A stretch of DNA of 62,915 nt, from IMG/VR virus record IMGVR_UViG_3300033142_001753, positions 1 to 62,915 of that record. One strand, 5' to 3'. A program made the position numbers and the translations under genes. Below, piece after piece: positions 1 to 62,915 of this stretch. The DNA is from a virus. Position 1 is the stretch's first letter. Each line of letters opens with the position of its first letter. Under the pieces are notes generated by a model, which saw only the letters and a program-made list of their open reading frames with translations, searched no databases and was not told where the DNA came from.

Positions 1-62
1 TGTTGCTACAAATGACCCACTACTCCTGGACTAGTGGGTCGTAAAATGTCCTTATATATAAA
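1..62. repeat. Terminal direct repeat, left copy
   Basis: These 62 bases are identical to 62854-62915 at the right end and to 17874-17935. They contain the first hairpin of the array (9-bp arms 14-22 and 32-40). The simplest reading is circular overlap of the assembled contig, but the third internal copy means the overlap alone does not prove circularity. Confidence 0.95.
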
Positions 63-366
63 GGACTTATAATCTAATGACCCACTAGTCAGACCTTAGT
101 GGGTCACAAAAAAGCCCTTATATATAAGGCACTTATTTAACTTTTGAACGAAAATGACCCGGACCCACACCTCAAAAAAAAGTAAAAATAAAAGGTGTGT
201 GTTAGAATAGTGGGTCCGGGTCATTTAGGGCATTTTAGGGTATAAGTTACTGGAATAATTCAATAAAATAGCGGGCCACTCCTCAAAAGAAGTGGGTCAT
301 TTATCTTATAACATACTGATATAATTAAGTAAAATTATGACCCACTAGTCAAAAACAGTGGCCCGC
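1..366. repeat. Hairpin array A (GACCCACTA / TAGTGGGTC family)
   Basis: No gene is seen here. The stretch holds four hairpins: 14-22 with 32-40 (9 bp); 79-87 with 97-105 (9 bp); a tall one, 152-168 with 210-226 (17 bp, GACCCGGACCCAC core) with an inner CACACCT/AGGTGTG stem at 166-172 and 193-199; and a nested one whose outer arms are 271-280/357-366 (10 bp) and inner arms 291-300/337-346 (10 bp). Between them lie AT-rich palindromes (48-66; the perfect 14-mer CCTTATATATAAGG at 116-129) and an iterated spacer resembling ACATACTGATATAATTCAAT. In the circle it lies between the HNH gene and the large terminase. Origin, packaging site or transcript-processing array are all possible. Confidence 0.85.
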
Positions 367-459
367 TTAGTGAGACTAAGGACACAGGCTATGAAATTGA
401 TAAAATGTCAAATATATGACGCTATTTGCCAGCAATCAAAGCATCTGTCCTACCCCAAA

Positions 460-897
460 TTAAGCGATAACCTGATCCGATAGTACATTGTTTGTCATTG
501 AGACGCCTTCCTTATATTTCTCAAAATAGAACTTACCATCCCAGGGTACCACTTCTGAGATTATACCATAATCTATAGCCACCTTATTAATATAATGTGC
601 TTTAACTCTGCGATCTAAGGTACGGATAAGCTGTCTGAAATCCTCTAAGCAGTGGCTCCGTTTGTAATGATTGCAATGCCTACAGCTTGGCATCATGTTA
701 TCTAGCCCTTCAATCTTTTTACGAAGATCTTGGAAATACTTTATCCTTGCTTCACTCACATGCTTACTAGGGGTGTGGCTGTCCCTTTGAGGTATAAGGT
801 GATCTACCTGCATTTCATTGTATAGCAAATGGCGGCCACAGTATGAGCAACGCTGGCGGTACTTATTCCAAACCTTGAGCCTGTCAGTTTTTTTCAT
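460..897 (-). CDS. HNH endonuclease
   Basis: 145 aa. The fold is shown by a CxxC knuckle (C17, C20), the DH pair at residues 32-33 (VDHLIP), an asparagine near 67 and a second CxxC (C72, C75) in PSCRHCNHYK. This is the usual zinc-bound beta-beta-alpha HNH nuclease arrangement. It is the last gene of the leftmost minus-strand block. In the circular genome it sits between the terminase-small-like gene and the large terminase, where many cos phages carry an HNH protein that helps terminase cut DNA. That packaging role is inferred from position; a free-standing homing nuclease is the alternative. Its start overlaps the end of the interrupted zinc-ribbon frame upstream. Confidence 0.85.
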   Translation of the reverse strand: MKKTDRLKVWNKYRQRCSYCGRHLLYNEMQVDHLIPQRDSHTPSKHVSEARIKYFQDLRKKIEGLDNMMPSCRHCNHYKRSHCLEDFRQLIRTLDRRVKAHYINKVAIDYGIISEVVPWDGKFYFEKYKEGVSMTNNVLSDQVIA

Positions 898-1048
898 GAT
901 CTACCTTTAGAACATCAAAACTTAAACTAGCTATCACCAGGACATTATTGCCACAAGGACATATAACCTCAAATCGCGCATCCCCTAAGCCAGGTCAATA
1001 TTTCCGGGCAAGGTGCAAAAGATCTCTGCCACAGTATGGACATATCAC
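884..1048 (-). pseudogene. Small zinc-ribbon gene interrupted by in-frame TGA
   Basis: Read from a GTG at 1046-1048, the frame gives VICPYCGRDLLHLARKY, then TGA (995-997), and continues in the same frame with PGLGDARFEVICPCG and about 26 more residues to a TGA at 884-886. The two cysteine knuckles (CPYC before, CPC after the stop) together make one plausible zinc ribbon, and the frame ends 14 bases inside the start of the HNH gene, as coupled phage genes do. A nonsense mutation in a former TGG (KYWPG), a sequencing error or recoding would explain it. Other genes here read normally in the standard code, so genome-wide TGA reassignment is unlikely. Confidence 0.45.
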
Positions 1049-1049
1049 G

Positions 1050-1139
1050 TCAGGTCCTCTCAATGATAACTCCGAGAGCAAGGCCACAGATTAAGCCAAT
1101 CATTAATCCGATGCAAAGTACTAGGCATGTTTCAGTCAT
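1050..1139 (-). CDS. Very small membrane protein (29 aa)
   Basis: ATG at 1137-1139, stop at 1050-1052. After a short polar start, almost the whole protein is hydrophobic with glycines (IGLMIGLICGLALGVII) and ends in ERT, a single membrane span. The start overlaps the end of the 68-aa gene upstream by 8 bases, which argues for coupled translation. Function unknown; small phage membrane peptides include lysis and superinfection proteins, but nothing here assigns one. Confidence 0.45.
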   Translation of the reverse strand: MTETCLVLCIGLMIGLICGLALGVIIERT

Positions 1140-1338
1140 ATATTCCCCCTCTTCGATTCTTTTCCCACTCCTCCCCAATCAATACCGTAATCTTACCATC
1201 CACTTGATCCGCGACATCGACTACAGCAAAGCTCCTATCGTATGCTTCATCGATTTCATCGGGCGCCTGCATAAAACAAAATTCAACATCCCAATCCGGA
1301 TTTTCAAGTAAATAACCAACTAATTCCTTTCCTTTCAT
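1132..1338 (-). CDS. Hypothetical protein, 68 aa
   Basis: Starts MKGKELVGYLLENPDW, a pattern common in small acidic phage proteins that open with a KELxxxLxxNPD helix followed by a beta-rich half. There are no catalytic motifs. Its start overlaps the end of the terminase-small-like gene by 4 bases (ATGA type), so it is probably cotranslated with it. Function unknown. Confidence 0.6.
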   Translation of the reverse strand: MKGKELVGYLLENPDWDVEFCFMQAPDEIDEAYDRSFAVVDVADQVDGKITVLIGEEWEKNRRGGIYD

Positions 1339-1781
1339 ACCAACTCCTTATGCCGAGCCACCAAGGCGGCCTTCACTTGCTCAGCGATCTCAGGTGGGAA
1401 GATCTGAAACATCTGTGCCAGGAACGGGCCATCAAGTACCAGTTCCTTAATTTGTTTTTCAGACCACCCCTCAAAACGTTGGTAGGCCAGCTTTGCATCG
1501 GCAGCAGTACCATATTTGCTCCCTGCTCTATCGAGAACAGCCTGATCTACCTTGGCCAGCTTAGCTCCATACATCTTGCGCCTAAGCTCCAAGGCCTCTT
1601 TCTCTATCTCTGATAGCTCGTCAGGGGTAAAAACCTGATAAATTATTGTATTATCTGCAAAGCCCAAAACTTCAACGGACTGTGCTCTCCGATTAACAAA
1701 CTCGTTATCTGGATTGCTTAGATACTCCAACAAAGTAATCCTATGTCTTGCTCTGCAACTCTCAGACCTTTCCTGTACCAT
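1335..1781 (-). CDS. Terminase small subunit-like protein
   Basis: 148 aa. The middle resembles small-terminase-like phage proteins: LLEYLSNPDNEFVNRRAQ, then FTPDELSEIEKEALELRRK and KLAYQRFEGWSEKQ. I recognise this from memory of families annotated as small terminase, without a search. The role would be recognising the packaging site and loading the large subunit. In the circular genome it lies three small genes and the hairpin array upstream of the large terminase, on the same strand, which supports the call. An imperfect palindrome near 1849 (ATCCT/AGGAT arms) and a TATAAT-like hexamer precede it. Alternative: a DNA-binding regulator. Confidence 0.45.
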   Translation of the reverse strand: MVQERSESCRARHRITLLEYLSNPDNEFVNRRAQSVEVLGFADNTIIYQVFTPDELSEIEKEALELRRKMYGAKLAKVDQAVLDRAGSKYGTAADAKLAYQRFEGWSEKQIKELVLDGPFLAQMFQIFPPEIAEQVKAALVARHKELV

Positions 1782-1881
1782 ATCCTATACCTATTATTTT
1801 TTGTTGGTTATTATAGTTTAAGCCTGTATCCTAAAATAAGGATTCTAAGTTATTGATATATCTCAACATATTCAGAGCTTG

Positions 1882-2124
1882 TTATGTAATTTCATCTATC
1901 GTTTTGTTACATATTTTGCACATTACCTTTTCACCAGGTAAAAGATGTTGTTGAATATGCCTAACAAAACGGTCTGACCTGGTTAAATCTATTTGGACAG
2001 ATTTAAGCGTTTCACTAGGCGTAGCAAAGGCAGAAGGGAAAAATAATTGTTTGAACCAACCCCGATAAACAACTACCCAATCCCCTGGACTGTCTGGATG
2101 CAATAATAACAATTTTTTTTTCAT
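1882..2124 (-). CDS. Hypothetical protein, 80 aa
   Basis: Starts MKKKLLLLHPDSPGDW and ends with a CKIC knuckle. There is no recognisable domain. It stands alone, with about 100 non-coding bases to the next gene on the left and about 45 on the right. Function unknown. Confidence 0.5.
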   Translation of the reverse strand: MKKKLLLLHPDSPGDWVVVYRGWFKQLFFPSAFATPSETLKSVQIDLTRSDRFVRHIQQHLLPGEKVMCKICNKTIDEIT

Positions 2125-2170
2125 AAATTATCCCATATTTTTAGTGTAACATATTAAAATCATTACCATA

Positions 2171-2380
2171 TCATGCGACATTTTTAGTATCACATACCAT
2201 CTCAACGCTCGTAGTAACTGTGCCCCTGTCTCTTGCAGTAAGTAATTCTATCAGATCAGAGGGTTTAGCCTGCACATAGGCCCTCTCAAGTTTCAATATT
2301 TCTTCTTCAACTTTCGTATCATAAAACTCCTTGATCAACTGATACTCTACCACATACTTTATCGTTGTTCGTACTCTCAT
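2171..2380 (-). CDS. Hypothetical protein, 69 aa
   Basis: A basic beta-strand start (MRVRTTIKYVVEYQ) is followed by a charged helix. It overlaps the endolysin gene upstream by 4 bases and so is probably translationally coupled to it. It may be a lysis accessory by position only; there are no membrane segments. Confidence 0.55.
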   Translation of the reverse strand: MRVRTTIKYVVEYQLIKEFYDTKVEEEILKLERAYVQAKPSDLIELLTARDRGTVTTSVEMVCDTKNVA

Positions 2381-2862
2381 AAGTCATCTCCTTTCAGCAT
2401 CATATCATGTAATGTTTTCCCACGATCACCTACCTGCTCGTACCACGCGCTATGTCTCATCTCTTTAGCAGCCTGAGCATAGAAACCACATTTTACAGCA
2501 TTAATCATTCTTACAAACCCCCTAAAACCTCCAGGCCCCAGGTTATACCTCATATCAATTAAAGCCCATCGCCTGTTATTGTCCAAATCATATAGTGGCT
2601 TACCAAATATTTTACACAGATCCGCTTCACATTCTGCGATATCATTCCTAAGTAACATCAGGGCCTCGATCTTCGAGAGACCTTTACTTTCCAAATTTCT
2701 GCCGTAGCCTATAGTAAGATTCCCCTTGAGGTCCGAGTAGGCCATGGACCTAAAATCCTCGTGCCTCATAATTTGCTTTTCAATCTTCGACATCTCTCCA
2801 CCATATCCTGGGGTTACCGTAATACAAGCTATTATACTGCAAAGACAGAGATAGCGCCACAT
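2377..2862 (-). CDS. Endolysin, T4-type lysozyme (GH24)
   Basis: 161 aa. The catalytic triad has the classic T4-lysozyme spacing: E35 (HEDF), D44 (YSDLKG) and T50 (LTIGYGRN), with 8 and 5 residues between, as in T4 E11/D20/T26. The enzyme hydrolyses the MurNAc-GlcNAc bond of peptidoglycan. The first 20 or so residues are hydrophobic (WRYLCLCSIIACITV), a signal peptide or signal-anchor, suggesting export through the host Sec system rather than holin-dependent release. The C-terminal half has NLGPGGFRGF and the W-rich helix of the family. It lies 1 base after the 150-aa gene. A partner holin is not adjacent; the candidates are at 53156 and 22737. Confidence 0.88.
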   Translation of the reverse strand: MWRYLCLCSIIACITVTPGYGGEMSKIEKQIMRHEDFRSMAYSDLKGNLTIGYGRNLESKGLSKIEALMLLRNDIAECEADLCKIFGKPLYDLDNNRRWALIDMRYNLGPGGFRGFVRMINAVKCGFYAQAAKEMRHSAWYEQVGDRGKTLHDMMLKGDDL

Positions 2863-2863
2863 A

Positions 2864-3316
2864 TTAATGGATAATCAGAGTAACCAGGCGGTCTATGGCC
2901 AAGCTACCATCCTCGTCAATCAACCAATCATTGAGTATAGTATTAACATTTGCTGCATATTGCTCCCGTGATCCTCGCCATTCACACACCGGATCATTAA
3001 GTTTTAGGCCTTCAGATATAGCATGTCTTAATGCCGAGTACACAATATTTTCTGCTTTTTCTCTTTTTATTTTCATATTATGCAATACCATCTCTGTAGC
3101 TGTCATGTTTGCCTTCATGGTATCTAGTGATTTCCTTAATCTTTCAGCATCGTAGACCCAGCCTCTCCAGGTTTCTTCATCCCTGGGAACCATATCAAGC
3201 GGGTGGGACCTCTGAGTTTCTTCCTGCTCCCTAGTGATATCCTCTAAAAATTGTGCTATTAACTTTATCTGAGGATCTTTTTTACCTCTAATCCATTCGT
3301 TATATTTTGTGGTCAT
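2864..3316 (-). CDS. Hypothetical protein, 150 aa, helical
   Basis: Mostly charged helix (residues 15-100, probable coiled coil), no membrane span, no cysteines suggesting metal binding. It directly precedes the endolysin by 1 base and follows the 60-aa gene with no gap. Function unknown. Confidence 0.6.
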   Translation of the reverse strand: MTTKYNEWIRGKKDPQIKLIAQFLEDITREQEETQRSHPLDMVPRDEETWRGWVYDAERLRKSLDTMKANMTATEMVLHNMKIKREKAENIVYSALRHAISEGLKLNDPVCEWRGSREQYAANVNTILNDWLIDEDGSLAIDRLVTLIIH

Positions 3317-3499
3317 CTATGCCTCCAAGGCATCAGCCAAATCGTTGTATTTATCTAAGCCGGGATCATCAAATAGAGACTGCGCCACATATTTAACGTC
3401 ATCATTGCCGAATTTCAAAAATTCTTGATCGGCGAATTCCTCCCACTGTTCGGTAAATCTCCTCAAGTTTCGCACCTCATTTGTTGGTCTACCCTTCAT
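3317..3499 (-). CDS. Hypothetical protein, 60 aa
   Basis: Short acidic protein (MKGRPTNEVRNLRRF start). The start overlaps the preceding gene by 11 bases and the stop abuts the next start. No recognisable motif; retained for its tight fit in the operon. Confidence 0.5.
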   Translation of the reverse strand: MKGRPTNEVRNLRRFTEQWEEFADQEFLKFGNDDVKYVAQSLFDDPGLDKYNDLADALEA

Positions 3500-3803
3500 A
3501 TTGCCTCCTTAGCCATACAATTTCCCTGCAAATTCCAGAGTACGAATAGTGCCAAACTTCGTCCAGATTATCCCTAAATGTCTCAAGAGCATAGACTGAT
3601 ACCCTATACCACCATGCAGGAGGGAACATTTTAAGCTCTATAAAGAACTCATTAAAGTCTTTACCGATCTCAATATAGAGCACCCCCGCCCTGTAGCGTC
3701 TCACCCGGCTCAACCACTTATCATCCAATACCTTCTTGGATTCAAAGTTATGCCTGGCCAAGAGATAGGCTCTACTTAGGTCTATCGCTACCAATCTTTC
3801 CAT
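3489..3803 (-). CDS. Hypothetical protein, 104 aa
   Basis: Aromatic-rich protein (FPPAWWYRVSVYALETF) without a domain I can name. It overlaps the XRE-like gene upstream by 32 bases and the 60-aa gene downstream by 11, so all three are probably read from one message. Function unknown. Confidence 0.55.
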   Translation of the reverse strand: MERLVAIDLSRAYLLARHNFESKKVLDDKWLSRVRRYRAGVLYIEIGKDFNEFFIELKMFPPAWWYRVSVYALETFRDNLDEVWHYSYSGICREIVWLRRQYEG

Positions 3804-3972
3804 CTTTTATCCCCTTGAGCACTCTCAAAAACTTATCAGCCATGTTTGGAATAAGCCACACCCCACCACTCCAGTTCTTTACTGTCTGGAGCCGTATACC
3901 CATCACATCTGATACCCCTTGGTTGTTCAACCCAAGCTTTTTCTTGATATTCTCAAATTCTTTACTATCCAT
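3772..3972 (-). CDS. Small helix-turn-helix DNA-binding protein
   Basis: 66 aa. The pattern KKKLGLNNQGVSDVMGIRLQ followed by TVKNWSGG is a Cro/CI-type (XRE) helix-turn-helix with the recognition helix at about residues 27-38. Size and isolation are typical of phage Cro-like regulators. It overlaps the 131-aa gene upstream by one base. Which operator it binds is not visible; palindromes at 10593-10620 and 14773-14803 are candidates. Confidence 0.65.
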   Translation of the reverse strand: MDSKEFENIKKKLGLNNQGVSDVMGIRLQTVKNWSGGVWLIPNMADKFLRVLKGIKDGKIGSDRPK

Positions 3973-4367
3973 TATATTCCACCATAATATTTTGCAATAC
4001 TGGACTCTAATTCCTGCAACAGATCGGTTACAGTATACCCTTCGATCTTCTCCATATATTCAAGTAATTCCACCATATCCTGCAACTCATCTATCGTGGC
4101 TCTTAGGGCTTCCTGTATCTCTCCCTTGTCATCCCTGGCTCTTATTTTGTCCATCTCCTCGTCTTCGAGCGCCTGCTCAGTCCAGTCTTCTTCGATAGGG
4201 CTTCCAATTTTTATACCACCGTCGCAGAGGATACATCCTGTGGATTGAAGTAATTCGCTAATTCTTGCCATTTCCACGCTTTTGCGGTATCGTTCTCCGC
4301 GCTCTGCAGCAGTGCTTTGACAAAGATCTTCCATATCTCTTAATAGTTTGTCCATGGTATCCTCCAT
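3972..4367 (-). CDS. Hypothetical acidic helical protein, 131 aa
   Basis: Glu/Asp-rich helices with heptad character in the last 60 residues (IDELQDMVELLEYMEKIEG). No catalytic motif. It starts inside the 3' part of the 4258-4545 frame and is followed with a 1-base overlap by the XRE-like gene. Function unknown. Confidence 0.55.
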   Translation of the reverse strand: MEDTMDKLLRDMEDLCQSTAAERGERYRKSVEMARISELLQSTGCILCDGGIKIGSPIEEDWTEQALEDEEMDKIRARDDKGEIQEALRATIDELQDMVELLEYMEKIEGYTVTDLLQELESSIAKYYGGI

Positions 4368-4545
4368 ATAATTTTTTTATATCTGTTTTTTCGTAATAGA
4401 GCCTCTGTGCCCTGATAGCCGCTATAGACTCGACGAAAACAGTGCCACCGGGTGAGGTGTAGTAATAGACTGACCTAACGATAGTCCTGAGCCAATCCGT
4501 GGTTCCATCTTGATTGTAATACGTTTTTTTGCCTAATCCAATCAT
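4258..4545 (-). CDS. Hypothetical protein, 95 aa (C-terminal part doubtful)
   Basis: The first ~58 residues (MIGLGKKTYYNQDGTTDW...) look like protein and lie in otherwise empty DNA. The last ~37 residues overlap the start of the 131-aa gene by 110 bases and are basic and low quality, as a shadow frame would be. The true gene may end near 4370 through a frameshift in the T-rich run there, or the long overlap may be real. Confidence 0.35.
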   Translation of the reverse strand: MIGLGKKTYYNQDGTTDWLRTIVRSVYYYTSPGGTVFVESIAAIRAQRLYYEKTDIKKLYGGYHGQTIKRYGRSLSKHCCRARRTIPQKRGNGKN

Positions 4546-4578
4546 TGCGCGTACCTCAATTTTTAGTTATAGTACTAC

Positions 4579-4830
4579 ATGATGGGTATCATACAAAACA
4601 CAAACGATGAATTCGATTATGCTGAATGCTTCGATCCTGGAGAGGGCAATAAAGCAACAACCAATGCAGGCACACAGCGCCATGGTAATCTTTATACTCC
4701 AGATTCTGGAAAATGGCAAAATCAAGATTGTCCTTATTGCATGGAGCCTTTTGCTGTCAAAAAGATGCGGTCCCGTGCTACAGGTTATCGCTTGATGTGG
4801 TACTGTACTCACTGCTACCGTGTAGTGTAA
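4579..4830 (+). CDS. Zinc-ribbon protein on the plus strand, 83 aa
   Basis: The C-terminal half has two CxxC knuckles, CPYC and CTHC, about 22 residues apart around a basic hairpin (KKMRSRATGYRLMWY): a zinc ribbon. It is the only convincing plus-strand gene inside the 460-14712 minus-strand block, divergent from the gene ending at 4545. No strong Shine-Dalgarno is seen; two consecutive ATGs (4579, 4582) are possible starts. The antisense frame across the same bases is hydrophobic and motif-free, so I reject it. Confidence 0.5.
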   Translation: MMGIIQNTNDEFDYAECFDPGEGNKATTNAGTQRHGNLYTPDSGKWQNQDCPYCMEPFAVKKMRSRATGYRLMWYCTHCYRVV

Positions 4831-4848
4831 TATTACCTGTTACCCTTC

Positions 4849-5013
4849 CTAGATGCCTGTATCATCTAAGGTGCAGAATGGGCAGGTATCCCATGTACCA
4901 TTGAAATTCCATAATCTCTTCGCGACAGCAAAGGCCCACCTCTTATTCCAGTTTGCCTCTTTGAGACGATAAAAGGTCCAATGCTGCATGTTATGTGATC
5001 CAAAATATTTCAT
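4849..5013 (-). CDS. Small protein with GTWDTCPFC ending, 54 aa
   Basis: ATG at 5011-5013, stop TAG at 4849-4851. Tryptophan-rich, basic, and ends with GTWDTCPFCTLDDTGI. The 24 bases encoding GTWDTCPF are identical to the 3' end of the 118-aa gene at 5900-6256, so the two genes share a duplicated or recombined C-terminal motif. It starts 2 bases downstream of the 90-aa gene. Function unknown; CPFC suggests metal or thiol chemistry. Confidence 0.5.
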   Translation of the reverse strand: MKYFGSHNMQHWTFYRLKEANWNKRWAFAVAKRLWNFNGTWDTCPFCTLDDTGI

Positions 5014-5015
5014 AA

Positions 5016-5288
5016 TTAATTCTCCCAGATTAGTCTGCCAACCTTAGATCCCTTCCCTGGAATATCTCTATAAATTGCAGCCGTTCCGAAAAAACAGGCC
5101 ATATCGTCCCTGATTTCGTTTTTTGCTTTAACGAAAAATTCGTCAGACGAAACCTTGATTATCTTGACGTTTTTCGGCATTGAAATATCATATATCAAGG
5201 CTGTATTTATACTCATCGCGATCTCTTTGTCGATCATCTCTTGGTTTGCGTAATACACAGACATATCTTCATAACTGTTGTCTTTCAT
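5016..5288 (-). CDS. Hypothetical protein, 90 aa
   Basis: Alpha/beta protein with a KNVKIIKVSSDEFF strand-turn-helix but no known motif. A Shine-Dalgarno AAAAGGAGC precedes ATG 5286-5288, and the promoter at 5324-5351 lies just upstream, so it probably heads its own transcript. Confidence 0.55.
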   Translation of the reverse strand: MKDNSYEDMSVYYANQEMIDKEIAMSINTALIYDISMPKNVKIIKVSSDEFFVKAKNEIRDDMACFFGTAAIYRDIPGKGSKVGRLIWEN

Positions 5289-5323
5289 ATTTTGCTCCTT
5301 TTAATTTTTTGTGTGTTAAATAC

Positions 5324-5351
5324 AAGATACATTAAAGGTGCAGAATGTCAA
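5324..5351 (-). promoter_or_regulatory. Sigma70-type promoter (TTGACA-N16-TATCTT)
   Basis: On the minus strand, TTGACA (5346-5351) and TATCTT (5324-5329) are 16 bases apart, upstream of the 90-aa gene. The stretch TGTATCTTG plus ATTTA and ACACAAAA matches the promoter at 5624-5651, exactly 300 bases away, so this looks like a phage promoter family. Confidence 0.6.
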
Positions 5352-5425
5352 TAGCAAAATATCAACTTTTTTAAAGAAAAAACAAGTTATTTTTTTAATG
5401 CAGGAAAAACAGGAGGTTGAGCAGC

Positions 5426-5593
5426 TTATTCTCTGTGTAAAATTACTGTGAATCCACATATATAATCCCTTCCCCAATTTTCTTTAGGAGGACAGAGATA
5501 TTTTCTGCAAGGAACAACAATATGTCGTTTGCCCGTTATGAGCCTTTCCATTTTAGCATATTGTCTAGCTGCTGTTGATTTGTTAAAAAACAT
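5426..5593 (-). CDS. Hypothetical protein, 55 aa
   Basis: Start chosen at 5591-5593 because AGGAGG lies 9 bases upstream; the open frame continues further but without a ribosome site and across the promoter. Small basic protein (MFFNKSTAARQYAKMERL). Its transcript starts at the promoter at 5624-5651. No recognised domain. Confidence 0.5.
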   Translation of the reverse strand: MFFNKSTAARQYAKMERLITGKRHIVVPCRKYLCPPKENWGRDYICGFTVILHRE

Positions 5594-5623
5594 CTCAATT
5601 TTCCTCCTTTTGTGTCTAAATCC

Positions 5624-5651
5624 AAGATACACTAAGGGAGAAAAATGTCAA
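5624..5651 (-). promoter_or_regulatory. Sigma70-type promoter (TTGACA-N16-TATCTT)
   Basis: TTGACA at 5646-5651 and TATCTT at 5624-5629 on the minus strand, 16 bases apart, sharing TGTATCTTG, ATTTA and ACACAAAA with the promoter at 5324-5351. It serves the 55-aa gene at 5426-5593. Confidence 0.6.
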
Positions 5652-5654
5652 CTA

Positions 5655-5903
5655 CTATTCTCTGTACTTTTCTACTCTTTTTCTAAATCTTTCGATATCC
5701 TGTCCAGCTATATCGCACCAAAATAGGCAATAAGGCTCAGATTCCTTCGAAAAAAAGAAGTCCAGGGCATTATTTTTTAACCTCTTCCCTTCACCGGTCG
5801 AGGTATCCTTATAACACACCTTACGAAGACCTGTGCGATCTATTCCGCTTACGTCATCGACCGCATCCATTAGTAGTGTGAGTGCTAAAATTTTGCAGTT
5901 CAT
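5655..5903 (-). CDS. Hypothetical protein, 82 aa
   Basis: Start chosen at 5901-5903 (MNCKILALTLLMDAVDD) because it overlaps the upstream stop as ATGA; a longer start at 5930 is possible. Compact alpha/beta protein with ALDFFFS and CLFWCDIAGQDIERF. It reminds me of small conserved phage proteins of unknown role. Coupled to the 118-aa gene. Confidence 0.6.
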   Translation of the reverse strand: MNCKILALTLLMDAVDDVSGIDRTGLRKVCYKDTSTGEGKRLKNNALDFFFSKESEPYCLFWCDIAGQDIERFRKRVEKYRE

Positions 5904-6256
5904 ATCGAGCGGAATGGGCAGGTATCCCATGTACCGCAGATGAAGGTTTTTTTGTCCTGATTGGAAATAAATACCTCGCTTTTTTCCTTTTCTAATATTT
6001 TATTAATATCCGCAGTATGCCGGGGTGCAGCATTTCTCGGAGACAGGCCACGGCCTGAATTCCCGTGTTGCTGGGTACACCACAATAGGCGGACCCTACC
6101 CAGGTACTGGATCTCTTTAAGCCATACCTTGTTCGGTTTTATCGATTTCCGGCCGCACCAGGATAATAGGGTATCCACATCCTCGAATACTATAGTTTTA
6201 CAATGATCACATTCTAAGCACTCTATTTTTTTGCCGCTTCCTTTTTTACGTCCCAT
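5900..6256 (-). CDS. Hypothetical cysteine-rich protein, 118 aa
   Basis: Basic start (MGRKKGSGKKIECLECDHCK) with a CxxCxxC cluster that probably binds zinc. A WCTQQHGNSGRG segment follows, and it ends GTWDTCPFRSI. The end is encoded by 24 bases shared with the gene at 4849-5013. Overlaps the next gene as ATGA. DNA or RNA binding is possible; no named family. Confidence 0.5.
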   Translation of the reverse strand: MGRKKGSGKKIECLECDHCKTIVFEDVDTLLSWCGRKSIKPNKVWLKEIQYLGRVRLLWCTQQHGNSGRGLSPRNAAPRHTADINKILEKEKSEVFISNQDKKTFICGTWDTCPFRSI

Positions 6257-6262
6257 ATTATT

Positions 6263-6382
6263 TTATCTCCTACCTCTTAATTTTCTATAATATGTTGTTT
6301 TGCTTATTCCCAGTGCCTCTATCGCAACCGTTACAGTGGGATAAAGTTTTCCATTCGCCATTGTTGCCTTGGCACTTTCCAT
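6263..6382 (-). CDS. Mini helix-turn-helix protein, 39 aa
   Basis: ATG at 6380-6382, stop TAA at 6263-6265. The second half, VTVAIEALGISKTTYYRKLRGRR, shown here as AIEALGISKTTYYRKL, is a resolvase/AraC-like helix-turn-helix with a basic tail. A different frame from 6394 also opens, but this one carries the motif. It sits between the helicase stop and the 118-aa gene. A small repressor or activator is plausible. Confidence 0.5.
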   Translation of the reverse strand: MESAKATMANGKLYPTVTVAIEALGISKTTYYRKLRGRR

Positions 6383-6415
6383 TTACAGTGTTCATAATTT
6401 TATAAATTCCACAAT

Positions 6416-7945
6416 TCATGATAGAAATGGATTCCTATATCCCCTCGTTGGTAAAATCCCTACTGTTTCTTGAGCCCTTGATACCCCAACGTAGAAAGTC
6501 CTCGCTTCATCGTCCCAGGCATTAAGATCATCTCTCATAGCTTTTTTAATCTTCCCCGTTATACTTGGATCAATCCAAACATGTCTCGAACTTCCACCTT
6601 TTACACTATGTACTGTACCTACGCATACCCGAGGAGTTTCAAAAAATTGACCTTGGTTATTTTCTGCTAAGTGATAAACAAGATCCCTTCCTTCAGCTTT
6701 AATCTTAAAATAATCCTGAATATCACCGGTCTTTTCTAAGAAGGTTCCCATGAAACCCATATTCATTAAACCAAAAAACTCGTATGTCTTTTTCTCGTTG
6801 AGAGGAAGGCCCTTGATTTTCTTTTTTGTGCCTCTCCTCATACAGAGCTTAGCTACACAATTTTTCGTCATCTGCTTGATCTCATAAATATTTAGCTCTT
6901 CACCCTTCAGAAACCGAAGATATATCCTAATGGATTCCGCGCCGTCAAGTCCCAGGGGATTCCAGGTCTTATCTTCCTTGCGGTATTGATTGCAAAAAGG
7001 AATATTCGCTTTTCGCAGTGCCGCAACATATCTTTTAACCTGGAATTGGCATCTGCAAAGAATCATATGGCTCCCCGGTAAAGAAAGGTCCGGCTCCTGG
7101 ACCCTCAGTACCTGGCCCTCGCCATACTTTGTGGTAGCTTTAAAATCGACCAACTCCTTAATATTTGCCTGCCTGATAATCTCAACCGACTTCTGTAATA
7201 CCGCTGGCGACAAGCGATAAGATTGAGTGAGCGGAATAACTTTGTCAGCCTTCAGATTAATAAAATTGTTGGGGTCACTGCCAGCGAAGCGAAAAATGGC
7301 CTGATTAGCATCACCTGCGTATAGCACAGTATCGCACTGTTCACCCCATTGTTTGACCAGGGCTATTTGAACCGCTGGTAAATCCTGGGCCTCGTCCACC
7401 ATAAGAACTTTGATATCAGGCGACAAACCCTGGTCCAGACATTGTTCGAGCATACCATTAAAATCAATCTTCCCCTCGTTGGCCATATATTCAAACCATG
7501 CTTTGCCGAGAAGCTGGCACTCTAGGGGCCACTCTGTATCAGGTACCATACGGCTCCTTAGCACCTGCATCTGATTAAAAATAGAGTCGTTTGTACCTCT
7601 CTCAACCTGTTCTTCGTCGTTTTTGGAACCAACTGCGAGCCGATAAGAGGGGTACATGTCATTGAATCCCCTAATATTAGCGGCGGTCTCCATCACGTCT
7701 TCTTTTTTCGTGTTCAGAAGATTAAAGCAGTGGCTATGTATGGTTCTGACATTATTGATGTCCTTCCAGTCAATATCAAGCTTCTTCTTTATCCGATCTT
7801 TGGCCTCCGAGACCGAAGCCACAGTATGGGATACGACGCCAAGGTCTTTAGAAAAATACTTATCGCAGGCCCTCTCGATTTGACGCATTATGTACTCCGT
7901 CTTACCACATCCGGGAGGGCCAATTATTTTATAGACTTTAGGCAT
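6416..7945 (-). CDS. UvrD/Rep-type superfamily 1 DNA helicase
   Basis: 509 aa. Helicase motifs in order: Walker A GPPGCGKT (residues 9-16), motif II VDEAQD (near 183-188), motif III GDANQAIFRF (211-220), motif IV-like QSYRLSP, and motifs V/VI VGTVHSVKGGSS and FYVGVSRAQE. These give an ATP-driven 3'-5' DNA translocase acting in replication restart or recombination. At 509 aa it is shorter than host UvrD (about 720), lacking parts of the 1B/2B accessory domains. The start lies 22 bases inside the 53-aa gene upstream. It belongs to the replication operon with the exonuclease, ATPase and SNF2-like protein. Confidence 0.9.
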   Translation of the reverse strand: MPKVYKIIGPPGCGKTEYIMRQIERACDKYFSKDLGVVSHTVASVSEAKDRIKKKLDIDWKDINNVRTIHSHCFNLLNTKKEDVMETAANIRGFNDMYPSYRLAVGSKNDEEQVERGTNDSIFNQMQVLRSRMVPDTEWPLECQLLGKAWFEYMANEGKIDFNGMLEQCLDQGLSPDIKVLMVDEAQDLPAVQIALVKQWGEQCDTVLYAGDANQAIFRFAGSDPNNFINLKADKVIPLTQSYRLSPAVLQKSVEIIRQANIKELVDFKATTKYGEGQVLRVQEPDLSLPGSHMILCRCQFQVKRYVAALRKANIPFCNQYRKEDKTWNPLGLDGAESIRIYLRFLKGEELNIYEIKQMTKNCVAKLCMRRGTKKKIKGLPLNEKKTYEFFGLMNMGFMGTFLEKTGDIQDYFKIKAEGRDLVYHLAENNQGQFFETPRVCVGTVHSVKGGSSRHVWIDPSITGKIKKAMRDDLNAWDDEARTFYVGVSRAQETVGILPTRGYRNPFLS

Positions 7946-8085
7946 CGTTGTATTGCCTCTATCTTGGAATACAGAATTATAAAGGAAGCTTGCTGTCGTA
8001 TATATTCTTCGTCACGTATGATATCTGACAAATATCTGCCGTATTTGTTGCCAAAATAATCTACAAACCATATAATTTTAGGCAT
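7924..8085 (-). CDS. Small protein overlapping the helicase start, 53 aa
   Basis: ATG at 8083-8085, stop at 7924-7926, 22 bases inside the helicase gene. Reads MPKIIWFVDYFGNKYGRYLS and continues with charged helix. It opens 4 bases after the 95-aa gene ends. Both ends fit tight operon packing. Function unknown. Confidence 0.5.
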   Translation of the reverse strand: MPKIIWFVDYFGNKYGRYLSDIIRDEEYIRQQASFIILYSKIEAIQRCLKSIK

Positions 8086-8088
8086 CCT

Positions 8089-8376
8089 TTATCCTATCGC
8101 CGAAACTTTCGTCGTATGCCCTGGCATGTCCTGGACAACATTGGGGAACAACTCTTTCTGCCCATCGATAGTAAATCCCACGGCATCTTTGATTCTCTCT
8201 TTCACGAATCCTATTCCTACTTTAATATCGAGCTTTGGGCCTGTCCGCTTGATCTTTAATGGCAAAGATATTAAGACACTGCCGTCTTCAGCCATCACGA
8301 GCTCTATTTCTTTTGCGTAACTAGTCAAAAGACCGCCCACGCTCTTCTCGATTTGTTTGACTACATCATATGTCAT
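8089..8376 (-). CDS. Conserved phage hypothetical, 95 aa
   Basis: Beta-rich protein with alternating strands (VLISLPLKIKRTGPKLDIKVGIGF), helix before and acidic linker after. It looks like small phage recombination-operon proteins annotated as hypothetical. Lies between the 237-aa zinc protein and the helicase. Function unknown. Confidence 0.6.
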   Translation of the reverse strand: MTYDVVKQIEKSVGGLLTSYAKEIELVMAEDGSVLISLPLKIKRTGPKLDIKVGIGFVKERIKDAVGFTIDGQKELFPNVVQDMPGHTTKVSAIG

Positions 8377-8430
8377 CTGTCCCCCGGTATCTGGCTGGCC
8401 TATGGCCAGCCGGAGATTTTTATTTGTTTA

Positions 8431-9144
8431 CTACACCTCGTTTCCAGTCACAACTTCACCGCGCATTACACCGCGCCATTGCGCTATAAGAGCCTTCATC
8501 TTTTGTGCATCCTCGATGTTCCTTATCATTGGGGCCTGGCCAAGGTTTCTCATATAGAGTTCGGAATACTCAATACCGTCCTTATTTTGGGCCAATCGAA
8601 GCGAAAATTCGGTTTCAACCAACTGATAAGGTACGCCCTGGGAAGTGAGGAGACTCACATAAAGGTCTACGGCTTTCAGGTTTGACGGTGGAACGGTCAA
8701 TCGGAAGGGCATCAAGGAACCATCGATCAGGATATGGACCCTCTTCATATTCTTACAGGCTTTGCCACCCTTTTTGCCTGTCCCATATTTGTTTTGAGGG
8801 CAACCGAGACAACCGTTCCCGGTGGACTGAAGTTGCTCTGATCCTGCTTCAGGCGTTACACCATCAAGACTCGAACACGTTGGAGGGCTACCGCCGCCGC
8901 TATCATCGTAACTTTCAGCCCAATAAGCATTTGTCCTGTTCATATCAAGGATAACGCCTTTAAAGGTTTCTTCTTTTGTACCATCCGGGAACATGAACAT
9001 TTGGGCCTGGTGAATGATCTTGATTTGAGGAAGCTGGGCCTCTACACCCTCCATCTGATCTCCCATGTCAAAAAGGTTAGCACCGACCATCGGTATACCC
9101 TTCTCTGTCTCTGGAACTGCTACATCTTTTGTTTCATCTGACAC
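8431..9144 (-). CDS. Candidate ssDNA-binding or recombination accessory protein, 237 aa
   Basis: Conserved-looking core with PPTCSS, CLGCPQNKYG and GKACKNMKRV, four cysteines likely to hold a zinc, followed by a beta-rich segment (VHILIDGSLMPFRLTVPPS) and an acidic N-terminus. Similar proteins occur in phage recombination modules, and the beta-strand plus zinc arrangement recalls OB-fold single-strand binders such as gp2.5. That is a guess from layout, not a recognised hit. A Shine-Dalgarno AAGGAGAAAG precedes the start. Confidence 0.4.
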   Translation of the reverse strand: MSDETKDVAVPETEKGIPMVGANLFDMGDQMEGVEAQLPQIKIIHQAQMFMFPDGTKEETFKGVILDMNRTNAYWAESYDDSGGGSPPTCSSLDGVTPEAGSEQLQSTGNGCLGCPQNKYGTGKKGGKACKNMKRVHILIDGSLMPFRLTVPPSNLKAVDLYVSLLTSQGVPYQLVETEFSLRLAQNKDGIEYSELYMRNLGQAPMIRNIEDAQKMKALIAQWRGVMRGEVVTGNEV

Positions 9145-9183
9145 TGTACTTTCTCCTTTTTCTTTTTAAGTTTTTAAATGGAC

Positions 9184-9248
9184 AGCGGGAGAGGGAATCG
9201 AACCCTCAGCGCACCGGGCCGGTTTGGTTTGCCTACCCATACCCCGCT
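9184..9248 (-). pseudogene. tRNA-like element without a proper anticodon arm
   Basis: On the minus strand the 65 nt form a 7-bp acceptor stem (AGCGGGG/TCCCGCT), a 3-bp D arm with GG in the loop, and a perfect T arm (GAGGG-TTCGATT-CCCTC). The space for the anticodon arm and variable loop is only 17 nt instead of about 23. It folds as ACCGG-C-CCGGT, with no U33 and no usable anticodon. It is therefore a decayed tRNA or a tRNA mimic. It lies between the DEDD exonuclease and the 237-aa gene. Confidence 0.5.
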
Positions 9249-9254
9249 CATTGT

Positions 9255-9833
9255 TTATGGTTTTCTAATTTTAATAACCTGGCCAGTCTTTGAGCTATAT
9301 ATCACCTTTTCCTGCAAGATAAGATCCATCAGTTTTTGAGTGAGCCATACATCGGCCAAACAATAATCGACGAGCTTGCCGATTCTCCCTGCCTGATACC
9401 ATACCGGAGCCATAGCTCCATTGCCTGTTTTCCCTTTAGCCAGGCCATTTGCCCTGACCATGGCATCAAGGCTACACCACCCGCCGCCAGCGGCCAGGAT
9501 CTCTGCAAGAATATCGTAGGATTTGTCGTTGAGCCACTCAAGAGTTTGTTCGACGGTGATGAGTCCATTAATGGCATAAGCCAGGACTTTGTTGTCAAAA
9601 CCGATGTTATTAAATCCTACAATAACATCACGGCTCTCAACAAGTAATGCAAAGTCCTGTATATTGTCCTCCATGAAGACCCGGTGCCTGTTTTCTCTGA
9701 AATCGTAACAACAGACACAAGATATTCCCATCCCCGCTGAATCGTGCCATCCTTCGCAATACCTAACGCCAGGTTGGGGTTCGTCGTTTTTGCCAAGGAT
9801 GGCTTTTTTAATTTCTATATCGTAAATTATCAC
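9255..9833 (-). CDS. DEDD-family 3'-5' exonuclease (RNase H-like fold)
   Basis: 192 aa, start codon GTG at 9831-9833. Motif I is YDIEI at the very N-terminus, motif II VGFNNIGFDNKVL (near residue 72) and motif III YCLADVWLTQKL (near 158), the acidic residues that bind two metal ions in DnaQ-like exonucleases. Expected to trim 3' DNA ends, as a stand-alone proofreading or recombination nuclease. No polymerase domain is fused and no family A or B polymerase is seen elsewhere in the window. The start is 2 bases before the stop of the 59-aa gene upstream. Confidence 0.75.
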   Translation of the reverse strand: MIIYDIEIKKAILGKNDEPQPGVRYCEGWHDSAGMGISCVCCYDFRENRHRVFMEDNIQDFALLVESRDVIVGFNNIGFDNKVLAYAINGLITVEQTLEWLNDKSYDILAEILAAGGGWCSLDAMVRANGLAKGKTGNGAMAPVWYQAGRIGKLVDYCLADVWLTQKLMDLILQEKVIYSSKTGQVIKIRKP

Positions 9834-9834
9834 T

Positions 9835-10014
9835 TTATTTCTCCTTCACTAAATTAGGTGGTCCGTCGATTGGTATATTTCTTTTTGCATCGTCCCATCC
9901 GTCTACCCACAAACACTCGTCTTCGTAATCTTCATAAAATGGTATTTCTCCGCATCTCGAAGTACCTGCAAAATAAGCATCTCGTCCGGCATCATAAGAC
10001 CACTCTTCAGTCAT
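9835..10014 (-). CDS. RMF/CrpP-like small protein, 59 aa
   Basis: ATG at 10012-10014, stop at 9835-9837. The pattern YDAGRDAYFAG, then IPF, then LWVDGWDDAKRN matches the GYDAG...NPF...W..GW..A layout shared by ribosome modulation factor and CrpP-like plasmid and phage proteins. Known members bind ribosomes or are small accessory proteins; what this one does is not shown by sequence. Its ATG overlaps the stop of the 188-aa gene. Confidence 0.5.
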   Translation of the reverse strand: MTEEWSYDAGRDAYFAGTSRCGEIPFYEDYEDECLWVDGWDDAKRNIPIDGPPNLVKEK

Positions 10015-10580
10015 TATTTTTTCCTAACCCCTACCCTATTCACAGTTCTGACCTTAATACCATCATTCTTCCCCGGGACATCCCCAGTCACCTCAAACAC
10101 TTCCTTGAGTACCGAAGTAAGGGACCTGCAGTTGACTGTCAGTTTTATTATTTCCTTAAACCCTGCATCCTTTATCCACTTATGTGCTGCCCCTGTTTCT
10201 GCAGCATCGACCGTAGCATATGAATCGACTTTCCGAAAATAGGTCCACCCCTTAGAGCTAAAGGAATCCATCTCAAGACCCTCAAGCACACCAAAGAGTG
10301 TAGCCTCTTGTTCAGCTAACTTTGTCTTGCGGGCCTTGATTTTGTTTTCAGCGGCCTTGATGCTTCTCTTTTCTTCGCCATACTCCTCAGCGAGTTTTAT
10401 CATCTCGACAGGTAAGGCCTCCTCTTGTGATTCATTAAAAAAGCCATCGAGGTCATGTAATGATATCCCTACATTAGGAACGACAGTACCCGATGGTTCG
10501 GGATACTCAGGTAGAGGCTCCCTCCTCTCTGGCTTACAATCTGTTAGTGGTATCGATTCCATATCTTTAAATTCTAACAT
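10014..10580 (-). CDS. Conserved phage hypothetical, 188 aa (coiled coil plus C-terminal domain)
   Basis: Residues 1-55 are Pro/Glu-rich and probably disordered, 56-95 form a Lys/Glu coiled coil, and the rest is an alpha/beta domain with GWTYFRKVDSYATVDAAE and WIKDAGFKEIIKLTVN. Similar C-terminal domains appear in phage recombination operons next to SMC/RecF-like ATPases, as here, but I know no function. The palindrome at 10593-10620 sits directly in front of its start and probably controls it. Confidence 0.55.
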   Translation of the reverse strand: MLEFKDMESIPLTDCKPERREPLPEYPEPSGTVVPNVGISLHDLDGFFNESQEEALPVEMIKLAEEYGEEKRSIKAAENKIKARKTKLAEQEATLFGVLEGLEMDSFSSKGWTYFRKVDSYATVDAAETGAAHKWIKDAGFKEIIKLTVNCRSLTSVLKEVFEVTGDVPGKNDGIKVRTVNRVGVRKK

Positions 10581-10592
10581 TTTTGCCCCCTA

Positions 10593-10620
10593 TGTTACCA
10601 CTTATTAATAAATGGTAACA
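10593..10620. promoter_or_regulatory. 28-bp palindromic operator (TGTTACCACTTATT)
   Basis: Arms TGTTACCACTTATT and AATAAATGGTAACA are complementary with one mismatch, a good dimeric-repressor site 13 bases upstream of the 188-aa gene. The half-site TTACCACTTAT recurs three times as GATAAGTGG(T/C)AA at 52754-52828 before the scaffold and capsid genes. Confidence 0.6.
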
Positions 10621-10640
10621 CCTTGTCTTTTCATATCCTA

Positions 10641-12038
10641 TTACAGAACGCTTTTTTGATCTTCGTAGCTATCAACAACCCTGCTTTCTCTCAACAGTAT
10701 ACAGCTATCGCCGGCCTTTTTCTCTGTACCGACCATCTCTGCCACAACTTGGAACCCTGCCTCAACTAATTCTGCAAAAAGCTTTTCCCTATTTACCTCA
10801 TCTATACTCTGTGCGTCAGGTACGAAAATGTACTTCAATTCTGGATTAGTGGCAGCGGCCATCTTAATACCGGCTCTCAAGATCTCGCCCTTCGAAAAAT
10901 AGGTTTTGTTGAATGACCGGCCATCGACCTCTAGTTCACCTTTTTCATTTATAGTAATATTCGAGAATGGCAGGTTGCAGGACTTGAGGTATTCAATACG
11001 ATCTTTTTCAAGAGCCTGGTATTCGCAGTCTTTTTGGTCATGCAGCACGACAGCCTCAGCATGTCTTTTATTTGCTACAGTATATGCTGTCCATACGGCT
11101 GCTTCCTTATTTTGCTCTTGTGCCCTCGTTATAGCCTCTACTATATCACTTGTATCAGTTTTTTCTACTTCCGGCATAGGAATATCGGTTTCCATCGGCG
11201 CAGCTACGACAGGAAGCTCCTCTAATGAAGACTCCTGTACCTTTATTTTCGTTGCAGTAATTGCAATTTCATCATTAAGTTGAGCTACCTTGTTTTCCAT
11301 TACCTTAATATTGTACTCACATATATCCCTTCTGCGCTGTATACTATTCTGCTCTTTATTGTGAGCAATAGCCTTTTGGTACAGCTCTTCTCTGTGCTCC
11401 CTGGCTGAGTTTAAGGCCACCTCATTCTTTTTGTCGATAGCAACTTTTCTGTTAAGGAGTTCCTGCACATCAACGGAATCCGCCTTCGTCATTTCGCCAT
11501 AGTCGTGTAATATACTCAGGGCTTGTTTTACGTCATATCCCAATTCTCGCCTTTGGTTGTAGACTACCTTTTTTCGAGCATCAATTTCTGCCGTATCAAT
11601 ACCGAGTACCGTAGCCTGCTCCTTTGGTGTAAGTTGAGCAAACCCCTCTGGATTGATGGAGAAAATATTGAAAATTTTATCCACGAAGTCGGGGCCAAGG
11701 TCCCGGCCATCGGAAGCAGCAACGCTTAAGGTAGTAGCTCCTTTTGTCATCTTGCGCTGGAGGAAGATGTCGATATTTTCTTTCTCGTCATGGAGAGTAA
11801 TTTGACCTACAGCAGACTTGCCATATTTTCCGATAAAACGGAAGCGGTCTGCATGGAGTACCTTCTTACCAGTCTTTGCTATCCCCTCCAAGATAAACCA
11901 TATAGCATTTAAGCCACAAGTTGTTTTACCTGATCCATTCTCGCCCACTAGATAGGTGACCTGGTCCTTAAAGTCAATCTTTAATTCATTTACTGTTGCA
12001 AAATTCTTTAACAAAATTTGTTTGATTTTTAAATCCAT
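10641..12038 (-). CDS. RecF/SMC-like ABC-type ATPase
   Basis: 465 aa from the ATG at 12036-12038, chosen because AGGGGTG lies just upstream and the longer frame would run into the previous gene. Walker A is GENGSGKTT (residues 32-40) after a RecF-like N-terminus (LLKNFATVNELKIDF). Residues ~165-340 are coiled coil. Near 385 FSKGE stands for the ABC signature, followed by KYIFVPDAQSID where Walker B DE is expected. The second acidic residue is not obvious, so ATPase details may differ. Likely DNA-end or recombination ATPase, SbcC/RecN-like but with a short coiled coil. Works beside the exonuclease and helicases. Confidence 0.8.
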   Translation of the reverse strand: MDLKIKQILLKNFATVNELKIDFKDQVTYLVGENGSGKTTCGLNAIWFILEGIAKTGKKVLHADRFRFIGKYGKSAVGQITLHDEKENIDIFLQRKMTKGATTLSVAASDGRDLGPDFVDKIFNIFSINPEGFAQLTPKEQATVLGIDTAEIDARKKVVYNQRRELGYDVKQALSILHDYGEMTKADSVDVQELLNRKVAIDKKNEVALNSAREHREELYQKAIAHNKEQNSIQRRRDICEYNIKVMENKVAQLNDEIAITATKIKVQESSLEELPVVAAPMETDIPMPEVEKTDTSDIVEAITRAQEQNKEAAVWTAYTVANKRHAEAVVLHDQKDCEYQALEKDRIEYLKSCNLPFSNITINEKGELEVDGRSFNKTYFSKGEILRAGIKMAAATNPELKYIFVPDAQSIDEVNREKLFAELVEAGFQVVAEMVGTEKKAGDSCILLRESRVVDSYEDQKSVL

Positions 12039-12051
12039 AACTTTCACCCCT

Positions 12052-12309
12052 TTAGCATGCATTATAGGAAGCACAAATAATCCCCTCAGGTATACCACTG
12101 CTCGCTACGCCTATTTCTTCAACCACTACATCTTTGGCATCACACCATGTAGACGGATACACCGCACACTCCCTCCCTTCCCAGTCGTCACTCTCCCCAG
12201 GGTGTATCATTCTAGCCTCATCCTCAGAAGCAGCACACACAATAGCAGAATCAAGGATACCATATCCGCAGTTAATGGTTTGTGAAATTAAATATAAATT
12301 TATGACCAC
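12052..12309 (-). CDS. Conserved phage hypothetical, 85 aa
   Basis: Pattern SEDEAR, then HP, then a Trp in STW near an acidic-valine stretch DVVVEEIGVAS, ending ICASYNAC. This matches small phage proteins often found in replication modules. Role unknown. It precedes the ATPase by 13 bases. Confidence 0.6.
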   Translation of the reverse strand: MVINLYLISQTINCGYGILDSAIVCAASEDEARMIHPGESDDWEGRECAVYPSTWCDAKDVVVEEIGVASSGIPEGIICASYNAC

Positions 12310-12315
12310 TCCCCC

Positions 12316-12546
12316 CTATTCGTTGAGTATACTTTTCTCAACCCTCACAGAATCACCTTCGACTCCGTAATTTGCCAAGTATATCCAATTTTCATTCTTC
12401 ATTTCTTTTGTTAATTCTTGCTCAATAAGATCATAACTTTCAGGCACAAATTCTCTCGCATATTCTATTGCACTATCCGATGATAAAAATACCTCAACGA
12501 CTTCGTCAACATGATGGTCACAACAAATTGCAATATAAATTTTCAC
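12316..12546 (-). CDS. Hypothetical protein, 76 aa
   Basis: Alpha/beta protein starting MKIYIAICCDHHVDEVVEVF, with a segment SAIEYAREFV typical of small phage proteins that follow a strand-helix plan. Start codon GTG at 12546, with AAGGAGAT upstream. First gene after the promoter at 12568-12595. Confidence 0.55.
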   Translation of the reverse strand: MKIYIAICCDHHVDEVVEVFLSSDSAIEYAREFVPESYDLIEQELTKEMKNENWIYLANYGVEGDSVRVEKSILNE

Positions 12547-12567
12547 TGTATCTCCTTATTAAGTGCT

Positions 12568-12595
12568 ATTATACACCATCTACGGGGTTTTGCAA
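12568..12595 (-). promoter_or_regulatory. Sigma70-type promoter (TTGCAA-N16-TATAAT)
   Basis: On the minus strand TTGCAA (12590-12595) and a perfect TATAAT (12568-12573), 16 bases apart, in the 52-base gap after the SNF2-like gene. It would re-initiate transcription for the ATPase, exonuclease and UvrD-like genes. Confidence 0.65.
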
Positions 12596-12598
12596 GGA

Positions 12599-14233
12599 TT
12601 ATTTTTTGAGGTAATTCAGGATAGCCATACTAACATCTTTTTTATTTTTTACAGCTTCCAGGATAACCGGGTCTAGAGTTTTGTCAGCCAGGAGGTAGTA
12701 ATAGGAACATTTAGTCTTTTGTCCTTGCCTATATATCCTGTCCTTCAACTGCTTGGCATTATCATAACTGTAAGAATTGCTATAACAGATACTCTCACTA
12801 CAATTAACCAAAGTATGGCCAAAACCTACACTCTTAGGGTGACAAATGGCGTACTGCAGGTTACCAGCTTTGAAGGATTTTAGTGTTTTTTGTTTTTCAT
12901 TCTCCGGTACTGTACCATTCAATACGCCACACCCAAGCCTTTTCTTTTTTAAAGCTTCTGAGATAATTCTTGCCTCTTCCTGAAATTCTATCCAAATTAG
13001 GACCTGCTTAGGCCCTATATCCTCAAGGAGAGACAAGAGTTCGTTGAGTTTTGTGTTTCCTAAATGGTGGGCTTTTGTTGTCTTCTTTATTCTGCCACTT
13101 TTTTCTTCAGTTGTTGTATCAAGGATAAAGCCACTCGATATCTGCCGGAGCTTCATTTGAGCCGTTACCGCACTTGGACTCGTAATCTTCTCGCCACTTT
13201 CCAGGATAGTTATTAAATTTGCCTTAATATCCCTGTAGTGTGTCCACTCCTTCTCAGATAGCTTAAAAATCCTCTTCGATTCAACAGTACCGGGCAGATC
13301 TATGACATCCTCTTTATCTACATATTCAGCTACAGACCTAATGTCCTCTACAAGCTTTTTCTTGTATTCTTCCCTCACCTTCCAGGTATAACCGCCGTAC
13401 CCCGAGGGTAAAAAATATTTTGTACGGAATTTGTAAAACGACTTGCCCCACAACAGGGGATCAAGTATCCTAATCTGCGTCCAGTATTCGAGCATATTAT
13501 TCGGGGCCGGAACTCCAGATAGCTCATAGACATATTTTACTGTATCGCAGAATTCAATCACCTTATCGGCGGTATTGCCTCGCTTAAAAGTGCGAATCCT
13601 TGCGCTTTCATCAAGGACAACTACTTTGTATCCTGCTCTCCCTAGTTTTTTGTCGATAGTTCTGAAAGATTCATAGTTAATGATACCAATATCTTTTTCG
13701 AGTGCCTTATTGAATGCCCCCGGACTCCTCTTTTTTGCTGCCCGCAGATTGACAACATCAAAGGCCCTGTATTGATCCTGGATTGTTTTAATTTCAGGTG
13801 ACGGATTTTTTATCCATGCCAAGGGGTTGTTGATTTCTTCCAACCAGGCGCCCTCTATGAGTGACAGAGGGCAGATGATTAAAGTTTTTACTTTATGATA
13901 TCGATATATCTCTAATGACAATAATGTCTTGCCAACCCCAGTGTCATGGTATATACCCATCCTATCCTGCCGCGCAGCCCTTCTTAATGCCGTTTTTTGA
14001 TGATCCATTAAGAAAGACGGAACAACAAGCTCCCTAGTTTCTTCTCTCGGTTCGGGAGGTAATACGCCGGGGAAAAGGCGGTTCAAGCAAATTCGGTTCA
14101 TGTAAACATCTTCGGTGGACCACTCTTTTTTTATCTTACTGAATTTCATCGCCATGTTTTGGCAGTGTTTAACTTTTTCCTTATCATAAGGAAATTTTAA
14201 TATCAGTCGATTTTTTTCTCTTCTTAATTGCAT
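12599..14233 (-). CDS. SNF2-family DEAD/H ATPase (superfamily 2 helicase-like)
   Basis: 544 aa. Motif I DTGVGKT (residues 97-103) follows a Q-like FLMDHQKTALRRA. Motif II is DESA in VVLDESARIRTFKRG, motif III region LSGVPAPNN, motif V ICYSNSYSYDNAKQ, and motif VI DRIYRQGQ. The D-E-S-A box and RxxRQGQ ending are typical of phage SNF2-like helicases, ATP-driven DNA translocases used in replication or recombination. AAGGA stands 6 bases before the start. Overlaps the HNH gene upstream by 10 bases. Confidence 0.88.
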   Translation of the reverse strand: MQLRREKNRLILKFPYDKEKVKHCQNMAMKFSKIKKEWSTEDVYMNRICLNRLFPGVLPPEPREETRELVVPSFLMDHQKTALRRAARQDRMGIYHDTGVGKTLLSLEIYRYHKVKTLIICPLSLIEGAWLEEINNPLAWIKNPSPEIKTIQDQYRAFDVVNLRAAKKRSPGAFNKALEKDIGIINYESFRTIDKKLGRAGYKVVVLDESARIRTFKRGNTADKVIEFCDTVKYVYELSGVPAPNNMLEYWTQIRILDPLLWGKSFYKFRTKYFLPSGYGGYTWKVREEYKKKLVEDIRSVAEYVDKEDVIDLPGTVESKRIFKLSEKEWTHYRDIKANLITILESGEKITSPSAVTAQMKLRQISSGFILDTTTEEKSGRIKKTTKAHHLGNTKLNELLSLLEDIGPKQVLIWIEFQEEARIISEALKKKRLGCGVLNGTVPENEKQKTLKSFKAGNLQYAICHPKSVGFGHTLVNCSESICYSNSYSYDNAKQLKDRIYRQGQKTKCSYYYLLADKTLDPVILEAVKNKKDVSMAILNYLKK

Positions 14234-14712
14234 AGCGGTTCCTTAATAAAATTAAATATCCACCCCCTATGGGATGACTGATTACCTCGAAGGCAACGCG
14301 AAATACACACATTACATAATCCATGCTGTCTAGCAAATTCACACTGATTATTTTTTTTGTATATTTCACCTGTTTTTTTATTTAAAGCACAAAACCACTT
14401 CATATCCCTCTTATTCCCTTCCTGTTCAAGCCAACTCGCCCACTTACAATTCTCGGGCTCATAGTTACCGTTATTATTGATACGTTCTAATGTTAATCCA
14501 CCAGGTTTCTCTCCCATATCTTTCAAGAAAACACTGAAAGATTTTAACCATTTATCACATACCTTAATACCACGGCCACCATAATTTTTGTAAGCATGGC
14601 TTTTAGGATTCAGGCAGCGGGCTTTCATGTTACTCCATGCAATATATTCTGATGTAGATTTACTATATGAACAATTACCGTGACTTTCTGTAAGGCATCC
14701 ACAAGATTGCAC
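14224..14712 (-). CDS. HNH homing-type endonuclease with NUMOD-like tail, N-terminus missing
   Basis: 162 aa. Starts in QSCGCL, then YIAWSNMKARCLNPKSH, YGGRGIKVCDKW, LTLERINNNGNYEPENCKWA: a common phage HNH-type domain. Residues ~105-160 (TGEIYKKNNQCEFARQHG, SHRGWIF) resemble a NUMOD/IENR DNA-binding repeat. Relatives normally have about 50 more N-terminal residues before SCGCL (a small zinc domain). Here the frame opens at a GTG that directly abuts AGGAGG, too close for normal initiation. The promoter at 14730-14758 replaces the missing part, so this looks like a 5'-truncated gene, possibly no longer active. Confidence 0.6.
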   Translation of the reverse strand: MQSCGCLTESHGNCSYSKSTSEYIAWSNMKARCLNPKSHAYKNYGGRGIKVCDKWLKSFSVFLKDMGEKPGGLTLERINNNGNYEPENCKWASWLEQEGNKRDMKWFCALNKKTGEIYKKNNQCEFARQHGLCNVCISRCLRGNQSSHRGWIFNFIKEPLCN

Positions 14713-14729
14713 CTCCTATAATTCACAAC

Positions 14730-14758
14730 ATTCTACTACCACCCCATCATCAAGTCAA
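14730..14758 (-). promoter_or_regulatory. Leftward sigma70 promoter (TTGACT-N17-TAGAAT)
   Basis: On the minus strand TTGACT (14753-14758) and TAGAAT (14730-14735), spacer 17. It drives the leftward replication block and is back to back with the rightward promoter at 14781-14809. Confidence 0.65.
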
Positions 14759-14772
14759 GGTCTTGTCCATCA

Positions 14773-14809
14773 CACTATAGTTGACGTCCAGGCAATTATA
14801 GTGTAAAAT
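14773..14809 (+). promoter_or_regulatory. Rightward sigma70 promoter with overlapping inverted-repeat operator
   Basis: TTGACG (14781-14786) and TAAAAT (14804-14809), spacer 17, upstream of the VRR-NUC gene. The arms CACTATAGTTG (14773-14783) and CAATTATAGTG (14793-14803) are complementary at 10 of 11 positions and fill the -35 and spacer, so a bound repressor would block RNA polymerase. Confidence 0.65.
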
Positions 14810-14830
14810 ATTTGGCTGAGGTGCAAAAAA

Positions 14831-15199
14831 ATGCCAAAAAAAAGATCATTGATACCTCTATTACCAGGGGTGATGAACTTCCATTTAAATGACGACGACC
14901 GCCTGGAAGCCAAGATCCAATGTAGTATCATGAATTTCTTGAAAACTGTTCCCTTTTCAAATCTTGCTAAAATAGCTCAAGGTCCGTGGAGCAAGGACGG
15001 AGTATCCGATATTGTGGGCTGTTATTATGGTAGGTCCCTGGTTATGGAAGTAAAGCGCAGAACAACGGAGCCTACTCCTCTGCAAGTTGAATATCTCAAT
15101 AATAACGTTGAAGCCCTGGGCTTCAGTGCTGTAGTTCGGTCCGTGGCTGATGTTAGGGAAATGCTAGGTGTAGTAAGGGAACAGCTTTGCATCCAATAA
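14831..15199 (+). CDS. VRR-NUC domain nuclease
   Basis: 122 aa. Compact nuclease domain with a conserved glutamate helix (RLEAKIQCSIMNFL), then GVSDIVGCYYGRSLVMEVKR, the D...EVK signature of the VRR-NUC branch of PD-(D/E)XK nucleases, and TPLQVEYL. Stand-alone phage VRR-NUC proteins are thought to cut branched or flapped DNA. First gene of the rightward operon. It overlaps the methyltransferase start by 13 bases. Confidence 0.85.
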   Translation: MPKKRSLIPLLPGVMNFHLNDDDRLEAKIQCSIMNFLKTVPFSNLAKIAQGPWSKDGVSDIVGCYYGRSLVMEVKRRTTEPTPLQVEYLNNNVEALGFSAVVRSVADVREMLGVVREQLCIQ

Positions 15200-15993
15200 C
15201 TTTTGGCAGCCTGTTCTCTGGCATAGGTGGTTTCGATCTTGGCCTCGAAAGGGCAGGTATGACCTGCAAGTGGCAATCCGAGATTGATCCTTTTTGTAAT
15301 AAAGTACTCGCCAAGCACTGGCCTACGGTAAAAAGATATGGTAACATTAAGGAAATCGGAAAGCATAACCTCGAATCAGTTGACCTTATTTGCGGAGGAT
15401 TCCCTTGCCAGCCATTCAGCGTTGCCGGGAAACAGAGAGGCTCGGAGGATAACCGCTATCTCTGGCCGGAAATGCTTAGGGTTATTACGGAACTTAACCC
15501 CCATTGGATCATTGGTGAGAATGTGCCTGGAATCATCCCTTTGGAACTCGACAAAGTGCTTTCTGACCTGGAAGGTGAGGGGTACGAAACACAGACGCTT
15601 ATTATTCCAGCTTGCGCCGTCGATGCCCTCCACAGAAGGGATAGGGTCTGGATTTTGGGCTACTCCGCAGAGCAGGGCAGACAGCCGAAGCGAGGGCGGG
15701 GAAAAGAGCAGAAGTGGAAGACAAATCAATTTACATCATCAAGTCAAGATGCTACCAACGCCAAGCGCATCTATGATGACAGCACAGGATATGGAGCAGG
15801 CAAAGACGGCTGGCAACAGTCCAAAGAGACCAAAATATTCAGAAACGGGTATAAGTGGTTCCCTGAACCCTCAGTGGGTAGAGTGGCTGATGGGGTTCCC
15901 CGAAGGGTGGACAGACTTAGATCGTTAGGAAATGCTGTAGTCCCCCAAGTAGTTGAAGTTATAGGACGATTCATTATGAAAATAGAGGATTAA
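15187..15993 (+). CDS. DNA (cytosine-5-)-methyltransferase
   Basis: 268 aa. Motif I LFSGIGGFDLGLE (residues 9-21), motif IV GGFPCQPFS with catalytic C74, motif VI ENV (111-113), motif VIII RRDRVWILGYS and motif X LGNAVVPQVVEVI. It transfers a methyl group from S-adenosylmethionine to C5 of cytosine, probably masking phage DNA from restriction. The target-recognition region between VIII and X is short and carries a second, conserved-looking reading frame (15338-15928). No partner restriction enzyme is seen. Confidence 0.92.
   Translation: MHPITFGSLFSGIGGFDLGLERAGMTCKWQSEIDPFCNKVLAKHWPTVKRYGNIKEIGKHNLESVDLICGGFPCQPFSVAGKQRGSEDNRYLWPEMLRVITELNPHWIIGENVPGIIPLELDKVLSDLEGEGYETQTLIIPACAVDALHRRDRVWILGYSAEQGRQPKRGRGKEQKWKTNQFTSSSQDATNAKRIYDDSTGYGAGKDGWQQSKETKIFRNGYKWFPEPSVGRVADGVPRRVDRLRSLGNAVVPQVVEVIGRFIMKIED
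15338..15928 (+). CDS. ORF nested in the methyltransferase gene, +1 frame, 196 aa
   Basis: This frame has no stop for 590 bases inside the methyltransferase and contains segments I recognise from phage proteins: LTLFAEDSLAS, LLFQLAPSMPSTEGIGSG, FWATPQ, LPTPSAS and LNPQWVEWLMGFPEGW. The same motifs occur elsewhere in phages as separate proteins near or inside C5-methyltransferases, which suggests real overlapping coding rather than chance. Its function is unknown to me; a partner or target-recognition accessory of the methyltransferase is an inference. No clear Shine-Dalgarno precedes the ATG at 15338. Confidence 0.55.
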   Translation: MVTLRKSESITSNQLTLFAEDSLASHSALPGNREARRITAISGRKCLGLLRNLTPIGSLVRMCLESSLWNSTKCFLTWKVRGTKHRRLLFQLAPSMPSTEGIGSGFWATPQSRADSRSEGGEKSRSGRQINLHHQVKMLPTPSASMMTAQDMEQAKTAGNSPKRPKYSETGISGSLNPQWVEWLMGFPEGWTDLDR

Positions 15994-15995
15994 AC

Positions 15996-16157
15996 ATGAG
16001 TTTTGATACTATTCCCGAGGACGCTAGAGAAGGTTACCCCTGCGAATGTGGCGGGAGCATTACCTTGACAGATGGAAAATGGTGCTGCGATTCCTGTGAT
16101 TTTGAAAAACCTAACAAGGAAAGCATACGTAAAGCGACAAGCACAACGGAGAATTAA
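15996..16157 (+). CDS. Small zinc-ribbon protein, 53 aa
   Basis: ATG at 15996-15998, 2 bases after the methyltransferase stop; TAA at 16155-16157. Contains PCECGG and WCCDSCDF, two knuckles about 15 residues apart: a short zinc ribbon. Fits between the methyltransferase and the 84-aa gene with no overlap. Likely nucleic-acid or protein binding. Confidence 0.55.
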   Translation: MSFDTIPEDAREGYPCECGGSITLTDGKWCCDSCDFEKPNKESIRKATSTTEN

Positions 16158-16162
16158 AAGAT

Positions 16163-16417
16163 ATGAGTAATATGCTATTTATAGGCGGCACTAGAGACAA
16201 GCAAAAACTATATGTACCCTACAATAATGGCAATCCTGTCCTTAAAATTTCAATACCGGCCGATAAAAATATTAATGGTTTCGCTGTTTATGAAGCTGAA
16301 ATATATATCAAAAAAGAAATATGGGAGAAAAAGCAGCACATTTTTTCTGTTATGGTGAAAGACGGATCAGGGGAGTTATTGAATATTTTTTTAGATGAAT
16401 ACAACAAAAGGAATTAA
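16163..16417 (+). CDS. Hypothetical protein, 84 aa
   Basis: Beta-strand-rich protein (LYVPYNNGNPVLKISIP) with no named domain, ending 2 bases before the prim-pol start. Aromatic residues in strands suggest a small OB- or WYL-like barrel, but this is weak. Confidence 0.5.
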   Translation: MSNMLFIGGTRDKQKLYVPYNNGNPVLKISIPADKNINGFAVYEAEIYIKKEIWEKKQHIFSVMVKDGSGELLNIFLDEYNKRN

Positions 16418-16419
16418 AT

Positions 16420-17829
16420 ATGAGGGTACTAGAAGCCGCTCTGCGGTATAGAGAACTTGGATGGTCCGTTATTCCCATGAAGACAGGAAAGAATGAAGAG
16501 ACCGGCAAAGATGAAAAAAAGGTTCCTCATGTAAAGTGGAAAAAATATCAAACCGAACTTCCGAGTGAAGGTGATCTAAGATATTGGTTCGGCAAAAAAT
16601 GGCCAGATGCTAACATAGCCCTAATATGTGGTGAAGTAAGCGGAGTATTTGCTATCGACTTCGATAGTCGAAAGGCCCTAGAACATTATAAGGCTGTCTA
16701 TGATCCCGATGTCGAAGATACTATGTGCCAGACTACCGGAAGAGATGGTACAGGATTACATGCTCTATTCCATACAGTAGGCCATAGTATTCCACTGGTT
16801 CAACCCATACTAGAAAAGACTGATCTTAAGGGCGAGGGATCATATATAATAATTGAACCATCGGTCCATGAATCCGGCAGGCATTATAAATGGGGACACC
16901 TGAATCCTCTAACAGACGGTACCACGGATGTCCTGGATCCTCCAAGTGGATTTTTTAATATGCTACAGGATCACGAAAAGAGGAAGGAAGAAAAGGAGAA
17001 AGGAAAAAACGCCACACTAGGGGTTACTAAAAAAATAGGCAAAAATTCCGAAGGCTGGGAACAAGAAATTCTTATGGGCGTTACCGAGGGAGAAAGAGAC
17101 AACGCCGCCGCCAAGCTCGCCGGCCTATATCTCGCAAAAGATTATGAACAAAAAGATACCATGTCCTTACTATTAGGGTGGAACGAAAGAAATGTACCAC
17201 CTCTAAGCGAAAAGGATATCAAGAAGGTTGTACGGTCAATCTACGGTGAGCATGCCAAGGAGGCCGCGAGAGGAATTAGTGAAGCAGTTGAGAAAATAAC
17301 TATCCTACGATACCCAGACGGCAAAAATAAATATAAGATGTCGCTCGGACAAGGGCGGTCCTGTATGTTGACTATGGAAGATTTGTTGTCAAGCAGGCGA
17401 ACCACTGTAAGAATCGCTGATACCACAAGGGCTGTTTTTTATCCACCGAAACAGGGCAAATGGCTGGCCCTGGTCCAAATCTGGCTAAATGCAGCCGAAG
17501 AGAAAATTATTAGTGTTGAGGAATCGGAGCTCGGGGTTATTAAGGAAATTATTGCGGAATGGCTTGTCCAGTGGATAAGGCAAAAAGACTCAGAGCATAT
17601 TGATCATTCAGCCATGCTAAAGAATTGCTGTATCGTCCAGGACGGTAAACTTTACTTTACCCTACATCATATAGAAGAAGACCTAAGATTTAAAAATATC
17701 CGCATGACCCGTACCATGTTGTGTGAACTACTTCGGAGCTTGGGAGCCGGGGTCACTGAGCCTAGAGTACGTTTTGGAAAATCAAGGAGTCGCACCTGGG
17801 ATATAATGGAAGACTATTTTGAAAAATAG
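16420..17829 (+). CDS. Bifunctional primase-polymerase (prim-pol, AEP superfamily)
   Basis: 469 aa. The N-terminal ~190 residues form the prim-pol domain: LRYRELGWSVIPM, WKKYQTELPSE, a catalytic pair in VFAIDFDS (D80, D82), GRDGTGLHALFH, and a turn GEGSYIIIEPS. Residues ~225-290 (NAAAKLAGLYLAKDYEQ... LSEKDIKKVVRSIY) match the PriCT primase C-terminal helical domain. The last 180 residues are unassigned. It probably makes primers, or copies DNA, at the phage origin; unlike many relatives it has no fused helicase. AAGGA lies 7 bases before ATG. The hairpin array begins immediately after its stop. Confidence 0.85.
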   Translation: MRVLEAALRYRELGWSVIPMKTGKNEETGKDEKKVPHVKWKKYQTELPSEGDLRYWFGKKWPDANIALICGEVSGVFAIDFDSRKALEHYKAVYDPDVEDTMCQTTGRDGTGLHALFHTVGHSIPLVQPILEKTDLKGEGSYIIIEPSVHESGRHYKWGHLNPLTDGTTDVLDPPSGFFNMLQDHEKRKEEKEKGKNATLGVTKKIGKNSEGWEQEILMGVTEGERDNAAAKLAGLYLAKDYEQKDTMSLLLGWNERNVPPLSEKDIKKVVRSIYGEHAKEAARGISEAVEKITILRYPDGKNKYKMSLGQGRSCMLTMEDLLSSRRTTVRIADTTRAVFYPPKQGKWLALVQIWLNAAEEKIISVEESELGVIKEIIAEWLVQWIRQKDSEHIDHSAMLKNCCIVQDGKLYFTLHHIEEDLRFKNIRMTRTMLCELLRSLGAGVTEPRVRFGKSRSRTWDIMEDYFEK

Positions 17830-17935
17830 CCTTATATATAGGGGACTTATAGTTTATTCTTCTCCACACGTAATGTTGCTACAAATGACCCACTACTCCT
17901 GGACTAGTGGGTCGTAAAATGTCCTTATATATAAA
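17822..17935. repeat. 114-bp direct repeat, internal copy
   Basis: Identical to 62802-62915; its last 62 bases also equal 1-62. It starts within the last codons of the prim-pol gene (AAAAATAG) and includes the first hairpin of array B. Sequence diverges immediately after 17935 and before 17822. Confidence 0.95.
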
Positions 17936-18140
17936 AAAATGACCCGGACCCACTTCTTTAGAAAAAATAAAGTTTAAACTAGTGGGTCCGGGTCATTTAG
18001 GCTATTGGGTGTATTAACATACTGATATAATTCAATAAAACAGTGACCCACGCCTAAAAGGTGGTGGGTCACAAATTCTATAACGCGCTGATATAATTCA
18101 GTAAAATGTGGACCCACTAGTCTAAAAGTGGTGGGTCTGC
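17874..18140. repeat. Hairpin array B (GACCCACTA / TAGTGGGTC family)
   Basis: No gene lies between 17830 and 18256. The stretch holds four hairpins: 17887-17895/17905-17913 (9 bp); the tall 17937-17954/17981-17998 (18 bp, the same GACCCGGACCCAC core as array A); 18043-18051/18064-18072 (9 bp); and 18111-18117/18131-18137 (7 bp). Two copies of the ACATACTGATATAATTCAAT-like spacer precede the last two. This is a second, only partly identical version of the array at 1-366, kept in stem sequence while loops differ, which implies selection on structure. Confidence 0.85.
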
Positions 18141-18202
18141 AAAATAAATACTTGATTTTATAAAGAATTTTTCACTTAACTTAGTGTATTACATAATAGA
18201 TA

Positions 18203-18231
18203 TTGACAAGATGATCTTAATAAACTATAAT
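18203..18231 (+). promoter_or_regulatory. Consensus sigma70 promoter (TTGACA-N17-TATAAT)
   Basis: A perfect -35 (18203-18208) and perfect -10 (18226-18231) with 17-base spacer, 25 bases before the FmdB-like gene. The strongest promoter I see in the window; it would drive 18257-22684. Confidence 0.85.
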
Positions 18232-18256
18232 ATCACATCTTTTAAAAGGACATAAT

Positions 18257-18457
18257 ATGATCTACGAATATGAATGCACAGCATGCGGAACAAATCTAGA
18301 AATCAGACATGGTATACTCGAAGATCCGTTAAAAATGGTTTATTGCCCACACTGTGGCAGGATGCGACCAGCAAGAAAACTCATTTCAAAATCAAGTTTT
18401 ATCTTAAAGGGCGGGGCATGGGCCAGGGATGGATATGCGAAGAAAGTGGCAGAATAG
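18257..18457 (+). CDS. FmdB-like zinc-ribbon protein, 66 aa
   Basis: Starts MIYEYECTACG, has YCPHCGR 22 residues on, and ends SSFILKGGAWARDGY, the usual FmdB-family layout (IYEYxCxxCG...CPxCG...FxLKGxGW). Host FmdB proteins are small putative regulators of unknown mechanism. First gene after the consensus promoter, with AAAGGA upstream. A second FmdB-like gene lies at 52876-53145. Confidence 0.75.
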   Translation: MIYEYECTACGTNLEIRHGILEDPLKMVYCPHCGRMRPARKLISKSSFILKGGAWARDGYAKKVAE

Positions 18458-18554
18458 CCATCTAAGCGACGCAATTCTCGGAGATGCCTAATGCATCCCT
18501 TAAACAGTTTAAACCTTATAGCAAGCAAGCGAAGCAGATAAAATGGAGAATAAA

Positions 18555-18887
18555 ATGAACTCAGATAAAAAGATTGAAAGAATAAGAGAGATTCTGGACA
18601 GTGCTGAACCAATCGGGACGATTGAAGGTCCAACCCATGTTGGCCCCCAGATATGTGACTTCACAGCGGCCGGAAAACTTCATATTAGAGAAATGTTTAA
18701 TAGAGGAGTCTTAAGAAATCGCCTTGAAGATTGTACTATAGTTATAAAGATTGAAGATCACAAGGCCCAGGTGTCCGTAAGACATGATGGAATAACAGTC
18801 AATGAATTCAAGCCTGTTGACCCTGATTTTTCGACTACAAACTTTGAGTTTACCGGGGTATCACTGCCCATAATGTTGGAGTGGTAA
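18555..18887 (+). CDS. Hypothetical protein, 110 aa
   Basis: Start at 18555 chosen because GGAG lies 6 bases upstream; an ATG at 18543 is also possible. N-terminal charged helix, then beta strands (CTIVIKIEDHKAQVSVRHDG). No known motif. Its stop is followed 1 base later by the GTG of the 107-aa gene. Confidence 0.55.
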   Translation: MNSDKKIERIREILDSAEPIGTIEGPTHVGPQICDFTAAGKLHIREMFNRGVLRNRLEDCTIVIKIEDHKAQVSVRHDGITVNEFKPVDPDFSTTNFEFTGVSLPIMLEW

Positions 18888-18888
18888 G

Positions 18889-19212
18889 GTGAAGAAAAAA
18901 ACACCTTCGAAGAAACGGATTGAAGAGATATATCGAATAGATTTCGACACCTTCTCACGAAAGATTATAGAGGTATACGATATTTCACCGAATGGAGAGA
19001 AGGTAAAAACGGCCAAGGGATGGGTTCCTTCTTCAAGACCTGATATTATCACCCAGCGTCCTCCGAGGGGTGGTTTCATAACAAAAGACCAGATTGACAA
19101 AGGTATAATGGCCGAAAGAGATTTTTTGAAGGAAAAGAAGCACAGTAATAGCGCTGAATACTTAGTGGCCCTAAAATATCCTATCAAGGAATGGCTGGAG
19201 TGCAAGATATGA
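18889..19212 (+). CDS. Hypothetical protein, 107 aa
   Basis: GTG start at 18889-18891. Lysine-rich with a strand/turn part (IIEVYDISPNGEKVKTAKGW) and charged helix. Overlaps the 38-aa gene by 4 bases (ATGA). Function unknown. Confidence 0.5.
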   Translation: MKKKTPSKKRIEEIYRIDFDTFSRKIIEVYDISPNGEKVKTAKGWVPSSRPDIITQRPPRGGFITKDQIDKGIMAERDFLKEKKHSNSAEYLVALKYPIKEWLECKI

Positions 19213-19325
19213 GTGGCAGATGTTTTGATTATGCACAATATCGCATGGAAGATATTGTGGTAGAGATAGATAGACTAATTGACGAAAATAATGATACAGA
19301 ATGGGACGAAGAGGTTTGCGAATAA
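19209..19325 (+). CDS. Conserved phage small protein, 38 aa
   Basis: ATG 19209-19211, TAA 19323-19325. The pattern FDYAQYRMEDIVVEIDRLI is typical of small phage proteins that begin with F/YDYxQYRI and carry an acidic helix. Role unknown. Coupled by ATGA overlap with the 107-aa gene and followed 8 bases later by the phosphoesterase start. Confidence 0.55.
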   Translation: MSGRCFDYAQYRMEDIVVEIDRLIDENNDTEWDEEVCE

Positions 19326-19333
19326 GGAATAGT

Positions 19334-20554
19334 ATGAAAACAAAAAAACAAAATTATTGTGTAGATTGCGGTAAAGAGATAGGTCCAAAATCAAGGAGGT
19401 GCGGCTCCTGTTCTCAGAGCGGTAAAAATAATTCCCGGTACATAGACGGTGCTAACTGTTCAGGTCCAGTAGAAGAAACAGCAACCGAGAAAACAAAACT
19501 TGATCTCAAAAAAGAAAAAATGTCTGAAATTATCAAGGAGCTTAAAAGGGAAAACACTTACCTTAGAAAACAAAGGGTAACAGATGAAGATGTTAAAAAG
19601 TATTTATTAAAGATTAAAGAAAGTCCCCCCGTCATCCCGACATGGACCCAAGTTTTTAGTCAAGGTTCAGGTGGGATAACAGGAGTTCCAGCTATACAGT
19701 TATCAGACTGGCATCTGGGTGAAACTGTTTTCCCAGAACAAGTATTTCATAAGAATGAATATAATACAGAGATAGGGAAAGCTAGGGCCAGGCAGCTATG
19801 CAACAACCTGATAGATGTATTAACAAACCATCTCTTTTCTTCGGCTGGCTATCCAGGGATAGTTGTTTGTTTGAACGGTGACTTTTTCTCAGGTAACATT
19901 CATGATGAATTGACTGCGACAAACGACAAATCTATCATGCAAGTCTTCCTCGAAGCGCTTGGTATCCTCATTTGGTTTTTGAATCAGCTTGAGAAAACAG
20001 TAAAAAATATTATGGTTGTTTGCGCCGCCGGGAACCATAGCCGGACTACAAAGAAGATGCCCTTCAAAAACATGGCATACACAAATTTTGATTGGTTACT
20101 ATATCAGCTACTCGACAAGCACTTTGAAGATAATGATAATATTCAGTTTAATATTGCATCGGGGAGTGATATTCAATTCAAAATTTACAATCACAGATAC
20201 CGGATGACCCATGGCGGACAATTCAGGGGAGGTCAGGGATTTGTTGGGCCATTTGCCCCTATAACCAGGGGAGAAATAAAAAAGAGGGCCGCTGCAGAAA
20301 CTTACGGCGAGAACTATGATACCCTGATTATAGGACACTTCCATCAGCTCATGTTTCTCAATAGGGTAATTGTCAATGGCTCGCTTATTGGATTTAATGA
20401 AATGGCTATGGACTGTAACTTTCCCTACGAACCGCCGAGGCAGGCTTTGTGGATCACTCACCCCCAGAGGGGTATCACTGTAAATATGCCAATTTATTGT
20501 GACACAAAGAGTATCGAACTCCCCAAAACGGAATGGGTATCTTGGAAAAAATAA
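19334..20554 (+). CDS. Calcineurin-like metallophosphoesterase with N-terminal zinc ribbon
   Basis: 406 aa; start at 19334 has AAGGA 5 bases upstream and avoids overlap with the 38-aa gene. Residues ~6-30 are a zinc ribbon (NYCVDCGKEI, SRRCGSCSQSGKNN), then coiled linker. The phosphoesterase motifs are SDWHLGE, LNGDFFSG, CAAGNHSR, MTHGGQ and GHFHQL, giving the two-metal active site. Such phage enzymes act on nucleotides or DNA ends. The ribbon resembles those on homing endonucleases rather than on phosphatases, so this may be a fusion. Downstream is the DUF5664-type protein. Confidence 0.8.
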   Translation: MKTKKQNYCVDCGKEIGPKSRRCGSCSQSGKNNSRYIDGANCSGPVEETATEKTKLDLKKEKMSEIIKELKRENTYLRKQRVTDEDVKKYLLKIKESPPVIPTWTQVFSQGSGGITGVPAIQLSDWHLGETVFPEQVFHKNEYNTEIGKARARQLCNNLIDVLTNHLFSSAGYPGIVVCLNGDFFSGNIHDELTATNDKSIMQVFLEALGILIWFLNQLEKTVKNIMVVCAAGNHSRTTKKMPFKNMAYTNFDWLLYQLLDKHFEDNDNIQFNIASGSDIQFKIYNHRYRMTHGGQFRGGQGFVGPFAPITRGEIKKRAAAETYGENYDTLIIGHFHQLMFLNRVIVNGSLIGFNEMAMDCNFPYEPPRQALWITHPQRGITVNMPIYCDTKSIELPKTEWVSWKK

Positions 20555-20563
20555 GGAGATATT

Positions 20564-20932
20564 ATGACTGGTACAAAAGATGATCAAGAAAAAACGAGAC
20601 TAGACCTTATCCCCGGCGAGGCCCTAGAAATGATAGGCCAAGCCTTTACGCATGGTGCCAGTAAATATGATGACCATAACTGGAGAGGCGGTATAAAATA
20701 TTCCAGACTTTATGGAGCCACTTTAAGGCATCTCTTTGCCTATTGGGGCGGTGGGGAAACTGATAAAGACAGTGGACTATCTCACCTATCTCTGGCCGGC
20801 GCTGAATTGTGTATGCTTATGGCAATGGACAAGGAGTACGATGATAGATATTCCAGCAACTTCACCATAAACAAGGATCTGATTAAAGATGAATGGGAAG
20901 CTTTCTGGCAGGTAGATATCATAATTAAGTAA
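20564..20932 (+). CDS. DUF5664-type dATP/dGTP diphosphohydrolase-like protein
   Basis: 122 aa. KTRLDLIPGEALEMIGQAF, HGASKYDDHNWRGGIKYSR, RHLFAYWGGGETDKDSG and SHLSLAGAELCMLM match the small helical family now named dATP/dGTP diphosphohydrolase N-terminal. Related all-alpha NTP pyrophosphatases cleave dNTPs to dNMP and pyrophosphate using acidic helices; here E and D in GGETDKDSGLSHL are the candidates. It would shape the phage dNTP pool. AAGGAG precedes the start. Confidence 0.75.
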   Translation: MTGTKDDQEKTRLDLIPGEALEMIGQAFTHGASKYDDHNWRGGIKYSRLYGATLRHLFAYWGGGETDKDSGLSHLSLAGAELCMLMAMDKEYDDRYSSNFTINKDLIKDEWEAFWQVDIIIK

Positions 20933-21144
20933 AGTGAGGCAATATGAATAAAGAAATAATATTTCCAGAATTAGATAAGGCCGTGGTGTGGGAATGAAAT
21001 AGAAGACCAGTATAGAAAGTCGGAAACAGTAAAAAAACAGAGGAAAAGATAAAAGCAAATGTGCAGATTGTTGTTTTGCAAGAAAGAATTAACCTCAACC
21101 GATGACACCTAAATATCAAGCAATTTAAATACCGGAGGAAAAAA
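20933..21144 (+). other. Gap without a confident gene
   Basis: AT-rich stretch with only peptides under 20 codons from ATG (20944 and 21060) and a stop-free but start-less frame around 20980-21055. Possibly the remnant of a decayed gene. A good ribosome site (GGAGG) for the next gene lies at its end. Confidence 0.4.
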
Positions 21145-22053
21145 ATGTGTGAGTTTTTAAGTTGGATAGAATTACCAAATGGCGAACTTAAATATATCTC
21201 GAATTTTGAGCTCAATACAAGAAACGGACAGAAACTAAAAAAAGATTTGGGAATAAATTTTAGGGAAGAAATTGTAGGTCACGGCGCAATCAAGGCTTAT
21301 TTTGGTTTGAAGAATAAAGCAGGAAAAGATTGCGAATGCACCGACTTTTCGAGTCCTGACAATTTCCCCAAAGAGATAGCAAAAAAAATTAAATCAGGTG
21401 ACTTTAGTCAGATCGGATTGAATCGTCAACTATTAACAGGTCCGGCTTGGGAGCAATATGAGAAAGTTAGGGGTCCGGCTTGGGAGCAATATAAGAAGGT
21501 TGAGGGTCTGGCTCAGGAGCAATATGAGAAGGTTAGGGGTCTGGCTCTGGAGCAATATAAGAAGGTTGAGGGTCTGGCTCTGGAGCAATATGAGAAAGTT
21601 AAGGGTCTGGCTCAGGAGCAATATAAGAAGGTTAAGGGTCCGGCTTGGGAGCAATATGAGAAGGTTAGGGGTCCGGCTTGGGAGCAATATGAGAAAGTTA
21701 AGGGTCCGGCTTTGGAGCAATATAAGAAGGTTGAGGGTCTGGCTTGGGAGCAATATGAGAAGGTTGAGGGTCCGGCTTGGGAGCAATATGAGAAGGTTAG
21801 GGGTCTGGCTCAGGAGCAATATAAGAAGGTTAAGGGTCCGGCTTGGGAGCAATATGAGAAGGTTAGGGGTCCGGCTCTGGAGCAATATGAGAAAGTTAAG
21901 GGTCTGGCTCTGGAGCAATATAAGAAGGTTAAGGGTCCGGCTTGGGAGCAATATGAGAAGGTTGAGGGTCTGGCTCAGGAGCAATATAAGAAGGTTAAGC
22001 TAAGTATATTCTGGAAATTATTTTCAAATTCTCAGAATAGGCCGTGGCGGTGA
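21145..22053 (+). CDS. Tandem-repeat protein (17 x 11 residues, GPAWEQYEKVR type)
   Basis: 302 aa. Residues 1-98 form a non-repeated head (MCEFLSWIELPNGELKYISN...). Residues 99-285 are seventeen 11-residue repeats G(P/L)A(W/Q/L)EQY(E/K)KV(R/K/E). An 11-residue period with A, Y and V at fixed positions predicts a long right-handed coiled rod or extended helix. The tail LSIFWKLFSN is hydrophobic. Proteins of this look are common in phages from metagenomes, without known function. GGAGG precedes the ATG. Confidence 0.7.
   Translation: MCEFLSWIELPNGELKYISNFELNTRNGQKLKKDLGINFREEIVGHGAIKAYFGLKNKAGKDCECTDFSSPDNFPKEIAKKIKSGDFSQIGLNRQLLTGPAWEQYEKVRGPAWEQYKKVEGLAQEQYEKVRGLALEQYKKVEGLALEQYEKVKGLAQEQYKKVKGPAWEQYEKVRGPAWEQYEKVKGPALEQYKKVEGLAWEQYEKVEGPAWEQYEKVRGLAQEQYKKVKGPAWEQYEKVRGPALEQYEKVKGLALEQYKKVKGPAWEQYEKVEGLAQEQYKKVKLSIFWKLFSNSQNRPWR
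21439..21999 (+). repeat. 33-bp tandem repeats, 17 copies
   Basis: Starts GGTCCGGCTTGGGAGCAATA and repeats every 33 bases, with third-position and a few coding changes among copies. It encodes the 11-residue repeats of the 302-aa protein. Copy number is likely to vary by recombination or slippage. Confidence 0.95.
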
Positions 22054-22054
22054 T

Positions 22055-22252
22055 ATGAACTTTATACAAATACGAGGATTGTCAATAAATCCCAAGCATG
22101 CAAGTAATGTTGTGTCTAGTAACTTGACCAGGACACAGGTTCCTACAATTTGCGTGAATTTTAAACGGCCATTAGCAGATATAATTTTTCTTTTTAGGAC
22201 TAAAAAGGAAAGAGATAACAAGTTCAACGATATAAGAAAAAGGCAGGAATAA
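22055..22252 (+). CDS. Hypothetical protein, 65 aa
   Basis: Starts 1 base after the repeat protein stop. Strand-rich first half, basic helix at the end (TKKERDNKFNDIRKRQE). No named motif. Weak ribosome site (GGCGG). Kept because it fills the gap to the next gene (3 bases). Confidence 0.45.
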   Translation: MNFIQIRGLSINPKHASNVVSSNLTRTQVPTICVNFKRPLADIIFLFRTKKERDNKFNDIRKRQE

Positions 22253-22255
22253 AAA

Positions 22256-22441
22256 ATGACAAAAACATGGTATAAAAATTTGTTAAATCAGATACAGGCC
22301 CTGGCCCCAATGTGTAACTTTGAGATACCCGAGATTTTATGTACCAATGAAGAACTCTATTACAGAGATCTTTATAAATGGACAAATGGGATACTAACAG
22401 ATATGATTAACTTAGCATCTGGCAAGGTGAGCTTACAATAA
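22256..22441 (+). CDS. Hypothetical protein, 61 aa
   Basis: Helical small protein (MTKTWYKNLLNQIQALAPMC). Its last codons lie in the left copy of a 34-bp direct repeat (22428-22461), so its C-terminus GKVSLQ is partly repeat-derived. Function unknown. Confidence 0.5.
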   Translation: MTKTWYKNLLNQIQALAPMCNFEIPEILCTNEELYYRDLYKWTNGILTDMINLASGKVSLQ

Positions 22442-22461
22442 CTTAAACCAGGCTATCATTA
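22428..22461. repeat. 34-bp direct repeat, left copy
   Basis: TGAGCTTACAATAACTTAAA and 14 more bases are identical to 22732-22765. The right copy encodes the C-terminus (MIAWFKLL, minus strand) of the 73-aa gene; the left copy is out of place at the end of the 61-aa gene. The pair flanks the 67-aa gene. Confidence 0.9.
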
Positions 22462-22480
22462 AGTCTAAAAGGATTGTATT

Positions 22481-22684
22481 ATGAAATTAAAAGAGTTTGC
22501 AGCAAATATTAATAAAATGCTCGCTGATCGTCCAGAAACCGCCGACTTTGAAGTCGTTGCGTCTGAAGATGATGAAGGCAATGAATATAACCCTGTTTAT
22601 TATACGCCATCAGTTGGTAACTATAACAATGAGGAGCGAGAGTTCGAAAACGAAGTTAAGCTAAACGCAATATGCATAAATTAA
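22481..22684 (+). CDS. Conserved phage hypothetical, 67 aa
   Basis: KEFAANINKMLADRPETADFEVV, given here as MLADRPETADFEVV, with DDEGNEYNPV and an ending NAICIN: a small family seen in many phages, function unknown. Flanked by the two 34-bp direct repeats, which suggests it came in or can leave as a unit. Last rightward gene before the convergent virion operon. Confidence 0.65.
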   Translation: MKLKEFAANINKMLADRPETADFEVVASEDDEGNEYNPVYYTPSVGNYNNEEREFENEVKLNAICIN

Positions 22685-22731
22685 CAAGTAAACTCAACTA
22701 TGTATGTCGGTTAATAGTTTTAGCTGCCAAA

Positions 22732-22765
22732 TGAGCTTACAATAACTTAAACCAGGCTATCATTA
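22732..22765. repeat. 34-bp direct repeat, right copy
   Basis: Identical to 22428-22461. Encodes the end of the minus-strand 73-aa gene. No transcription terminator is visible between the convergent genes here. Confidence 0.9.
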
Positions 22766-22958
22766 TCCCAAGTAGGGTTGTAAAGACAGCCCCTATCCGG
22801 CCAAGGCATGTTATGTTACCCTCACATTTTTGTACCCTATCTTCAATCTCATTTGCCTTATCTATCTTTACAGAGATGCCATCGAGCATATCAAATAGCA
22901 TGGCATCTCTGTTCTTTGGATCTTCAGCCTTTAAGAAAGATTCTTTTGTTATTTCCAC
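22737..22958 (-). CDS. Small coiled-coil membrane protein, holin/XhlA-like
   Basis: 73 aa. Charged helix with heptads (residues 20-45), then one membrane span at the C-terminus (IGAVFTTLLGIMIAWFKLL). This layout resembles XhlA-type proteins that anchor lysis complexes. It is the last gene of the leftward virion operon, a common place for lysis genes, but the endolysin is 20 kb away. Function inferred. Confidence 0.45.
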   Translation of the reverse strand: MEITKESFLKAEDPKNRDAMLFDMLDGISVKIDKANEIEDRVQKCEGNITCLGRIGAVFTTLLGIMIAWFKLL

Positions 22959-22960
22959 AA

Positions 22961-23353
22961 TTATTCCTCAGTGTAATAAATGATAGCCCTCGTTGTAACA
23001 TTACCGACTGTATAGGTTGTATTGGTTAATCTAACCTTTTCATCTACAGCGCCGAGAAGATTCAAATGAGAGAATGAGCAACATAAAGGATTGTTCACAT
23101 TCACATGACGATAACTGCATACTATTTTAGCAGGAACAGTAATGTGCCCCTCGCCCTGGCATAAGGTAGCACGTACGGTAGAAGTAAGGTTATCCAGGAC
23201 AGTGCTGCAAGCATGATAACCGAGTATCCTAATTCTTTTACCGCTTGCTGGTGTCAAGTCAGCAGTGGCCGCTGTAGTAGTCACCCTCAGCTCGATCATC
23301 TTCATTTCGGGTGGAAGAACAGCATCTATATAAAATTTATTTCTCATGTCCAT
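22961..23353 (-). CDS. Virion-operon hypothetical protein, 130 aa
   Basis: Beta-rich protein (PEMKMIELRVTTTAATADLT, then repeated T-V strands). It overlaps the end of the 2201-aa gene by 17 bases. It might be a capsid or tail decoration protein by composition and position; no named family. Confidence 0.55.
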   Translation of the reverse strand: MDMRNKFYIDAVLPPEMKMIELRVTTTAATADLTPASGKRIRILGYHACSTVLDNLTSTVRATLCQGEGHITVPAKIVCSYRHVNVNNPLCCSFSHLNLLGAVDEKVRLTNTTYTVGNVTTRAIIYYTEE

Positions 23354-26300
23354 ATCTTTTCTCCTCTAATCTTGCTTTTAATATTGTTATTTTGAGACGA
23401 TTTCTTACAATCTCCCGCCCCCTTTCTTGTACCCTCTTGACTGCAAATGCTTTTTTCTTATCACTCCACCCCTGCCACCTGGCCTGTGACATCAGGCGGT
23501 CTACAGCCTTTTTAATTATTGCACTTGTGTCCGCTATGTAACGGTTGTACTGTTCATCGTCCAATTTTACTTTTCTTCCACGCCCAAAGTTTATACTCCG
23601 AGATGGTTTCTTAGATTGAGACAAAACATCGGCTCCTACCAAGCGATTAATCTCTGCCTGGGTAGCATTCATCTCAGCAGTAGTACCGAGTACCCCGCTC
23701 CAGATACTATCGACTACGCCATCTGTTTTATCCGCTTTTTTGAGAAATTTTCTAATCTTCTCTGTTCTTTCTTTTTCTAATCTTTGGATAGTCCTTTTCC
23801 TGCCCGGTGTCTCTTCCTCGCCCTTTATTTTATTGATATTAATTCTACTTCTATTCAAACCTGCCTGCAAGGATTTGACTGCCTGAAGTTCTTTAAGTTC
23901 TTCCCAGTGTTTTCTCCTGTAATCCCCCTTATCTTTAGCCTTTTCAAAACCTTCTTCTATTTTATTTAAATGTGCCTTGCGCTTTCTTAGTCTTCTATTC
24001 CACAGGTCTTCTCTTTTGCTGACTCCCCGGCCCAGGTGCCAATATGCAAGTTTGCCTACTACCGGAACAGATCCTAATACCTCAAGTCCTTTCTCATCAC
24101 CTGTGGTGATAATATCTTTCCCTAGGGAATCAATGAATTTGAACGGGGGTAATACCTGTCTTGCCAGGGCGCTGCCGACACCCTCCGTCCTGGCTTTCCA
24201 AGTAACAAATTTTGAGACTCCAACAAGTCGTAACAGGTTGTCGATCATCCTGTCCGAAAAGTCTGTTTTACGTCCGAGTACCCAATCCTTTAGTTCATCT
24301 GCCCCCGCATTAGCAAGGACAAAGAGCATACAGAGCATAATAAGATTTTTCATACCCTGTATCTTTTCTTTACGATCCCCATTCTTTATTTTGTAGTATG
24401 CTTCATTTCTAAAGACATCAAATACTTTCAGTGTAAAGGTTTTTAGCATATAAAATAAGCGGCCATTGCCAGCATCAAGATATTTCTGTGGCATCTCGGA
24501 TAAGCCCACTGGTTGGAAGTCAAGGAGTCTGCTGTAAACAAGAAGCTTGACATTCTCTGACGTCTCGTCATTCAAGAGATCTTCAATAACGCTATCAGTT
24601 TCAAACTCAAAGATAGGTTTTAATTCTTTCCTGAGTGCATTTGGGTTTTTCTTAGCTTGCCTCTGGTATTTTTCCAGAGCAGCCATCATAAGGGATTCTT
24701 TTCCAATCGCATCAATCTTCTCAAGACCGACTATCTTGAAGACCTTTGTAACCGCCATACCTAATGCACCAGAATCGGCAAATTCTTGAGCTATTCGATC
24801 AACGCCAACATCTGCCCTAGTTATTTTTGCCTTGCCAATGGCTGCCTTGCTGGCATAGCCCAAAAGGCGGACGAGACCCCCCTCGTATGCAGCCCATGCA
24901 AGATCCCCAATCTGTGTGAGTGCTGATATCGGGGACCCCATTGTATCAATGTATGACAAGTTTTTGTATGCCTGAATCAGGCCCCTAGTACCGGCTTCGT
25001 GGAATCTTGCGTTCAATATCTCATTTACAATCCGTTCATGGTGTGGACTAATCTCCTTAGCCTCAATCAATTCCAGAACATAGGCGCCTACATTTTCTGT
25101 ATAATCTCTTTGCGTGGCGTACTTGGCAATATGTGCGGTATATGCTTTTTCAAGTCCTATATATTTGTTGCGGCGTCTTTTGAGTTTTGCGGCTTCTTCC
25201 TCCGTTGGCTTAGCTTTTAACAGCTCATTCATTTCTCGTATCTTAGACTGTGCGGCATACAGTCTTGTCCGCATTTTGGCTACCTTCTTTGGTATTTTAC
25301 CGAAGAATTTTCTTGTCTCGATACCTTTTCTCATGCTATGCAAATGTTGCATCAGGGCTGCATCTGAGTCCATATAATATTGATTAAGCTCGGGCGGTAT
25401 CTTTTCTAATTTGCGCTGCTTGGTCGCAGGTACACCACTCAAGCCACTCCATCCGCCCAGGATCGTATTGGATATAATATCTGCCTTTATGTCATTTGGC
25501 ATCTTCGCTACAGTGATACCGAGTTCATTTGCACGTTCTTGCAGTTGTCTGGAATACAAAGGCCATCCAGGGTCTTTGCCGATAGCAACCAAAAAACCTT
25601 CGGTATCCTTTAATATCCTTGGTGCATATTCTTCTATTTCTCCAATATCTAAGCCAGCATCGATACCCTCTAATCTTAAACGACCGAGAACTTCACGGTA
25701 TGCTAGGTATTCTTTTTGCATATCGTATTTAGTTACAAGTTCGTTAATCTTTGCAATGTCAGAATTCTTTCTCGCATAATCCCAATCGGCAAAATCTTCT
25801 TTGCTCATTTTTTTTGCTTTTATGAGAAGGGGTTTCACTGCCTTGACATCAGCGTTGTATTTTGTATTAATGTTAAAGTCAAGGCGTCTCATCTTCGCTT
25901 TTAATTTTGGGCTGACCTGCCCTAATCGGGTTGAGATAGAGCCAAGATATTTGTCGATGCCTTCCACTATCTCTGATGCGACCCGCTTCATGTTTGACGT
26001 TGCTGCAAGTTTTATGTTTCTGTTTGTCTTTCTGTTTGCCAGATATTCGTTCGCAGCAATCGGTTCCGTCTTACGTATAATTTCTCCCCCGTCTTTTGCA
26101 CTCTTAATGAGATCATCGGCCCAGGATTGGAGGTCTTTTTTCTCTGCTGTAGAATAAAATACTTCACGGCTTCCCTCCACAGGCGCTTTATAAGCTTCCT
26201 TAATTTCCCCCCTCATAGCACTTGCGGCCAGGGCCACATAATCATCCATCACAAAAACATCTGGCTTTACACCAAAGTATTTAACGGCCCATAATCTCAT

Positions 26301-29300
26301 ACGTGCGATAATTTTCCGATGCAAGGGTAGGTCTATATTTGCATGCTCTTCCGTGAAGTAGGCCACGGCCTCCTCATTAATAAGGTCCGCACGTGTCCCA
26401 TAAGGTACTCTACGCATGGCTTGACTTACAGCCTTGCCCAATGGAGTCATTTTTCCATTATTCGCTACGAAGGCAGCAAAGACTTCCTTGGCAAGCTTCT
26501 CACCAAAGATTTTGTTATACCCCAGGTGGACTCCCAGCTCATGCATCAGGACGCCCCAAGCTTTGCCCTCGTTTATATTCTCAGGTATAAGATAAACAGT
26601 GCCGTCTTTAAAGAAACCCTGGTCCTTACTTGCCCTGGCATAGCCGATTATGTCAGTCTGCTCTTCCTTGGTTATGAAGATAACTTTTTTGGTTCTTTCT
26701 AAAGCATCGACCGCTTTTTGTCCTATGCGCTTAGCTATCTCGGCTTTTGCTGTATCGACGGTGAGGTTCTTACCTTGCGCTTTGCCCTCTGCGAAAAGAG
26801 GCTGCCCCGCTGTTTGGATAGCATCCTTCATGGCTGGCGTTATGTTGAGGATGTGAGCGTCTTTAGTTTTTATAATATCGGCTCCGGTATCAATTACGGT
26901 AAGATTTTCCTCTGAAGCTATATCTTCGGCCTGGAATTCAGTTTGTACTTTACGGACTATGTTTCCTTCACTGTCAACAAGATGAAATCTGTCAACTTTT
27001 GGCTTCTCTCCCGCTACCACCTCCCCTTTTCCAACTTTAGTTCCCCACTTCTTACCATACTTCTTTAAAAAACCAGGTATTTTTTGATCATAGATGATTT
27101 TATAAAACTCGCCGCCCAAGGTCAGGTCTTTGCCTTCGAACTTGCCTGAATTTTCAGAAGACTCACGGATCTTGTTCGCAAGCTCTTTACCTATAAGATT
27201 ATTTAGGGTAACTTTTTGACCGTTTATTATAGTTTCACCTTGGAGGAGAATATTCTCATCAAAAACATAATGGCCGTCCTTTTCTCCACTAATTTTGACC
27301 TTTTCTCCCCTCTTGCTCCATCCAATCTTATCAACACTTTTCCGAAGCGCACTCTCCCACCGGTCAACCTGCGTCTTTGCGGTATCCCATGAGATTCCGT
27401 CAAAGTCATTCTTGACAGCATATTCAAGAGCTTTCTTAGCCACTAACTCATGCCAGTTTTCTCCCCAAGGAAATAGCCTTTTTAGATTGGCGAGTTCTTT
27501 GGCAGAAGGACCCGGCTTATCAGTAGCAAGAATTATTTTCCCCGCCCGTTCAGCCTCAAGCTCAACGATCCGACTGTAAATATCACTCTGGAACTCAACT
27601 ATATGAAAAATTCGTTTGCCGTCTACTATGCGGGTATCACCCCGCATATGGGCTATTACGTTGGGCTCGTCCCAGTGGGCTGATTTATAGATTTTGCTCT
27701 TTTCTGTTTCATATTTTTTGCTTATTTTTATACGTTTTTCTTCTGGCAAAGCAAAAAAATCAATCCTAGACATATCCAACCAATCAAAAAAGTGGGAGGG
27801 CACCGATGCCTTTGGCACTCTCAATACTAACTCCCGATATGTACCAGGCTCACCGCCGGGGAGGACATATTCTGCGAATTTGGTATCCCTGATTCCAATA
27901 TTTTTTGCCGCACGAAGAGCTGCGTCTTTCGCGCCATCAAGGGTATCATATATATCTCGCGTGCCCCCCAGACCTTCATAGATATATTTTCCGTTTGATG
28001 GTAAATATTCAATCTTTCCTATATTAAATTCAGAAGATGGTTTATAGATGTTCCCACGCTTCATCCATCCTAATCTTTTATGAGTTAAGGCTTCTCCTTT
28101 CTCAATCTCCTCAACCCGAATTTCGTTCATCCGCAGGAAGTCAACAACCTCAGCCTTAGTAACCCTGTCTTTGCCCTCCAGCCACTCAGCGAGGCTGGAT
28201 ACATCTATCTCTACCTGCTTTACTCCCGCACCCCTCTTGAGCTGATTGATGACAGACTTGGCCGGTAACTTGGCCGGAAATTTCGGAGATTCCGCTGCGC
28301 GGGTAAGTGCTGAGTACATATCAGGTACTCTACTGAAAAGTACAGGACGAGTAGCGAGCTTCACCTTTTCCCCGGCATAAAATCTTTCTATATCATTTTT
28401 TATTTCAGATAAGGTAGTTCCCTTCTGGTATTCATTGCCAGAGGTCCTATCTGGATCTAAATAATAAGTATCTCTCTGCTCCCCTAATCCATCTCCGAGG
28501 TCTATAACAAGTTCCCCGCGATGAGCCCTAACAAGCTCATCTATTTTTTTGTACTGAGCAGGAGTCGGCTCCACCAATATATCAACCATACCAGTGTTAG
28601 AATCCATTCTAATGTTCCCAAGGGCCATAAATTCCTGCATACCAAGGGTGCCGCCCGCCTCCCTGTGATCATAGCTCCGTGTGCCAGGTTCGCCACCTTC
28701 ACGCTTTCCGGATAGGTCGATCAAGCCGCCTTCGGGGGTTATGTAGCCGGCTTCTCTTATGTCGGTAGTTTTGCCTAGCTCTCTTATTCTATCCCAGTCA
28801 ACATTGGCAGCAGAAACTTTCTTTTCCTTTTTAATTTTTAATTTCTTTTTGCGTACCTCTGCTCCCTTCCAAGCTCTTTCGTAGGCATCTGCCCAATCTG
28901 GATGATGGATTTCCCTATCTTTATTCATCTTACCCTTGGCATATTTACCATCTCCCAGGGAACGTCCCACGAGATGTTGGTGAATATCCTCCTTGCCTCT
29001 AACATCATATCCAAGACTTTTCAGATATCTGTTCATTTTGCTCAAAACTTCATCGGTCAACGAACCTAGTCTCACATAGACAGGACCAGGAGCTCCTGTT
29101 GGCTGTTCACTAAACTTGGCCTCATGTTCAAACACTCCACGAGCAGGCTCTACCTCCTTCGCAGGCTCTTCTTTTTTTTCTGCTGCTATGATTTTTGCCT
29201 GTTCAGGGACCCAATTCTTCATCAAGTTCTTTAACTTAACCTTTGCATCATCTGGAACTTTATTCCATTTTGACTTAATTATTTCTTTGCCTTCGGCGGA

Positions 29301-29942
29301 CGTTTTGCCAAGTCTTGTCACCCATCCACCTCTATTAATTAAGGCATTCTTTGTACGGCTATCTATTTGCGAGTCCCACATATCAGCGAAGACATCAATA
29401 TCTTTTTTTTCTGCCGTTGTTGCTGCTGCCTGAGCCTTGGCTTGCTGAACCTTAAAAAAACTCCGAGCTTCAGGGGCCGTAGTAAATGTTTCACCTTCGA
29501 AGACTTCGCTGGTAGTTCCAGTGAAAAAGAGTTTATATTTTCCGTTTGCCTGCTTTTTAGCCTGAACATAACTTGCGGGGATATTGGGCCTGTTTGCAAG
29601 ATCAGATGTTTGCCAGGGCTGCTTTGCCATCCCTATCTTCTCCCTAGGCTCTGCCTTCTTCTCAGGCACCTTCTTCTCAGCTTTAACAACCTTCTTCTCT
29701 GCTTTAACAACCTTCACAGGAACCTTCACAGGAACCTTCACATGTTCCCTCACAACATCACTTATCTTGTCATATTCAGCCTGCGCTTCATTTCTGAGAG
29801 TCCTCACAACCTGCACCATAGCTTCTTTGGGGCCTATTTTTTTCTTTATAGCCAATCTGCGAGATTCTGAGCGCAGGGCTATCTTTTCTTCAGGCGTGAA
29901 TTGATTTTTATATTTCTTGAAACAATATATTGCTGAAGCCAT
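23337..29942 (-). CDS. Giant polyvalent ejection-type protein, 2201 aa
   Basis: Recognisable segments: LVGRSLGDGKYAKG near residue 320; a region VIAHMRGDTRIVDGKRIFHI and ALEYAVKNDFDGISWDTA of the large polyvalent-associated type near 720-850; ILNITPAMKDAIQTAGQPLF near 1040; a zincin metalloprotease motif HELGVH near 1132; and a helical C-terminal half with NLSYIDTMGSPISALTQIGD near 1665. Such proteins travel in the virion and enter the cell with the DNA, bringing several enzyme domains. C-terminal ~400 residues contain a hydrophobic segment (MLFVLANAGADELKDWVLG) and long basic coiled coils. Size suggests an internal core protein of a short-tailed phage. Confidence 0.7.
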   Translation of the reverse strand: MASAIYCFKKYKNQFTPEEKIALRSESRRLAIKKKIGPKEAMVQVVRTLRNEAQAEYDKISDVVREHVKVPVKVPVKVVKAEKKVVKAEKKVPEKKAEPREKIGMAKQPWQTSDLANRPNIPASYVQAKKQANGKYKLFFTGTTSEVFEGETFTTAPEARSFFKVQQAKAQAAATTAEKKDIDVFADMWDSQIDSRTKNALINRGGWVTRLGKTSAEGKEIIKSKWNKVPDDAKVKLKNLMKNWVPEQAKIIAAEKKEEPAKEVEPARGVFEHEAKFSEQPTGAPGPVYVRLGSLTDEVLSKMNRYLKSLGYDVRGKEDIHQHLVGRSLGDGKYAKGKMNKDREIHHPDWADAYERAWKGAEVRKKKLKIKKEKKVSAANVDWDRIRELGKTTDIREAGYITPEGGLIDLSGKREGGEPGTRSYDHREAGGTLGMQEFMALGNIRMDSNTGMVDILVEPTPAQYKKIDELVRAHRGELVIDLGDGLGEQRDTYYLDPDRTSGNEYQKGTTLSEIKNDIERFYAGEKVKLATRPVLFSRVPDMYSALTRAAESPKFPAKLPAKSVINQLKRGAGVKQVEIDVSSLAEWLEGKDRVTKAEVVDFLRMNEIRVEEIEKGEALTHKRLGWMKRGNIYKPSSEFNIGKIEYLPSNGKYIYEGLGGTRDIYDTLDGAKDAALRAAKNIGIRDTKFAEYVLPGGEPGTYRELVLRVPKASVPSHFFDWLDMSRIDFFALPEEKRIKISKKYETEKSKIYKSAHWDEPNVIAHMRGDTRIVDGKRIFHIVEFQSDIYSRIVELEAERAGKIILATDKPGPSAKELANLKRLFPWGENWHELVAKKALEYAVKNDFDGISWDTAKTQVDRWESALRKSVDKIGWSKRGEKVKISGEKDGHYVFDENILLQGETIINGQKVTLNNLIGKELANKIRESSENSGKFEGKDLTLGGEFYKIIYDQKIPGFLKKYGKKWGTKVGKGEVVAGEKPKVDRFHLVDSEGNIVRKVQTEFQAEDIASEENLTVIDTGADIIKTKDAHILNITPAMKDAIQTAGQPLFAEGKAQGKNLTVDTAKAEIAKRIGQKAVDALERTKKVIFITKEEQTDIIGYARASKDQGFFKDGTVYLIPENINEGKAWGVLMHELGVHLGYNKIFGEKLAKEVFAAFVANNGKMTPLGKAVSQAMRRVPYGTRADLINEEAVAYFTEEHANIDLPLHRKIIARMRLWAVKYFGVKPDVFVMDDYVALAASAMRGEIKEAYKAPVEGSREVFYSTAEKKDLQSWADDLIKSAKDGGEIIRKTEPIAANEYLANRKTNRNIKLAATSNMKRVASEIVEGIDKYLGSISTRLGQVSPKLKAKMRRLDFNINTKYNADVKAVKPLLIKAKKMSKEDFADWDYARKNSDIAKINELVTKYDMQKEYLAYREVLGRLRLEGIDAGLDIGEIEEYAPRILKDTEGFLVAIGKDPGWPLYSRQLQERANELGITVAKMPNDIKADIISNTILGGWSGLSGVPATKQRKLEKIPPELNQYYMDSDAALMQHLHSMRKGIETRKFFGKIPKKVAKMRTRLYAAQSKIREMNELLKAKPTEEEAAKLKRRRNKYIGLEKAYTAHIAKYATQRDYTENVGAYVLELIEAKEISPHHERIVNEILNARFHEAGTRGLIQAYKNLSYIDTMGSPISALTQIGDLAWAAYEGGLVRLLGYASKAAIGKAKITRADVGVDRIAQEFADSGALGMAVTKVFKIVGLEKIDAIGKESLMMAALEKYQRQAKKNPNALRKELKPIFEFETDSVIEDLLNDETSENVKLLVYSRLLDFQPVGLSEMPQKYLDAGNGRLFYMLKTFTLKVFDVFRNEAYYKIKNGDRKEKIQGMKNLIMLCMLFVLANAGADELKDWVLGRKTDFSDRMIDNLLRLVGVSKFVTWKARTEGVGSALARQVLPPFKFIDSLGKDIITTGDEKGLEVLGSVPVVGKLAYWHLGRGVSKREDLWNRRLRKRKAHLNKIEEGFEKAKDKGDYRRKHWEELKELQAVKSLQAGLNRSRININKIKGEEETPGRKRTIQRLEKERTEKIRKFLKKADKTDGVVDSIWSGVLGTTAEMNATQAEINRLVGADVLSQSKKPSRSINFGRGRKVKLDDEQYNRYIADTSAIIKKAVDRLMSQARWQGWSDKKKAFAVKRVQERGREIVRNRLKITILKARLEEKRYGHEK

Positions 29943-30182
29943 CTATAATCTCCCAGATAAAACCATGCCCATAATAATTTCAATAATTTCCTTATCATCC
30001 CTTAGCCGCCAGCGATACAAATCTTCCTGGACCTTGCCTGTTACCCCGCCTCCCGCATCGAATATCCGTTCCGGTTTTTCTGTCGGCGGACAATAGAGCA
30101 AACCATCTGTAGCTATACAGAGAGCCGGACATTCCCCCCTCTCGATATATCCTTGCGTTGCTATTGTTATAGAGAGCAACAT
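29943..30182 (-). CDS. Virion-operon hypothetical protein, 79 aa
   Basis: Hydrophobic first 11 residues, then GECPALCIATDGLLYCPPTE. Abuts the 2201-aa gene with no gap and follows the 156-aa gene by 3 bases. Function unknown. Confidence 0.5.
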   Translation of the reverse strand: MLLSITIATQGYIERGECPALCIATDGLLYCPPTEKPERIFDAGGGVTGKVQEDLYRWRLRDDKEIIEIIMGMVLSGRL

Positions 30183-30185
30183 ACA

Positions 30186-30656
30186 TTAAGCAGTCCTTGT
30201 GATAGTAGAAGTCGTCTTCCCATCTCCTGAGATAGTCTGCCGTATTGTTTCTACTTCTCTTGATGTCGGGGTTACTGTCATAGGATTAGTAGAATCGAGG
30301 CCCTGAATTAACCACAGGTCATACAGGTTACCAGCCATCATCGTTAAAACAAAAGCGATAAAACCGAATTCATTATCACAGGTATCGTGTATATCATCTA
30401 TTACACCGTCAGCATAGTATTCCTCGACAGCATAAACGGGCGTTCCTCCCCCAGTATCCCACTTTATCGAACCCTTGAAATCGTCAGCGAAGACAATTTC
30501 TTTACCATAACAACCGCCTCCAATCTCGTATATATCAGCCGTTGCTCTGGCGGTATTGACAGTCCCATTGGAGTTGAGCAGGGTGACACCTATAGTACCA
30601 ACTAGGCCAGTTTGTGAGCCTCCCATCGAGCATGCTTTTGGTAACGTCAGGCTCAT
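30186..30656 (-). CDS. Virion-operon beta-rich protein, 156 aa
   Basis: GGGCYGKEIVFADDFKGSIK and WDTGGGTPVYAVEEYY, then a more hydrophobic segment and a TPTSREVETIRQTISGDG end. It resembles small receptor- or fiber-associated phage proteins with a GxYxxxxxxxxxxxGxVxWD core, but I cannot name the family. Confidence 0.55.
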   Translation of the reverse strand: MSLTLPKACSMGGSQTGLVGTIGVTLLNSNGTVNTARATADIYEIGGGCYGKEIVFADDFKGSIKWDTGGGTPVYAVEEYYADGVIDDIHDTCDNEFGFIAFVLTMMAGNLYDLWLIQGLDSTNPMTVTPTSREVETIRQTISGDGKTTSTITRTA

Positions 30657-30896
30657 CTATTTTTTCCTCGGCTTTTTCCCCTCATCTATCTTTTCCTCTG
30701 CTTTCTTTTCCTCGGCTATCAATCTTTGCAGACAGATAATCTCACCCCGGCGGGTAAGTATGCCATCGTGAATATCTGAAAGATCTTTCTGTAGTTTAAG
30801 CTGTGTTTGCTGAGCAAGTTCTTGGCGTTTCATTCTTTGATAGTCAAATTGCATAATTTCTTGTTCTACTTGTTTGATCCTGTCTTCCTTATTCAT
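30657..30896 (-). CDS. Coiled-coil protein, 79 aa
   Basis: Almost entirely charged helix with heptads (MNKEDRIKQVEQEIMQFDYQ) and a lysine-rich tail. Abuts the 156-aa gene. Likely an oligomerising linker; function unknown. Confidence 0.55.
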   Translation of the reverse strand: MNKEDRIKQVEQEIMQFDYQRMKRQELAQQTQLKLQKDLSDIHDGILTRRGEIICLQRLIAEEKKAEEKIDEGKKPRKK

Positions 30897-30929
30897 TATT
30901 CTCCCTTTGCTTTGAAATGAGTAAGCATG

Positions 30930-31064
30930 TCATCTATCTGCTATTTGTTGTAGTAATGCAGTTTTTTGTGCTTCGAGTGTTGCCTTCGCAATTAAACGCT
31001 CATTTACTTTTGTCTCGATAACAGCAATATATTTTTCATCTGTTTCTTTTATATCTTTTGCCAT
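30930..31064 (-). CDS. Short coiled-coil protein, 44 aa
   Basis: ATG 31062-31064, stop 30930-30932. One amphipathic helix (IETKVNERLIAKATLEAQKT). AAGGAGAC stands before the ATG, next to the end of the fiber gene. Probably a small companion of the 79-aa coiled-coil protein. Confidence 0.5.
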   Translation of the reverse strand: MAKDIKETDEKYIAVIETKVNERLIAKATLEAQKTALLQQIADR

Positions 31065-31073
31065 AATGTCTCC

Positions 31074-33293
31074 TTAAATTAAGTTTTGCCAAGATCCGTT
31101 TTCATAGGCCTGAAATTTTTTTAAAGTTGAATCATAAAGTACCATCCCATTTAAGGCAGTTAACGCATTTTTTTGAGTTGTTGTCATCACTGTAAGATGC
31201 AAAGCCCCTGTTGTTGAGACCAAGTCTAATATGGCAGAGATGGCAGGTGACGTTCCAATCCCAACCTGGCCAGTACTTAACATAGTAATTATGTCCGTAT
31301 TGCTAATACCAAATCTTAGTTTTTCTCCTAATGTCCCATTGTTATATCGTATGTAGCCAGCATCTTGATCCGTTTTATCCCCAAGATCAATGCCGGCTAC
31401 CCCATTTATACCGGAAATTACCGCTAGAATAGAGTTCAAGTCACTCGTTCCATCATTTACAAATGCACCTACACGATCAGGACTAAGATTAGTTGTTCCA
31501 GAATATGATGCTGAAATTTGCATTTTTATAATTGGCTCCGTCGTCCCAATGCCAACATTTCCATCAGCATCAACACTCAAAGCAGGATCAGGGTCTCCGT
31601 CACTCGCCACAAGCTCACTGTGTCTATGCAAGGCGTTAGCCACCGAGTTATCAGTTAAGGTATCAAGCTGAGCCCCAGTAGCAGAAGTGTCACTGTGACT
31701 CACTATGCTATGCAATTCATTATGATGGTCATTAGCCGAAACATCTACCAAACTGTCATGAGACAGGCCGAGGCCGTCAATATCGATTTTCGTCTGATCG
31801 GCGGTGGCTCCGGCCTCTATCCCAGATATATCGATCCCGTCTACTGTTCCGCTGACAGCTATATTGCCACCGACATCTAATATCTCGGTAGGGATACCAC
31901 TCCCTATCTTCCACTTGCCATCACTCCAGATAGAGCCCCTTCGAGTATTCCCTTGCCAGAAACCTATCTCTCCAGATACCGCAGATAGGTGTAATCCTCC
32001 GGTCAAGTTTCCATCGGATTCTAACAATGCCGAATCTGTCTTGTACTGAAAACTCGTTAAATGTCCACCACTCAGGGCACTAAGGGACACACTACCGCCG
32101 TCAGACTGCGCCCTAAAAGCAGCCTTGGCCGCCAAACCATTTGTACCATTATCGACTACCAGGTTTGTTATGTCGTTTTGGTCCTTTACTATATCCCTGG
32201 TACCATCAACCAGGATATATTGATCGTTAGCTAAAAATCCTGCCAGGTTTGTGTGTTCAGCCGCTGTAAGATGGTAATACTCAGCCAGGGTCCCACCCTG
32301 CAAGCCTCCAAGGTTGTTATGCTCAGATGCAGCTACTGCCGTGAAGTGAGAATCCGTTACCATCTGTATCAAGGAGAAACTGCCACCAAGCTTAGGAGCT
32401 ACTATTTTTCCGATAAGAAGGCCGAAGTAGCTCAAATGATCTGGGTGCGATGGTTCGCCTGCTGCTTCTGCCTCTGCTAAGGTATAAGAATCTCTGCCAT
32501 AAAGGGCATAAACGTGATTATCTTCTATGTGTTTGTAGATCCAGAAATTACCATACTTATTGTTCCCTATATCACCGAGGCCTCCATCACCGTCGTCATA
32601 GTGGGCTGTATCTATCGTATTTGATGCTACACCCTCGGTCCAGCCTCCACCACCACCAGCCCGATAAATAGGAACAAAGGTTACTGCCGCTGAATTATAG
32701 GAGGATAGCTCAAATCTATTTATCCCTGCATACGCTATCCCTTCGGTCATCGTGAAGTTGTCCACACCTGAATAGGCTATGGTTGAGCCACTCTGAAGCT
32801 CCACGTCTCGCACTGCCCTGGCCCTTTCGTGTAGCTTCTCAACTCCGTCCTGTAATCTATGACCACTACTTAGATAATGGACAACACCCCCTCCATCCCT
32901 CATGACTCTCCCGATAGGGATATTTCTTTTATCAGTATCGTAGGGGTTATCTACCCCTATGCTTATGGTAGGTGTGCCATCACCATAATTAAGAATTACC
33001 CTATAAATGGTCTCCGCTAACGTTATCTCCTGGCTGTCCTGCTCGGCCAGGGATACCGCAACAAGATCCCCGGTAGAACTGTCGGCTGATCTAAGCATGG
33101 CAGTGAGTGTTGCAACCTTGAAGGTGTTGGCAGCAGTTCCTAGAGATATCTCCCCGCCGGATATTATCATAGGAGAATCTGCGGCACTTGATACATCTCT
33201 CAAGGACGACAGTTCAGTATCTATCTGAGCGTGAGTATTGGCACCTATATCTGCAAGCTCTAAATGACTATCTATTATTCTAATTGCTGTCAT
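31074..33293 (-). CDS. Tail fiber-like protein, 739 aa
   Basis: Repeated glycine, serine, threonine and aspartate-rich strands, with fiber-type signatures: DSHLELADIGANTHAQIDTE at the N-terminus, several HH.E.. and HRHSEL segments, and VGIGTTEP / VGIGTSPA near the C-terminus, as in phage fibers that end in an LNGMVLYDSTLKKFQAYENG cap. The last motif often forms the trimer tip. Probably the host-recognition fiber. The end abuts small coiled-coil genes and the start overlaps the 115-aa gene by 4 bases. Confidence 0.75.
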   Translation of the reverse strand: MTAIRIIDSHLELADIGANTHAQIDTELSSLRDVSSAADSPMIISGGEISLGTAANTFKVATLTAMLRSADSSTGDLVAVSLAEQDSQEITLAETIYRVILNYGDGTPTISIGVDNPYDTDKRNIPIGRVMRDGGGVVHYLSSGHRLQDGVEKLHERARAVRDVELQSGSTIAYSGVDNFTMTEGIAYAGINRFELSSYNSAAVTFVPIYRAGGGGGWTEGVASNTIDTAHYDDGDGGLGDIGNNKYGNFWIYKHIEDNHVYALYGRDSYTLAEAEAAGEPSHPDHLSYFGLLIGKIVAPKLGGSFSLIQMVTDSHFTAVAASEHNNLGGLQGGTLAEYYHLTAAEHTNLAGFLANDQYILVDGTRDIVKDQNDITNLVVDNGTNGLAAKAAFRAQSDGGSVSLSALSGGHLTSFQYKTDSALLESDGNLTGGLHLSAVSGEIGFWQGNTRRGSIWSDGKWKIGSGIPTEILDVGGNIAVSGTVDGIDISGIEAGATADQTKIDIDGLGLSHDSLVDVSANDHHNELHSIVSHSDTSATGAQLDTLTDNSVANALHRHSELVASDGDPDPALSVDADGNVGIGTTEPIIKMQISASYSGTTNLSPDRVGAFVNDGTSDLNSILAVISGINGVAGIDLGDKTDQDAGYIRYNNGTLGEKLRFGISNTDIITMLSTGQVGIGTSPAISAILDLVSTTGALHLTVMTTTQKNALTALNGMVLYDSTLKKFQAYENGSWQNLI

Positions 33294-33637
33294 TTTGTTA
33301 CAGCCTCAATTTCTGTTATAAGACCGTCCTGGCCTCTCTTCACGATAAACTTGTAATCCCTTTGCTCCGATACAGGAGCAGGCTCTATTTTTATTTCACT
33401 AATCGAATTTATGAGTCTATTAATGATAGGGGTATAATCTTTCCCAGTGTCCGCCCGCAAAGCATCCTTTATGCCGTCCACACTCTCAGAAAGGTTCGTT
33501 ATAGCCTCGACCTGTTTAGATCGCATAGCGGCCATATTCTGGTTATGTATAGCCTTTTTACTGTCAGGAGTCAACTCCCAGCCTTTACCTTTCAGCTTAT
33601 TTAAATCTTTTTTGGAGATAGTCTTCATATCAGGCAT
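33290..33637 (-). CDS. Fiber-operon hypothetical protein, 115 aa
   Basis: Lys/Asp-rich helical protein with SVDGIKDALRADTGKDYTPI and a C-terminal strand pair (RDYKFIVKRGQDGLITEIEA), which looks like a small conserved phage protein often beside fibers. Overlaps both neighbours (13 and 4 bases). Confidence 0.55.
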   Translation of the reverse strand: MPDMKTISKKDLNKLKGKGWELTPDSKKAIHNQNMAAMRSKQVEAITNLSESVDGIKDALRADTGKDYTPIINRLINSISEIKIEPAPVSEQRDYKFIVKRGQDGLITEIEAVTK

Positions 33638-36600
33638 TCCAGAAATTTGTTCATTTTGTCAAGCTCTTCTTTTGTTTCTCTCAGTGCTACTCCTGCGTCC
33701 TTTGTTACTGTAACGGTCTCACCCGTTTCAGAGACCATCATTTTCATTTCGTACTTTACGCCGGCCTTCTTCTTGGAAGAGAGGAGGGAAGATATTGGGT
33801 CTTCGACTTCCGGCTTGGCCTCGACCGGCTTGGCTATCTTTTCCTCAAGCTCCTCTACAGTATATTCATTGATTCCACGATTCCTGCGGAAACTCTCTGG
33901 CAACTTATCCCACAATTCTTTTTTGTCGGCATCTGCTTTCTCTAATCTATACCACTCCGCAGGATATCTTTCTTTTACTTTATCGAGTTCTCCCTCTTCG
34001 ATCTTCTCTCCGGTTTCTTCAAAATATCGTTTTACGAGATCAATCTGGCTAACAGCCTCAGTGGCTCTGGCCTCCGTCACTTCCGGTTTTTCTTCGGCTA
34101 CCTCCGGTTTTTCTTCGGCTACCTCCGGTTTCTCTTCGGCTACCTCCGGTTTCTCTTCGGCTACCTCCGGTTTCTCTTCGGCTACCTCCGGTTTCTCTTC
34201 GGCTACTTCCGGTTTCTCTTCGGCTACTTCCGGTTTCTCTTCGGCTACTTCCGGTTTCTCTTCGGCTACTTCCGGTTTCTCTTTTTGCCCGGCCCTCCAA
34301 GTCTCAAGTTCGGCCAGGGTCTCTTTATCGAGAGCTTCCTTCTCACTCCAATTTTCTATGAACTCTGCGAATCCCTCATCTTCTTTAAGTCCTTCCAGGT
34401 CTGGATTTTCGTTTTCAACTTCGTTGCGAGTGCTTTCTTCAATCTCTTTTGCGCGTTTTTCATCAAGCCTCCTTATCTCTGATTGTGCAGCTAAATATTC
34501 CTGCTCCTCAGCCTCTGCTCTATCAAATTCCTTCTTTTGTTCTTCAACTTCAACTCTTGCAGCAATATCGATTAACCTCTGCGCTCTCGGCTTGCCTTCT
34601 TTTTGAGCGAAGATATCATTTTGTAGGGTTTCCATGAAATCTTCAGGCTTTGATATCCAACCTTCATCAACTGCCAAGTTAGCCATCTCATCAAAGGGTG
34701 TACCCTTCTTACTCACTAAGCCGACCACTCCAGATTCTTTGCTATGCAAGGCCCTTTGCTCGCCGAGTAATGTTTTATCACCGATGCCTCCCATGGCACG
34801 AACCCAGGAAAGCAGGCTTCCTTTCTCCTCTTTTTTTACTCCACGATCTGGGGCCTCGCCTTTTCCTTTGATATTTATAATCTGGAACCCACCTTTTACT
34901 GCTACTACTTTATGGGTTGCAAGTGATACACCTTTATCTTTGAACTTATCAGACTTTAGGGCATTCTCGGCCCCTGCCCTTGTGCGCCATGGCATGTCGC
35001 CTTTTACGGTTTTACGTAAAATAGGCTTATATTCAACTTCAAGATCTTCTGGAGCCTGCTCGCCAGCTACATAATCTTGGCCCTTCAGATATGTAAGGTC
35101 TCTGGGCCGAACTTTGATTTCAGGTTTCGGTTCAACAAGCTCAAACCCCTGACCAGGTGGCAAGGCTTCCATGCCTTTGAGAGATTTCGCAAGCTCAGGA
35201 CTAAAAGCTTGTTGTACCTCTTCTTCAACTTGTACCGCTATAAGAGTATTTAGGCCGCTCCTGAGACCTGGATATTTTTCTTTAAATCCTTCAATATCTT
35301 CTTTTGTGAAAATATCACCGGCCACGCCCTGGCGTATGAAATCAAGGGCATTATCCTCAGTGAAAGGCTGGCCGTCTAACTCTCCGGTTGTGAGACCATT
35401 TTCTATCGCTTCAGACAATCCATCTTTAACGATCTCTGTTTTTGCATATACCCTCGCAGTCTCTATATCGTCCCTTAATTCTGGATATTCTTTTGATATT
35501 TTTTCCAAATCTGTATCATTAAATAGCTGGCCTTTGTAACCATCTATAACTGAGGATATAGCCAGTTCAGGATCTTTGCCTTCTTTATACTTTGCTGTTA
35601 TATTATTAAGAATATTTTCCTTAAGTTTGTCAACATCATCTTTATCCTTGAATGCCCTAGCACCCAGACCCTGGACAACTCCGGGGACAGAAAAGGAGAC
35701 AAGCTCTACCCCAAGTTGTTCTATCGTCGGTAAACTATACTCCTGTACACCTATACCAGCACGGAGAACTTCCCCTAACCGCTCCTCTGCCATCTCATTC
35801 AGGACCCCATGGTATCCCATTTTTCTGAAAGCAGAGATAGCCTTATTGGGTGCCTTGCTGGGGTTTGCTTTTATGAAAGCAGAGAGTAAGCCACTCTTGA
35901 TTACAGCATTTTTGGCTTCTTTCCCAAGTATGCCAAAAAAACCGCCGCTATGCTCGGATACAGTCTCAGCCCACTGGTCGCCTAATGATTTTAAGGTAGC
36001 CGGTAAAAGATCCTCCCCCTCGCCTGCTATCAATACTCCCAAATCACCCCTCTCCGATTCAGACAATCTGAGTTTCGGAAGTGATCTCTCTATGGTCCCC
36101 TTTACTATCCTCGGCCCACCCATAAAGGGTGTCTGCAGGGTAGCCCCGGTCACGCCACCTGCTATCTTAATACCGACTTTACCAACTTTTTTCTTTAATA
36201 ATTCTTCACCTGTTTTACCTAGATATTTCTTGATAGCACCTGTCGCAGCCTTTGTCCCTATCTTCCTACCAGCAGCATATATTCCGCCTGTTGCAAGAAA
36301 TTCCCCCATAAAGGCAGGCATTGCGGTAACTACATCAAGAACTTTGTATCCGAAGGTGGTATCTTTATTTGCTTCTTGAACAAATTCAAGGAGGTCTGCC
36401 CTTTCTTCATCTGTAGCTTCCCCTTTGTCTAATCTATGGGCAGCAGATGCAATATGAGCTATGTCCTTAACTTCTTTCGCACCGGATACAAAAGGTATAA
36501 AGGGTACAATACCCTCTTTTTTTACCTCCCTCCACTTTTCCATAAAACCAAATTTCTTCGGTTTGCTGATATCAGGTACAGGTTTTTCAGCAGAGATACC

Positions 36601-36789
36601 GGGGGTAGATAAAGTTTTTTTACCAGTCTCTATTTCCTTTACACCAGTATCTAGGCGGTCACTCAACCAATTAGTTGAGGGGGGTGGCGTTCCTCTGCTA
36701 TCGGGAACATCGCTTCCCTTGTATCCGGTAGCTTCGATCTCCGATACTCCCCTATCTAATCTGCTTAATATGTCTTGAGATATTGGCAT
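33625..36789 (-). CDS. Large ejection-type protein with EKPEVAE repeats, 1054 aa
   Basis: The N-terminal motif RLDRGVSEIEA recurs as RLDTGVKEIET. Residues ~100-230 are mostly hydrophobic/glycine helices (AAGRKIGTKAATGAIKKYLG), possible membrane-active parts. A WRTRAGAENALKSDKFKDKG segment lies near 600. The repeats EEKPEVA occupy ~836-905. It probably travels in the capsid with the 2201-aa protein; nothing shows a catalytic site. Adjacent to the 310-aa and 676-aa proteins, which look like further core components. Confidence 0.6.
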   Translation of the reverse strand: MPISQDILSRLDRGVSEIEATGYKGSDVPDSRGTPPPSTNWLSDRLDTGVKEIETGKKTLSTPGISAEKPVPDISKPKKFGFMEKWREVKKEGIVPFIPFVSGAKEVKDIAHIASAAHRLDKGEATDEERADLLEFVQEANKDTTFGYKVLDVVTAMPAFMGEFLATGGIYAAGRKIGTKAATGAIKKYLGKTGEELLKKKVGKVGIKIAGGVTGATLQTPFMGGPRIVKGTIERSLPKLRLSESERGDLGVLIAGEGEDLLPATLKSLGDQWAETVSEHSGGFFGILGKEAKNAVIKSGLLSAFIKANPSKAPNKAISAFRKMGYHGVLNEMAEERLGEVLRAGIGVQEYSLPTIEQLGVELVSFSVPGVVQGLGARAFKDKDDVDKLKENILNNITAKYKEGKDPELAISSVIDGYKGQLFNDTDLEKISKEYPELRDDIETARVYAKTEIVKDGLSEAIENGLTTGELDGQPFTEDNALDFIRQGVAGDIFTKEDIEGFKEKYPGLRSGLNTLIAVQVEEEVQQAFSPELAKSLKGMEALPPGQGFELVEPKPEIKVRPRDLTYLKGQDYVAGEQAPEDLEVEYKPILRKTVKGDMPWRTRAGAENALKSDKFKDKGVSLATHKVVAVKGGFQIINIKGKGEAPDRGVKKEEKGSLLSWVRAMGGIGDKTLLGEQRALHSKESGVVGLVSKKGTPFDEMANLAVDEGWISKPEDFMETLQNDIFAQKEGKPRAQRLIDIAARVEVEEQKKEFDRAEAEEQEYLAAQSEIRRLDEKRAKEIEESTRNEVENENPDLEGLKEDEGFAEFIENWSEKEALDKETLAELETWRAGQKEKPEVAEEKPEVAEEKPEVAEEKPEVAEEKPEVAEEKPEVAEEKPEVAEEKPEVAEEKPEVAEEKPEVTEARATEAVSQIDLVKRYFEETGEKIEEGELDKVKERYPAEWYRLEKADADKKELWDKLPESFRRNRGINEYTVEELEEKIAKPVEAKPEVEDPISSLLSSKKKAGVKYEMKMMVSETGETVTVTKDAGVALRETKEELDKMNKFLECLI
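34079..34282 (-). repeat. 21-bp tandem repeats, 10 copies (EEKPEVA)
   Basis: Ten nearly identical 21-base units encode a Glu/Pro-rich linker in the 1054-aa protein. The opposite strand therefore also opens a long serine-rich frame, which I reject as a shadow. Copy number probably varies. Confidence 0.95.
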
Positions 36790-36843
36790 CTTTTCTCCTA
36801 CTATTTTACTACATATAACACTCTTATGCTACTATCTAACCTG

Positions 36844-37776
36844 CTACAGCTCCATTCTCAACGTTTTTGCGAGAGCCAAGAATTGATCCTTGTGATTTTT
36901 TTGTAACCAATCCAGATATGGGCCACTCTCAGCCTTCGACATTTTCATAACTTTTTCGGCAGGAAGCACATCTTTGTATATTTTGTCCTTTCCTAACCCC
37001 CCTTCTGTAGCATCACTTGGAGGTTTATGAAATTTTACGTTCCCCTTTGGATCAACTGTGTATGGATATTTTTCAAAATCTTTTTCATATGTCCCTGTTT
37101 TATACTCGGGTTGTTCTAATACTAAACTTGCCCTAGCCTGACGGCCCTTTTCTCTTTCTAGTTCTATGCCCCTGGCACCCTCTCTTCCTTCTCTTTGTCT
37201 CCTAGCAAAGGCACTCCCTTGCAAAACATTGTATTGCTCACCAGTATAACCAAAGGCCCTGCCTTTCTCGGCAGCCTCAGCTAATGGTAAGGGAGTATAT
37301 GTTTCCTTTTCAGGTCTTTCTTTAGCGAAGCTGAAACTACCAACATTAGAAAATCTATCAGTTCTGGCAGGGTCTTGAACCGCTGTAGCCCCTGGTTCAC
37401 CAATTCTACTGGGCACATTGGTATAAAGAGGAGCCCTAGGCCTTGTTGCGCTGCTTTTCTTAGAAGGCAATTTTCCTGCAGGTTTGCTTACAGCAGCAGG
37501 CTTTACCGAAGGTGCTGAAATCTTTTTTGTTTTTTTCTTCTCATCTAGACCCCACGCACGCTTGAAAGCTTTTACATTTTCTCCCATAACTCTCGGAGTC
37601 TTTACACCAGTAACATATTCGGTGGCGACGCTAACCGGATCATATATAGTAGATCCAGCTACTCCTAGGGCTGTACCGGCCATTTTACCGGCTCTCCCTA
37701 TATCCTTAACTAATTGGGGAGTTTCCCAATTAGAAACCAAGCTTTCTCTTATTTTTCTTCCTAAATTAGTCGGCAT
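36844..37776 (-). CDS. Virion core hypothetical protein, 310 aa
   Basis: Basic linker with alanine, proline and lysine stretches (KKTKKISAPSVKPAAVSKPA), then charged helix and a C-terminal SGPYLDWLQKNHKDQF. No known domain. Next to the 676- and 1054-aa proteins, so probably a capsid-internal or tail-adaptor component. Confidence 0.5.
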   Translation of the reverse strand: MPTNLGRKIRESLVSNWETPQLVKDIGRAGKMAGTALGVAGSTIYDPVSVATEYVTGVKTPRVMGENVKAFKRAWGLDEKKKTKKISAPSVKPAAVSKPAGKLPSKKSSATRPRAPLYTNVPSRIGEPGATAVQDPARTDRFSNVGSFSFAKERPEKETYTPLPLAEAAEKGRAFGYTGEQYNVLQGSAFARRQREGREGARGIELEREKGRQARASLVLEQPEYKTGTYEKDFEKYPYTVDPKGNVKFHKPPSDATEGGLGKDKIYKDVLPAEKVMKMSKAESGPYLDWLQKNHKDQFLALAKTLRMEL

Positions 37777-37782
37777 AATATT

Positions 37783-39813
37783 TTACTCCTCTGGCGCTGG
37801 CGCTGGCGCTGGCGCTGGCGCTGGCGCTGGCGCTGGCGCTGTTGATATCTCTTCATATGGGTGGGATTCAGATATTGACTCACCATGATTCCACGATTCA
37901 CCCTCACTCACATTCTGCCCAAAGCCGAGTGAAGCATTGGCATTAATGGCATTCATCGCAGATGCTGCGAGTTGAGCACCTACATCCATTATACCCTTAG
38001 TTCCTACAATCTGTAACTCTTTGACAGCCTTGAAGCCGCCCAGGGCAGCCTGAGACTTGGCTATAGCTTCATCAAGCTGGAGGCGAGCATCGCTTACAAA
38101 TACATCCATCTGTTTAATTTGTGCAGCCCATTGTGTACCATAAGCCGTTGTTTCTGCGGAGTAAGCCGTTGCTTCTGCTCTAAAAGCATCTAATAATTTT
38201 GTATTTCCAGCATCTATTGCATTAACTTCAGTACTATAACCATCTAATTGAGCTCTATATTGTTCCGTTTTTTCTTGATTTAATTTTAAATCTAAATCAG
38301 AAACTTTATAATCAATCTCAGCCCCAACTTTGACATTTTCAATTTTGAGCATATGTGCCCTGACTTGTTCTGAATAAATCAAAGCTTCTGTATGAGAACC
38401 CTCTAACTCAAGACCATATGATACAAACTTTGATTTGTCAGCCTCTATCCTGGCAATATAAGCTTCTACCAGTGCTCTAAAGTTTTCTATTTTTATTTTC
38501 TCAACGGCAGCCTTTGTTTTTGCTGCGTCCATTGCTGTAGCATATATTTCCCAAATTGTCTTATACGCTTTTACACTCTCTGCATATCTAGCAACAACAT
38601 TTTTTTCTACATCCGCCTTTACACCACAGGCCTCAACCTGTGTCTTATATATATTGGCCTCGGTAAGAGATGCCCTAACCTCCGATTCATATATTGCACC
38701 CCTTGCTTGGTAAAGCTGGACCTCGGCATTAAATTTATTTATCTCAGCATTAAATATCTCGATCCCTATTGTTGCAATAACTTTGGAAGCATCAAGTAAC
38801 CTCGTAGCCTGCTGATTAAAGAAATCCCTGAGCATTCCCTCAAGCCTTACACCCTGCTCAATCATAAAATGAGTATTGGTCTGAGCAAGCTGGGCCTGGT
38901 CGATAGTTATCTTCGAGTTGATCTCAGTATTATTCCTGGATATCTCCCTTGCGGCCTCGGCCAGGCGCCCGGCCATTGCACCTACCGGTAAGGTGAACCC
39001 CCGAGCCTCAAAGTAATCTTCGACCTCATGGTATAGCCTCTGGTTTTCTGTCTCCTGCCTAGCTAAGGCCCTATCATAAAGCTCCTCTTCAACCAATGCT
39101 CCAAGGCCAGTGCCACCGTTTCTGATATCATTTAGGACTTTTGCAAGCAGATCGGCCCATATATCAGAGCTATAATCAGCCTCAGTGTATGAAAAATTCT
39201 CTGGCATACCCGGTATCCATGTTGGTGTCAAGCCTTTGTCAAAGGGGTCTATGCTAATATTCAGGGCTGGAGGAAAGATAACAGGGTCAGGTTCTCTCGG
39301 GGGAACTGGTTTCTTATCATCCGGCTCAGATGGATAATCTATAGTCTCTAAAGGGTCTGGATCACTCGGAGCGGTTATCGAGTCATGCTCAGGGGCTACC
39401 GCTGTGACTCTTGGTGCTATTTCATTAAAAGAAGGAATGTCCTCTGCTGTAATAGGGGTTACATCAACCCATATGGGATCAGGGGTATCATTTGTTGGGA
39501 TTTCGGTAAATAAATCAGTGATATCTCCAAGATCTGGTGGGAGTTCAAATTCTTTATGCTCAATACCAGAATCATGTACATCAGCCATCGCGCCCGGGGG
39601 GGGATCAGAGCCAAACAGAGAACCAGGCTCAAGATCATTGAGAAAACGATCCAAATCATTAATAAAATCCTGAGAATTATCAAAGGCAGTCTGGGCAAAC
39701 TCTTCGCACTTATCGAATCTATTTTCGACCTGAGTCGGTATATTTGTGTCTGGAGTAGTAAAAGTTCTCTTTTCTTTTGATGCCCATTCTTCGGTTGGAA
39801 CCCATGTACTCAT
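37783..39813 (-). CDS. Long helical virion protein, 676 aa, with (AP)8 tail
   Basis: Residues ~1-210 are acidic and proline-rich, probably extended. Residues ~215-640 form continuous helix with alanine and short repeats around YxxxxxxxA, like phage core or tail-tube-associated rods. The sequence ends (AP)8-EE. I see no enzyme motif. By place it resembles ejection or internal core proteins of short-tailed phages. Confidence 0.55.
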   Translation of the reverse strand: MSTWVPTEEWASKEKRTFTTPDTNIPTQVENRFDKCEEFAQTAFDNSQDFINDLDRFLNDLEPGSLFGSDPPPGAMADVHDSGIEHKEFELPPDLGDITDLFTEIPTNDTPDPIWVDVTPITAEDIPSFNEIAPRVTAVAPEHDSITAPSDPDPLETIDYPSEPDDKKPVPPREPDPVIFPPALNISIDPFDKGLTPTWIPGMPENFSYTEADYSSDIWADLLAKVLNDIRNGGTGLGALVEEELYDRALARQETENQRLYHEVEDYFEARGFTLPVGAMAGRLAEAAREISRNNTEINSKITIDQAQLAQTNTHFMIEQGVRLEGMLRDFFNQQATRLLDASKVIATIGIEIFNAEINKFNAEVQLYQARGAIYESEVRASLTEANIYKTQVEACGVKADVEKNVVARYAESVKAYKTIWEIYATAMDAAKTKAAVEKIKIENFRALVEAYIARIEADKSKFVSYGLELEGSHTEALIYSEQVRAHMLKIENVKVGAEIDYKVSDLDLKLNQEKTEQYRAQLDGYSTEVNAIDAGNTKLLDAFRAEATAYSAETTAYGTQWAAQIKQMDVFVSDARLQLDEAIAKSQAALGGFKAVKELQIVGTKGIMDVGAQLAASAMNAINANASLGFGQNVSEGESWNHGESISESHPYEEISTAPAPAPAPAPAPAPAPEE
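37793..37840 (-). repeat. 6-bp microsatellite, 8 copies (Ala-Pro)
   Basis: Eight perfect GGCGCT units on the plus strand encode the (AP)8 tail of the 676-aa protein. Slippage here would change tail length without shifting frame. Confidence 0.97.
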
Positions 39814-39913
39814 AATTATTTTTTCACCTCTTTTATCATATTCGGTCGTTCATAAAGATACACCAACAACTGATCGTTTGATCCATCTATATAATGACCG
39901 TTTATTAATTTCT

Positions 39914-42385
39914 TTATATCAATCCTAATTCTATAAGTTCGGAAACATCACAACGCAACGCTTCTAAAAGTTCATCAGTCACTACATTAAAAGAATCTTC
40001 CCCAGGAAATTTATAAACTGCACTCCATCTTGCAACATTAAATATTGGATCTCCGGGGGTTAAAGTTTCTTCGTCCAATTCATAATCAGCTACCTCAGCT
40101 CCTCTAGCAGCGACAAGAAGCCCTTCGCTATCGTTAGACGATCTGTCATCAAGGTAATAAGTTCTGTTAAACAAAGTAGAGTTGAAAGATCCCTCTCCAT
40201 CAACTTGATATTGCAAAACTAATGGCTCATCGAGCGTATTTTTGTTACTTGTTTTTTTACGATTCTGACTACTGTCTATTAATGCAGTTTGAAGACAATC
40301 GGGCGAATAACCTGATATTGAAGTAACACCTGAAAATTCTACCGAATCAACCGGAGTACCCCATAAGTCTACACCCTGGTAAGGTAAAAATGAAGATGCA
40401 GGCAAACCATAATTGCAGCCGTCGATTCCACTCGTGCCCTCTCCCCAGTAACTATCAGCGAAAACCTTATCCTCCGATAAATTTGCATACTCAGGAATTC
40501 CGAAATACCGTTTATTCGTACCATTTATGTCTGACCAATCATAAGAAATCCTTCCCATTTCTTCAAATGCATCGACAAAAATCCTATCCTTTGTAGCACC
40601 AATAAAGGCTACGTTGGGACTACACCAATCTGCATTAAAGCTATCTGCAATTTTTTGTTTTAATTCTTCCGCAATATATCTTAGACACGCTCGGCCACTT
40701 GAGTATTTAGAACAGTGGAGTTCCCATTCCGTATACGCAACACCGTCTACATATACGGTACCACAATTCCCCCAACTGGCCACGCAATACTCAACGTCGC
40801 TACTTTTACCTTGTACAGTTGCAATTTCCCAATCTCTGGAAGTCATCTTAGCTGTTTTCCCGGGCACAAAAATCTCATATATTGTTTCTCTGTGGAATTT
40901 AGTACCCCCTGGTGATCTATAACAGGTTCTACTCCATGTGCCCTGAAATATTTCTGTATAATTCCCTACTTTACCTGAGCATCCGCCTGTACACGGACTC
41001 GCTTGAGCAGCAGAAGGTGCATGACCTAAAGCAGTTAATACTCTAAGACCAGTACCTCCGCAACCAGGCGTGGAACCCATTGGAATTGGACTAGCTGAAG
41101 ACTTTACTACACCACTTTCGATCTCATTATATTCAAGGTTTGCAAATTTCTTTTGCTCAAACCCATCTCCAGTCCAATACCAATGTTGGGTCTCGGTTAC
41201 CTCTTCATAGGTATGATCCTCTTCTGTAGTCCCAACCGATGAGCCTGTTAAATCTACAGTAAACTTAGTTGGGCGTTCATTCCAGGGCACAAAAACTTCT
41301 AACGTCTCTTCATCTAGACTATTTACATCAAGTAACATTTGATACGGAACATCTGCATCTGCTCCGCACATAGGGTCAATGGGAGGATCAAGAGGATTAC
41401 AATCAGGATCGGGCTTCTCATAATACCAAAGACTCTTGAATCCTTTATCGTCGGCTTCCGCTGAATAACAATTAAATGTTTTAATAAGTTCTTTACCTGT
41501 CTTTGAATCAGTTATTTCTTGATACGCTGTACCTGAACCGGGAGAAAAATAATTTCTGACCGCCATATTATCTGTTAAGGTTAAAATTATACCAAAGCAA
41601 TAATGTACAAGTACAGGAACACTTGGGTTAGTATTGTCTAAAACACTATAACAAGAATACCACACCATTTTACGCCCGTCGACATTACAGTAAAATCTGT
41701 TCGGTGGAGTTGGATGTGTCGGAAAGTCATAACCGAAGGGATTAAAAAGAGGCGGCAATGGATAATATCTTGGATCGTCTCCTATTAAATCAGATTGTAC
41801 ATAAGGATATCCTAAAGGATTAAATACCTCAGTAAGAAATTTTTGACCTTCTTGACTCACTTCCTCTTTAACAAGCAAATGTGGTGCTGCTACCCATCGT
41901 TCTTCCTTCTTATTATCATTTTCAACCATAAAGGATTTTGTAAAAGAATGAGTAGCTCTTAAGGTTGTATATGGTATAGCCGACATTCTACCTAATATTT
42001 CGCTCGACGATCCGGCAGAGCTTGCGCTAATTTTTGTGTTCCCTTCACTATTCTTTGTAAAGGTTATCCAATAAAACTTAGTTTCACCATAAAGTCCCCC
42101 TCTCCGAACTTTAGCAAAAAATCTCCCGATTCCCAATAGCTCCTCTTCTATTTCTCTTATCTTCTTAATCGGTTCACTGTATATCTTAACTTCTTTCAGA
42201 TCAAAACAAACACTTGCTTCAACTGTAGTCCTCTGATCGAGTGGCCTCGACCTTACACCCTGCTTAAGATTCCGAAAACTCATCTGATTTTCCAGAATTC
42301 GCATCTGACTTTGAGCAGCACCTATAAAATTCCGGGCGTAATCCTTGTCACCATCCAATGTTATTTTATAGGGTATGGTTGTCAT
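39914..42385 (-). CDS. Virion hypothetical protein, 823 aa
   Basis: Beta-rich protein with many aromatic and cysteine residues (CGGTGLRVLTALG, PCTGGCSGKVGNY), suggesting a receptor-binding or baseplate-hub-like part. No motif lets me name it. It overlaps the 176-aa gene start by 4 bases. About 40 codons of open frame follow its stop in the -1 frame. Confidence 0.5.
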   Translation of the reverse strand: MTTIPYKITLDGDKDYARNFIGAAQSQMRILENQMSFRNLKQGVRSRPLDQRTTVEASVCFDLKEVKIYSEPIKKIREIEEELLGIGRFFAKVRRGGLYGETKFYWITFTKNSEGNTKISASSAGSSSEILGRMSAIPYTTLRATHSFTKSFMVENDNKKEERWVAAPHLLVKEEVSQEGQKFLTEVFNPLGYPYVQSDLIGDDPRYYPLPPLFNPFGYDFPTHPTPPNRFYCNVDGRKMVWYSCYSVLDNTNPSVPVLVHYCFGIILTLTDNMAVRNYFSPGSGTAYQEITDSKTGKELIKTFNCYSAEADDKGFKSLWYYEKPDPDCNPLDPPIDPMCGADADVPYQMLLDVNSLDEETLEVFVPWNERPTKFTVDLTGSSVGTTEEDHTYEEVTETQHWYWTGDGFEQKKFANLEYNEIESGVVKSSASPIPMGSTPGCGGTGLRVLTALGHAPSAAQASPCTGGCSGKVGNYTEIFQGTWSRTCYRSPGGTKFHRETIYEIFVPGKTAKMTSRDWEIATVQGKSSDVEYCVASWGNCGTVYVDGVAYTEWELHCSKYSSGRACLRYIAEELKQKIADSFNADWCSPNVAFIGATKDRIFVDAFEEMGRISYDWSDINGTNKRYFGIPEYANLSEDKVFADSYWGEGTSGIDGCNYGLPASSFLPYQGVDLWGTPVDSVEFSGVTSISGYSPDCLQTALIDSSQNRKKTSNKNTLDEPLVLQYQVDGEGSFNSTLFNRTYYLDDRSSNDSEGLLVAARGAEVADYELDEETLTPGDPIFNVARWSAVYKFPGEDSFNVVTDELLEALRCDVSELIELGLI

Positions 42386-42912
42386 ACCTTGAATCCTCTC
42401 GGCATCACAACAAGCGCAACATCTATAGAATCAATACCAAAGTCACAGCCATTCACATTCGATATTCTAAAAGTTAAATATCTGCCCCTTACATTACGTA
42501 CCCCTGTTATCCTGCGCCACTGTTGGCCGGTCCTCACTGAATCAACAGTCCCGGATACCCAAGATCGGTTATCTCCGAGAGTTACTATAAGGTCTCCTTC
42601 AGCCTCGTATCCGAGGAACATGAATCTTACTTTCTTCGGATTATTGATTCCAAAGTCTGTAACAACAGGCTCGAAATAAGCCCCTATGCCGTCACCGTCG
42701 TCGGTGTCCCCATCAAGTTCATATATGCCGTCTGGGGAGGCCCCCAGGAAGGTATCGCCAAACTTTACCATAGAGTTCATATCATAATCGATATACTGCG
42801 TTGTACCTCCGGGCTGTATGGCATAATCCAGGACATACATATTTGAACTATATGGCACAAAAGAAGCTGTAAAGCTGGCAGTAGGTGTAGGGGCGTATCC
42901 TATAATAGCCAT
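42382..42912 (-). CDS. Virion protein with PTPT motif, 176 aa
   Basis: Starts MAIIGYAPTPTASFTASF, the same A/V-P-x-P-T motif repeated in the 519-aa gene directly upstream (1-base overlap, TAATG). The rest is a beta sandwich-like domain (FMFLGYEAEGDLIVTLGDN). It may have been one polypeptide with the upstream protein once. Function unknown; likely a fiber or decoration component. Confidence 0.55.
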   Translation of the reverse strand: MAIIGYAPTPTASFTASFVPYSSNMYVLDYAIQPGGTTQYIDYDMNSMVKFGDTFLGASPDGIYELDGDTDDGDGIGAYFEPVVTDFGINNPKKVRFMFLGYEAEGDLIVTLGDNRSWVSGTVDSVRTGQQWRRITGVRNVRGRYLTFRISNVNGCDFGIDSIDVALVVMPRGFKV

Positions 42913-44471
42913 TATCTTATCTCACCTCTAATATGTCTCAGAATTGAACTCGTTAAGCCACTGACACAAGATATCATGGTCGGAGTCGGGACTGTTCCTG
43001 CCAGGGTTATGGTATCATTTTTTAGAGATGCATAAAAACGCACCAAGTCACCGGGTATCGGAGCATTCCCCGCCAATTTAACAACTTGCCCCGTCAGTGC
43101 TATCATTACACAGGTGGGGCATGGTGCCCTGCCAAGGATATTAGCAACATTACCTACAGTAATACTAAATAATCCGGTCGGGGCTGGGACAGTAGCCGAG
43201 ATAACTGCGATATTCTCTGTGTCACCTACGCAGGTGATAGTGGGGACCGGTACCTTGCCATATATAGTGGTGAGGTGATGAGTATCAGCCGTCATGATAC
43301 AGGTCGGTACAGGGACCCCGGCTTTTCGAGATATGGTAGCAATGTCACTAAGACTGAGACCTACCCTCATCAAGCAGGTTGGGCACGGAGCGTTTGCTGC
43401 CAATGACGGATTCCTGCCATGGTAAGCGGTGCAGGTAAAGTCTGGAACCGGGCTACTGCCTACTAAATTTTTGCCTATGGTAAAACTTGCTGTTGGTGTG
43501 GGGGATACAGCGTCTATCCTGGCATACCTGAAAACAGCCGACATTGCACATGTCGGGGTGGGAGCGTAAGCGCTTATTTGAGCATAATTAAAACAATGAT
43601 CACAGGTGAAACCGCTAACTGCCGAGAGTGCAGAGCCGGATATTTCAACCTGGATATTGGCTTGTCCGGTGGCCGTAGCGGTAAGCGCACCTGCAATAAT
43701 TTCCTGTTGGATACCTGCGCTTGATAGTGATGCTACAGCAGAAAAGGCTTCATCTAAACCGATGTACCCTGGTTGTAATACACCTACAGATAAAATATTT
43801 TCGGTTTCGTAAGGATCGAAAATTCTCGGAAGCTCAATAGCACTAAATCCGACCGGTGGAGAATATATTTGATCGCTTGACTTAAATCTACCTGTAATAA
43901 CAGGAGAATAAGAAGCGCCAAAGGCTGGGGCAAAAGAACCGGATATACCCGTAAAAGCAGGACTTGTCCCTAACTCAGGATCACCGGATGCTTGCCATAC
44001 ATTATTTACAGCCCACCAGATTTTGCCATTATCAAGGTCGAGAGCTACCCCTACTGTATCGCCCTGACCATGTGAATTCCCGTACGAATACTGATTGTTC
44101 TTATACCATACGTCCCCATCTTCTTCAAATCCATAGCTATGAACGCCTGACGAACGACCGGGCGGTCTCGGTACACCATCAATCTCAGATATTCCTATGT
44201 TGTGAACATAGGGAGAACTGTCTGAATCAATCTTTATTTCCCAATACCACTTTCCTTTAGATACAAACCTATTCGAGCGCGCCGATCCTTCTGTATCAGA
44301 AGAATAGCTCAAGGTTAAATTCCCATTAGATAAAACAACATTGACGTTGTATGTATCTAAGGGATTCCAGGTAACAAGATCAGGACTATTGACAGAGAGC
44401 AATTCTACCCTAAAAGAGGCATCAATACTCCCCGCTGTACTAAAAGGTGATAGACATATTACTTCAGCCAC
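42912..44471 (-). CDS. SPRY-domain virion protein with PxPT repeats, 519 aa
   Basis: Residues ~40-190 form a SPRY/B30.2-like domain: SNRFVSKGKWYWEIKI, VGVALDLDNGKIWWAVNN, FAPAFGASYS. In phages this domain occurs on fibers and binds ligands. Residues ~300-500 hold at least ten loose repeats of ~20-30 residues centred on (A/V)PxPT followed by C or A and M/F (APTPTCAMSAV, APCPTCLMRVG, VPVPTCIMTAD). A repeated adhesive stalk is the likely role. Confidence 0.65.
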   Translation of the reverse strand: MAEVICLSPFSTAGSIDASFRVELLSVNSPDLVTWNPLDTYNVNVVLSNGNLTLSYSSDTEGSARSNRFVSKGKWYWEIKIDSDSSPYVHNIGISEIDGVPRPPGRSSGVHSYGFEEDGDVWYKNNQYSYGNSHGQGDTVGVALDLDNGKIWWAVNNVWQASGDPELGTSPAFTGISGSFAPAFGASYSPVITGRFKSSDQIYSPPVGFSAIELPRIFDPYETENILSVGVLQPGYIGLDEAFSAVASLSSAGIQQEIIAGALTATATGQANIQVEISGSALSAVSGFTCDHCFNYAQISAYAPTPTCAMSAVFRYARIDAVSPTPTASFTIGKNLVGSSPVPDFTCTAYHGRNPSLAANAPCPTCLMRVGLSLSDIATISRKAGVPVPTCIMTADTHHLTTIYGKVPVPTITCVGDTENIAVISATVPAPTGLFSITVGNVANILGRAPCPTCVMIALTGQVVKLAGNAPIPGDLVRFYASLKNDTITLAGTVPTPTMISCVSGLTSSILRHIRGEIR

Positions 44472-44494
44472 TTCTTAATCTCCGTCAGCCTCAG

Positions 44495-45331
44495 TTAGGT
44501 ATTGTCTATTTCGATATCCTTGATTACAAAGGCACTCGCATCGGGTATAGTGTAATCCTCTCCATAATCTATACATCCGATTACCGTCGCTATTTGCTTA
44601 ATGGAGAAATTATCAAAATCTCCGGCGGCGGCAGCTCCGGTTTTTGAATAGATCCTTAGCTCATCGGTTGTGGCATAAGCTTCATCGGCAACGAAGTCAA
44701 TGTATTGATCTGTACCCACCACTGCATCGCCTAAAACCTGGAGAGCTACACCATTTAGCTTGAATTCATACCCAGCTTCTGTCTGGGCATAATCATACTG
44801 CAACCTATACCGCCCACCTGAAATCAAGGCAGTCCCGATATCAGTGAAGGTAATCGCACAATATTGCCCCACGACAGTTGCAACTAGACTCAGGTCAGTG
44901 GTTTCGTCGAACGATCCGCCTAAATCAACATTTGCCCAGTGACTTGTACCAGCGGTAAAAGTTCGGTCTTCAGCTGTAGTAAAAAACTCAACATCATCGA
45001 GAGCTGAGAAATCCACTATACAGGCCGCACCGGTTGGGCCTATACCCCCAGCCGTAGCCGTCCATGAAGGATCATCGCAGACAAAATGTCCTTTATCGTT
45101 GCCGTCGTCTTCTGTTAAAACCGGAGTTGTCAAGGTTTCATCATTTTTGGTGTACCCTCCCGCTGTAGCGAGCTGGTGATCGTCTATGTCGGCGAGAGTG
45201 GCATGGGCATCCTTATCAAAAGCAAAGGTATCGTCCATCAATATAATTTTCAAGTCATCAGCCGAGAGGTCAATTTTTTTCCTCATCAACTGATACTTGT
45301 AGTGATTTGAGAGTGTTAATACAACAGCCAT
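44495..45331 (-). CDS. Virion structural protein, 278 aa
   Basis: The N-terminal half (LSNHYKYQLMRKKIDLSADD, KIILMDDTFAFDKDAHATL, GGIGPTGAACIV) matches a widespread phage structural family of unknown exact role. The middle (residues ~115-250) is an inserted beta domain and the last residues (ASAFVIKDIEI) return to the family ending. Thus the middle looks like an insertion into a common scaffold. Confidence 0.6.
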   Translation of the reverse strand: MAVVLTLSNHYKYQLMRKKIDLSADDLKIILMDDTFAFDKDAHATLADIDDHQLATAGGYTKNDETLTTPVLTEDDGNDKGHFVCDDPSWTATAGGIGPTGAACIVDFSALDDVEFFTTAEDRTFTAGTSHWANVDLGGSFDETTDLSLVATVVGQYCAITFTDIGTALISGGRYRLQYDYAQTEAGYEFKLNGVALQVLGDAVVGTDQYIDFVADEAYATTDELRIYSKTGAAAAGDFDNFSIKQIATVIGCIDYGEDYTIPDASAFVIKDIEIDNT

Positions 45332-45340
45332 AATACCTCC

Positions 45341-46069
45341 TTATGCGCTCTCAGCCAATGGAATATCAACCTCATCAATGGTGGTAGTCCCGCCATCAGT
45401 AATGGACGTATTCGCCATATTCATTTGTGATCCCGATGTTGCAATAGCTCCATCAATACGAGCTTTTTCAGTGCTTGCTCCGGTAGTCATGTCGTTAGCG
45501 TAAATCCTAAAATGACCAGCGGTACCAGTTGCACCAGCCTTTCCAGACCACACTTCTCCAAGTGCAGCATGGAGCTCGGCGTCTGCAACCTGACCAAAAT
45601 TGATACCGTTGGTGGCCTCGGTAGCCACAAAGTCTCCACTTGATTCAGTAATCTGAATAAGCTCTGATCCAGTCTCTGCGTCATCAGCGCTGGTTGGCTG
45701 AGTTCCGGTACGAATTGTCATGGTACCATTCCGAAACTGGTCAACAAGAGATCCACCGCGAGCTGAACCGAGATTTATTGGAGTACCTGCAACCTGTCCA
45801 GTTGTGAAACTTCCAGCAGGCAGTGTAATCACAGTATCTGTTACAGCAATAGCCTCATAGGTACCATCGTCGTCACCGTCAGTGGCGAGCGCTACAGTAA
45901 TCATGTCACCAACTTCAAAGACACTAAGACCGGCGGCTAAGGTGATAGAATCAGGGCCGTCGCCGCCTTCTACAAGCGCTATCCCAGCCGCACTATAAAG
46001 CAGGGCATTACACTCAGCCTTCTTCCCTAGCATATCATTTCGTACTTTAGTTGAAAATCTAAAAGCCAT
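45341..46069 (-). CDS. Virion structural protein, 242 aa
   Basis: MAFRFSTKVRNDMLG start, DQFRNGTMTIRTGTQPTSAD, SELIQI and C-terminal strands are typical of phage structural proteins found between adaptor and fiber genes. Residues ~30-105 hold an extra beta domain (SVFEVGDMITVALATDG). Exact role unknown. It precedes the 278-aa gene by 9 bases. Confidence 0.6.
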   Translation of the reverse strand: MAFRFSTKVRNDMLGKKAECNALLYSAAGIALVEGGDGPDSITLAAGLSVFEVGDMITVALATDGDDDGTYEAIAVTDTVITLPAGSFTTGQVAGTPINLGSARGGSLVDQFRNGTMTIRTGTQPTSADDAETGSELIQITESSGDFVATEATNGINFGQVADAELHAALGEVWSGKAGATGTAGHFRIYANDMTTGASTEKARIDGAIATSGSQMNMANTSITDGGTTTIDEVDIPLAESA

Positions 46070-46079
46070 AATTTACTCC

Positions 46080-46991
46080 TTATTCTATGGTATGTATAAA
46101 ATTTAGACCCCTCAAGAGAGACCTGCCTATGGTCCCCTGGGGATAAACTACTTTCTTCTTGTTGAGGTTTACGACGAGCCCACCAGGACATCCGGCCATC
46201 GCACCCTCGGTGGTAGTCCACAAGGCACATGGCGCGCTTATCTGAAATCCAGGTACATCAGATCCGCTGACATAATCTATTGCATCAGACCACTCCAGGG
46301 CTGGGAAGTTTGTTACCTTTTCCTGTGTAAATTCATGTGGTACTAGGCCAGCTAAAAGGTAAATTTCTCTTTCAGTTGACACATAGAGTCCGTCGCTTAC
46401 CGGCTTTACCATCCGAATATTAGTGCCATACTGCACAAAGTTCCTGGCCATATCAAACCAGTCCATAGCCCCTAACTCTGACCACCACAATATAGGGCCT
46501 TTGGCAATATAGGCCCGGCCACCATGGTAGGCCAGGTGATTCCCTGCGAATGGACCTGTAAAAGTCCTCTGCGTCGTTGGCCCCACATATGCAGTAGTCT
46601 TTTCCCATGAATACCTTATGCCACCCTCGACGAAGCCCAGGTCCTGGTTATTGGTATAATAAATACGATCCTCGATCTGAGTATAAGCCATGGAGTTGTT
46701 ATTCGATAGCCCACACAACAGGCGATAACTGAAATCTGTTTCGAGAAGGTAGAGCTTGGAGTCATGTACAAAAACGCCATCCCCACCATCGCAGAAAAGG
46801 CTATGAGATGCCAGGGCAATCTTTAGAGTTTTACCTGTTCTCCTATTTATTCTCCCAGATGGAGACAGGCTTACGTTTACAGCGACCGCAAGATCGGAGA
46901 TCCCAGACTTCGAACTATAATTTATCCGAGTCGGATCATCTACGGTATTGAGTCCGGTAGATCCTCTCAGGAGTGGTTTGCTTTTTGCCAT
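46080..46991 (-). CDS. Probable beta-propeller-like virion protein, 303 aa
   Basis: Regular repeats of strands with Y and W (YLLETDFSYRLLCG, RIYYTNNQDLGF, GPILWWSELGAMDWFDMA, GLYVSTEREIYLLAG) suggest a propeller. The start GSTGLNTVDDPTRINY and a Gly-Arg-rich strand (GRINRRTGKTL) match a phage structural family next to the head-tail adaptor. Overlaps the stop of the 50-aa gene by one base. Confidence 0.55.
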   Translation of the reverse strand: MAKSKPLLRGSTGLNTVDDPTRINYSSKSGISDLAVAVNVSLSPSGRINRRTGKTLKIALASHSLFCDGGDGVFVHDSKLYLLETDFSYRLLCGLSNNNSMAYTQIEDRIYYTNNQDLGFVEGGIRYSWEKTTAYVGPTTQRTFTGPFAGNHLAYHGGRAYIAKGPILWWSELGAMDWFDMARNFVQYGTNIRMVKPVSDGLYVSTEREIYLLAGLVPHEFTQEKVTNFPALEWSDAIDYVSGSDVPGFQISAPCALWTTTEGAMAGCPGGLVVNLNKKKVVYPQGTIGRSLLRGLNFIHTIE

Positions 46992-47143
46992 TAGTAATTT
47001 AGGGCATCATCGAGAGCCTTTCTGCGCTTCGACATAGCAGAGGCATCTTTCTCAAACATACTGCCCCAGAAGCTCTTCTTCTTTTTGGCCTTTGGTTTGT
47101 TTAGCCCGCCTCTCTTTTTCTCTGCTAACTTTTCATTTTTCAT
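46991..47143 (-). CDS. Small basic virion-operon protein, 50 aa
   Basis: ATG 47141-47143, stop TAA 46991-46993. Highly basic (KKRGGLNKPKAKKKKSFWGS) with a short helix. Abuts the adaptor gene stop and overlaps the next start by 1 base. Might be a minor capsid DNA-binding peptide; unproven. Confidence 0.5.
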   Translation of the reverse strand: MKNEKLAEKKRGGLNKPKAKKKKSFWGSMFEKDASAMSKRRKALDDALNY

Positions 47144-47839
47144 TTAATATCCTATATGGCAATCACTGTTGTCGTCTGAACCATAATATTCTGGCTCGGC
47201 ATCTGTACCAATAAAATCAATGAGATCTATCATAGCTGTATAGAATTTGTCTGTATGATATTTTGTTCCCGTACCGTGGGCCTCCGCGCCATCCTCTAAA
47301 CCTTCCCCAAATATTTCCTTGCATACCCAGTGTTTGATGAGTCTAAGCTGCAGGTGATCTGGTATCCCATCAGGCTCATCGTCGGCGGCGGTAATCTCTG
47401 TAGGCTTTCCATAATACGATATCAAAAGATCCTCTGCGGCAAGCGGTATGCCTTGGTAGTAAAGCTTTTTGCCTTTGACGCATACGCTCACTACCGATCC
47501 TTTCTCAGTCAAGTCCCTCTTGTAACAATGATTCAGGAACAGCATGAAGCTGTAATAGTTGCCGCCGTCAGGCGGCAAGATACGGTCCCCTGAAGAATCC
47601 ACTACATAAAAAAGACCGCGTTGGTAATTCTCCGGAAGATCCACATAGGCATCAGATGTAGTCGAGACGGTAGCAGTTAGATACATGTCTGGTAGAGGTG
47701 GACTCGTGCATCCGTCCGGCATCCGGATACCGCCCGCTATGTTATTGACAGCATCGTTTATTCGAGCGATTAAATCTTCATAGGAATCGTCTTGCACGAC
47801 ACTCTGTATAGCTGCGGTGAGTTGAGAGAGAGTAGCCAT
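47144..47839 (-). CDS. Head-tail adaptor-like protein, 231 aa
   Basis: AIQSVVQDDSYEDLIARIND at the N-terminus, ATVSTTSDAYVDLPENYQRG, LYYQGIPLAAEDLLISYYGKP, then a helical C-terminal half. This is the pattern of the phage adaptor family (gp4/DUF6682 type) that lies under the portal in short-tailed phages. Position between capsid and fiber genes agrees. Overlap of 1 base with the glycyl-radical gene. Confidence 0.6.
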   Translation of the reverse strand: MATLSQLTAAIQSVVQDDSYEDLIARINDAVNNIAGGIRMPDGCTSPPLPDMYLTATVSTTSDAYVDLPENYQRGLFYVVDSSGDRILPPDGGNYYSFMLFLNHCYKRDLTEKGSVVSVCVKGKKLYYQGIPLAAEDLLISYYGKPTEITAADDEPDGIPDHLQLRLIKHWVCKEIFGEGLEDGAEAHGTGTKYHTDKFYTAMIDLIDFIGTDAEPEYYGSDDNSDCHIGY

Positions 47840-48192
47840 TATACCTCAAAAGTCTTACGCATTTTGTATTCCTCACGCTTGCCCTCGTTCCAGTCAGAGA
47901 CTGGACGAAGATATCCAACTACCCTGGAATAGGTGTCACATGGCCGATAATTTTGCAAGGTTGGATTTTCTTTAAAGCAAGCATCGCACTTCAGAAAAAA
48001 ACTCTTGTCTGCTTCGGTCGCCCCTGTCTGAGCATTATACAAGGCCCCTCCGCTTATAGTTACCTTGCCCTCTCGATCCATGTCCATCTTAATAACAACA
48101 AGCTTCCCGCAATCATGGCATAGGCCCTTAAAACCAATACGGGGTCCGGGAGACTCATTAAAAAATTTCTGTAGGTCTTCTGCTACAAACAT
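47839..48192 (-). CDS. Stand-alone NrdD-like zinc and glycyl-radical domain, 117 aa
   Basis: Two CxxC knuckles (C25/C28 and C69/C72) are followed by TYSRVVGYLRPVSDWNEGKR, the C-terminal glycyl-radical loop of class III (anaerobic) ribonucleotide reductase; Gly93 would be the radical site. Host NrdD is 600-700 aa, and here only the zinc plus radical end is present. No reductase barrel and no activase (NrdG) are seen in the window. It may replace damaged host NrdD ends, as GrcA-like spare parts do, or be a structural reuse. The virion location, between adaptor and tRNA-Met, is unexpected. Confidence 0.7.
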   Translation of the reverse strand: MFVAEDLQKFFNESPGPRIGFKGLCHDCGKLVVIKMDMDREGKVTISGGALYNAQTGATEADKSFFLKCDACFKENPTLQNYRPCDTYSRVVGYLRPVSDWNEGKREEYKMRKTFEV

Positions 48193-48358
48193 GCCTCTCC
48201 TTTAAAACAGATACCTCATCTCTAATCTCGGCTCCTGCAGCCAGCCTTGCTGCTTTGAGACGCAAGACCAACCTTTTCCTTATCACCATGGATAGGAGGC
48301 ATGGGAGGCACAAGCAAAAAAATATCCTTAAATCTAAACATAATCCACCTTGGTAGGG

Positions 48359-48429
48359 TGCGGAGGTGAGAATCGAACCCACGATTACCGGAATATGAAC
48401 CCGGTGCCTTACCCCTTGGCTACTCCGCA
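48359..48429 (-). tRNA. tRNA-Met (CAU)
   Basis: 71 nt on the minus strand: acceptor TGCGGAG/CTCCGCA (7 bp), D arm GCC...GGC, anticodon arm CCGGG-TTCATAT-TCCGG with anticodon CAT, variable TAATC, T arm GTGGG-TTCGATT-CTCAC. Elongator Met or, if modified, Ile2 specificity cannot be told. No CCA is encoded; C, not A, is at the discriminator position. Confidence 0.85.
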
Positions 48430-48440
48430 AACTGTATGCT

Positions 48441-48469
48441 CCCCCTCGTCCATTACTTCACGAAGGGGG
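48441..48469 (-). other. Stem-loop after the 129-aa gene
   Basis: Arms CCCCCTCGT (48441-48449) and ACGAAGGGGG (48460-48469) pair with one bulge; no T-run follows on the minus strand, so an mRNA-processing or stability hairpin rather than a classic terminator. It lies between the 129-aa gene and the tRNA. Confidence 0.5.
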
Positions 48470-48479
48470 GCGAACTTTA

Positions 48480-48869
48480 CTATGCTTCTGAAGCAGTCTG
48501 CTCGACGTATGCCGAGTCATCGAACTCGATCACGATAACTACCGTCGCTGCCCCACCATGTAGGGTAGCATCATCCGTAAGCTTCAGGACCTTGCTTGTT
48601 GCAGTATCGGAATCAGGGTCAAAGATCAGGGCCTTGTTTGTGCTGTCCGGCACTCCAGTAACCACGACTCCAGCGGCAGCATTACCAGTTGGTGCAGTAA
48701 CCAAGTTGACTGTATCACCGGCCCTCCCTACTATAATAGTCCCTGTATCTACCATAGTGGCATCGCTGACAACCTTTACTGAATTCACGTTCCCACGGCA
48801 AGGGACTGGAATGTATGTAACTTCCGAGCCTCCGCCGTCGAGTTCTCTTGTAACAGTTATTGTCTTCAT
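48480..48869 (-). CDS. Virion decoration-type protein, paralogue 1, 129 aa
   Basis: Beta-rich small protein with PCRGNVNSVK, TNKALIFDPDSDTA and a YVEQTASEA end, all shared with the next gene upstream (48883-49266); clear tandem duplicates with about half identical residues. Position after the capsid gene and the strand-rich, glycine/threonine composition suit a capsid decoration or fiber protein. Confidence 0.6.
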   Translation of the reverse strand: MKTITVTRELDGGGSEVTYIPVPCRGNVNSVKVVSDATMVDTGTIIVGRAGDTVNLVTAPTGNAAAGVVVTGVPDSTNKALIFDPDSDTATSKVLKLTDDATLHGGAATVVIVIEFDDSAYVEQTASEA

Positions 48870-48882
48870 TTTATCCTCTCTA

Positions 48883-49266
48883 TTATGCCTCTGAAGCAGC
48901 CTGCTCTACATAGGCACCATCGTCATATTCAACGAGTAGCACCATGGTCCCAGCGGTATCAACCGTATTGGGGATAGATATCTTTAGCACCTTGTTGGCT
49001 GCCGTATCTGAGTCAGGGTCAAAGATCAGGGCCTTGTTTGTGGTATCTGGTACACCGTCTACAATATTACCAGCGGCCAGGGCATCTGTTGGAGTCACCA
49101 GGTTAACGGCGGTTACCCCCCTACCGATAGTAATAGTCTCGTCTGCGTCCATCTCGGCGTCGTATACAGCTTTCACAGAATTCACATTCCCTCTACATGG
49201 AACAGGGGAATAGAAAACCTGTGTAGTAGTCGCGGCAACCTCAAGGACTATGTATAAATCCTTCAT
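48883..49266 (-). CDS. Virion decoration-type protein, paralogue 2, 127 aa
   Basis: Shares SPVPCRGNVNSVKAVYDAEM, TNKALIFDPDSDTAANKV and YVEQAASEA with the 129-aa gene downstream, so the two arose by duplication. AAGGAGTAATATATATG gives a strong ribosome site. It lies directly below the hairpin at 49285-49309. Confidence 0.6.
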   Translation of the reverse strand: MKDLYIVLEVAATTTQVFYSPVPCRGNVNSVKAVYDAEMDADETITIGRGVTAVNLVTPTDALAAGNIVDGVPDTTNKALIFDPDSDTAANKVLKISIPNTVDTAGTMVLLVEYDDGAYVEQAASEA

Positions 49267-49284
49267 ATATATTACTCCTTACAA

Positions 49285-49309
49285 GGAAGAGGAGGTATGC
49301 TCCTCTTCC
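49285..49309 (-). other. Stem-loop between structural genes
   Basis: Arms GGAAGAGGAG (49285-49294) and CTCCTCTTCC (49300-49309), 10 perfect pairs and a 5-base loop, just before the ribosome site of the 127-aa gene. No T-run, so it probably shapes the mRNA rather than ends it. Confidence 0.6.
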
Positions 49310-49320
49310 AGGTTTTGGGT

Positions 49321-50718
49321 TTAGGTAGACACTAGGGTCGCACCAGTATCGAGTGGAAGCCACCAGATGTCAGTAGTAAGAAGCGCTCCACCACTGCCAG
49401 AGTTAGCGGCTGATACAACATCAATAGTCCCAGTATCTAAAATTATTGGAGCTATCATCCCAACAGCATGGCCGTCAGTTCCACCGGTCAGCGCGTCACC
49501 TGGAGTACCAGTCATCGAATAGATGGAATTTATTTCATCCGCATCAATGTCCAAGGTACCGCATAGATCGGAATCAGTACCGGTTGTTGGATTATAGATG
49601 AAGTTCGTAGCGGAGGCTCCAGCAGCGATTGCGGCACCACTTATTTGACCAACCAACCCAAATATAAGCACTCGGCCAGTTCCTATAGTGAATAGCGCAT
49701 TTTGCACAGTATCGAGGAGATCACCTGCAGCATGAGTAACTTTGTTGCCCCTCATCTCGACCTGGACTTCACCTTTCATACCGGTTGCCATGCCACCAAG
49801 GTCTGTCAGACCGGCCCCCAATGCTCCGATAACGGCCGTGTCAACTAGGATAGCGGCCACATCTACCCCTATTGCAGAAATGTCATCAGATGCTATGGCC
49901 GCATTATCCCCACCGGTGAAGTTGGCATTTGAATTTCCGTCCCAACCCTGCACCGACCAGGTTGACCCTGTAGCAGTATCAACGACGTTCGCAGTCAAAC
50001 TGGTTCCGTCATTGTAGAACTTGCCTGTAATATCAATGTCATGGCAGGCGGTGGTATGGAATTCAACAATAGACGTTGAGGCCACCCCATAAAAGTCTAC
50101 ATTGATCCTTGCGGTATCGACACCAACAAGCCTGATTGCATTAACACACGCATCACCGGCTATAAAGCCACTGTATTTCAGATCGATGTCCAATCTTTCG
50201 GCGGCGGCGGTAGTCAAGATTCCGCACTCACACTCAACTGTCGCACTTTCATCCTGGATCTCAACATCGATTTTACAGTCAGCGGCGCTAACCACTATTG
50301 GCGAGACTACTGCGTCGATGGATGGCTTAATTATTACATTTTCAATGCTACCGGAAGCCGCTGTCATGGTCATGGTAGCGTCTACCGCACTGAAGGTAAA
50401 AGTAGGTCTTAAAGCTCCAATACCTAAACCAACAATCCTTACCCCAATTTTGTTGATAGCGATAGCTGCCGCCGTTGACAAAGTCTCGGCATGGCCCGGC
50501 AAGAGGTATATAATATCTCCCTTACTCGCAGTAGCCAGACTCAGTGCAAATGTAAGCGTGGCAACCGAACTTTCCTTAGACCTCCCTGACCTTTCATCGT
50601 CACCGACACCAGTCGCATTAGGCCCGACATAGAACTTGGTGCCCGCTATATTGCGGTCAAATTCCGATAACGGACGGGTAGGATTAGGCCCCCCGACCGT
50701 AACAATTCTTTCACTCAT
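49321..50718 (-). CDS. Capsid-associated beta-helix-like protein, 465 aa
   Basis: Start at 50716-50718 chosen for AAGGAG 7 bases upstream; a further 14 codons upstream are not needed. VGGPNPTRPLSEFDRNIAGT at the N-terminus, SVATLTFALSLATASKGDII, then long strand repeats rich in V, I, D and T (residues 50-280), as in single-stranded beta-helices, ending TDIWWLPLD. It follows the capsid gene directly and is probably a decoration, spike or turret protein. Confidence 0.6.
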   Translation of the reverse strand: MSERIVTVGGPNPTRPLSEFDRNIAGTKFYVGPNATGVGDDERSGRSKESSVATLTFALSLATASKGDIIYLLPGHAETLSTAAAIAINKIGVRIVGLGIGALRPTFTFSAVDATMTMTAASGSIENVIIKPSIDAVVSPIVVSAADCKIDVEIQDESATVECECGILTTAAAERLDIDLKYSGFIAGDACVNAIRLVGVDTARINVDFYGVASTSIVEFHTTACHDIDITGKFYNDGTSLTANVVDTATGSTWSVQGWDGNSNANFTGGDNAAIASDDISAIGVDVAAILVDTAVIGALGAGLTDLGGMATGMKGEVQVEMRGNKVTHAAGDLLDTVQNALFTIGTGRVLIFGLVGQISGAAIAAGASATNFIYNPTTGTDSDLCGTLDIDADEINSIYSMTGTPGDALTGGTDGHAVGMIAPIILDTGTIDVVSAANSGSGGALLTTDIWWLPLDTGATLVST

Positions 50719-50739
50719 AATATACTCCTTATAATAGAA

Positions 50740-50757
50740 GGGAGGGCAAGCCCTCCC
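50740..50757 (-). other. Stem-loop downstream of the major capsid gene
   Basis: Arms GGGAGGGC (50740-50747) and GCCCTCCC (50750-50757) in the gap between capsid stop and the next ribosome site. No T-run. Similar hairpin plus GGAGTATA arrangements occur at the gene junction at 49285 and weakly (GGGC/GCCC) near 51760. Confidence 0.6.
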
Positions 50758-50766
50758 CATTACTTG

Positions 50767-51744
50767 TTATGCAGGCGCTGTCAAGTTTTCATGAAGTACA
50801 TGCATTTTCCTGTTACTACAGTAGAGATTTCCCATCCAACGAGTGTTCGCGCTAATATCGTCAGGCTTCCCCAGGACTTCCTTGCTTACCCACACAGGAG
50901 TCGTGAAATTGAACTTCGGATGACTCCTTAAAGATAGGTAATTCATATTCAGTGCCATAAGTTGGCCCGCAGTAATATACGGATCGGCAACTATCGGAGC
51001 ACTCTCATGCCAAATGTTTTGCCAACCGGCCTTAACCATGTCCTTATCGGAATACCTTTGTTGGGGATGGAGGCTCTGTTTATAGCCGTCCCTAAGCAGG
51101 GCAGTAGTAGCAATAAAGTTCGGCAAAGCCCAGGCATGGTCACCCATATTGACTTCACGGAAAATCTTTTGCATAACAGCATAACTGATAGGTTCTACGG
51201 TATCGATGACGTTGGCCTTCCAATCTGCCATCTCGTTTGTATCGATACTTCCGTATTCAACGGCAGCATCGGTATCGAAAAGATCACCAAGGCCATTAAT
51301 ACTCTCACTATCAGCGGCAGCAGAAATAACATCCTCAGCCATCTGAATCCTGGCAGCCTTCTTGATGCTCTTCATATACTGATTGGTGAGGCTAATTACT
51401 GCAGCATCCCCCTGGTTCTGTACCTGATCATCCAGGTTTAAGGAGTTGGCACCCATAAGACCGGCCCAACGAAAACGGGCGGCGTCAAAGAGATCTTTCT
51501 TTGATTGCGGAATTACAGTAGAAGCACCGTAACTGCCCCTATGAGAGTTGGCATACTCCAGAGGAACCTTGACCATCTTTCCGCCGTCCACCATCTCATG
51601 AGGCTGTACTTCCCAGTTATCTTGGGTTATGGCGTTACCCATAAGACGCCACACCAAGGCCGAAGCCTTGTTGAGAATATCAACCGGCTCAGTCTGAAGC
51701 CAGAAGTATTCTGTAGTTGCATTTAACTGATTGATTAAGCTCAT
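50767..51744 (-). CDS. Major capsid protein
   Basis: 325 aa. MSLINQLNATTEYFW start, AMN-type contact region (GQLMALNMNYLSLR) and a C-terminal FTTPVWVSKEVLGKPDDISA, matching capsid proteins of short-tailed phages. GGAGTATA precedes the start. Neighbours agree: scaffold directly upstream, decoration-like proteins downstream. It would build the icosahedral shell in a HK97-type fold. It is the best marker gene here for classification, together with the large terminase. Confidence 0.8.
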   Translation of the reverse strand: MSLINQLNATTEYFWLQTEPVDILNKASALVWRLMGNAITQDNWEVQPHEMVDGGKMVKVPLEYANSHRGSYGASTVIPQSKKDLFDAARFRWAGLMGANSLNLDDQVQNQGDAAVISLTNQYMKSIKKAARIQMAEDVISAAADSESINGLGDLFDTDAAVEYGSIDTNEMADWKANVIDTVEPISYAVMQKIFREVNMGDHAWALPNFIATTALLRDGYKQSLHPQQRYSDKDMVKAGWQNIWHESAPIVADPYITAGQLMALNMNYLSLRSHPKFNFTTPVWVSKEVLGKPDDISANTRWMGNLYCSNRKMHVLHENLTAPA

Positions 51745-51768
51745 TGTATACTCCTATCAGGAGCGGGC

Positions 51769-52557
51769 CTATGCCCTCTGTTTATCGAGGACAGCCTGCA
51801 TTCCTGCATTCCTTGCTGCTCCTGTTGTTTTTGTTTGTGGTTGTGGACTCTGATTCCCTTGGCTCTTGAGAATGACAGTGCCAGTTTCATCAGTTCCTTT
51901 TTTCAGATTAAGACGCTTCATTAATTCTTCGTTCTGCTCAGAGAGTTCCTTGTTACTCGACGCAAGGTCGTCTCTCTGGATCTCCCGATATGCAACTAAA
52001 GCATCGGACATACCGGTTTTGTCATTGGCAATATATTCCTTAATCCTTGCCTGCATTTCCGGAGTCCTGAAATCAGTATTTGCCTCATCGAAAGTTTGAT
52101 GAGCGGACCTAATGTCCCTATCGTCAAGCTCTGATCTAAACGCAGCAGTTGCTGCAGCTAAGGTCTTTGAATGCTGACCTTCGGCCGCTAGAGCATTTGA
52201 CTTGCGAATGAGAGCAGTCAACTTCGGAGTGTACCCTTCGTCTACAGGGTCCAGGTCCTTAATTTCCTTATCTATCTTTGCTTGTTCACTCTTGACGCTC
52301 TCTGCCTCTAAATCGGAGGCTTTCATCTGACTGGCCTTTTCACCAGCTTCTATCTTGGCCTGCATTTCACCAAGTCTTTGTTCACCATCTTCGACTTGCT
52401 TACGAAGTAGGCCAGACTCATTGCCCTGATCTGACAATTTCCCCTGCAAGTTTTTGAGTCCTTCCTCAGCATCTTCCTTGCTAGACCAGGAACCGAGATA
52501 GGGTTCATCTTTATTCTCTTCGGGGTTGCCTTCAGTGCTTTTTTTGTCGTCGTCCAT
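51769..52557 (-). CDS. Scaffold protein
   Basis: 262 aa from the ATG at 52555-52557, chosen because GGAGG lies 6 bases before it. Acidic, helical, low complexity with two coiled-coil segments (KLSDQGNESGLLRKQVEDGE and EQNEELMKRLNLKK), no cysteines, and a basic C-terminus that would bind the capsid protein. Position immediately upstream of the capsid gene is the standard scaffold place. It is removed during maturation. Confidence 0.75.
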   Translation of the reverse strand: MDDDKKSTEGNPEENKDEPYLGSWSSKEDAEEGLKNLQGKLSDQGNESGLLRKQVEDGEQRLGEMQAKIEAGEKASQMKASDLEAESVKSEQAKIDKEIKDLDPVDEGYTPKLTALIRKSNALAAEGQHSKTLAAATAAFRSELDDRDIRSAHQTFDEANTDFRTPEMQARIKEYIANDKTGMSDALVAYREIQRDDLASSNKELSEQNEELMKRLNLKKGTDETGTVILKSQGNQSPQPQTKTTGAARNAGMQAVLDKQRA

Positions 52558-52753
52558 GTTCATCCTCCGGGGCCGCTTGCTGTTGACGTTATTCCCTAGG
52601 GCCGTCGCAAGGGATACTCCCATTTTTAAGGTTTAATAAAATAATACTTGCCTTTTACAACATATAATGTTACGGTAATTAATTTACCATGTTTTTTTTC
52701 AGTCCGCCATGATTCGACTTTTTTATTCTATGAATTCCGAAATATCAGAGGAG

Positions 52754-52828
52754 GATAAGTGGCAATAAATTACCTCTTAACGACACCAGTTAGCGATAAG
52801 TGGTAACAAAAGGTCTGATAAGTGGTAA
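52754..52828. promoter_or_regulatory. Three GATAAGTGG(T/C)AA sites upstream of scaffold and capsid
   Basis: Direct copies at 52754-52765, 52795-52806 and 52817-52828 (spacing 41 and 22 bases) in the 252-base gap before the scaffold gene. The same core forms the palindrome at 10593-10620. They probably bind one phage regulator. I find no good -35/-10 pair nearby, so an activator-dependent late promoter is a reasonable guess. The gap also holds a GGTAA/TTACC palindrome near 52673 and a terminator at 52829-52855. Confidence 0.5.
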
Positions 52829-52855
52829 TAAAAAAAGCCCGCAATGTGCGGGCTT
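52829..52855 (-). terminator. Rho-independent terminator after the FmdB-like gene
   Basis: Arms AAGCCCGCA (52835-52843) and TGCGGGCTT (52847-52855), loop of 3, followed on the minus strand by a T-run. It ends the transcript from the terminase side, so scaffold/capsid need a promoter within 52624-52828. Confidence 0.85.
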
Positions 52856-52875
52856 CAAGTTCTATTCAATTCAAT

Positions 52876-53145
52876 TTAACCGATAGGGATAAGACCTTTC
52901 TTTTTGAGGCACGCCCTCCATTCGGTCCGGGTAGTGAGACGTGGCTCCCTCGGAGTCAATAAGGTATCGCAGGCGGAGGCGAGCCATGGCACTTTGCCAT
53001 CCGTCTGAATGGCAGTCGAGGAAAGTATTTTGCTTGCTACTCCCCTACAATGAATACACTCAACCTCTCTCGGGCAATCATCCATCGGGGAAACCTTGTC
53101 CATCACTTTATTACACTTTTGACACTCATATTCATAAAGGGGCAC
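52876..53145 (-). CDS. FmdB-like zinc-ribbon protein, 89 aa
   Basis: MPLYEYECQKCNKVMDKVSP, ECIHCRG, then VASKILSSTAIQTDG: the FmdB-family start and second knuckle, with a C-terminal part unlike the family end at 18257-18457. Last gene before the terminator at 52829-52855. A role in regulation is possible but unproven. Confidence 0.65.
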   Translation of the reverse strand: MPLYEYECQKCNKVMDKVSPMDDCPREVECIHCRGVASKILSSTAIQTDGKVPWLASACDTLLTPREPRLTTRTEWRACLKKKGLIPIG

Positions 53146-53155
53146 GGTAAACCTC

Positions 53156-53302
53156 CTACTTCAGTGCTCGGCCAGTTGCCAGCGCAGAAATTGCAGTCAC
53201 TGTATAAGATAGCACTGTAACAATTTCCTTTTCTCCTACCATTATCATTGCTGCTGCTGACAATACACCGATAATTCCCATAGCAAGCGTAATATCTTTC
53301 AT
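53156..53302 (-). CDS. Small two-span membrane protein, holin candidate, 48 aa
   Basis: ATG 53300-53302, stop 53156-53158. Two hydrophobic segments (ITLAMGIIGVLSAAAMIMVG and IVTVLSYTVTAISALATG) separated by EKE: a small holin or membrane protein. No motif is diagnostic. Confidence 0.5.
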   Translation of the reverse strand: MKDITLAMGIIGVLSAAAMIMVGEKEIVTVLSYTVTAISALATGRALK

Positions 53303-53311
53303 AATCTCTCC

Positions 53312-53524
53312 TTAATTCAATGAAACAATATTGGGCTGAGCGGGCGTCTTCGTCGCAACATGATTAGCCACGGCGGCCATAGCTCTACCAAAAATATTCA
53401 ACATGACCACAGGATTATCAACTGGTCCTGTAACTGACACATTGCCATCATTGTATATAAATATCTCGACTTTCCCTAAGACTGTCGGCTTGCTCTGGTC
53501 TTCCACTTTCTTTTCGTCACTCAT
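53312..53524 (-). CDS. Conserved phage hypothetical, 70 aa
   Basis: VEIFIYNDGNVSVTGPVDNP and a C-terminal helix (LNIFGRAMAAVANHVA) match a small conserved family in phages, often in the portal-capsid interval. Function unknown. Confidence 0.55.
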   Translation of the reverse strand: MSDEKKVEDQSKPTVLGKVEIFIYNDGNVSVTGPVDNPVVMLNIFGRAMAAVANHVATKTPAQPNIVSLN

Positions 53525-53536
53525 TGTATCACCTCT

Positions 53537-53881
53537 TTATATTTTATCTGTTCCTTCGACTCCACGCCTGACACGCTCCGCCGTTCGGTAGCGTAACCAT
53601 CCGAGGCCTTCCTCTACTTTCTTCAAGGCCTTCGCATTTTCTTCGCAGGCATGAGGCCCCGCCTGAAAGCACTTAAGCCTATCAATTACAATAGCAAGGA
53701 GATCTTCATTCTGGCAACCAGTAACGCCGAATTCACCTATCGGACCTTCTTGAAATTTAACGAAGCATAGGGATACCTGGTCTTTCGTCACGAGATATCT
53801 GTGGTAGGCCCCTCCCGCCCCAGGTTCATCCATCACTGTAATTTTGTTCGTGTAATCGGTTTCGAGTACTCTGTTTTCCAT
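53537..53881 (-). CDS. Acb2/Tad1-hairpin-like protein, candidate cyclic-nucleotide sponge
   Basis: 114 aa. FQEGPIGEFGVTGCQNEDLL, then EENAKALKKVEEGLGWLRYR and RRGVEGT: the two-helix hairpin that I associate with proteins annotated as Acb2/Tad1-domain. Characterised members bind CBASS or Thoeris signal nucleotides and so blunt defence. The fold assignment is from memory of the pattern. Directly next to a Tad2-like gene, which supports an anti-defence role. Confidence 0.5.
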   Translation of the reverse strand: MENRVLETDYTNKITVMDEPGAGGAYHRYLVTKDQVSLCFVKFQEGPIGEFGVTGCQNEDLLAIVIDRLKCFQAGPHACEENAKALKKVEEGLGWLRYRTAERVRRGVEGTDKI

Positions 53882-53887
53882 ATTATT

Positions 53888-54289
53888 CTACTCCTTGATT
53901 TGCCAATCTTCTGAGAAAAGATCAACTTGAGCCGGTTGCCAAGGAAGTAACCTTACTCCCTCTTCGCACCCAGGCACCGTAATAAATAAATAAGAATGCG
54001 ACATCTTGCTGTGATAATCTGGAACTTGGGCTTCAAGATGCATACCACCGCCGTTCCAACCTTTACGCAAAACTTTATGCCCCTTGCGCATAGCTTCAAG
54101 AGCGATACCAAATGACATCGAATCAATCTTGCGATATGCATCATCAAACGCATCCTTGGGACTCCAAGATACATACCCATCCTCATATTCAACTTTGTAT
54201 CCAGGATCTCCGGCTTTTGACTTATGCCGATCACTCGGACAGCTCTGAGGTTCAGCTTTAATGATCTTAGTCCCGATATAAGTTTCCAT
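53888..54289 (-). CDS. Tad2-like (DUF2829) anti-Thoeris candidate
   Basis: 133 aa in two parts. Residues 1-53 are a short conserved phage segment (YKVEYEDGYVSWSPKDAF). Residues ~58-133 match the Tad2/DUF2829 family: SFGIALEAMRKGHKVLRKGW, NGGGMHLEAQVPD, and PWQPAQVDLFSEDW. Known Tad2 proteins sequester Thoeris signalling molecules such as gcADPR variants. Residues W78, N79 and the C-terminal W129 are the conserved ones. It lies between portal and the Acb2/Tad1-like gene. Confidence 0.8.
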   Translation of the reverse strand: METYIGTKIIKAEPQSCPSDRHKSKAGDPGYKVEYEDGYVSWSPKDAFDDAYRKIDSMSFGIALEAMRKGHKVLRKGWNGGGMHLEAQVPDYHSKMSHSYLFITVPGCEEGVRLLPWQPAQVDLFSEDWQIKE

Positions 54290-54300
54290 GATATTCTCCT

Positions 54301-56220
54301 TTACTTCTGTTTAGGGTTCTCTTTCTCACCGCCCGGCCCCTGGTCTGGCTGCATTAGATATTGCTTCAATTCAAATGCATCCTCTTCAGGCATACCGCTA
54401 TCAATAAGGATCTGCAAAGCCTGGTCAAGCTGAGTTTCCCCAGTCCTTTCTACTATCCCTTTCCAGTCCGGGACGTTCATGATCTCAAGCACGGCCCGCT
54501 GATCGATAGCCTTAGTTTCCCATAACCACTTTGCGATTTCTTGCATCTGTAGGCTGGTCCTCGGAGTAGTAGATCCAGACTCAACCACATAACTAAATTT
54601 CCGTCCAGCGAAGGCAGTACCAATAAACTCTTTCGGATCTCCACCGACATCCACCAGCTCAACATTTGTACCAAAATTCTGGTACAGGCCTATACACCAC
54701 CGACTCCGATTCTCCGCCAAGCTTTCGACCGCCGATGTTTTAGATTGCATCAACTCCTGATTTCGCTCCTGCAACGACACGATAGCGGCGGCAGCGATTA
54801 CACCCTTCGGGGCCTGGCCTCTATCCGCACTCTCAATAGCGTATACCCTGTCGAAAAACCCCACAATAACCTCAAGCACCTGGAAAAAGGTGCTTGGCAA
54901 ATTCGGTATCTGCATAAACTCGATCCTGGCATTCGGGGAAGTCGGCATCAGTATTAAACGACCAGACTTTTTGAGTTGACCTTCGATCATCTCCCTGGTA
55001 ATGCCACAGTGCTTTTGGACGATAAGCGGAGGGCTCATCACATTGATAACGTAATTGATGAGTCTTGATATAATCTTATTGATCTTGACTATAAGGTCCC
55101 CAACCTGCTCAGCGGCAGCAAAGCCCCATAAGGATACAAGATCCTTATAACTATTTGCATGATAAACTGGAAACCTGCCCCAAGGATGAGTAGTCTTCGC
55201 AATTTCAGGGTCCAGGGCAGGGTTAATGTTGGGGTTCGCGCAATCATCCAAAACAACGAAACCGTTATGATCACCGCCGGAAGTAGCGGCAATAGTTATC
55301 TTCCTCACTCCATCGGGGTACACCTGGACCGTCTTCGTTGTTTTCTCGATAACCATCTCGCCAGCCTCATCCATCTCTGGCATTTCAGTTTCCGGATCAA
55401 TGACAGGATGCTCTTCGCTTACTGTCTTTTTTCTATAATCCCTGATCCACACCTCTTTAACTAAACAGCGTTCAAGTTTCTTATCGGACGCTCCTTTGCT
55501 ACTCGTACCGGCCTTTGTCATAGGATCTTGATACTTACCGGTAAGCGATACGTCAAGATTAGTACAGCCCGTGCCCTTGTATTCCTCCCTTACAGTTCCC
55601 AGCAGATCATAGGCCTCGTCTGGTACTATATTCTCAACACCGAATTCGGACTCTATGGCCTTTATGTATTTCAAATATGTGAAGGAAGCAAAAAGAATAT
55701 CTGTATCGATATTCTCATAAAATCCTGGAGCAGGATAAAAGGTGTATGGATCACTGATAAAAATATTCGGGCACTCCTGCTCTTTGTTCCAACCGGGCTT
55801 CTCAAGTGTTATCCCGTAAATCTCCATAGTTCTGGCTGAAGACCGGATCTTTGTTTGCTGATTTGTTTCCTTCCACCACTTCTTGAGTTTTGAATCTAAG
55901 ATATCCTCAACTCCGTCCTGGTCTGTGCCATCCAGATCCACTACCTCGCCAACAGGTTCCCGAGCGGTAATATTGGCAACGGTTCGCTCAATATTGGAGA
56001 AATAAAGGTTTACGGGCGTTAAACCAGCAGACCGGCCCAGTATTCCACCAACCGTTTTGCCGCGATACAGGCTGTAATTAGCGAGTAGGTCGTCGTGCTT
56101 TCCGAGCCTTTCGAGTTCTAATCGGGAGATTTCGAAAAGGTTATTTGCAAAAGCCGCAACATCCTTATGTCCTTTGGGGGGAGGGTTCGACAAGTTCCAT
56201 TCTTCACTCATGGCTGGCAT
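54301..56220 (-). CDS. Portal protein
   Basis: 639 aa. Size, an N-terminal helix rich start, the segment YFSNIERTVANITAREPVGE, later HPWGRFPVYHANSYKDLVSLW and GFAAAEQVGDLIVKINKIIS, plus the long C-terminal helix, match portal proteins of short-tailed phages. It forms the dodecameric ring through which terminase pumps DNA. GGGAG lies 8 bases before ATG 56220. Located between terminase and capsid genes in canonical order. Confidence 0.8.
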   Translation of the reverse strand: MPAMSEEWNLSNPPPKGHKDVAAFANNLFEISRLELERLGKHDDLLANYSLYRGKTVGGILGRSAGLTPVNLYFSNIERTVANITAREPVGEVVDLDGTDQDGVEDILDSKLKKWWKETNQQTKIRSSARTMEIYGITLEKPGWNKEQECPNIFISDPYTFYPAPGFYENIDTDILFASFTYLKYIKAIESEFGVENIVPDEAYDLLGTVREEYKGTGCTNLDVSLTGKYQDPMTKAGTSSKGASDKKLERCLVKEVWIRDYRKKTVSEEHPVIDPETEMPEMDEAGEMVIEKTTKTVQVYPDGVRKITIAATSGGDHNGFVVLDDCANPNINPALDPEIAKTTHPWGRFPVYHANSYKDLVSLWGFAAAEQVGDLIVKINKIISRLINYVINVMSPPLIVQKHCGITREMIEGQLKKSGRLILMPTSPNARIEFMQIPNLPSTFFQVLEVIVGFFDRVYAIESADRGQAPKGVIAAAAIVSLQERNQELMQSKTSAVESLAENRSRWCIGLYQNFGTNVELVDVGGDPKEFIGTAFAGRKFSYVVESGSTTPRTSLQMQEIAKWLWETKAIDQRAVLEIMNVPDWKGIVERTGETQLDQALQILIDSGMPEEDAFELKQYLMQPDQGPGGEKENPKQK

Positions 56221-56223
56221 GGC

Positions 56224-56694
56224 TTATTCTCCCTTCTTTTTGCTAGAAAAAGTGGCCTCTTTTTCTATCTTTTTCATCATATCTTCTGGGGTGAGTGGTT
56301 CAGGTTCAGGTTCAGCTTTATCCTCATCCTTCAACTCAATCGCTGGCTCATCATGCAAGGCGTGAGCTTCCTTGACCGGAGCACAGGTTTCCCGCCAAAC
56401 CATCTTCGACCTCTCTTCGGATATCTCTGTAACTTTAACATCCGGGAAGTCTGCAAAAATTAATTTGCCAGTTGTAGAAATATATCCTGAGCACTGTGAG
56501 CAAAACATAAGAAAGCGGAAAGTTGATGCAACCGCCAACGATCCGTCGTAAGTAGGCCAATCCTTGTAAAGAGGGAGTAACCTAAGCATATCACCTGTTA
56601 ATGGTTTGTGACAGTTATAGAACTCAGTGGTCTCATATAATACAAGACCACATGATCTGCATTTCACCTTAAATCCTTCTAATCCGATTGTCAT
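56224..56694 (-). CDS. Zinc-binding hypothetical protein, 156 aa
   Basis: CRSCG at the N-terminus and CSQCSG about 75 residues later make a split zinc ribbon; the last 40 residues are acidic, proline-rich and then lysine-rich, likely disordered. Similar proteins sit beside portal genes in phages. Overlaps the HNH gene by 4 bases. Confidence 0.55.
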   Translation of the reverse strand: MTIGLEGFKVKCRSCGLVLYETTEFYNCHKPLTGDMLRLLPLYKDWPTYDGSLAVASTFRFLMFCSQCSGYISTTGKLIFADFPDVKVTEISEERSKMVWRETCAPVKEAHALHDEPAIELKDEDKAEPEPEPLTPEDMMKKIEKEATFSSKKKGE

Positions 56695-57332
56695 ATACGA
56701 TACCCCTCATATTTAATTTGCTCTTCTTTTGTTAACGGCCACTTGTTGTGTTTCTGTAAATTAAGATGTACTTCTAAAATTTGTAAGTTATCTTCATGAT
56801 GTAAACCACCTTTATTTAGGGGCTGGATATGATCTACGTGGAAAAATGTATCGCCCAAAATATTATTTGTCTCATTGCACACAGCATAATATAACCAAAT
56901 CATCTTAGAATCAACGGGCAGTAACGTATGGTTTATTTTTTTTGCTCGTCGTTCAGCTTCATATATACAAAATTTCTCTCTATTGTTTTCACGATACATG
57001 GTATTACTTTTTTGAATTTTATCTTTATTGGTTTTACGATATATAGCATGGCTATTTAGTATTTTTTCTTTATTATTTAAATAATATTCCGCAAGATATT
57101 GATTTATTTTTTCTTTATTGTTCTGACGATATTCTTTACTACGCTCAGATGTCCTTTTTTTATTATTCATGCGATACTTTGTATGACATTCTTTTATTCT
57201 TTTACTATTTTTTCTGCAATATTCCCTTACACATATTTTGCACCGCCCCCTTGTCCCATCTTTTGTATTCTTATCCTTAATAAAATCTTCAAGGGGCAAC
57301 AATCTCTTGCATTCATTACACCGCTTACTCAT
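56691..57332 (-). CDS. HNH endonuclease with zinc finger and YRxNNKEKI repeats
   Basis: 213 aa. N-terminal zinc finger (RCNECKRLLPLEDF, RCKICVREYC), then residues ~40-130 with about six loose 15-residue repeats centred on Y-x-x-N-N-K-E-K-I, then an HNH core (FFHVDHIQPLNKGGLHHEDN, NLQILEVHLNLQKHNKWP). This matches homing-type HNH nucleases common in phages. AT-rich bases compared with neighbours, especially in the repeats, suggest recent arrival. Inserted between portal-side and terminase-side genes. Confidence 0.85.
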   Translation of the reverse strand: MSKRCNECKRLLPLEDFIKDKNTKDGTRGRCKICVREYCRKNSKRIKECHTKYRMNNKKRTSERSKEYRQNNKEKINQYLAEYYLNNKEKILNSHAIYRKTNKDKIQKSNTMYRENNREKFCIYEAERRAKKINHTLLPVDSKMIWLYYAVCNETNNILGDTFFHVDHIQPLNKGGLHHEDNLQILEVHLNLQKHNKWPLTKEEQIKYEGYRI

Positions 57333-57347
57333 TGAATGTTTTTTCCA

Positions 57348-57620
57348 TCACTTATCCTCCGGGACTGAATTAAGTCTCTCTAAAAATCTATTGGTTTTCT
57401 GCAAAATATGCTCTTCAGCCTCATTGACAATATCTTCAGGAAACAGGGCCACATCATCAGGGGTCTCTACATTAAAAACGTCTCCCTTGGGATCAAGAGG
57501 ACTAAGTAGTCCCTTGCCCGCTACGGCCCTCGATGCAAGACAAGCACCCAAAACCATCGATGATGTACCCATGAAAAAACCAAGAGTTAAAGAAATAAGT
57601 ATTCCTTTTAAACTATCCAT
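57348..57620 (-). CDS. Single-span membrane protein, 90 aa
   Basis: Start at 57618-57620 chosen because GGAG lies 6 bases upstream, just after the 39-aa gene stop. One membrane span (ILISLTLGFFMGTSSMVLGA) near the N-terminus and an acidic soluble tail. Function unknown. Confidence 0.5.
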   Translation of the reverse strand: MDSLKGILISLTLGFFMGTSSMVLGACLASRAVAGKGLLSPLDPKGDVFNVETPDDVALFPEDIVNEAEEHILQKTNRFLERLNSVPEDK

Positions 57621-57621
57621 T

Positions 57622-57741
57622 CTATTCTCCATAAGGTTCGCTGTTGAGTAGTTGTTCCCAAAATTCTTCAAATTCCCTAGTTCTATCTCTTAGTGATTCT
57701 TGATATAATTCCCAGAATATTATCAAGTTCTTAGCGTTCAT
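57622..57741 (-). CDS. Small acidic protein, 39 aa
   Basis: ATG 57739-57741, TAG 57622-57624. Acidic helix (FWELYQESLRDRTREFEEFW). Overlaps the upstream gene by 11 bases and ends where the membrane protein begins. Function unknown. Confidence 0.5.
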   Translation of the reverse strand: MNAKNLIIFWELYQESLRDRTREFEEFWEQLLNSEPYGE

Positions 57742-58462
57742 TCTCGCCCTCCACTGTAAAGGCACTCTCACCACAAGCGTCCATCCACCTGACACGATTA
57801 AGCAATGAAAATACTAGGCCACCTACGGCAAAGACACAAGGATCGTCACGATGAAATTCGCGCAATCGATTTTGTAAGATATCGTTATAACCAAAAAAGA
57901 AGCGCTTACTCTCTTCTAAAAGTGTGGATCTTAGCGCCCGAACATAGCTATCGAAAATCTTTTGAGCATACATTTCATCATAAGGACTAACAAGTATTGC
58001 GTTCCTGTCTCCGCCCTCCTCAATCAAAATCTCATTGAATAAAGCCAATGGGACTAAAAATCTTTCTGGATCTCCAAAAAAAAACCTTAATAGATTCCTT
58101 TGGATACCGAATCCATATTCTTCTCGAAGCTTGACACATTCCTTGAGTAAGGTAGGCACATCCTTGGATTCGGCCTCAGCAAGAAGCTGGAAGTTTGCAT
58201 TGAGCGGTGAACTGTTAAAATCTTTGTTCGGCCTAACTACCCCTACTATTGCGGCATACCCTGGTAAGCCGTCCGAACTATCTGTGACTTCGCTTGGCCA
58301 GCCTATAGTAGCATATAATTCATAGAATAATTGACCAGTCTTATTATCCTCATACCAAAAGGGCCTCTCTACCATCTCTACGCCAGTTACCCGAGCATAG
58401 TCAGTTCTGGCTCTTAATAAATCAACTGAGTGGGGGTGAGCTACCAGCTTAATCTTACTCAT
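57731..58462 (-). CDS. Hypothetical protein, 243 aa
   Basis: Start at the ATG 58460-58462 (MSKIKLVAHPHSVDLL) rather than a TTG at 58498 with no ribosome site. An alpha/beta N-terminal part, then LREEYGFGIQRNLLRFFFGD and a conserved-looking RNAILVSPYDEMYAQKIF. Unrecognised, though its place near terminase and length look like conserved phage packaging-region hypotheticals. Confidence 0.55.
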   Translation of the reverse strand: MSKIKLVAHPHSVDLLRARTDYARVTGVEMVERPFWYEDNKTGQLFYELYATIGWPSEVTDSSDGLPGYAAIVGVVRPNKDFNSSPLNANFQLLAEAESKDVPTLLKECVKLREEYGFGIQRNLLRFFFGDPERFLVPLALFNEILIEEGGDRNAILVSPYDEMYAQKIFDSYVRALRSTLLEESKRFFFGYNDILQNRLREFHRDDPCVFAVGGLVFSLLNRVRWMDACGESAFTVEGENER

Positions 58463-58470
58463 AAAAAATA

Positions 58471-58644
58471 TTATACTGCAAAGAGAATATACCCGCAAGG
58501 AATGGACCTATACCGGTCCATAAAAAACAAGATCATCGGACACCCGGTCCAAATCTGATACGCCTCAAAGAGTGTCGCAAAACCATGACCCTCGCTTACA
58601 ATATACCCTAGCAAGGCCACTGTGATAATTTTGTCCATTACCAT
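58471..58644 (-). CDS. Hydrophobic protein, 57 aa (alternative frame exists)
   Basis: ATG 58642-58644 after AGGTGG, TAA 58471-58473. Hydrophobic segments with PMILFF and ITVALLGYIV. Overlaps the 48-aa frame at 58565-58711 over 80 bases, so only one of the two may be made. The ribosome site favours this one. Confidence 0.4.
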   Translation of the reverse strand: MVMDKIITVALLGYIVSEGHGFATLFEAYQIWTGCPMILFFMDRYRSIPCGYILFAV

Positions 58645-58711
58645 ATTTCCACCTGTAATGTCCCGGTAAACGATGAACCTTGAGTTCTTTTGCTGTTAAA
58701 TGCTTTTTCAT
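58565..58711 (-). CDS. Small basic protein, 48 aa, weakly integrase-N-terminus-like
   Basis: ATG 58709-58711, TGA 58565-58567. LTAKELKVHRLPGHYRWKYG loosely recalls the N-terminal strand of tyrosine integrases. No catalytic domain follows, so a broken integrase is only a weak possibility. AAGGA lies 6 bases before the ATG, directly after the terminator. Confidence 0.35.
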   Translation of the reverse strand: MKKHLTAKELKVHRLPGHYRWKYGNGQNYHSGLARVYCKRGSWFCDTL

Positions 58712-58723
58712 GTAGTCCTTAAA

Positions 58724-58762
58724 TAAAAAAGCCACCTAGGACTTGCGCCGCTGGGTGGCTTT
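58724..58762 (-). terminator. Rho-independent terminator after the 134-aa secreted gene
   Basis: Arms AAAGCCACC (58728-58736) and GGTGGCTTT (58754-58762) with a 17-base loop, then TTTTTTATTT on the minus strand. It is enclosed by a longer-range inverted repeat ATGTCCCGGT/ACCGGGACAT (58658-58667 and 58770-58779). Confidence 0.85.
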
Positions 58763-58792
58763 GATTGTCACCGGGACATAAGGTACGGCGGA

Positions 58793-59197
58793 TCACTTAA
58801 AGAGGAAAGATTGCACCTCACTTACAGTCTTGTAAACGATATCTCCGATTCGAAGGCTATGCAAATTAGTTGGTATTCCGTAAATTTCTACACCACCTGA
58901 AGTCAATACTGCCGGTAGCCCGGCTACTGTAAGGGTCCCGTCGCGGTTTGCCATCCAATCCCATTTATATATGTTGCCCGATACACCAAGGTAAACAACG
59001 CCAGCGCACCGGGGGGCAGGACTAAAAAGCGGAGAATTTTCGACGAATGTTAAGGTACACAGAGTGTCATCAACGGTGGATACATAAGAATTTCCAACTA
59101 CCTCACACTGGTCCATGGCGATAGCCATGGTACCGGCCACCCACATAAACGAAAAAGCGAAACATAGAGCAACAAATACTGGCCACATTTTCTTCAT
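58793..59197 (-). CDS. Secreted protein, 134 aa
   Basis: N-terminal signal peptide (MKKMWPVFVALCFAFSFMWV, AGTMAIA/M cleavage likely). The mature part has strands and cysteines (DQCEVVG, DTLCTLTF, RCAGVVYL) that could pair. A clean promoter (59236-59264) and a terminator frame it as a single-gene unit, unusual in this operon: a moron-like gene altering the infected cell. Function unknown. Confidence 0.6.
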   Translation of the reverse strand: MKKMWPVFVALCFAFSFMWVAGTMAIAMDQCEVVGNSYVSTVDDTLCTLTFVENSPLFSPAPRCAGVVYLGVSGNIYKWDWMANRDGTLTVAGLPAVLTSGGVEIYGIPTNLHSLRIGDIVYKTVSEVQSFLFK

Positions 59198-59235
59198 ACT
59201 TCCTCCTAGCTGTTAAGGTTAATTAATTATAATGT

Positions 59236-59264
59236 ATTATAACATAGGTGAAGGCTATATGCAA
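59236..59264 (-). promoter_or_regulatory. Sigma70-type promoter (TTGCAT-N17-TATAAT)
   Basis: TTGCAT (59259-59264) and TATAAT (59236-59241) on the minus strand, spacer 17, upstream of the 134-aa secreted gene. With the terminator at 58724-58762 it forms a self-contained transcription unit. Confidence 0.7.
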
Positions 59265-59274
59265 TACCTATGCC

Positions 59275-59430
59275 TTAATCCCCTTCGATTTCTTTCAATA
59301 ATTTCTTAAGCTGAATTATTGCTCCATGTGTATACATACAAGCTGTGTAGTCCTTGGCTTCCTTGGCATGCCACTCCTGTTCTTCGAGTTCTTTTATTCT
59401 CTCAGTTAAGATTTTTATTATATCCTGCAT
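59275..59430 (-). CDS. Small helical protein, 51 aa
   Basis: Start at 59428-59430 (MQDIIKILTERIKELEEQEW); the longer frame upstream is only duplicated terminase DNA. Heptad-rich helices. Before the duplication it was probably the next gene after terminase. Function unknown. Confidence 0.5.
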   Translation of the reverse strand: MQDIIKILTERIKELEEQEWHAKEAKDYTACMYTHGAIIQLKKLLKEIEGD

Positions 59431-59438
59431 GTCAATCT

Positions 59439-59484
59439 GGAAAAGCCTGAAAGTCACAGCCATCGAAGAACCCGCCAGCGCCCG
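59439..59484. repeat. 46-bp direct repeat, copy outside terminase
   Basis: GGAAAAGCCTGAAAGTCACA and 26 more bases equal 59882-59927, which is the 3' end of the large terminase gene. This copy is non-coding and lies right before the 51-aa gene. The two copies flank the release-factor-like gene. Confidence 0.97.
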
Positions 59485-59501
59485 AATCAAGGGGATAAGC
59501 A

Positions 59502-59867
59502 TTAAACTTCTGGGTTGTTGGGTGCTTCATTCCAAGCTCCATCTTCCTTATATTCAACCTTAAGATTTTCCGGCAACATCATTTCGTCAATTTCCTGTTC
59601 TATCGTCCGGCCCGCACAGATCTCTTGAGTTTTTTGTGCCTGCCACATTTTAAAATGAGGAGTATTTATTAAAGACTTAAAAGCTGCCACTAGATTAGCT
59701 TTTCTGTTTTTATTTTTTTGACCTGTAGCCCTCGCTCCTGATTCTGTGTGACACATCCTTACACAATTTTGATGCTTGTTGCGATGCTGGCCTCCTGCGC
59801 CCGTGCCCGAGAAGAAGTCAATCTTAATATCTTTACGTGTTACCGAGAACAACAATTCACGCCCCAT
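59502..59867 (-). CDS. Release-factor-domain protein (GGQ), 121 aa
   Basis: Start at 59865-59867 because GGAGGG lies 8 bases upstream. SGTGAGGQHRNKHQNCVRM carries the GGQ motif (residues 25-27) of class I release factors, followed by ATGQKNKNRKANLVAAF. Only the peptidyl-hydrolysis domain is present, no codon-recognition domains, like ArfB and similar ribosome-rescue proteins that free stalled ribosomes. It lies between two 46-bp copies of the terminase end and is probably an inserted cassette. Confidence 0.82.
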   Translation of the reverse strand: MGRELLFSVTRKDIKIDFFSGTGAGGQHRNKHQNCVRMCHTESGARATGQKNKNRKANLVAAFKSLINTPHFKMWQAQKTQEICAGRTIEQEIDEMMLPENLKVEYKEDGAWNEAPNNPEV

Positions 59868-59871
59868 GATT

Positions 59872-62538
59872 TTATCCCTCCGGAAAAGCCTGAAAGTCAC
59901 AGCCATCGAAGAACCCGCCAGCGCCCGCAAAAGTCATAGCCAAGGCCATAAGGTGATCAGGGCTCCTAGCAAGCAGTTCCTTCATCTCTGAAGTCTTCAT
60001 GACCTCAACATACCCCGAATCCGTGTCATAGGTAGGGACCATCAGTTCCTCAAGCAGATCCTCGTCCGGGGGCAACATAGCTCCCGGATCACACCTTAAC
60101 CACTCCCTGACTCGCCACAAAAGTTCGTCTCTCAAAATACGGAAATCACCAAGCTCTGATTTTATAATAGGTTTCGACGCAACCTTGATACCGGTTGCGA
60201 CTACGCCCTCCCCATATTTCTGCATATGGGGAGCCACACCACATCCTACGCCAGTTGCATCAACCATCGCCCGGTCAATTCCTTGATGATCGCTGTACCA
60301 CTGAATAGCCTTATCACCTGTCTCTACAGTATCGATTCCGCCCCAGGTATCAAATGGTGACAAATAACCACCGTATCGTCCGCAGGCAACATTACTATCA
60401 TCTCCCATCTCGGCTACATCTAGGCCCATGACACCTTTGGCTCCATGAGGCGGGGCCTCACCGTACTTGGCTACATAAACATCATATCTGGCTCTCGCCG
60501 CAGATACCCACTCCTCTGAAATAAGCTGGTTAGACCCCTGTGCAGGATAACGGCCAAGGACCATATACGAGAATGAGGGATTTTTGATCTTATATTGGCC
60601 AGCAACCAGCGGGGTATATGCCTTACCTGCCTGAGAATACCCTACAGCACCTACCAAAAAATCAGGGAGGGTATACACACTCCTCTCGCTGATCTTGTCA
60701 CCTGGCCTTATTGGCCTAGTCCATTCATTGATCCGACGTACAGTAACCTCTCTGCTCACTGCACCAGGGATAAGGTCTTTACCTGTTATGACATTTGGAT
60801 GCCTAAAAGCTGAAAGGTGTACCACATTCGCTGTTTTGTCCCTGATCATCCTATAAACAGGGCCAGCGGCATGCCGGGGGTTGAACATAATAAGAAGCCG
60901 AACAAAACCACCAGACATACAGGACTCAGTGCCTTTATAGACCGGACCTGGTATAGCATCTCCCTCGTCATAAGCGAAGAGCATATGGCGTTGATGTTTT
61001 CCAGAAAACTTAGCTTCCTTCTCCTGTTCAGTCCCTGAACTCGGTATAGTCACTCCAATCATGTAATCTTCTGGACCGCGCCTCACATCCATTGAAGTAA
61101 CAATATGGCCAGCGAAGAGCTGAGGATGATCCCTTATTACACTCCCTATCTCTCCCCAAAGAAGGTTTTTAAGGTTATCATATGGCGGGGCAGCGGCAGT
61201 AAAGACCTTGGTGTCATGAAAGCAGAGATAAAACCAGACTGCGAGGCGAGCAGCTATCCAGGTATTGTGAGTAACTGTAAAATTTTCAGTGAGATATAAA
61301 CCATCAAGATTGTCAACAGATATGCACTGAGAATCCATCATACCAACATATTTTACAGCCTTAATTACCCTTTGTGCCTTTCTCTGTGCCTCGCATTCCG
61401 GCACATATCGCCTAACCTTACGAGGTAATAGAAATGGACAAAAAGGGACCTTAATGTAAAGATTGTAGGCAGTTTTACCTTGAATCTTCTTACCATTTTT
61501 TTTGTAGTAAGGCTTTTTACGACCTATCGTGGCAGTGCCACCAAGTGACCAAACAAGCGACTGAACTTGTTTAGCCAGGGAGGGGCTTATAGTGGCATAT
61601 GATATTTTATGCCTGGTATCAATGTATCCATCTGCATCAAGTAAGCCAGCGAGTAGAGCCTTGCGATCAATGACACAAGACCTTGTGTAAGCATCTGGAA
61701 TGAATTTTTCGTATGATCCTGCCTCAATTAATCCGTATTTTCTTATTACATCCCTCACAAAATTAGGTTTACCTTTATCAGTTGCGAAAGATATACACCT
61801 ACATTTTTGAGCCTGAACCTTGTGATCTCTAAGTTTATAGCTCCCCATTCTGCGCTGAAGCTCGTCACAGATCCAACCATCACCCGACGTAAGAGTTATA
61901 TTGGTCTTGAAACATCCATCGCCGAGCAGGGCTCCCATGACATACGGATCAATGCCAAGATATTTTTTTGAATACTCAACAGCTCTGCACATCGGAACGT
62001 GAAGTATCTGTTTGATCTTTTGCTTAATTTGCAGGGTTGTGAGTGTACGATACGGACGATCACGGTATTGATCTGATGAACTCTGAACGGACCATAAATG
62101 ATCTTCACTTGCGAATACAGAAGTCCTGTCATTAAAGAAAATCTCATATGTTGGCTGTGAACCTTGAGGATAGATAGCTTTAACTTTTGCAGGTTTACCG
62201 TTCTGACCAATCACCATATCGCCAGGGATAACATCACCCATTTGCTTACTACCATTAGGGGTCATTACGCCAGTACTTAGGGGTTGCGACTTACCTGTAC
62301 CATTGGCCGAGACTGCTACAGTAACCTGGTTATCCCTCACAGACAATGCCATTTTCTTCAGATCATCTGTGAGTTCTTCTCCGAGTTCAGTCTCAATAAA
62401 GGTTATAGGGTCACCCCGGTACTTGGTGTACTTGTCATCGAGGATGAAGGTGTTTATTGTTTTCGCAGGAGTCCTGGAAAGGATAAGAGATGTGAGGCTA
62501 TCGACTGCCTCGTCTGATAATTTAATAGGAGGGCTCAT
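59872..62538 (-). CDS. Terminase large subunit, interrupted by an intein
   Basis: 888 aa precursor, 547 aa after removal of the 341-aa intein. Extein Walker A is ANGTGKS (residues 78-84), cut directly before TW of the P-loop; Walker B is FAYDEGDA; the nuclease half has MGLDVAEMGDDSNV and MVDATGVGCG. It drives ATP-dependent DNA packaging and cuts concatemers. The intein (residues 85-425) must be spliced out for the ATPase to work. The gene ends in DNA that is duplicated downstream. It starts 8 bases after the small DUF6496-type gene. Confidence 0.92.
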   Translation of the reverse strand: MSPPIKLSDEAVDSLTSLILSRTPAKTINTFILDDKYTKYRGDPITFIETELGEELTDDLKKMALSVRDNQVTVAVSANGTGKSQPLSTGVMTPNGSKQMGDVIPGDMVIGQNGKPAKVKAIYPQGSQPTYEIFFNDRTSVFASEDHLWSVQSSSDQYRDRPYRTLTTLQIKQKIKQILHVPMCRAVEYSKKYLGIDPYVMGALLGDGCFKTNITLTSGDGWICDELQRRMGSYKLRDHKVQAQKCRCISFATDKGKPNFVRDVIRKYGLIEAGSYEKFIPDAYTRSCVIDRKALLAGLLDADGYIDTRHKISYATISPSLAKQVQSLVWSLGGTATIGRKKPYYKKNGKKIQGKTAYNLYIKVPFCPFLLPRKVRRYVPECEAQRKAQRVIKAVKYVGMMDSQCISVDNLDGLYLTENFTVTHNTWIAARLAVWFYLCFHDTKVFTAAAPPYDNLKNLLWGEIGSVIRDHPQLFAGHIVTSMDVRRGPEDYMIGVTIPSSGTEQEKEAKFSGKHQRHMLFAYDEGDAIPGPVYKGTESCMSGGFVRLLIMFNPRHAAGPVYRMIRDKTANVVHLSAFRHPNVITGKDLIPGAVSREVTVRRINEWTRPIRPGDKISERSVYTLPDFLVGAVGYSQAGKAYTPLVAGQYKIKNPSFSYMVLGRYPAQGSNQLISEEWVSAARARYDVYVAKYGEAPPHGAKGVMGLDVAEMGDDSNVACGRYGGYLSPFDTWGGIDTVETGDKAIQWYSDHQGIDRAMVDATGVGCGVAPHMQKYGEGVVATGIKVASKPIIKSELGDFRILRDELLWRVREWLRCDPGAMLPPDEDLLEELMVPTYDTDSGYVEVMKTSEMKELLARSPDHLMALAMTFAGAGGFFDGCDFQAFPEG
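59882..59927. repeat. 46-bp direct repeat, copy inside terminase 3' end
   Basis: Encodes AGAGGFFDGCDFQAFP at the C-terminus of the large terminase. Identical to 59439-59484. Confidence 0.97.
61264..62286 (-). other. Intein in the terminase Walker A motif, with LAGLIDADG motifs
   Basis: 341 aa, from Q85 (QPLSTGVMTPNG) to N425 (TENFTVTHN), followed by extein T426. Splicing blocks: the opening VMTPNGSKQMGDVIPGD, TSVFASEDHLWSV, and the end YLTENFTVTHN. The first residue is glutamine instead of the usual cysteine or serine, so the first step may be non-standard. The homing domain shows MGALLGDGCF and LLAGLLDADGYID, the two LAGLIDADG helices, with acidic residues intact: it may still be mobile. 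Confidence 0.85.
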
Positions 62539-62546
62539 AAAAAAGA

Positions 62547-62726
62547 TTACCTTGGCCAGCGGAGTCTTACATTCTTTTTCTTATGCTTCTTGCCCAGGCT
62601 TCGCCGGGCCTTACTCCGGCCAGCTTTTGACATTGCAGCAGCTATAGCCTGGTCCCTAGGATGGCCAGCTCTTATCATCTCTGAGATGTTTTTTGAAATA
62701 TTCTTTTTACCTGGCTTCAATGGCAT
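62547..62726 (-). CDS. DUF6496-type small basic protein, 59 aa
   Basis: ATG 62724-62726, TAA 62547-62549. [20 protein letters not shown] then [16 protein letters not shown] and a lysine/arginine tail: a common small phage protein of unknown job, usually near terminase or capsid genes. First gene downstream of the hairpin array in the circular map. AAGGAG precedes the ATG. Confidence 0.7.
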
Positions 62727-62801
62727 CGCTGACTCCTTTATTTAAAGATACCACATTATGGTCCACAGGTCATGCCTTGAGCCAGGATAGGTGTGTAGTT
62801 A

Positions 62802-62915
62802 AAAAATAGCCTTATATATAGGGGACTTATAGTTTATTCTTCTCCACACGTAATGTTGCTACAAATGACCCACTACTCCTGGACTAGTGGGTCGTAAAAT
62901 GTCCTTATATATAAA
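62802..62915. repeat. 114-bp direct repeat, right-end copy
   Basis: Identical to 17822-17935; its last 62 bases also equal 1-62. The repeat contains the first GACCCACTA hairpin and stops exactly at the contig end. The 75 bases between 62727 and 62801 show no gene. Confidence 0.95.

Follow-up and report, generated by a model that had tools for sequence, protein, structure and literature searches.

Candidate paired replication origins and their putative reader in a tailed virus genome

Introduction

Two intergenic regions of a tailed-virus genome carry clusters of inverted repeats, and the question that they raise is what such arrays do for the virus. An earlier note placed them at 1-366 and 17874-18140, where inverted repeats are indeed present, and offered three candidate roles: origin, packaging site or structured RNA family. 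The stretch of DNA analyzed here, designated the “window”, is the whole of IMG/VR record IMGVR_UViG_3300033142_001753 (62,915 bases) and encodes terL, a portal protein and a major head protein. To our knowledge, replication start sites are not known for most uncultured tailed viruses. In this case comparative sequence alone identifies a candidate pair of origins, the probable reader of these sites and what appears to be a switch in the specificity of that reader. Among the roles proposed, that of an origin fits best, and we hold with somewhat better than even confidence that the two arrays are paired replication origins recognized by the C-terminal domain of the virus primase.

Results

Virus and host

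The portal of the window shares 56.5% identity with its counterpart in “Methanosarcina virus MetMV”, the sole match in 50,697 phage records. Further portal relatives (54-64% identity) come from deltaproteobacterial MAGs (Syntrophaceae and others), among them one whose 188-kb contig also carries bacterial genes along with a tyrosine recombinase, and one more is in a Ca. Methanoperedens MAG. The host of MetMV was assigned only through CRISPR matches, correlated abundance and k-mer similarity (PMC7164591). Due to this in silico assignment and to the deltaproteobacterial relatives, a bacterial host is more likely for the group comprising MetMV and the window virus, and the Methanosarcina host of MetMV is doubtful (loci L133, L140-L143 of a deltaproteobacterial contig, and MK170447). 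TATATA spacers within the arrays were consequently not taken as archaeal promoters. The spacer element TTATATATA had been considered as an archaeal TATA box following the MetMV match, and was dropped in view of the same relatives and of a perfect sigma-70 promoter flanking array A.

Other features of the window were recorded in passing. TerL (59872-62538, minus strand) is 888 aa long versus ∼545 in relatives; the extra stretch follows the GTGKS motif, has VTHN as its last residues and is intein-like (partial TerL/helicase PHROG matches). Positions 21145-22053 encode a protein built of tandem GPAWEQYEKV/GLALEQYKKV decapeptide repeats. The sole Rfam-type match in the entire window is a tRNA at 48358-48429.

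Layout of the two arrays

Array A occupies 17,832-18,137 and begins 3 bp past the primase stop codon. Array B comprises 62,799-62,915 and continues at 63-364; the two contig ends overlap by 62 bp, so that the array runs across them, and its counterpart lies uninterrupted and with the same neighbors inside the contig of a relative (G008, below). Each array is ∼300-420 bp long. Common to both are 117 bp (62,799-62,915 versus 17,819-17,935, 99% identical) that include the last primase codons and, on the array A side, CTTATATATA spacers and a short pair at 17887-17913. The earlier note gave four short hairpins and a tall one to each array, a description that suits array B (short-short-tall-short-short) but overcounts array A, which has three short and one tall (short-tall-short-short).

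The half-sites are inverted 8-bp sequences, GACCCACT in the window, with starts ∼19 bp apart (offset 18-20 bp). In array B the first short pair (GACCCACT...AGTGGGTC) is at 14-40, the same genomic copy as 62867-62893 through the end overlap, and the second is at 79-105. The tall repeat (152-226) has tandem half-sites GACCC-G-GACCCAC, 17-bp perfect arms and an A-rich middle. It is followed by pairs at 273-298 (GGGCCACT...AGTGGGTC) and 339-364 (GACCCACT...AGTGGCCC), whose arms are partly non-complementary, with outer bases mismatched (GGGCC with GGGTC, and GACCC with GGCCC, respectively). Inversion as a source of these two mismatched pairs fails to reproduce the observed arms. In array A the tall repeat (AAATGACCCGGACCCACT ... 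AGTGGGTCCGGGTCATTT) is at 17937-17998, a second short pair at 18045-18070 lies exactly 56 bp beyond the end of the right half-site of the tall repeat, and a third (18111-18137) lies 40 bp past the second. The center of the tall dyad is A/T-rich and 26-39 nt in length. Two spacer elements recur: TTATATATA (17832-17840, and at 17925, 52, 118, 62812 and 62905) and the extended -10-like TGATATAATT (18023-18032, plus strand, and at 18089 and 317), each with one copy elsewhere in the window (38645 and 57701, respectively).

The pattern GACCCACT-N3..20-AGTGGGTC has four matches in the window versus 0 in 100 dinucleotide shuffles, and every copy of GACCCACT in the window (14/14) falls inside the arrays, which make up 1.3% of the sequence. 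Array A folded as single-stranded DNA scores 10.5 SD better than shuffles (z = -10.5). Perfect short inverted pairs, counted strictly, number 2-3 per array versus 0.15-0.4 in shuffles, a modest excess; the significance of the arrays is based on the repeated motif and the fold z-score, not on this count. An exact-motif search of IMG/VR for GACCCACT hairpins returned 35 matches, all single and unrelated. No half-site hairpin was called as an intrinsic terminator, the sole call within an array being the TATATA spacer at 114-130.

Arrays in related viruses

A portal search for relatives gave 53 loci. Array-bearing relatives have portals 81-87% identical to that of the window, and their arrays occupy the two corresponding positions, with the order of parts unchanged. 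Two of them, G006 (58.8 kb) and G008 (56.5 kb), are long contigs with overlapping ends, syntenic with the window, in which the primase gene is immediately followed by array A, and array B precedes terL; array B is also present in three shorter contigs (L045, L089 and L131). The shared order runs from TATATA spacers with short pairs, through the tall dyad with its A/T-rich center, to short pairs with A/T-rich spacers. From the right half-site of the tall dyad to the next pair the distance is 56 bp in 5/5 arrays having both intact, and gaps between short pairs are mostly 37-40 bp. Note that the comparison covers one virus clade, and that these counts are not phylogenetically independent because the viruses are related; comparisons of arms within a virus are unaffected by relatedness between viruses.

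Within a genome, arrays A and B are 87% and 91% identical, and 72% in G008; A arrays of different genomes are 67-71% identical. By these values the two arrays of a genome evolve in concert, as expected if one protein reads the sites and recombination homogenizes them. The locus beside array B is variable, holding an HNH gene in the window, a stand-alone gene for the primase C-terminal domain in G008 and L089, and a zinc-finger protein in L045/L131.

In the window, G006, G008 and L045, array B is just upstream of terL, as would suit a pac site; alternatively, both arrays could be centromere-like. In either case a virus DNA-binding protein would bind them, with array A as a second copy. The location of the contig ends in the repeat is also compatible with packaging, but is accounted for by an assembly that ended at a repeat. 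Array A, moreover, adjoins the primase gene, and array B is accompanied by a copy of the primase 3' end or by the domain gene, which points to replication; no partition gene was recognized among 20 window proteins scanned. The packaging role suggested earlier would account for the position of array B but leaves array A unexplained, and we consider packaging or partition very unlikely.

Half-site switching and stem pairing

The relatives carry GGGCCACT/CGGCCACT/GGGACACT as half-sites instead of GACCCACT, of which G006 and G008 have 0 copies each. Copies of the three replacement sequences fall inside the arrays in 14/17 cases in G006 and 12/17 in G008. The earlier note had argued from stems that are kept, with differing loops, that structure is under selection, and had named compensatory changes in relatives as support. 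The stems of relatives do differ compatibly; the changes, however, are genome-wide and not made hairpin by hairpin.

For 22 short hairpins, the pairing of cognate arms was compared with that of arms from different hairpins of the same virus. Core pairing was 0.847 for cognate arms, 0.83 for non-cognate arms of the same virus and 0.756 for arms of different viruses (global p = 0.002). Cognate arms showed no excess complementarity, with 149 pairs versus 148.5 +/- 2.8 in within-virus shuffles (p = 0.49), in a test able to detect structure, as full complementarity would give 176 pairs. The corresponding values for the tall dyads were 15.6 (cognate), 10.4 (overall) and 15.75 (other array of the same virus), which leads to the same conclusion as the short hairpins. 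The same within-virus shuffle (p = 0.49) gives no covariation of paired positions within hairpins of the kind used to recognize structured RNA, and no pRN1-type maintenance of stem integrity by compensatory change, independent of sequence, was found.

These results bear on whether the stems themselves are selected, either as folded RNA or as extruded or single-stranded DNA cruciforms as in pRN1, whose replication requires stem integrity (PMC4234260). The fold score of array A would agree with this, as would the tall arms, which pair perfectly in both the window and G006 with different flanks (AAAT/ATTT versus TTTT/AAAA). However, arms find no better partner in their own hairpin than elsewhere in the virus, several pairs in G008 and the window are broken and uncompensated, the constant spacer lengths are suggestive of a nucleoprotein complex on duplex DNA, and the arrays match no Rfam family. 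We regard selected single-strand structure as improbable, and the proposal of a structured RNA family is unsupported, with neither an Rfam match nor an excess of cognate-arm pairing. Because stem arms change genome by genome and not per hairpin, the pattern suggests inverted sites at which a DNA-binding protein acts in trans, and speaks against local folding of RNA or single-stranded DNA.

The primase and its C-terminal domain

The window primase (16420-17829, plus strand) contains Prim-Pol PF09250 (aa 7-160) and PriCT_1 PF08708 (aa 216-275), both above gathering score, followed by a conserved 185-aa C-terminal domain (aa 285-469; 17272-17826, plus strand). No helicase domain was found in this protein by Pfam or PHROGs; separate helicase genes are at 6416-7945 and 12599-14233. 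AlphaFold2 run with five sequences (pLDDT 79.8, pTM 0.51) predicts a winged helix at the C-terminus. Foldseek matches the domain to the C-terminal portions of phage primases (E 1e-8 to 1e-6) and weakly to TcpK, an oriT-binding winged-helix protein (prob 0.99, E 0.04), and PHROG 21866 “primase” matches it as well.

G006 and G008 have a CHC2/Toprim primase core in place of PrimPol, yet retain PriCT-1, the C-terminal domain (58-63% identical to that of the window) and the downstream array. The exchange of a PrimPol for a CHC2/Toprim core among close relatives, with PriCT-1 and the C-terminal domain retained, is seen when window 16420-17829 is compared with L100:330-1865 and L103:15710-17296. G008 (32305-32928) and L089 each have, next to array B, a separate gene for the domain alone; at the window array B, the last codons of the primase are all that remains. 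Since it persists with the array through the core swap and stands alone beside array B in two viruses, the predicted winged-helix domain is the best candidate for the array reader. Replacements of lysines specific to the window lie in and near the predicted recognition helix and wing; they would be compatible with a change of specificity, but represent a single event.

Neither the C-terminal domain nor an array of this kind was found in four near-complete relatives (G016, G017, G018 and MetMV). Six direct CGACCACA repeats, iteron-like, lie within the MetMV PrimPol gene (L040:3115-3425; gene 2513-4195) and are possibly that virus's own origin, without arrays of the window type. The domain had no match, at the sensitivity used, in 84,980 GTDB species genomes, phage records and plasmid records, and none in the nearest deltaproteobacterial prophage genomes, in a search run without a positive control. 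The primase of Dinoroseobacter phage R5C shares the C-terminal fold, and its gene runs straight into a helicase gene; no array was found in the 56 kb of R5C examined, so the domain may be a general part of primases and its link to the arrays accidental.

The winged-helix protein, as the primase tail or the stand-alone copy, could instead be a regulator that binds inverted operators between TTATATATA and TGATATAATT promoter elements and controls the post-primase operon, terL and its own gene. In the window the TGATATAATT spacers match an extended -10 and lie before short pairs, array B faces the terL operon, and in G008 and L089 it is just upstream of the stand-alone domain gene. Yet the strong promoter that drives the operon after array A (TTGACA-17-TATAAT, 18203-18231, plus strand) is downstream of the array and outside it, and is kept in relatives (perfect in G006, TATAGT in G008). 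Sigma-70-like matches are no more frequent in the array regions than in shuffles, arrays A and B of the window are oppositely oriented relative to neighboring transcription, and the repeated geometry with a large central dyad goes beyond what operators need. An operator role is, in our judgment, unlikely.

Discussion

The arrays are most likely the two replication origins of a tailed dsDNA virus, or one origin with an accessory origin site. As in initiator-primase origins, one protein combines a primase with PriCT-type and predicted C-terminal DNA-binding domains, and a cis array of sites with A/T-rich segments adjoins its gene. By analogy with PriCT-1/WH initiators (PMC5862659) and with P4 and pRN1 (PMC4234260), we infer that the half-sites are bound by the C-terminal domain, that DNA is opened as a result and that the arrays are where replication begins. 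PriCT-1 with HTH/WH tails serves in origin recognition or unwinding (PMC5862659). The C-terminal winged helix, probably together with PriCT-1, would bind the inverted half-sites flanking the larger central dyad; the bound protein would open A/T-rich segments, including the center of that dyad; the fused primase would thereby be placed to begin synthesis; and the second array might raise or regulate initiation. GC skew at third codon positions gave no replichore switch at the arrays and no origin signal.

A broader and more tentative possibility, to which we give less than even weight, is a portable initiator module: a winged-helix domain with paired arrays of inverted sites in fixed geometry, joined anew to two primase cores unrelated to each other (PrimPol and CHC2/Toprim), present also as a stand-alone gene, and respelling all sites genome-wide upon a shift in specificity. 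This would be a previously undescribed class of dual-origin virus replicon. If so, origin recognition and not the primase would be the stable part of the replicon, with cores swapped around a constant PriCT-1/winged-helix/array unit.

Comparison with known systems

In P4, a second repeat region, crr, is separate from ori. The window genome is similar in having two separated repeat regions and a primase protein with a (predicted) C-terminal winged helix; that of P4 alpha binds ori repeats (PMC4234260). Unlike alpha, the window primase has no fused helicase domain and has a PrimPol rather than a Toprim core (although its relatives do have Toprim), and its repeats form inverted pairs together with a tall dyad at the center; the likeness drawn with P4 is one of features. 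The ColE2 origin is small and single, whereas the window has two arrays of ∼300-420 bp. ColE2-type initiator primases nevertheless share with the window protein a PrimPol, a PriCT-1 and a C-terminal DNA-binding region (predicted in the window), and their PriCT-1/HTH module needs no ATPase to unwind the origin (PMC5862659).

The pRN1 origin is a stem-loop located immediately past the 3' end of the primase gene, and in the family of pRN1 and Bordetella phage BPP-1 such stem-loops are proposed origins in plasmids and phages (PMC4234260). These resemble the window in that a large stem-loop directly follows, on the 3' side, a PrimPol replication gene whose product has a C-terminal winged helix (predicted in the window). 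They differ in that pRN1 has a single stem-loop, lacking both iterons and sequence conservation, in contrast to the many short inverted pairs and conserved motif of the window, and in that the SF3 helicase is missing from the window protein. RepA_N-type iterons of plasmids and PLE satellites are semi-palindromic, with inverted repeats converging on a poly-A tract (PMC7145576), comparable to the central tall dyad; no RepA_N protein was recognized in the window, and both protein family and array layout are different. By analogy, the arrays and their putative reader are most likely akin to the known initiator-primase origins (P4 ori/crr, ColE2 and pRN1).
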